Positions 1 through 20,487 of a DNA stretch of 20,487 nucleotides are shown piece by piece. A program made the position numbers and the translations under genes. Position 1 is the stretch's first letter, and every line of letters begins with the position of its first letter. Source of the DNA: a virus; the IMG/VR virus record IMGVR_UViG_3300020419_000101, positions 1 through 20,487 of that record; one strand, written 5' to 3'. The notes under the pieces were generated by a model that had not been told where the DNA came from, did no database searches, and worked only from the letters and a program-made list of their open reading frames with translations.

Positions 1-1
1 C

Positions 2-82
2 GAGCATGATGATAAAAGAATTTATCCTGACGCTGCTAAGAAGCAGAGAGAGGATGAACTACCAGAACTAATCTCTAAGTAA
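2..82 (+). CDS. 3' end of a gene cut by the window start, unknown product
   Basis: An open frame runs in from the left edge and stops at TAA (80-82). It gives 26 residues, very charged (Lys/Glu/Asp/Arg-rich), ending in ELISK. The stop lies 5 bp before the next ATG, which is the tight packing seen between genes in the rest of the window, so this is probably the C-terminus of a real phage gene. Too little is visible to name a family. Being open for 26 codons is weak evidence on its own; the spacing to the next gene is the main support. Confidence 0.5.
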   Translation, partial: EHDDKRIYPDAAKKQREDELPELISK

Positions 83-87
83 AACCA

Positions 88-345
88 ATGAACGAAGAAA
101 ACTTTACACCACCAAACGATGCTAACGTTGTCATCACTACAGGACCAGATGGAACTTTCACAGTACCTGAAGGAGCACCTGTTGAAGATCCTCGTGTAGA
201 TTATGTCATTCAATTACTTGAAGAACTTAATCAAAAGGTTGAGCATCTAATGGAGCATGCACATGGCACTCCTGAGTGTGAACCACCAGTAGTGTACGAA
301 GGTATGGTAACTTTACAACCTGTACCGCAGCAACCAGCACCGTAG
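88..345 (+). CDS. small acidic hypothetical phage protein (85 aa)
   Basis: This 85-residue protein of unknown function starts at the first ATG after the preceding stop. It is acidic and rich in proline: the N-terminal part (residues 1-35) looks disordered, the middle (about 37-58) is a likely amphipathic helix with the pattern VDYVIQLLEELNQKVEHL, and the C-terminal tail is Pro/Gln-rich. No catalytic motif, signal peptide or membrane segment is visible. It is the last gene of a plus-strand unit that ends at the terminator at 372-400 and faces the minus-strand baseplate operon. I do not recognise the family. The minus-strand open frame across the same bases is a shadow. Confidence 0.7.
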   Translation: MNEENFTPPNDANVVITTGPDGTFTVPEGAPVEDPRVDYVIQLLEELNQKVEHLMEHAHGTPECEPPVVYEGMVTLQPVPQQPAP

Positions 346-371
346 TCAAAATTGACTTTTCAATTACATAA

Positions 372-400
372 AACCTCGAAAATTTTTTCGGGGTTTTTTT
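372..400 (+). terminator. rho-independent terminator between convergent genes
   Basis: An 11-bp stem, AACCTCGAAAA (372-382) with TTTTCGGGGTT (385-395), has one T-G wobble and is followed by a run of seven T (394-400). It ends the plus-strand unit. The stop codon of the convergent minus-strand membrane-protein gene (399-401) overlaps its last bases. Read on the minus strand the stem is followed by TTTTAT, so it may also stop the baseplate operon, though less well. Confidence 0.85.
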
Positions 401-686
401 ATGCCTGAGAGTTTTTCAACCACATCGGTAGGTAAATGAGACAAAGTGCAGCACTCCAGAATGTTACGAGTGCAAACACATCAAGTGCTCTATGCTGTGT
501 GAATATTAATCCTAACACAACAAAGAAGATCCACAACCAGTCTAAGGTTGAATGAATCTTCTGCCAAGTATCACCTAAGTCTTTGATGAGTTCCTCTCTG
601 ATCTGTGCAGCGAGTGGTGATACATGTCTCATCATGACGAAACCCTCATTGAAAAACATGAGAGTAAATCCAATCCAAAATATCAT
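399..686 (-). CDS. small membrane protein at the end of the baseplate operon
   Basis: This 95-residue protein has a hydrophobic N-terminus (about 1-20), a charged amphipathic middle (about 25-45, REELIKDLGDTWQKI) and two further hydrophobic stretches (about 48-63 and 67-90), so it probably spans the membrane two or three times. Its ATG overlaps the gp53 stop as ATGA, showing translational coupling to the late baseplate operon, of which it is the last gene. Size and topology would suit a holin or another late membrane protein, but no family signature is visible and the lysis role is only a guess. The ORF ends inside the shared terminator region. Confidence 0.75.
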   Translation of the reverse strand: MIFWIGFTLMFFNEGFVMMRHVSPLAAQIREELIKDLGDTWQKIHSTLDWLWIFFVVLGLIFTQHRALDVFALVTFWSAALCLIYLPMWLKNSQA

Positions 687-1342
687 ATTGTTGAACTTGT
701 TTTCTTTAAAGATTGACTGATAAAATCAGTAGACTCTGTGTATCTGTTAGACTTTTTGAAACTCTCAACAAATACTTCTAACAGAGATGGTTTTAGTATG
801 TAGATCTCTCTGTTCTTTTCATTCTGTTGTATCTCATACTCAAAGTTGTTTACTGGTCTTGATAGTGCTGGACCTGATAGAGTGACTAGACTAGCTCCGT
901 TATTAAACTTATGTGATCCATCGTAGAATGTTTTGTCTACCCTAAGACCAGTAGGTTGTAGTATGTTTCCTCTTATGTCTTTATATTCTGTAGTCTCATA
1001 GTGATGTACACCTGAGTATGCTTCATCTCCATACTTATCTTCAGCATATATTCTGACAGCATTATCATCCATTGGTAAATCATAACCAGGATTCACCATG
1101 TTATTTGTTATTGCTATGACCCAATCATAGAATGGATTGCCATAAAAATCTAGTGCAATAGTATCTAATCTTTCACCAGTTTGTATGACATACTTGTCAA
1201 AGTATACTGCATATTCAAATACGTTTTCATCCAGTACATATCCTTTAAAGAAATTCTTTGCAAGAACATAGTCAGATTCCGAGAACGGATAACTGATAGG
1301 AGATTTAGCATATTCTATGCTTGGTAGTAGTGAGAAGAACAT
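683..1342 (-). CDS. 53: gp53-like baseplate wedge protein
   Basis: In T4, gp53 is the last protein to join the baseplate wedge and helps link six wedges around the hub. This 219-residue product is close to the T4 length (about 196). The N-terminus has the family pattern (a short FFSLLPSIEY segment, then a stretch ending in VFEYAVYFDKYVIQTGERLD split over about residues 41-60). It is followed by the LysM-like part, LDTIALDFYGNPFYDWVIAI and the NPGYDLPM segment, the most recognisable part of gp53. The start overlaps the stop of the gp48-like gene by one base (TAATG-type junction). Order gp4, X, gp48, gp53 agrees with a late baseplate operon. The assignment is by motif and context. Confidence 0.85.
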   Translation of the reverse strand: MFFSLLPSIEYAKSPISYPFSESDYVLAKNFFKGYVLDENVFEYAVYFDKYVIQTGERLDTIALDFYGNPFYDWVIAITNNMVNPGYDLPMDDNAVRIYAEDKYGDEAYSGVHHYETTEYKDIRGNILQPTGLRVDKTFYDGSHKFNNGASLVTLSGPALSRPVNNFEYEIQQNEKNREIYILKPSLLEVFVESFKKSNRYTESTDFISQSLKKTSSTI

Positions 1343-2715
1343 TAGAGACTTGCGGTTCCGTTTGATATTTCTTGTCTAAAGATAAGTTTTGTCTCTAGAA
1401 AGTCTAAGGATAATTCTGTTGCAACGGGAGCACCATCTGCATACGTTGAGTAGTTTCCATCAGGTGTATAGTTTACTTGTACTCTAGTTAAAGCACATGT
1501 TTTATACTGTGTTAGGTATGGATGTAAACTCTTACCTTGCATGAAAGATACTCTACACAAATGTGGTACTGATATCATATTTCCTGAACCAATACTAGTT
1601 TGTTTATCCTTCTTTGATTTACCAGCATCACCAATCCAACTAGCACCATTTGTGTCACCAAATCCTGGTAGTGAAGCACGTGTGAATGTTCTACAGATTG
1701 CTCTGATAATCTTTGCTTCTTCTGCATTATGAGGAGTCATCTTAAACTTTAATCCAAACTCTCTTAGATCTGGTTGATCAAACAAAACTTCTACGTTTGG
1801 GTTTAGTACCACACCTCTTGTAGATCCAGTAACATCATTCAACGTTAAGTTACCAGCAACGCCAGGAACTGAGTTGATAGCATTGGTAAACAAAGCAGCG
1901 AAGGTTGATTTAATACCTTCAGGAAGATTGTAATCATTTATATTGCTGAACTTACCATTAGCTGCTGCAATTGCTTTCGCACCAACGTTACTAAATGCTT
2001 TACCATTCCATGATGTCTTTACCTCAGTCGATAAATCTTGAGGCATGTACATAATAATTGGTCTATAACTTGGATCATCAGTGATAGGTTTAAAGTTTGA
2101 TGCAGAACGATTATAATCTGCATATCTTTTAGGTATGCTTTGAGAAGTAGATGCTTTACCATCTGCCTCTTTCTTTTTACTATTTGAATCTGCTAAGAAA
2201 GCTGGAATGTATCTACCAAATTCAAACATCACATAGTCAGAATCTTTTTCATAATAAGATGAGTTAGGATACCTTAGACTTTCTCCTCCCTTACCAGTAG
2301 AACCTCCTCTTGCAGCAGGAGATATAGTTAATCCTGTTCTTTCTTGTGCTAGTCTTAAATATGGAGCATCATTTACAGTATCTATTTCAGGACCATCTAA
2401 ATTAAATGTGCCATCTTCTACCTTAGTTGTTAATTGTCCTTTTGCTGTCGCTACCCTCTCTTGAACACCTGGCTTTGCTAATACTTGATTAATCTGAGCC
2501 TCAGTAGCAAAGTAAACTTCACCAGCTAAGTTATCACTATTAGCATCATAAAATTCCTCTCGATAATACGTGTCAGTTGTAGCATCATAGTAAATTCTAC
2601 CATTTGACCACCAACCTCCGTCCTTATCTGTGAAAGCGTTACCTGCACCCCAAATCCATGTAGCGTTCTCAGGTAATTGTACCGTAACTGTTTGTCCTTG
2701 TAGTTGTGCTCCCAT
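1342..2715 (-). CDS. 48: gp48-like baseplate tail-tube cap protein
   Basis: gp48 sits on the baseplate hub and, with gp54, starts polymerisation of the tail tube. The 457-residue product is longer than T4 gp48 (about 364). The family signature is in the C-terminal half: the RGVVLNPNVEVLFDQPDLRE segment, followed by FGLKFKMTPHNAEEAKIIRA, then a Pro-Gly loop and the strands SVPHLCRVSFMQGKSLHPYL and CALTRVQVNYTPDGNYSTY, ending with ATELSLDFLETKLIF. The N-terminal 120 residues, rich in Tyr/Trp and Gly, look like an added surface domain. Start and stop overlap both neighbours by one base, so the operon is translationally coupled. A short plus-strand frame at 1541-1732 is a shadow. Confidence 0.8.
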   Translation of the reverse strand: MGAQLQGQTVTVQLPENATWIWGAGNAFTDKDGGWWSNGRIYYDATTDTYYREEFYDANSDNLAGEVYFATEAQINQVLAKPGVQERVATAKGQLTTKVEDGTFNLDGPEIDTVNDAPYLRLAQERTGLTISPAARGGSTGKGGESLRYPNSSYYEKDSDYVMFEFGRYIPAFLADSNSKKKEADGKASTSQSIPKRYADYNRSASNFKPITDDPSYRPIIMYMPQDLSTEVKTSWNGKAFSNVGAKAIAAANGKFSNINDYNLPEGIKSTFAALFTNAINSVPGVAGNLTLNDVTGSTRGVVLNPNVEVLFDQPDLREFGLKFKMTPHNAEEAKIIRAICRTFTRASLPGFGDTNGASWIGDAGKSKKDKQTSIGSGNMISVPHLCRVSFMQGKSLHPYLTQYKTCALTRVQVNYTPDGNYSTYADGAPVATELSLDFLETKLIFRQEISNGTASL

Positions 2716-3401
2716 TATCGTGCCATTGATACTGATTGTTGTGTTCCATATCCACGAATCATTCTACGTGCTTTGATTTTGTCGTAGAATTTTTCATTTG
2801 TTTCATTCCATACTTCTTCTTTAGAGAAGTTATACTCGGAACTCTTTCTAGTTATAACAAAATCTTCTACTGGTAGAAGGATTGCTGTATCCCATTCTTC
2901 AGCAGACAAGTCTAAAAGAAGTCCATCTATGTTAGACTTAAGATATTTATGGAAGCAAGCCTTAGGTAAGTTGATCCTTCCATTCAATAGATCTCTTATT
3001 GCAAGTATCCTTTTCTTAGGTGTCATATAGTGTAAGTTAGCTCCAAAGAATTCATTTGGATCTGATTTAATACAATATACAAGCGGAAACTTGTCCCAAT
3101 AAGGTAAATATTTTGACTGTGCCTTGTATTCAAAGAGATACATGTGACCTTGTACTGCAAATCTTCTTAGTACATTTTCATCCTGTTCATCTTCAGGGTC
3201 TAATGAATCATATCTCTCATCACGTATAAATTTTGTATTGTCTTGTCTATATCTTACTACTTCTTGCCTTACAGCATTCCGATACCATGTAAGGGTTTGC
3301 TTATCGCCTCCAGTCTTTTGAGTTATTCTCTCAAAGATTGTTTCATAACCAGTGTCATTTTTTACAGTATTACGCTGTATCTCTCCAAATCCTTGTGCCA
3401 T
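2715..3401 (-). CDS. conserved T4-like late protein between gp4 and gp48, role not assigned
   Basis: This 228-residue protein is encoded 11 bp after gp4 and overlaps gp48 by one base. The middle carries a distinctive block: HMYLFEYKAQSKYLPYWDKF, PLVYCIKSDPNEFFGANLHY, then MTPKKRILAIRDLL. Similar blocks (a YWDKFPLV-like segment followed by a G-x-NLHY-x-x-P-like segment) occur, from memory, in proteins encoded in this part of other T4-like phages. No signal peptide, membrane segment or catalytic motif is seen. By position it could be the counterpart of T4 gp2 (DNA-end protector), which lies upstream of gene 4 in T4, but I cannot confirm that from the sequence, so no symbol is given. It is a real gene: long, in-operon and coupled on both sides. 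Confidence 0.8.
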   Translation of the reverse strand: MAQGFGEIQRNTVKNDTGYETIFERITQKTGGDKQTLTWYRNAVRQEVVRYRQDNTKFIRDERYDSLDPEDEQDENVLRRFAVQGHMYLFEYKAQSKYLPYWDKFPLVYCIKSDPNEFFGANLHYMTPKKRILAIRDLLNGRINLPKACFHKYLKSNIDGLLLDLSAEEWDTAILLPVEDFVITRKSSEYNFSKEEVWNETNEKFYDKIKARRMIRGYGTQQSVSMAR

Positions 3402-3412
3402 TGTTCATACTC

Positions 3413-3850
3413 CTACACTCCTAGGTTTTCCTCAGTTAATATTAAGAAACCCATCTGCCTATCTTCACAGTAGTCTTCAGCAGCATCCCATTTAGCACGG
3501 TTTTTAGCGAACGTTAGACAAGCTTTCTTATAGGAAACAGATCTTTTATCTTTATGATCATACGGTGGTTTTGTTTGTTTCTTTGGTTTAATTTCAATTA
3601 TGTACTTAGCGTACGTTCCATCTTTTTTACGGACTTTAATATAAAAGTCAGGATAGTATCGATGTCGTTTACCATCTGTAGGACACCTATAAGGTATAAT
3701 ATATTCCTCACTTCCCCATTCAACAATCGAACCTGTTCTGTCACAGAATTTCATGAATTTCTGTTCCCAAGACGATCTATAGATGATGGTAGTAGGATTA
3801 CCTTTGTACTTTTTAGGGTTATTAGGTTTATAGAGTCCTGATTTTGCCAT
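3413..3850 (-). CDS. 4: gp4-like head completion nuclease
   Basis: T4 gp4 completes the filled head before tail joining and has a nuclease-like fold. The 145-residue product matches the T4 length (about 150). The start is set at the ATG of 3848-3850, giving MAKSGLYKP..., as in the T4 protein; the longer frame to 3868 would run into the promoter. Visible motifs fit a restriction-endonuclease-like (PD-(D/E)xK) fold: YRSSWEQKFM with E29, the RHRYYPDF motif with D68, and IIEIKPK with E86 and K88, then the C-terminal AKWDAAEDYCEDR and LILTEENL segments. It is the first gene of the minus-strand operon. A CATAAATA late-type element lies 25 bp upstream. Confidence 0.9.
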   Translation of the reverse strand: MAKSGLYKPNNPKKYKGNPTTIIYRSSWEQKFMKFCDRTGSIVEWGSEEYIIPYRCPTDGKRHRYYPDFYIKVRKKDGTYAKYIIEIKPKKQTKPPYDHKDKRSVSYKKACLTFAKNRAKWDAAEDYCEDRQMGFLILTEENLGV

Positions 3851-3882
3851 ATATAATATACATTCCACTATTTGTATTTATG
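3850..3882. promoter_or_regulatory. divergent late promoter region between gp4 and gp54
   Basis: About 30 bp separate the start codons of two oppositely directed late genes. On the minus strand, CATAAATA (complement of 3875-3882) is one mismatch from the T4 late consensus TATAAATA and lies 25 bp before the gp4 ATG. On the plus strand, TATAATA (3852-3858) lies about 22 bp before the gp54 ATG and is both a good -10 box and a late-like element. That spacing is the same as for the clear late promoter before gp26. Neither gene shows a good Shine-Dalgarno sequence here. Confidence 0.5.
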
Positions 3883-4596
3883 TCGGGTATAAAGAACTTA
3901 ATGAGTAAAATAGGATCTTACGGGGGAATGTCCCGTACGACCACCTATCTCGTGCAATTTGATAAGATTCCTGGTGGTAATAAAGAACCGTTAACTTTGA
4001 TGTGTGATGAAGCACAATTACCAAACGTACAATCTGCTACAGCACAAATGGCAGGAAGATTTCTAGGTGAAGGACCATTTCAATATCCTCATACTAGATT
4101 ATATACTGATGTTTCTTTAGGATTCCTTTGTGATGCAAATTTAACTCAACTAAAGTTCTTTCAGACTTGGTATGATAGTATATTTCTTGATAGACCTAAA
4201 ACTGAACTCCTTGACACAACAAGAACTGATGGAGTGGAACGTCTTATGCAAGTAGCACCTAAGACAAGAGAAAGGAGGACCAGACTTGCATATCCTGAAA
4301 ATTATACGACTACGACTAGGATTACTAAGGTTGAACTTGGTCCACATGTAAGAACTCCAATAGCACATGGATATGGTGATAGACCTTCCATTTCATATTT
4401 GTTAGAGGGTTCTTATCCTTATGCTATAGATGCTGTCCCATTATCTTATGGAGCATCTCAAGTCACTAGGGTCACAGTTAACTTCCACTATGTACGACAT
4501 ACAATTGTTTACGTCGAACAAGGAAAATCAGCATTATATAATCCTTTTAATGACGGTAGGACACCAACAGGTGCTTCATTAACAACTGGACCTTAG
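3880..4596 (+). CDS. 54: gp54-like baseplate tail-tube initiator
   Basis: gp54 adds to gp48 on the finished baseplate and provides the platform for tube (gp19) assembly; it has a tube-protein fold. The 238-residue product begins at ATG 3880; an in-frame ATG at 3901 is an alternative and neither has a strong ribosome-binding site. Fold landmarks: TTTYLVQFDKIPGG and LMCDEAQLPN (strands of the tube barrel), then QYPHTRLYTDVSLGFLCDAN, leading into QLKFFQTWYDSI, the helix that in gp54 and gp19 precedes the hexamer contact, and finally LSYGASQVTRVTVNFHYVRH near the C-terminus. It is shorter than T4 gp54 (320 aa), so a tube-like paralogue cannot be excluded, but gene order supports gp54. Confidence 0.75.
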   Translation: MSGIKNLMSKIGSYGGMSRTTTYLVQFDKIPGGNKEPLTLMCDEAQLPNVQSATAQMAGRFLGEGPFQYPHTRLYTDVSLGFLCDANLTQLKFFQTWYDSIFLDRPKTELLDTTRTDGVERLMQVAPKTRERRTRLAYPENYTTTTRITKVELGPHVRTPIAHGYGDRPSISYLLEGSYPYAIDAVPLSYGASQVTRVTVNFHYVRHTIVYVEQGKSALYNPFNDGRTPTGASLTTGP

Positions 4597-4658
4597 CAAA
4601 TTCGGTTTTTTGATTCCATAAAACAGGGAAAAATTTCTCCGCACATTTTTACCTTAAA

Positions 4659-4685
4659 AAGTCGCTATATATAAATATACGACTT
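4659..4685 (+). promoter_or_regulatory. late promoter TATAAATA inside an inverted repeat
   Basis: A perfect T4-type late element, TATAAATA (4670-4677), lies 22 bp before the gp26 ATG. It is flanked by a 6-bp inverted repeat, AAGTCG (4659-4664) and CGACTT (4680-4685). Transcription should start near 4684. It would drive the long hub and tape-measure operon down to the spike gene. Confidence 0.75.
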
Positions 4686-4698
4686 GAATTAGTTTTTT

Positions 4699-5412
4699 AT
4701 GGCATTACCGAAACTTGGTTATCCCACCTATGAGTTAGAATTACCTTCTACAGGCAAATCCGTCAAATATCGACCATTTTTAGTAAAAGAGGAAAAAGTA
4801 CTTTTACTAGCATTAGAGTCAGAAGACGATAAACAGATTACTGCTGCTGTTAAGGATTTAATCAAAAATTGCGTTATTTCGAGAATTAAGGTAGAAACAT
4901 TACCTTTGTTTGATTTGGAATATCTGTTTTTAAAGATTAGAGGTGCTTCTATTGGAGAAACCATCACTATAAATGTGACTTGTCTTGATGACAATGAAAC
5001 AAAAGCAGAGACAACTATTAATATTGACGATATTGAAGTTTTTAAACCAGAAGGTCATACTAACAAAATTGAGTTAACTGATGAAATGGGTATTGTGATG
5101 AAATATCCAAGTATGAAGAGATTCATTGAATTGGACTTTTTACAGAAAGAATTGGATGCAGAAGAAGTTTTTGAATTAATCTCTGAAAGCATAGATCAGA
5201 TATATGACTCTGAAGATGTATATGACTCAACTACCACTACAAAGAAGGAATTCCGCACATTTGTTGAAGGATTGACTACTAGGCAGTTTGAGAAAATTCA
5301 ACAATTCTATGAAACATCTCCAAAACTACGTCATAAGTTTACAGTGGTAAACCCCAATACTGGTGTAGATTCTGAATATACATTGGAGGGACTACAGAGT
5401 TTTTTCGTGTAG
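4699..5412 (+). CDS. 26: gp26-like baseplate hub/assembly protein (probable tail assembly chaperone)
   Basis: T4 gp26 is needed to build the baseplate hub. The 237-residue product has the family pattern: a short N-terminal strand region (LPKLGYPTYELELPSTGKSV), then KYRPFLVKEEKVLLLALES (about residues 23-41), a helical middle including LIKNCVISRI and LFDLEYLFLKIRGASIGE (about 69-87), an acidic beta part with DDIEVF, and the C-terminal helices FVEGLTTRQFEKIQQFYE. The gene ends in AGT TTT TTC GTG TAG, whose T TTT TTC (5400-5406) is an in-frame slippery site followed by a hairpin. The downstream frame is therefore probably reached by -1 frameshifting (see 5406-5591). Position directly before the tape-measure gene suggests a chaperone role; that part is inference. 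Confidence 0.85.
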   Translation: MALPKLGYPTYELELPSTGKSVKYRPFLVKEEKVLLLALESEDDKQITAAVKDLIKNCVISRIKVETLPLFDLEYLFLKIRGASIGETITINVTCLDDNETKAETTINIDDIEVFKPEGHTNKIELTDEMGIVMKYPSMKRFIELDFLQKELDAEEVFELISESIDQIYDSEDVYDSTTTTKKEFRTFVEGLTTRQFEKIQQFYETSPKLRHKFTVVNPNTGVDSEYTLEGLQSFFV

Positions 5413-5445
5413 CACTCTTCCACAATAATCTGGAAGGGTACTATA
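5400..5445 (+). promoter_or_regulatory. programmed -1 ribosomal frameshift signal
   Basis: The slippery heptamer T TTT TTC (5400-5406) is in the gp26 frame. After a 7-nt spacer comes a hairpin: ACTCTTCCA (5414-5422) pairs with TGGAAGGGT (5431-5439), 9 bp with one T-G pair and an 8-nt loop. Past a C/A mismatch the stem can extend by GTGTA-type pairing (5408-5412 with 5441-5445). The gp26 stop lies six bases beyond the slip. The -1 frame is open from 5376 to 5591. The stem also hides the only ribosome-binding-like sequence before ATG 5448. Confidence 0.8.
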
Positions 5446-5591
5446 GAATGAATTTTGCTCTCATGCAGTACCATAAATACAGCTTGACAGAAGTAGAAAA
5501 TTGGATGCCTTGGGAACGTGAGGTTTATGTAGCGTTTTTAATGCAATATCTAGAAGAAGTAAAACAAAAGCAAGCACAACAGAATGGCTAG
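5406..5591 (+). CDS. -1 frame extension of gp26 (gp51-region / T-like segment)
   Basis: This frame is read after a -1 slip at 5406. It adds 61 residues beginning RVALFHNNLEGYYRMNFALM and ending in KQAQQNG, giving a gp26 fusion of about 297 residues. The segment is helical, with YHKYSLTEVENWMPWEREVY followed by a Leu/Glu/Gln-rich helix. An internal ATG at 5448 with GGAAGGG 9 nt upstream could instead start a separate 47-residue protein; that is the alternative reading, and cyanophage annotations place a gp51-like gene here. The upstream 14 codons read as plausible protein (FHNNLEGYYR), which favours fusion. The stop overlaps the next gene (ATG 5584) by 8 bp. This matches the G/G-T layout before the tape-measure gene in many tailed phages. 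Confidence 0.75.
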   Translation, partial: RVALFHNNLEGYYRMNFALMQYHKYSLTEVENWMPWEREVYVAFLMQYLEEVKQKQAQQNG

Positions 5592-8500
5592 GTACTCTAC
5601 AACATATAGTGGTGATACTGCCTCTTTTATTGGGGGTAAGATTTCTAGTGCTGTCAGCATGGCTAGAGCAGAATCAGACGCACAAGAGAAGGATAAACAA
5701 GCTGGTCTGAGTGTTGCGAATAGTGGTAATTTATTTGTTAAAGCATTAGGGACTGAATTTGGTGGAGATTTATTTTCAAGAACAATAGGTGTTCTTAATC
5801 CAAATCAATCTGCTAAACAAACTGATAGGGCATCTACTAAAGCAAAAAGATTTGCTGCAAATTTTCCTAGAACAGAGAAGCAGGAAGAAGAAGAAAAAAA
5901 GTCTAATGAAGACGTTGACCGTGCGGTTGACGATCTTCTAAAAGATGATGATCATACACCAGTAAAAGATGAGCAACTAAGAGAATATGTTACTCGTGTT
6001 TTTGGTGTTGGTATAGATTCTAAATTAACTCAATTAGATCAAAGAATATCCAAAAGTCTATCTACTTTATCTAATATAAAAACAACTCAACAAGGTAGTG
6101 TTGACTTGCAAGTTGATCATAATGAGTTGGTTGCAGGTAAATTAGATAAGATTTTAACATTATATAATGAGCAATTTGCCTATCAGAACATTCTTAAAGA
6201 TAGAGCTCAGGTAGCTGGTAAAGAGAATGAATTAGAGAGAGTAAGAGATCTCTCAAGTACCAGAAGGTTTATGGCGACCAATCTTGGTGATACTGGTAGA
6301 GCGATACTTGGAGGTTTAAGTGATAAACTAGTCAAGGGTGCTAGTAGAGTTATATTAGAGAAGTTAGGTTTTAAGAAACTTACACAAGGAGTAGCGAAAA
6401 AAAGTTTAACAGAGTCTGTTATAAGAAGAAGTCTTACTAAGATAGGTTTTAGAAGTAGTAGAGTAAGCAAACTTGTAAAGACAATTACACAGACTCCTGC
6501 GTTTAGAAATATTCTCCTTAAAAAAGGACCAGTTGCAGCTGCTGAATTTGTTGCACAAACAGCTAGTTCTCCTGTAGGTTTGAATATTATCGAAAAAGGT
6601 CGAGGTAGAAGTTATATGAAAAAGGTTATGGGAGTGGATAACCCAAATAACCTAAAGAGTGTTACAAAGATTATGCAGGATTTGGGTAAAAGTACAATTT
6701 TTGGTGGTTCTCAAGAAGCAGTGACGAAAGCAACACAAGCTGCTGATAGTGATATGTTGGATAATGTTGTTAAAAATTTGGTTAATGATCCTGATTCTAT
6801 TACAAAACCCACAATAGAGACTGTTGCAGAAGGTGGACGTAGAAAAATTACTAAAAAAACTGCTCAACAACTATCTTTAGACATAGGTAAGAAAAAAGTT
6901 GGTCAACAGTTAAGTTTAGACATGGCAGGTGCAGGAGTTAAAGCTGCAAATAAGACTACACAGAAAGCAGCAGGTAAAGCAGCTAAAAAATCTGGAGGAA
7001 AGTTATTTAAATTTATACCAGGTTTGGGTACAGCAATAGCATTAGGTGAAGCAGCATATAGAGCATCACAGGGTGATGGAACTGGTGCTTTCTTGTCACT
7101 TCTTAGTGCAATACCTATACTAGGATGGGGTGTGACTGCTGTTGATATTGGTAGAGATGTTGGTTTCAATCCACTAGGGTTGCCACCTCCACCAGGAGAG
7201 GGTGGATTTGAACAAGGTAACAGATACGGTTTGACAAATAGAGGAGTCAGTATGTTACATGGTACAGAGTACATTCAGTCGATGGATCGCACGAGTGGTA
7301 TGCCATCAAGTCACATTCAACATATTGGTGATATGTTAGTATCTACTAGTATGAAGATGGCACAGGATCTCGGTGTTTCTAAAAGTATTAGTAGTAAGAT
7401 TAGTACATTGCCATTTGCCATTAAAAGTATATCTTACAATACTGGTGTTAGAACTGCTCCACCTAAATCAATTAGTTCTAATACTTTTACACAACAGAGT
7501 GCAGGAAATCTTAGTGATTGGGCTAAGAGTAAAGCAGCAGAATCTGATATGGTAGAAAAAGCAGAAAAAGATGCCACAGAAAAAGAGGGTGGTACAGGTG
7601 GTTTTAATCCAGTAGACATGTTTTTTGATACTGTTAGATTTGGTAGGCACATGATTACTGGTGGTAAAAAAGCCATTCGATTTCATGGTGAACAAGGTCC
7701 AGATATGTCAAATGAACCTGGACTTGATTTTAGTTATGACGATTTTAAAAGCAACTATGCATTGTTTAACGGAGAAGTTATGGAAACAGGATTATTATAT
7801 GGTGAAGGATATGGCAATGTTGTAGTTGTTAGAAGTATAGATCCTAGTAATGGACAACCATTTGATGCATTATATGCACACTTCCCTGATGGTGGAATTG
7901 CTGTCAAGAAAGGTCAAAAGATTCGAGGTGGTCAATATCTTGGTAAGGTTGGATTTGTGAGTACAGCTGTACCTAATAAAGCAGAACTACAACCAAATAA
8001 CGCAGGTAATATGTCAGGATGGCATACTAGTGTTGATTTCTATGAACCTGATTCAACAACTGCATATTCTAATAGTAGAAATCTCGTTGGTTTAATAATG
8101 GCTGCTAGAGGAGTATCTCCAAGTGGTAATAATATTCTAAGTAAACTGAACCCTGCTGCCCCTGCTCAGGATGATGGTTTTAGAAAGAAATATCTCAAAG
8201 AGATGGAAGGATTTAGAAATGATGTATATTTGGACACTAATTTAAAACCTACTGTTGGATATGGTCATTTAATTGATGCTGGTTCTCCAGCAGACATTCG
8301 TAATTTACAAGTTGGTGATAGGATTAGTGATGAAAGAGCTATGGAGTTGTTTGAAATGGACTTCGAGCATCATTTAGCTGCTGCAAAGAAACTTCCTGGT
8401 TGGAATAGTGCTACTGATAATCAGAAAACAGCACTGTTAGACCTAGTGTACAACATGGGTCCAAATTTCTTAAATAATTTTCCATCGATGCGTAAAGCAT

Positions 8501-8922
8501 TAGAAAAAGGTGACTTTATGGAAGCAGCAAGACAATTAGAATTTGCTGATCCTGATAACAGACCTGGAGTAAAATCTCAATGGTTTAATGATGTAAAAGA
8601 AAGAAGAAATAAACCAACACTAGACTTATTACGTGACAAATCTCTTAATGAGAAGATGCATCCTCATTTGAAACATTTAATTCCCAAGAAAGTATCATCA
8701 AATGTTGCACCAGATATTCAATCAACAATAGCACTTAATCAAGTAGATAATTTCTTAGATGATAGTAAAATGTATAATGATCTTGAAGAGACATCTGGTT
8801 CAATGAAGGTAGTTGTGTTAAATAACAATATAATCAACAAAACTGTTGTTAAAAATTCTAATACGTTTAGGATGGCGAGTAATAACCTTGATTTGATTAA
8901 AACAGCAAAGTTAGTAGGATAG
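5584..8922 (+). CDS. tape-measure-like tail protein with degenerate M23 and GH24 lysozyme domains
   Basis: This 1112-residue protein lies directly after the frameshift pair, where a tape-measure (gp29-like) gene is expected. Residues 1-40 start MARYSTTYSG and resemble the next protein. Residues 80-460 are mostly helical and Lys/Gln-rich. A Gly/Ala-rich hydrophobic stretch (about 472-525) could cross a membrane. An LHGTE motif (about 557) is typical of tape measures. Residues about 719-825 look like an M23 peptidase (GYGNVVVVR at 742-750, YAHF at 764-767) but lack the HxH motif: the place reads WHTSVDF. Residues about 862-1018 are a GH24 lysozyme with T4-lysozyme spacing of E875, D884 and T890. 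The lysozyme probably opens peptidoglycan during entry. An Asn-rich strand ends the protein. Confidence 0.85.
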   Translation: MARYSTTYSGDTASFIGGKISSAVSMARAESDAQEKDKQAGLSVANSGNLFVKALGTEFGGDLFSRTIGVLNPNQSAKQTDRASTKAKRFAANFPRTEKQEEEEKKSNEDVDRAVDDLLKDDDHTPVKDEQLREYVTRVFGVGIDSKLTQLDQRISKSLSTLSNIKTTQQGSVDLQVDHNELVAGKLDKILTLYNEQFAYQNILKDRAQVAGKENELERVRDLSSTRRFMATNLGDTGRAILGGLSDKLVKGASRVILEKLGFKKLTQGVAKKSLTESVIRRSLTKIGFRSSRVSKLVKTITQTPAFRNILLKKGPVAAAEFVAQTASSPVGLNIIEKGRGRSYMKKVMGVDNPNNLKSVTKIMQDLGKSTIFGGSQEAVTKATQAADSDMLDNVVKNLVNDPDSITKPTIETVAEGGRRKITKKTAQQLSLDIGKKKVGQQLSLDMAGAGVKAANKTTQKAAGKAAKKSGGKLFKFIPGLGTAIALGEAAYRASQGDGTGAFLSLLSAIPILGWGVTAVDIGRDVGFNPLGLPPPPGEGGFEQGNRYGLTNRGVSMLHGTEYIQSMDRTSGMPSSHIQHIGDMLVSTSMKMAQDLGVSKSISSKISTLPFAIKSISYNTGVRTAPPKSISSNTFTQQSAGNLSDWAKSKAAESDMVEKAEKDATEKEGGTGGFNPVDMFFDTVRFGRHMITGGKKAIRFHGEQGPDMSNEPGLDFSYDDFKSNYALFNGEVMETGLLYGEGYGNVVVVRSIDPSNGQPFDALYAHFPDGGIAVKKGQKIRGGQYLGKVGFVSTAVPNKAELQPNNAGNMSGWHTSVDFYEPDSTTAYSNSRNLVGLIMAARGVSPSGNNILSKLNPAAPAQDDGFRKKYLKEMEGFRNDVYLDTNLKPTVGYGHLIDAGSPADIRNLQVGDRISDERAMELFEMDFEHHLAAAKKLPGWNSATDNQKTALLDLVYNMGPNFLNNFPSMRKALEKGDFMEAARQLEFADPDNRPGVKSQWFNDVKERRNKPTLDLLRDKSLNEKMHPHLKHLIPKKVSSNVAPDIQSTIALNQVDNFLDDSKMYNDLEETSGSMKVVVLNNNIINKTVVKNSNTFRMASNNLDLIKTAKLVG

Positions 8923-8923
8923 G

Positions 8924-11317
8924 ATGGCCAGATACAGTTCTACATTTACAGCAGGAGCAGAGGGCAAAATTATTGGTGCTCTACTTGATGCTGCCAGTAT
9001 GGGTAAGACTGAGAAAGCTCGTGCCATGCAAGGTGCAGAGATTAATCAGCTTGACAAAGATAATTTGGGACTACGTAAAGGAGAATTTTTTGGTCAAGCA
9101 TTAAAATATATGATGACTCCTAAAATGTTTAGGAGAGGTAGTTTTCAAGATCAGTTTAGTTATCCTGATTATTTTGCTAGAGGGCAGAGTACACCATTTG
9201 CTAGTCCAGTAGGACCATTTAAAGCAAACAATGCTCAGATTCAGGAAAGGTTGATTGGGAATCCATTCCCCCACATTGCGACTCCACATAGAGAGCATCA
9301 TATACAACCACAGACTCCACTACTATCATCAGGTACTAAGAGCTATGAACCTACTGGTAGTAAGAACAAAGCACCAGTTAAAGTTAAGGATGAGAAACTA
9401 GGTGTATTCTTTGCTGCTATTGCAGAATCATTAAACAGAACTGTTTCTTCTATCAATCAAAAACAGTCTAATTTAGAGACTGAAATTAGTGCTGCAAAAG
9501 AGTCTAATCTTGCTCTTGCTAAGGGACTTGAATTTAGTAGTGATAGTATAGGTGACAAGTTAGATGCTATCGCTGATATATTGAATCAGCAAATGGCACT
9601 TGCTAAACAACAAGTTGATCAAGCAGAAACCACTGCTGTTAAGAGAACATTAAAAAAAGAGGATGATTTATCTGGTACAGAAAGATTTACTGACATTGGT
9701 GAGGATCCAGAAAAGATAAGGAAAGATAATGAATTTGAGAATAATCTTGATGTAGATAACGATGAGTTAGGTGATTTTGGTGGAGTTGATGTTCCTAACT
9801 TTGAACAGGGTGGTATAGTCTCTGGTCCTGATAGTGGATACCTAGTCAGGTTACATGGTGATGAGATGATCACACCATTAGATAACAATTATACACAGGG
9901 ACAACCAAGTGCTGTTGATGGTGTAACTCGTAAGGCACAGTATGAATCAGGAACATCTTCAATAACACCATCTGCTCCTCTACAGATGCCATCGATGAAC
10001 TTCTTTGCTAAGAATCCATCTGAGAGATCTGGTAATGTTATGAAGTCTCCAGTGAAATCTCTTAAGAGAGATAAGTTCACTGAAGAAAAACTTCTTGATG
10101 CTATGAAGTTGCCACTCCAAGTTGCTGGATTGGGAATTATGGCTTCTACTGGTAATGCTGTCAGAGGAATGCCAGGATTTACTGGATTAAAAACATCAGT
10201 AAAAGAAATAACCGATCCTGTTGCTGCTTCATTTAATGAACCTTCAAGTATCTCTCGTAGGGTTAATAATCTATTAGAGACTAAGACAGTACAAACTGAA
10301 CGAAGAAATCAAGAGACATTTAAGAAAGAGCAATCTGAAAATAGACGTTCATGGTGGGACATATTTGGACTGTTCAAAGGCAATAATGGTACAGGTGGTG
10401 GTTATGGTGGACAAGTTATTGGTGGTTATGGTGTTGGAGGTCCAGGTTTAAGTGGTGCAGGTAGTTTACAGAACTTATATCACGGAACCAGTAATGCTAG
10501 AGCAGGTAGTATATTCTCAGGTGGATTCAAACCTAGCAATGCTATGAGTTGGGCTGGTAAAGGTAAATCATTCCTAACACCAGATTTCTTTGATGCTGCT
10601 AAGTATGCTAGACCTGGTGCTACTGGATTGAATCCTTTCAGTGTTAAAGGTCTTCCAGGAACTGGTCTCAACAATATGATGAATAGCAGAGGTCAGGTAT
10701 TAAATATACTACAACCTAAAAATTCTGGTATAAGATTGCCTAATTGGTTGAGAAAATTAGGTTTGTCACCAGAGGTTGCTGTTAAACCTAATAAAGCAAC
10801 TAAGGGATTGAATTTAGCTCAGAGATTATTGGGTGGCAAATATCCTAATAGTACAGCTGCTAACATGGCTAGGCAGATGATGACATCACCAGCAACAAGT
10901 AAAGGTATGGGTTTGATGAGTAAGTTGTCACCATTACTCAAAGGTACTGCTAAAGTTGGATCAAAAGCACTTGGCATTGCAAGTTTCCTCACTGATTTTA
11001 TATTCCCAGATCCAACTGCTCAATATGATCAGATGCATGGTCCAAATGCATACTATAATGATCCTAGATACACTGGTCCTAAACCAGATTTGACTCCTCC
11101 AGAAAGTTCTCGTGAAAGATCTGCTTTTGTTGATATGTCTTCTAAAGAGCAGTCTTTAAAGAGGTTAACTAAAAACCAGTTGAATCCAGAAATCATTAAT
11201 ATGAATAATAATACTAATAATGAGAATGTGACTGAGGGAGAAGGAATCTCTCATATTGATAATGTAGCAGAAACTCAGGTCGGTGACTATCAATTTGTAT
11301 ACTCCCCATATAGATAA
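8924..11317 (+). CDS. second tape-measure-like tail protein with ADP-ribosyltransferase-like segment
   Basis: The 797-residue product starts MARYSSTFTAG and shares its N-terminal layout, the V-K-D-E-(Q/K)-L helix region and the LHG(T/D)E motif with the preceding protein, so the two are probably ancient duplicates. Around residues 293-320 it has the tape-measure signature GGIVSGPDSGYLVRLHGDE. Residues 517-562 read LYHGTSNARAGSIFSGGF, then S, GKG, SFLTPDFFDAAKYA, the order of motifs seen in PARP/KptA-like ADP-ribosyltransferases (H520 of YHGT, Y561 near AKYA). The third catalytic Glu is not obvious. The C-terminus has an Asn-rich strand. It may travel in the tube and enter the cell. Tail function is likely; enzyme activity is a hypothesis. 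Confidence 0.8.
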   Translation: MARYSSTFTAGAEGKIIGALLDAASMGKTEKARAMQGAEINQLDKDNLGLRKGEFFGQALKYMMTPKMFRRGSFQDQFSYPDYFARGQSTPFASPVGPFKANNAQIQERLIGNPFPHIATPHREHHIQPQTPLLSSGTKSYEPTGSKNKAPVKVKDEKLGVFFAAIAESLNRTVSSINQKQSNLETEISAAKESNLALAKGLEFSSDSIGDKLDAIADILNQQMALAKQQVDQAETTAVKRTLKKEDDLSGTERFTDIGEDPEKIRKDNEFENNLDVDNDELGDFGGVDVPNFEQGGIVSGPDSGYLVRLHGDEMITPLDNNYTQGQPSAVDGVTRKAQYESGTSSITPSAPLQMPSMNFFAKNPSERSGNVMKSPVKSLKRDKFTEEKLLDAMKLPLQVAGLGIMASTGNAVRGMPGFTGLKTSVKEITDPVAASFNEPSSISRRVNNLLETKTVQTERRNQETFKKEQSENRRSWWDIFGLFKGNNGTGGGYGGQVIGGYGVGGPGLSGAGSLQNLYHGTSNARAGSIFSGGFKPSNAMSWAGKGKSFLTPDFFDAAKYARPGATGLNPFSVKGLPGTGLNNMMNSRGQVLNILQPKNSGIRLPNWLRKLGLSPEVAVKPNKATKGLNLAQRLLGGKYPNSTAANMARQMMTSPATSKGMGLMSKLSPLLKGTAKVGSKALGIASFLTDFIFPDPTAQYDQMHGPNAYYNDPRYTGPKPDLTPPESSRERSAFVDMSSKEQSLKRLTKNQLNPEIINMNNNTNNENVTEGEGISHIDNVAETQVGDYQFVYSPYR

Positions 11318-12772
11318 ATGGCAATAGAAAGTACACAATTAAAAGCAGAACAATATACAATAAAATTTATTGCTATCTGGAAAGTTGGTGAGGAGACTGG
11401 TCAACCTTATGCATATCTGCAAGATGCATTTTCTAGTTTTCAATATGTTGAGGATTTACTCTCACCGTCTATATCTGGTACTTTAGTAGTTCTTGATAAA
11501 GCACTCAACCTCCCTGCCGACATGCCTCTTACTGGGTTTGAGAAACTTGTTGTTGCAGTTACAGATCACAAAGGTGACGATCATCAATTTGACTTTCGTG
11601 TCTGGAAGGTGGCTAATAGAATTCTGACTGATAAGGGACAAGGATATACTTTAGGATTGGTTGGAGATCAAGCACTTACTAATGAAGGTGTTAAAGTAAA
11701 TAAAGTTCTTACTAATACTGCGTCTGGAATGGTTAAGTCTCTTCTTATAAACTATCTTAATGTACCTGATGGTAAGATAAAAGTTGAAGAGACTGTTAAT
11801 AAGATCAAGGTAATTCCTGCTGGTAAAGCACCATTTGCTGTTATCAGAGATCTACAACCTAAAGCAATATCTAAGGATATGTTTACAGCAGGTTCCTCCA
11901 AGACTTCTTCAAGTATTTCTGATGGTAGTGGTAGTAGCACTGTTGATACTAAATCTGATGATGTTAAAGATGCAAAAAAACTTAAGGGTAGTTCTGGATA
12001 TTTCTTTTGGGAAGATCGTGACGGATTTAATTTTAAGAGTATAGATTCTGTAGTCTCACCAGATCCTAAAAAATTTAATGGTTCTGGTGCTGTTGCAACA
12101 TATGAGTACGAACCAGCAAATATAGATGCTACAGAAAGTAAGGGACATAGAAAGATTCAAGAACTTTCATTCAGGTCTGAGATAGACATGATGAGAAAAC
12201 TTAGAGAAGGTGCGTATTCTACAGAATGTTCATTTTTTGACATAAATACTGGTGTTTATACGGAATACACATATAAATTAAGTGAAAGCTGGGATCAAAT
12301 GGCTCACATAGGTCCACAAACGGATCTACCAAAGGGACAAAAACAATTATCTCAGTATGCAACTAGACGATTATCTTCTGTAATCAATCATGAAAATTGG
12401 TACAATGGAACTGAAGTAGCATCAAACGATGCTTCTGATGACAGTGATGAACCTAGTGAAATTACAGATTTCCAAAAGCAGTACTTGGTACAATCTATCT
12501 CACGTGCAGGTACATTGTTCAATCAGCAATTAGCTATATCTGTTACAGGGAATCTAGATTTGCGAGTGGGGCAGAAGATAGAAGTTAAGATACCAAACAT
12601 GGTTCCTGAAGATAGTAAGGAAGAGTTGGGATCATTTGATCCAGAGAATAGTGGTATCTATCTTATCAGGAAACTCAATCATCAATTTGACAGACCTTCC
12701 AGAAGCGTCTATACTGTATTGGACTTAATTCGTGACTCATGGGGTTACGAGGACACAAAAACAGACGAGTAA
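11318..12772 (+). CDS. 27: gp27-like baseplate hub protein
   Basis: T4 gp27 forms the trimeric torus of the hub and holds the gp5 spike. This product has 484 residues against 391 in T4. The N-terminus carries strands YTIKFIAIWKVGEETGQPYA and the SISGTLVVLDKALNLP segment, followed by GFEKLVVAVTD and FRVWKV, as in hub proteins. The middle has the family's FFWEDRDGFNFKSIDSV segment, and the C-terminus has strands LDLRVGQKIEVKIPN and GIYLIRKLNHQFDRPS, which resemble the closing barrel. A Ser/Asp-rich linker (about residues 195-220) is probably an insertion. The start codon directly abuts the stop of the upstream gene and the CP12-like gene follows after 6 bp. Confidence 0.85.
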   Translation: MAIESTQLKAEQYTIKFIAIWKVGEETGQPYAYLQDAFSSFQYVEDLLSPSISGTLVVLDKALNLPADMPLTGFEKLVVAVTDHKGDDHQFDFRVWKVANRILTDKGQGYTLGLVGDQALTNEGVKVNKVLTNTASGMVKSLLINYLNVPDGKIKVEETVNKIKVIPAGKAPFAVIRDLQPKAISKDMFTAGSSKTSSSISDGSGSSTVDTKSDDVKDAKKLKGSSGYFFWEDRDGFNFKSIDSVVSPDPKKFNGSGAVATYEYEPANIDATESKGHRKIQELSFRSEIDMMRKLREGAYSTECSFFDINTGVYTEYTYKLSESWDQMAHIGPQTDLPKGQKQLSQYATRRLSSVINHENWYNGTEVASNDASDDSDEPSEITDFQKQYLVQSISRAGTLFNQQLAISVTGNLDLRVGQKIEVKIPNMVPEDSKEELGSFDPENSGIYLIRKLNHQFDRPSRSVYTVLDLIRDSWGYEDTKTDE

Positions 12773-12778
12773 AAAGAC

Positions 12779-13006
12779 ATGAATACTATAGAAGAACATA
12801 TTAAAAAAGACAAAGAGATCCTTGATGATCCTCAGACTAATCCTGCTGCACGTAGGCATTATAAAGAGGAACTCAAAGAACTTCAGGAGTATGTTGGACA
12901 TCACAAGAAGGAGATTGAAGCAGGAGATCACCATGATCCTAATGCTATAGAACTCTTCTGTGAGAACCATCCAGACGAGCCTGAGTGCTTAATGTACGAC
13001 GATTGA
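12779..13006 (+). CDS. CP12-like protein
   Basis: CP12 is a small, redox-sensitive linker that binds glyceraldehyde-3-phosphate dehydrogenase and phosphoribulokinase and switches off the Calvin cycle. The 75-residue product has the CP12 size and C-terminal end: ELFCENHPDEPECLMYDD, with C61 and C70 spaced C-x8-C, E69, and the final Y-D-D. Residues 28-40 (YKEELKELQEYVG) match the central helix before the linker. The N-terminal cysteine pair of plant and many cyanobacterial CP12 proteins is absent, as in some shorter forms, so binding to GAPDH is the likelier retained function. It sits inside the baseplate operon between gp27 and the gp5-like gene, so it should be expressed late. Cyanophages are known to carry cp12; this placement is worth noting. 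Confidence 0.75.
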   Translation: MNTIEEHIKKDKEILDDPQTNPAARRHYKEELKELQEYVGHHKKEIEAGDHHDPNAIELFCENHPDEPECLMYDD

Positions 13007-13007
13007 T

Positions 13008-15848
13008 ATGGAAGGACTTAATCAATTATTTCCAATTCACCAAATTGGATCCGACGGGTTTGCCTGGTGGATCGGACAGATTGAGTCGCCTATGCATTCT
13101 CAGGACGGCGAGGAGAATAAAGATCCTAAACGTTCTGGAAGATACAAAGTCAGGATCATAGGACACCATCCTAGATCCTGTAGTGCTGTAGAGAGTAAGG
13201 ACTTGCCATGGGCAATCACTATGATGCCTGTGACTACTCCATATTCATCTGGTGCTGTGCGTTCAGCAACGCCACAGTTGGAGCCAGGTGATTGGGTTAT
13301 AGGGTTCTTTTTAGATAAAGAACAGCAACAACCTGTTATCATGGGATCTATTGGACAGGTCGCTAATTCTGGAACATCACCAGGAGAGGATCCTAATCCT
13401 GGACAAGGGTGTAAGAATTTTACAACATTCATTGATGAAGATGTTAAACAATTAGATCAAGATCCACAAAAACCAATTGAATTTGATCCTGTTAATGCAG
13501 GTGTTCCTTTAGATGGTACTCCTTCAGAAAAAATCACTAATGGTGTTAACAATTTAACTATAGCAAAGTTTGCTGATGCATCTGAATCTAATAGAGCAGG
13601 TATTAATTTTACAGTAGAAGTTGCTGACAAGTGTACGGGTGAATTGAACGGACAGTTCAAACGTCTCTTAAGTGAGATGCTCCGTGATACTCAACAGAGT
13701 AATGGTCAGTTAGGAACATATGTTGTTAACCAGTGGACTGGTCAGATCTATGATTATGTTGACATTGGTAGAAAGTATGTAAACAAAGCGATCTATATTG
13801 TTAGAAAATTTGTTGCTAAGGTCAAAGGATTTGTATTAGAGAAGATTAAACGAGCTGTTGACGATCTTATTAAAGCTATTCTACGTCCTGATGAGACAGG
13901 TAATGCTCTCACTCCAGTGACAAAGTGGTTTAATAATATGTTAGCAGATCTTGGATGTTCTATGGCAGATCTTGGATTGCGTTTAGAGAAGTTCTTAGAG
14001 GATCTTATCTTTGGTTATTTGTTTGATATCTACAAAGCTGCTGCATGTCAAGTAGACAAGATGGTTGCTGGTATCCTTAATAAGATTCAGTCTTTGATGG
14101 AGGATTTACTATCCAGTATTCTTGGTCCTCTACAATCTTTACTTGGTGCTATAGCATCACCACTCAATATGATTGGTCAAGCAATCAATTATGTATTGAA
14201 ACTCTTAGGTATCCAATGTAATGGACCTGACAACAGTTGCAACAAGGTTACATCTGTATCTACTAAGTGTGAAACAGATAAGAGAAAGAACTTTTTAGAT
14301 GAACTACTTGACAGTCTACAAGATCCATGGGATGGTGCTGGTGAGGACTGGGCTACCTATACGTGTGAAGAAGCATATGAACCTGTAAAGTTAGCTAGTA
14401 CTGAAGTCACATTTGTTGGTGGTAAACCAATTACTACTGGATTAGAAGATAGAATAATTTATAGGACATTTGATACTACGGTAGCAGAAGGTAACAAAGC
14501 TAAGATTTTAATTAGAAGAGAAGGTAAGACTGATATTGCTTCTTCTATATTCTATAGAACTGTAGAAGGAACTGCACTATTTGTATCAGATTTCTTAGAG
14601 ACAAATGGTACACTGGGATTCTCACCAGGAGAAACAGAGAAAGAGATTGAAGTACAGACAGTATATTCAAATGAGTTAGAAACATCTGAAGATTTCTTTG
14701 TGGTGATGAGACCAGGAACTCCTGGTACAGTTGCTAGATCATTTACTAAGAGTATTGCTAGAGTTGTTATTACCAAATCTAAGATAGGATCTAGTGCAGA
14801 TCCAGATTTGGATACAGATGATATACCTACACCATTTAAAAATTTAAATGATCCTAATAATTTTGATTATGGAGAAGTATTTGATTCATTAGCAAATGAT
14901 AATGATAGTGATACTGTAGTAGCAGAAACAGAAGGTCCAACTTATAAGGTTAGTCCAGACAGAAATTCTGTTAAGGAGGGTGAGTTTATAACATATACCA
15001 TAGAAACAACTAATGTTGCAAATGGCACACTATTCCAGTACCAGTTATTTGGTGATGGTATTACAAATGCTGATATCGTTGGTGGTAATTTATTAGGTCA
15101 GTTTGTTATTGAGAATAATAAATCTTTTGTTGTTGTTGGTATCGAAGAAGATGGTCAACTAGAGTCTGCTGAAAGTTTGATATTTAGTGTCATTGGTACT
15201 GATGCTAGTGCTACTGTTCTTATTGAATCTCAGTTATCTGGTTTTGGTAGAGAGGATCTATTAGATGAGGTAGATGAATCAGTTTCACTTGATAAGGATA
15301 GAGTTTATAAAAAGATTGAAAGACCAATAGCAGGATCACCTATAACTGATCCAGGTGGAGGTATCATACAAGTTCCTATAGAAAATCCTGGTACTGCATA
15401 TACAGAACCACCTGCCGTCCTTATAACAGGTCAGGGGTATGGTGCTGTAGGAATTGCGTTACTTGATAAGAATAATCAGGTATCAGAGATTCGGGTGACA
15501 AATCCTGGATTTGGATATAAACTTAACTCACCAGATACAGCACAGAAACGTTGTATCATTGATAGTTTTACAATGTTATCACCTGGTTCTGGTTATACCA
15601 GCAGACCAAATGTATATGTTAATGGAGACTCATCTGTTGCAGAAGCTGTGGTTGAGAATGGTTTGGTTGTTAGTGTTAGAATTAAGAATAGAGAGAAGAT
15701 ATTCGCTAAGTATCCAAGAGTACAAATCATTGGTGGTGGTGGATATGGAGCAAGGTGGATTCCATCATTCAATTGCTTAAGTACCGAAGCACTTGTTAAG
15801 GTTGGTTCTGCCAAGATTGGTACTGGTTCATATATTGATTGTCCCTAA
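13008..15848 (+). CDS. 5: gp5-like baseplate hub protein (OB-fold, no lysozyme) with Calx-beta-like repeats
   Basis: The first 118 residues form the gp5 N-terminal OB-fold: GFAWWIGQIESP, SGRYKVRIIGHH, the DLPWAITMMPVTTP segment and PGDWVIGFFLD, then QPVIMGSIGQV. This is the part of T4 gp5 that plugs the gp27 torus. Unlike T4 gp5 there is no lysozyme insertion. Residues about 200-420 are helical with hydrophobic stretches (for example around LLSSILGPLQSLLGAIASPL) and cysteine pairs. Two Calx-beta-like units lie at about 488-592 (VAEG...) and 644-741 (VKEG...). Residues 783-920 hold Gly-rich repeats of the type NPGxxY...P.V.I.G.GYGA. The spike itself is in the next gene, which begins at the last base of this stop codon. 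At 946 residues it is much larger than gp5 (575). Confidence 0.75.
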   Translation: MEGLNQLFPIHQIGSDGFAWWIGQIESPMHSQDGEENKDPKRSGRYKVRIIGHHPRSCSAVESKDLPWAITMMPVTTPYSSGAVRSATPQLEPGDWVIGFFLDKEQQQPVIMGSIGQVANSGTSPGEDPNPGQGCKNFTTFIDEDVKQLDQDPQKPIEFDPVNAGVPLDGTPSEKITNGVNNLTIAKFADASESNRAGINFTVEVADKCTGELNGQFKRLLSEMLRDTQQSNGQLGTYVVNQWTGQIYDYVDIGRKYVNKAIYIVRKFVAKVKGFVLEKIKRAVDDLIKAILRPDETGNALTPVTKWFNNMLADLGCSMADLGLRLEKFLEDLIFGYLFDIYKAAACQVDKMVAGILNKIQSLMEDLLSSILGPLQSLLGAIASPLNMIGQAINYVLKLLGIQCNGPDNSCNKVTSVSTKCETDKRKNFLDELLDSLQDPWDGAGEDWATYTCEEAYEPVKLASTEVTFVGGKPITTGLEDRIIYRTFDTTVAEGNKAKILIRREGKTDIASSIFYRTVEGTALFVSDFLETNGTLGFSPGETEKEIEVQTVYSNELETSEDFFVVMRPGTPGTVARSFTKSIARVVITKSKIGSSADPDLDTDDIPTPFKNLNDPNNFDYGEVFDSLANDNDSDTVVAETEGPTYKVSPDRNSVKEGEFITYTIETTNVANGTLFQYQLFGDGITNADIVGGNLLGQFVIENNKSFVVVGIEEDGQLESAESLIFSVIGTDASATVLIESQLSGFGREDLLDEVDESVSLDKDRVYKKIERPIAGSPITDPGGGIIQVPIENPGTAYTEPPAVLITGQGYGAVGIALLDKNNQVSEIRVTNPGFGYKLNSPDTAQKRCIIDSFTMLSPGSGYTSRPNVYVNGDSSVAEAVVENGLVVSVRIKNREKIFAKYPRVQIIGGGGYGARWIPSFNCLSTEALVKVGSAKIGTGSYIDCP

Positions 15849-16972
15849 TGGCTTTATCAGAAATAAACAGAAACGAACAACTAAGAGCGAAACAGATTAA
15901 AGCTGGTCAAGCTGACGAGAAGGAAGATCTTGAAATCATTAGAACTGTCACGGTTATATTTCAGAACAAAGAGTATGTTCTGAGAACTGATGGTGGTGAT
16001 TTAGATGCCCGTAACAAATTAACAGGTCACGGGTTTACTATCACACAGTCTGGTGATTTTGTCTTTGTATCTGGTCCAGGTGGTAAGGACAACCCCTGTG
16101 GTGGTAGGTTTATGGTAAACACTACTGGTGGTAAGTTAGAGAAGCATGGTGGTCCTATTATTCAGGAAGCAGCAGCAAATAAAAATAATGCTATCGAGAC
16201 AGACTCTGAGAATCCTACAAAAGGAGTAGCAAGGTCAACAGTATTATATGGTGATGACAATGAAGACATTAAAGCAGATAAGAGAATTGATGCTGTTAAT
16301 GTAATCATAGAAGCATCAGATCTATTAACTCTTATTGGTCACAACGGTATTAAATTACAAGCAGGACCAGAGGGTGGTGGTCCTCTTACGATGCATGCAG
16401 GTACAATAACACAGATCGCTTCCAATAAAGAAGAATATGTTATAGGTCAGAAGATGGTTGTATCTTCTGAGAGTACTGAAGTTAATTATGATCCTAGAGG
16501 AACTAAAGCATTAATATCACCAGGTCACCAGAGTATCAAATATATGGGAGATGTCAAGCATCAGATTATGGGTGCTTATAGATTAGATGTTGCTGGTATT
16601 TCAACAAGTCCATTCATTATTGATAAGAAGACTGGTATTGGTATCAACACAAAAGCAGGAGATATAAAGTTTGGCACTGTTGCTGGTAGTATGCACCTCA
16701 TGGCTACAGGTAATGCGGTTTGCCCTAGTTTTGATGGTATTAAACCAGGAACAATTAATATGAATTCATTGTTAGGTGCAAACATTAAATCCTCTAGTCC
16801 CTTACTAGGAAAGGTTAAGATTGATACTGGTACTACAGAAATTAAATCAAGTGCTAATGTTGATGTGTCAGCAGAGACAGGTATTGATTTGACAACAAAC
16901 ACTCGTGATGTTACAATCACTGCAACAGCAGGGAATGTAAGTGTTGCTGGAACATTAATATACCTCAATTAA
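15848..16972 (+). CDS. gp5 C-terminal-like membrane-puncturing spike (beta-helix)
   Basis: The 374-residue protein starts at ATG 15848, overlapping the gp5-like stop as TAATG; a TTG nine bases earlier is not needed. Residues about 38-90 contain the strands TVTVIFQNKEYVLRTDGGDL and DFVFVSGPGG. From about residue 150 on, short strands alternate with Gly/Asn/Asp turns (IIEASDLLTLIGHNGIKLQ, GGPLTMHAGTIT, KIDTGTTEIKSSANVDV, DVTITATAGNVSV). This is the pattern of the triple-stranded beta-helix of gp5 and VgrG spikes. It ends the late run. I infer it is the device that pierces the outer membrane, trimerised under the gp5-like hub. A separate cap (PAAR-like) protein is not seen in the window. Confidence 0.7.
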   Translation: MALSEINRNEQLRAKQIKAGQADEKEDLEIIRTVTVIFQNKEYVLRTDGGDLDARNKLTGHGFTITQSGDFVFVSGPGGKDNPCGGRFMVNTTGGKLEKHGGPIIQEAAANKNNAIETDSENPTKGVARSTVLYGDDNEDIKADKRIDAVNVIIEASDLLTLIGHNGIKLQAGPEGGGPLTMHAGTITQIASNKEEYVIGQKMVVSSESTEVNYDPRGTKALISPGHQSIKYMGDVKHQIMGAYRLDVAGISTSPFIIDKKTGIGINTKAGDIKFGTVAGSMHLMATGNAVCPSFDGIKPGTINMNSLLGANIKSSSPLLGKVKIDTGTTEIKSSANVDVSAETGIDLTTNTRDVTITATAGNVSVAGTLIYLN

Positions 16973-16989
16973 GAAACTGGCACAAGGGG

Positions 16990-17020
16990 TTGACAAACCC
17001 ATAAGTTTATGTTATAAATA
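16990..17020 (+). promoter_or_regulatory. sigma-70-type promoter overlapping a late element
   Basis: TTGACA (16990-16995), a 17-bp spacer and TATAAA (17013-17018) make a near-consensus sigma-70 promoter. The same bases 17013-17020 read TATAAATA, the T4 late element. Either could start transcription near 17025, giving a leader of about 124 nt before the ATG at 17149. Confidence 0.75.
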
Positions 17021-17053
17021 AGTATACAAAGGAAACAGGCCCGAAACTATCGT

Positions 17054-17128
17054 ACCCTGTGCTGATGTAATAAAGTACCCCATGTCGGGGGTTTACTATC
17101 ATCCGCAGGGTTTTTTAGTACCCTTGCG
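17054..17128 (+). promoter_or_regulatory. structured leader with terminator-like and competing hairpins
   Basis: ACCCTGTG (17054-17061) pairs with CGCAGGGT (17104-17111), enclosing an inner GATG/CATC and CCCC/GGGG stem. TTTTTT follows (17111-17116), as in an intrinsic terminator. The right arm can also pair with ACCCTTGCG (17120-17128), forming an exclusive hairpin with the U-run in its loop. The layout fits attenuation, or a small RNA of about 90 nt ending at the U-run. The promoter lies upstream of it and the secreted-protein gene downstream. Confidence 0.55.
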
Positions 17129-17148
17129 AGACACTCAAGAAAACAAAC

Positions 17149-17523
17149 ATGTCTATTAAATCAACAATTGCTGCTCTAGCAGCATCTCCATTCCTCTTCG
17201 CTGGTGCAGCTTTTGCTGGTCCATACGTGAATGTAGAAGCAAACGGTTCATATCCTGATGGTGAGTACACAAGTGGAAACCTAGAATTCCAAGTAGGTTA
17301 CGAAGGCGTAACACCTTCTGGACTTGGATGGTACGTATCTGGTGGTCCTACAGTTTCTCACACTGAATCTACAGACGACTTCGGTGATGTTGAACTTGCT
17401 GGATACCTTGGTGCATCTAAGGCACTTAACGAAGATCTTTCTCTTTATGGAGAGATCTATGGTCAGACTGCTGATGACGATCTTGACTTCTCAGGTAAGA
17501 TTGGAACTAAGTTCACTTTCTAA
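17149..17523 (+). CDS. secreted beta-rich protein, probably outer-membrane
   Basis: The 124-residue product has a clear Sec signal peptide: MSIKSTIAALAASPFLFAGA then AFA, with a predicted cut after A23 (AFA|G). The mature 101 residues are made of alternating polar/hydrophobic strands joined by Gly/Asp turns (VNVEANGSYPDG, GNLEFQVGYEGV, GLGWYVSGGPTVS, VELAGYLGASKAL, DLSLYGEIYGQT, FSGKIGTKFTF). It ends in a terminal Phe, typical of outer-membrane beta-barrels. It is too short for a classical 8-strand barrel, so a small barrel, an oligomer or a periplasmic beta protein are all possible. A phage-made envelope protein could alter receptor access or the envelope before lysis; that is speculation. 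It has its own promoter, structured leader and strong terminator. Confidence 0.75.
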   Translation: MSIKSTIAALAASPFLFAGAAFAGPYVNVEANGSYPDGEYTSGNLEFQVGYEGVTPSGLGWYVSGGPTVSHTESTDDFGDVELAGYLGASKALNEDLSLYGEIYGQTADDDLDFSGKIGTKFTF

Positions 17524-17552
17524 TTGACGAGTCGATTAAATCGTGTTATACT
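17524..17552 (+). promoter_or_regulatory. sigma-70-type promoter abutting a terminator
   Basis: TTGACG (17524-17529), a 17-bp spacer and TATACT (17547-17552) form a good promoter directly after the stop codon of the secreted protein. The start would fall near 17559, inside the following terminator stem, so RNA begun here would lack the left arm and escape termination, reading into the CpeT-like gene at 17579. Confidence 0.6.
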
Positions 17553-17578
17553 GGAGGGGGCAACCCCTCCTTTTTTTT
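17553..17578 (+). terminator. strong rho-independent terminator with GCAA loop
   Basis: GGAGGGG (17553-17559) pairs with CCCCTCC (17564-17570) around a GCAA tetraloop, followed by eight T (17571-17578). It ends the secreted-protein transcript. The next start codon follows immediately at 17579. Confidence 0.95.
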
Positions 17579-18031
17579 ATGTTAGATGATTTTTGCGATA
17601 AACTAGAAGGATTCTATGATAATTGGAATCAAGCATGTAGAAACCCTGCTGTGTGGTCTCATGTCAAATTGCGATGGAAACGTATTGGTGATCATGAATT
17701 TGAATCTAAGCAGTGGTATGAATATCTCGGTGAGGAAAAACACTACAGACTTAAGTGGCATAAAGTATTTGAACAACAGGGTATCATTCTAGTAGAGAAC
17801 TGGAGAACTGATTGGAAAGATCACAATGAATGTTGTGATATGCTGTTTAATCCTATTGAGGATTACTATGCTGGAAAGGTTAAAACAAACAAATGTATTG
17901 TTAATGGTGGTGAGGTAAGATCTATAGTAAAGTTTAACGGTTCCTATTATAAGAGTCGGGATCAGGGATGGAAAGATGAGAAGGTAGTTTGGGGAAGCGA
18001 TGTAATCTATAAATTTGATAAAGTGGAATAA
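17579..18031 (+). CDS. CpeT/CpcT-family protein (first copy)
   Basis: CpeT/CpcT proteins attach or help attach bilin chromophores to phycobiliproteins, the antenna pigments of the cyanobacterial host; cyanophages are known to carry them. The start is ATG 17579, directly after the terminator T-run; the longer frame to 17543 would run through the hairpin. The 150 residues match the short phage form. Family landmarks: LEGFYDNWNQACRNPAVWSH (the counterpart of G-x-F-x-N-x-x-Q-A-x-x-NP), SKQWYEYLGEE followed by YRLKWHKV, IILVENWR, CCDMLF, and VKFNGSYYKSRDQG, ending in the typical VWGSDVIYKFDK. Activity is not provable from the sequence. A second, more diverged family member lies 300 bp downstream. 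Confidence 0.75.
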   Translation: MLDDFCDKLEGFYDNWNQACRNPAVWSHVKLRWKRIGDHEFESKQWYEYLGEEKHYRLKWHKVFEQQGIILVENWRTDWKDHNECCDMLFNPIEDYYAGKVKTNKCIVNGGEVRSIVKFNGSYYKSRDQGWKDEKVVWGSDVIYKFDKVE

Positions 18032-18034
18032 ATA
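18027..18034 (+). promoter_or_regulatory. late-type promoter element AATAAATA
   Basis: AATAAATA differs by one base from the T4 late element and lies exactly 22 bp before the next ATG (18056), the same distance as the perfect element before gp26. It overlaps the stop codon of the CpeT-like gene. Confidence 0.45.
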
Positions 18035-18055
18035 GTAACGTGACGCTATTTCATC

Positions 18056-18346
18056 ATGACATTTAAAGGATATAAATTGTCATCCAAATTTGTCTACTGT
18101 TATTTCGATGATAATCACTCATCTATAGTTAAGATGTGGTTTATCAATGGAATGCCATTTACATTCGATTCTTTATCAAAAGAAGAATTAGAGAATCCAT
18201 GGAATCAGGGTGAAGCAGCACTCAACCCAGAATTTACAATAGAACAAGTTGAAAAGATCTCTAGTTATTTGATGGAGGAGGAAATGCATCCTCTCTTATT
18301 TGAAGTACCTTTAGTTGGAACATTACCTGATGATACCTTTTCGTGA
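18056..18346 (+). CDS. small hypothetical protein between two CpeT-like genes
   Basis: This 96-residue protein is not recognised. It begins at ATG 18056 with a beta-rich first half (YKLSSKFVYCYFDDN, IVKMWFINGMPFTFDSL) and a helical acidic second half (SKEELENPW, EFTIEQVEKISSYLMEEEMH). There are no cysteine motifs, signal peptide or membrane segments. It is followed with a 17-bp overlap by the second CpeT-like gene, so the two are co-translated. Position between two members of one chromophore-lyase family hints at a shared pathway, but there is no direct evidence of function. Confidence 0.7.
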   Translation: MTFKGYKLSSKFVYCYFDDNHSSIVKMWFINGMPFTFDSLSKEELENPWNQGEAALNPEFTIEQVEKISSYLMEEEMHPLLFEVPLVGTLPDDTFS

Positions 18347-18746
18347 ATGCCTCATAGGAAAATTTGATAATCAGCAACAATCGTTGCAATATCCGAGCAG
18401 GTTTGCTAGAATTCTTATATGTCACGAGGATCTTGGAAATGGTTGGATCAAAGGATTTCAAGCATATCACCACAACCCCAAACCCTACAGGGAATTTCGA
18501 ATGTGGGTCACTTCAATCGGGGAAAAATTTCTTGTGCAAAATTTTGATTCGGAGGGTTTGACATATAAGGAAGGATATGATACAATATTCGAGTGGAGAG
18601 ATGACCATTGGCACGGTCAATCCCACGATACCGACTACTTCACTGTTGATGCTATTTTAGGCAAAGACAAGTATTATGTACTAGATAAAGGTGATACATG
18701 GGGATCTCAATGGGGACACTTTAAATTTCATAAATTGCCAGCATAG
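18330..18746 (+). CDS. CpeT/CpcT-family protein (second copy), stop codon inside tRNA-Thr
   Basis: The 138-residue product begins at ATG 18330 (MIPFREC...); an upstream TTG at 18315 is the only longer option. It has the clearest CpeT hallmark of the window, CLIGKFDNQQQSLQYPSRFA followed by RI, the counterpart of the family's G-x-F-x-NQQQA-x-x-xP-x-x-FAHI. Then come GFQAYHHNPKPYREFRMWV (QAY...PYR), FLVQNFD and a closing GDTWGSQWGHFKF. Function should be binding or attaching a bilin to a phycobiliprotein, or a derived role. It overlaps the upstream gene by 17 bp. Its TAG stop is formed by bases 8-10 of the tRNA-Thr gene, so the mRNA and tRNA cannot both be kept whole from one transcript. Confidence 0.75.
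   Translation: MIPFRECLIGKFDNQQQSLQYPSRFARILICHEDLGNGWIKGFQAYHHNPKPYREFRMWVTSIGEKFLVQNFDSEGLTYKEGYDTIFEWRDDHWHGQSHDTDYFTVDAILGKDKYYVLDKGDTWGSQWGHFKFHKLPA
18558..18586 (+). promoter_or_regulatory. sigma-70-type promoter for tRNA-Thr and tmRNA, inside a gene
   Basis: TTGACA (18558-18563), a 17-bp spacer and TACAAT (18581-18586) form a near-consensus promoter inside the second CpeT-like gene. A start near 18593 would produce an RNA that leads into tRNA-Thr (18737) and the permuted tmRNA. Confidence 0.6.
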
Positions 18747-18808
18747 CTCAGTGGTAGAGCAGTGCTTTTGTAAAGCGAAGGTCGTTGGTTCAAATCCGAC
18801 TGTTGGCT
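18737..18808 (+). tRNA. tRNA-Thr (UGU)
   Basis: A 72-nt cloverleaf: acceptor GCCAGCA with TGTTGGC, D-arm GCTC/GAGC, anticodon loop TTTGTAA (anticodon TGT, codon ACA), T-arm GTTGG TTCAAAT CCGAC, discriminator T. The anticodon stem has a G-A mismatch at its outer pair. CCA is not encoded. The first ten bases are the end of the upstream coding sequence. The tmRNA acceptor segment starts right after it. Confidence 0.95.
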
Positions 18809-19078
18809 TCCTCATTTGAGGATAGGTGACGACACCTACATTCTGGACAGGGGTTCGATTCCCCTCATCTCCATCATGGGGATGCACTGGATTCGACAGG
18901 GTACAAGGATCGGGACTGAAACCTGCTTGGATAAGCAAACAACATCTGCAAAAACAGATACACCTGCTGCGAATAACATCGTAGCATTCTCTCGCACTCG
19001 TGAACTAGCGACTGTCTAGAGAGATCGGGGTCAGGTTAGCCTTGTTACCCAAATAACCTACTGGGGGTGAGATACCCC
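18809..19078 (+). ncRNA. ssrA: circularly permuted (two-piece) tmRNA gene
   Basis: tmRNA rescues stalled ribosomes and tags the unfinished protein. Here the 3' half comes first: acceptor segment 18809-18873 with TAGGTG/CACCTA hairpin, the conserved CTGGAC, T-arm AGGGG TTCGATT CCCCT (18849-18865) and acceptor strand CATCTCC plus A (18866-18873). Four bases (TCAT) later the 5' half begins, GGGGATG (18878-18884) and the conserved GGATTCGAC. The two strands form a perfect 7-bp acceptor stem with G3-U70, the alanine identity pair, and discriminator A73. The tag frame is 18969-19019. After it a TCTCTC/GAGAGA stem and an H-type pseudoknot, AGGTTA/TAACCT (19033-19059) with TTACCC/GGGTGA (19045-19070). 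A permuted order is the form used by marine picocyanobacteria. The outer ends are estimated. Confidence 0.93.
18969..19019 (+). other. tmRNA tag-peptide reading frame
   Basis: From the resume codon GCG the frame reads ANNIVAFSRTRELATV and stops at TAG (19017-19019). The beginning, ANNIV-x-FSR, is the picocyanobacterial tag type. Host tags, as I recall them, end in APVAA; this one ends in ELATV, so the usual C-terminal Ala-Ala is missing. Confidence 0.9.
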
Positions 19079-19087
19079 TTCTACACT

Positions 19088-19627
19088 ATGGAAATATTAG
19101 AAAATTTCTTATCATATCAAGATCATCAACAAATAGAGCAATTTCTGCTTGGTGGGTTACAATGGACATATCAACAACATAAGGTCACACATGGTCCAAA
19201 TGAAAACGATACGGATAACTATCAATTTATTCATCCATTCTATTTTCAAGAATCATTTGGTGGACCTTTTAGATATGAAATCTCTCAGGATTTTCAATCC
19301 ATCCTACCTCTCATAAACAGACTTGATTTTATTGCATTGCATAAAGTTAAAGCAAATCTAGAACCTCTAAAGAGTAATAGATTTTTTAGTGATTTTCACT
19401 ATGATTGGGCAGAAATTATACATGATGAACCAGTTCCTTCTAAAACAATGACAACCGCCATATATTATATTAATACATGTGATGGATATACAGAGTTTGA
19501 AGATGGTACAATAACTGAATGTATTGCTAACCGTTTAGTCAAATTTCCAGCAAACTTGAAACATAGAGGTGTCAGTCAAACTGATGCACGTGTTAAGTCT
19601 GTTATCAACTTAAACTTTTTCGAATGA
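19088..19627 (+). CDS. 2-oxoglutarate/Fe(II)-dependent oxygenase
   Basis: The 179-residue protein begins at ATG 19088, ten bases after the tmRNA pseudoknot; a GTG at 19067 lies inside that structure and is rejected. It has the 2OG-oxygenase facial triad H104-x-D106 (SDFHYDWAE) and H159 (LKHRGVSQ), with R168 (DARVKSVINLNFF) as the 2-oxoglutarate-binding arginine. The strand TTAIYYINTCDGYTEFEDG fits the double-stranded beta-helix between them, and the N-terminal half is helical. Substrate is unknown; prolyl-hydroxylase-like members are common in cyanophages and may modify proteins or small molecules. The next gene overlaps its stop (ATGA), so the two are coupled. Confidence 0.85.
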   Translation: MEILENFLSYQDHQQIEQFLLGGLQWTYQQHKVTHGPNENDTDNYQFIHPFYFQESFGGPFRYEISQDFQSILPLINRLDFIALHKVKANLEPLKSNRFFSDFHYDWAEIIHDEPVPSKTMTTAIYYINTCDGYTEFEDGTITECIANRLVKFPANLKHRGVSQTDARVKSVINLNFFE

Positions 19628-19809
19628 AAAAATCAGAACTCATCCATTATCGTCTTCAAGCAATGCTTAGAGAACATACATTCACTGATCTAGAATATCT
19701 TGGTCAACGTAAAAGTTATAAGTCAGGAGAGATGGAACATTGGTATAATATAGGTGGGAATGAAGTCCCAGTTGATGCTATATCTGAATTAGAATCAAGA
19801 GAACCATGA
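19624..19809 (+). CDS. small hypothetical protein coupled to the oxygenase
   Basis: The 61-residue product starts at an ATG overlapping the oxygenase stop (ATGA). It has a basic N-terminal helix (MKKSELIHYRLQAMLREH) and a more polar C-terminal half with YKSGEMEHWYNIGGNEVPVD. No known motif is visible. The next small gene starts in the same ATGA manner, so it belongs to one operon. Confidence 0.65.
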   Translation: MKKSELIHYRLQAMLREHTFTDLEYLGQRKSYKSGEMEHWYNIGGNEVPVDAISELESREP

Positions 19810-19955
19810 AACTACGTGAATCTGAAACTGTGAAAAAAACATTTAAAAAGATCGACAAAAAAGGTCGTGAGGAAGAGTGGAGTTGGGAGGAGACTCCTGA
19901 AGTACGTAAAGCATTGGAGGTTTTACATGCCCATAAAGGACAAACAGAAGAATAG
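19806..19955 (+). CDS. small charged hypothetical protein (49 aa)
   Basis: The frame starts at ATG 19806, overlapping the previous stop as ATGA, and ends at TAG 19953-19955. It gives 49 residues, mostly Lys and Glu (MKLRESETVKKTFKKIDKKG at the start, then EEEWSWEETPEVRKALEVLH). It overlaps the nuclease gene by 29 bp in another frame. Evidence is only the coupled start, reasonable length and codon use like its neighbours. Function is unknown. Confidence 0.55.
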   Translation: MKLRESETVKKTFKKIDKKGREEEWSWEETPEVRKALEVLHAHKGQTEE

Positions 19956-20283
19956 AGAGTATCAACGAGAGTGGGCTCGAAAGAATGGTAAAACTAAAAG
20001 ATCCAATCAAAAAGGTCCAAAGAATAGACAGAAGTTAGTAGACGATGCTAAATCAGATCCTTGTGTTATTTGTAACATAGGGTATCCTTTGTGCTGCATG
20101 GATCTTCATCATGCAGACAATAGCGAAAAAACAGTAAGTATAACAGGTCTCGTTAGAACAGGACCATATTCCAAATTAAAAGAGGAGGTTGACAAGTGTG
20201 TTCCATTATGTGCTAATTGTCATAGATTAGTTCATGCAGGTTTAAAGGAACTACCAGATTTAGTTTTATTACCAGGAGTTTAG
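19927..20283 (+). CDS. HNH endonuclease (homing-type)
   Basis: The start is ATG 19927, six bases after a good GGAGG (19916-19920); the longer frame to 19867 has no such site. The 118-residue product has a basic N-terminus (residues 1-36, many Lys and Arg, suited to DNA binding), then the HNH core: C46-x2-C49 (CVIC), the H61-H62 pair (MDLHHAD), C95-x2-C98-H99 (LCANCHR) and H103 (LVHAG). The four cysteines form the zinc knuckle and H61/H62 and H99/H103 fit the catalytic and metal sites. Such genes in phages usually move as free-standing homing nucleases and often sit at tRNA clusters; this one lies 9 bp before tRNA-Ile. Confidence 0.88.
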   Translation: MPIKDKQKNREYQREWARKNGKTKRSNQKGPKNRQKLVDDAKSDPCVICNIGYPLCCMDLHHADNSEKTVSITGLVRTGPYSKLKEEVDKCVPLCANCHRLVHAGLKELPDLVLLPGV

Positions 20284-20292
20284 GTCAAGTTC

Positions 20293-20364
20293 GGGACTAT
20301 CGCATATTGGTTAATGCCCACTGCTTATAACGGTGTGAACCGAGTTCAATTCTCGGTAGTCCTA
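20293..20364 (+). tRNA. tRNA-Ile (UAU)
   Basis: A 72-nt cloverleaf: acceptor GGGACTA with TAGTCCT (one G-T end pair), D-arm GCAT/ATGC, anticodon stem CACTG/CGGTG with loop CTTATAA (anticodon TAT, codon ATA), T-arm CCGAG TTCAATT CTCGG, discriminator A. It reads the ATA codon directly; most bacteria use a lysidine-modified CAU tRNA for this. CCA is not encoded. Confidence 0.92.
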
Positions 20365-20368
20365 TATT

Positions 20369-20443
20369 GACTCAATAGCTCAGTTGGAGTAGAGCAACTG
20401 CCTTCTAAGCAGTCGGTCGTAGGTTCGAGTCCTACTTGAGTCG
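20369..20443 (+). tRNA. tRNA-Arg (UCU)
   Basis: A 75-nt cloverleaf: acceptor GACTCAA with TTGAGTC, D-arm GCTC/GAGC, anticodon stem ACTGC/GCAGT with loop CTTCTAA (anticodon TCT, codon AGA), T-arm GTAGG TTCGAGT CCTAC, discriminator G. All stems pair fully. It lies 4 bp after tRNA-Ile. Confidence 0.97.
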
Positions 20444-20446
20444 TTC

Positions 20447-20487
20447 GGGAGTGTAGTCCAACGGCAGAGACAGGAGACTTAAAATCT
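20447..20487 (+). tRNA. tRNA-Leu (UAA), cut by the window end
   Basis: The 5' part only: acceptor strand GGGAGTG, D-arm GTC/GAC around CAACGGCAGA, and anticodon stem GGAGA with loop CTTAAAA (anticodon TAA, codon TTA) followed by TCT. The short D-stem fits a class II (Leu) tRNA. The long variable arm, T-arm and acceptor strand lie past the window. Confidence 0.85.

Follow-up and report, generated by a model that had tools for sequence, protein, structure and literature searches.

The window, meaning the whole stretch of DNA analysed here, is a T4-like sequence of 20,487 bases from an IMG/VR virus record, and its nearest relatives are marine cyanophages. The features of the locus under study lie on the + strand. 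gp26 (4699..5412) encodes a protein of 237 residues, and its open reading frame ends in AGT TTT TTC GTG TAG. This end contains, in the gp26 frame, the slippery heptamer T TTT TTC (5400..5406), followed one codon later by the zero-frame stop codon TAG (5410..5412). The −1 frame is open from 5376 to 5591. A ribosome entering it at the heptamer would read FF, then RVALFHNNLEGYYRMNF and onward; the reading beyond the slip is RVALFHNNLEGYYRMNFALMQYHKYSLTEVENWMPWEREVYVAFLMQYLEEVKQKQAQQNG. This extension (5406..5591; TAC-C, or 'gp51' of cyanophages) comprises 61 codons plus a stop, and its fusion in silico to gp26 is 297 residues long. An earlier note on this DNA had pointed to a T TTT TTC in the gp26 frame, an open −1 frame with the same two limits, and a 61-codon extension giving a fusion of about 297 residues. 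Its observation at the 3' end of gp26 is correct to the base.

A tail tube gene is found upstream of the locus. Downstream, the next gene (5584..8922) encodes 1112 residues and is a putative tape measure or tail protein gene by position only. Its product matches phrog_5453, of unknown function, at the N-terminus and carries M23 and lysozyme domains at the C-terminus; family searches and a comparison with T4 gp29 gave no tape measure match for it. It adjoins a second large gene (8924-11317). The two products begin alike, with MARYS(T/S)T, and are apparently distant paralogues (BLASTP 6e-5); either one may be the tape measure. Elsewhere in the window, a full-length permuted (two-piece type) cyanobacterial tmRNA gene occupies 18792-19078 on the + strand (Rfam RF01851, 135.8 bits, E 4e-38) and is adjoined by tRNA-Thr(TGT) at 18737-18808; two-piece tmRNAs have been reported in marine phages (PMC9004378). 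Two further tRNA genes, Ile(TAT) and Arg(TCT), lie at 20293-20444 (+), and a 124-residue open reading frame at 17149-17523 (+) resembles, by eye, a signal peptide followed by a small outer-membrane beta-barrel protein.

Conservation of the slip site and selection in the −1 frame

gp26 loci were gathered from IMG/VR by the gp26 protein only, plus named phages. The sample is mostly unselected for the slip site, a few of the named phages having been picked through a match to the extension. T TTT TTN is present 0–6 nt from the gp26 stop in 226 of 230 distinct loci. A terminal Phe-Phe pair is encoded in 203 of the 230, as T TTT TTC in 180 and as T TTT TTT in 23; nearly all loci lacking this pair have T TTT TTA or T TTT TTG instead. 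The stop follows the heptamer after 0 nt in 36 loci, 3 nt in 164 and 6 nt in 3. As a control, T TTT TTY is found at only 3.8% of 549 Phe-Phe pairs elsewhere in the same loci. The base preceding TTT is T in 215 of 215 loci with a complete −1 open reading frame, where the residue may be S, D, N, A or G. The codon containing this base shows zero synonymous changes in 74 disjoint sequence pairs, compared with a synonymous rate of 0.51 in upstream gp26. TTTTTTC by itself is not rare (the window has 9, with 6.9 expected), and it is the conservation of the site that carries the case. Both the conservation of the heptamer and its synonymous constraint, which the earlier note had proposed to examine, are borne out. 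The −1 frame is open for 55–68 codons in all complete loci, and a matching arrangement is seen in Vibrio, Sinorhizobium, Pseudomonas, Aeromonas, Cronobacter and Stenotrophomonas phages. A search of Rfam returned no family covering the slip site.

A conserved T run could also be the place where RNA polymerase, instead of the ribosome, slips and joins the two frames. The run consists of six T, however, followed by C in 175 of 215 loci, and the A or T runs for which bacterial transcript slippage has been described are about nine bases long (PMC5009743). The heptamer fixed at its wobble position, together with the stem and the Shine-Dalgarno-like (SD-like) element described below, fits slippage by the ribosome, and we consider transcript slippage extremely improbable.

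Of the four loci lacking T TTT TTN, one is an indel copy and the other three belong to Vibrio phage K393, Salmonella phage Mooltan and Aeromonas phage TSW001. In these three, gp26 ends in CTTTTC or ATTTTC, but the −1 frame is still open and encodes a domain with MPWHL. The standard heptamer does not account for the frame shift in these three phages. Two Stenotrophomonas phages (L115 and L114) have near-identical gp26 genes, and a T-run indel at the slip site of L115, which leads into the wrong frame, is probably a homopolymer sequencing error. The pair shows how a one-base error of sequencing or assembly could split a gene that is truly continuous. At the gp26 locus, though, over 200 independent contigs share the frame break, and so do finished genomes, S-PM2 and phiN3 among them. 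So many independent genomes already refute an error, the probability of which is negligible.

Is the extension translated as a continuation of gp26 or from a start of its own? An ATG at 5448 is present in the window with a purine-rich stretch before it, defining a possible small open reading frame of 47 residues (5448..5591), and a separate gp51 is annotated in many records. gp26 and the small frame could then be two genes, the second starting at this ATG or by reinitiation after the gp26 stop, and in the window itself some initiation of this kind may take place. Across the relatives, however, an ATG at this position is retained in 8 of 215 loci, and any ATG, GTG or TTG that is preceded by an SD-like tetramer occurs upstream of the core of the extension domain in only 27 of 215. 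The codons upstream of the ATG (5406-5447) have a pN/pS of 0.15 in the −1 frame; for the part of this segment that follows the gp26 stop, the ratio is 1.99 in the zero frame and 1.10 in the +1 frame. For comparison, pN/pS is 0.07 beyond 5447 in the −1 frame and 0.16 in gp26 itself. Purifying selection between 5406 and 5448, another check named in the earlier note, is therefore present and confined to the −1 frame. Because selection acts in this frame only and no start codon is conserved, we conclude that 5406-5447 is translated in the −1 frame. The family matches of the extension, given below, also take in codons before 5448, and a separate start leaves the fixed heptamer unexplained. Initiation of a second gene is thus highly unlikely. 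When tested, all three alternatives (a separate start at 5448, slippage during transcription, an error of assembly) proved weak.

Elements on either side of the heptamer

Downstream of the heptamer, at 5414..5439, the transcript can fold into a stem-loop. Its arms (5414-5422/5431-5439) form 9 bp, 8 Watson-Crick pairs and one G-U, beginning 7 nt past the heptamer, and a lower stem is formed by 5408-5412/5441-5445. The minimum free energy of RNA 5407-5453 is −16.2 kcal/mol, compared with −6.6 ± 2.3 for shuffled sequences (z −4.2). The 9-bp stem listed in the earlier note is real. After thinning at 85% identity to a set of 124 loci, the mean minimum free energy of the 47 nt that follow the heptamer is −10.1 kcal/mol, compared with −5.9 kcal/mol in synonymous-codon controls; in five flanking windows of the same set, folding differs from the controls by at most about 1 kcal/mol. 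In approximately 15% of loci, folding after the heptamer is no better than in their own controls.

Within the clade of the window (18 relatives), 93.8% of the pairs in the stem are retained, and a single pair has changed from C-G to G-C. As this is one two-sided pair change in 18 close relatives, the wider case for a conserved stem rests on the folding energy relative to synonymous controls. Other clades have different stems at about the same place, including GGTCC-ATAT-GGACC, GGTTC-ATAT-GAACC and GATCC-ATAT-GGATC, in which the changes in the two arms match. The distance from the heptamer to the longest helix is commonly 5–10 nt and varies across loci. Conservation of the stem, also raised by the earlier note, thus takes the form of folding in excess of the synonymous controls, and the stem-loop is probably a 3' stimulator of slippage.

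A second element, absent from the earlier note, lies upstream. The SD-like hexamer GGAGGG (5385..5390) ends 9 nt before the heptamer. SD-like Glu-Gly codons are used here in 169 of 192 loci, compared with 212 of 602 Glu-Gly pairs elsewhere (odds ratio 13.5; Fisher p 4e-40, a value that ignores the relatedness of the loci). The pairing energy with the anti-SD sequence is −7.1 kcal/mol, compared with −5.6 kcal/mol in synonymous controls. GGAGGG is probably a 5' stimulator of slippage.

Relationship to T4 gp26 and gp51 and proposed mechanism

The gp26 protein matches PF12322 T4_baseplate (E 4.5e-71) and phrog_150, a baseplate hub family (E 1.6e-78). In a profile comparison by hhalign it matches T4 gp26 with an E value of 4e-15, and T4 gp26 ends at FFELL, the slip point. 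The extension matches phrog_634, the 'baseplate hub assembly catalyst' (gp51) family (E 7e-28), including residues encoded before ATG 5448, and aligns with the C-terminus of T4 gp51. The profile of the fusion aligns with T4 gp51 over columns 12-284 of 297, across the junction (hhalign probability 98.9, E 1.7e-17). Since the fusion matches T4 gp51 from end to end and T4 gp26 stops at the slip point, gp26 corresponds to the short tail assembly chaperone (TAC-N) and gp26-gp51 to the long one (TAC-NC), which supports the earlier suggestion that gp26 plays the chaperone part. It follows that T4 uses two genes, 26 for the short form and 51 for the long form. Sullivan et al. (2010; PMC3037559) observed that gp51 in cyanophages reaches just about 20% of the length of its T4 counterpart, a shortness that the frameshift would explain. 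One T4-type gp51 gene (L284:1201-1946) is not readable in one frame, possibly owing to an indel.

The model of gp26 has a pLDDT of 88, and among 350,542 PDB chains the HK97 chaperone 2ob9 ranks 3-4, a match that is not significant (E ~1, probability 0.63-0.72). The model of the extension gave no fold match in the PDB, and sequence searches of the PDB with both profiles gave chance matches only.

Taken from its sequence features, the gp26 locus is very probably a tail-assembly-chaperone gene with a programmed −1 ribosomal frameshift. We propose that the majority of ribosomes read TTT TTC GTG TAG and release gp26 (TAC-N, 237 residues). For a fraction of them, the downstream stem-loop, together with base-pairing between 16S rRNA and the upstream GGAGGG, would hold the ribosome on T TTT TTC. 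The peptidyl- and aminoacyl-tRNA-Phe could then slip back by one base, from UUU UUC, and re-pair with UUU UUU, and the slipped ribosomes would read 61 further codons to give the 297-residue TAC-NC with a C-terminal helical domain. In lambda, the short form acts on the tape measure and the extension binds to the tail tube protein (PMC5009743). By analogy with lambda G/GT, the short gp26 form would coat the tape measure protein, with the long form, the rarer of the two, recruiting tail-tube subunits. A more specific proposal, which we hold with evenly divided confidence, is that the cyanophage signal is a full three-part dnaX-type cassette whose stem sequence has been replaced several times while a stem stayed near the same place, and that the slip rate is under selection, setting the TAC-N:TAC-NC ratio on cyanobacterial ribosomes.

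Large-scale sequence comparison indicates that the hub genes 'gp26' and 'gp51' in marine T4-like phages constitute one frameshifted chaperone gene. The deposited records examined annotate gp26 and gp51 as two genes or omit half, and in none of 18 annotated non-T4 records is gp26 joined to the −1 frame. To our knowledge, few −1 frameshift cases have been characterised in Synechococcus and Prochlorococcus, and the slip site could serve as a −1 frameshift reporter in both. T4 gp51 has long been classed as essential for assembly, with an unknown function (PMC3004832). Homology with the fusion gives it a testable role.

Comparison with known frameshift systems

Frameshifting is reportedly kept in several groups of T4-like phages, and T4 is said to use genes 26 and 51. 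The earlier note did not recall a frameshift as described for T4-like gp26, but one has been described: Vladimirov, Gautam and Davidson (2022; Virology 566:9-15), as cited in PMC10885494 and PMC12846349, identified gp26 and gp51 as T4-like TACs. From the same study, the PRFect paper (PMC10885494) relates that in some T4-like phages the short and long forms come instead from separate genes, and PMC12846349 refers to that study for T-rich −1 signals in the TAC-N genes of T4-like phages. In 2016, T4 was still excepted from the G-T frameshift (PMC5009743). The literature was also searched for frameshifting in ribosome profiles of cyanophages, without a relevant hit; neither proteomics nor ribosome profiling turned up for this phage group. 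The phenomenon is already known for T4-like phages, and the present locus is a further case, with the same genes, the same logic of short and long chaperones and a T-rich −1 signal (PMC12846349). Possible additions are the scale of the comparison, the constraint on synonymous change, the internal SD and the re-evolved stems, of which the internal SD and the covarying stem may be new relative to Vladimirov et al. (2022). T4 itself has a gene of its own for the long form, gene 51, which neighbours gene 26 and lies on the opposite strand, whereas here there is one probably frameshifted locus.

In Vandenendeviridae and Andersonviridae, as at the gp26 locus, TAC-N carries a conserved T-rich slip site at its 3' end, and the −1 frame runs uninterrupted through 'intergenic' sequence (PMC12846349). 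Their motif is GTTTTT, whereas that of the gp26 group is TTTTTT(C/T/A/G). E. coli dnaX shares the three parts of the signal, an upstream SD-like element, an X XXY YYZ heptamer and a downstream stem-loop (PMC6787027), but slips on AAA/AAG with tRNA-Lys, whereas the gp26 locus would slip on UUU/UUC with tRNA-Phe. Unlike in dnaX, the frameshift product of the gp26 locus would be the longer one. Lambda G/GT and P2 E/E+E' are likened to this locus by layout, with a −1 slip close to where the upstream gene ends and two proteins, one short and one long. Such genes usually stand just before the tape measure gene, and here the next gene is a putative one by position. The lambda heptamer is G GGA AAG, and the heptamers of lambda and P2 differ from T TTT TTC here; also unlike lambda and P2, the gp26 group has its zero-frame stop 0–6 nt past the heptamer.
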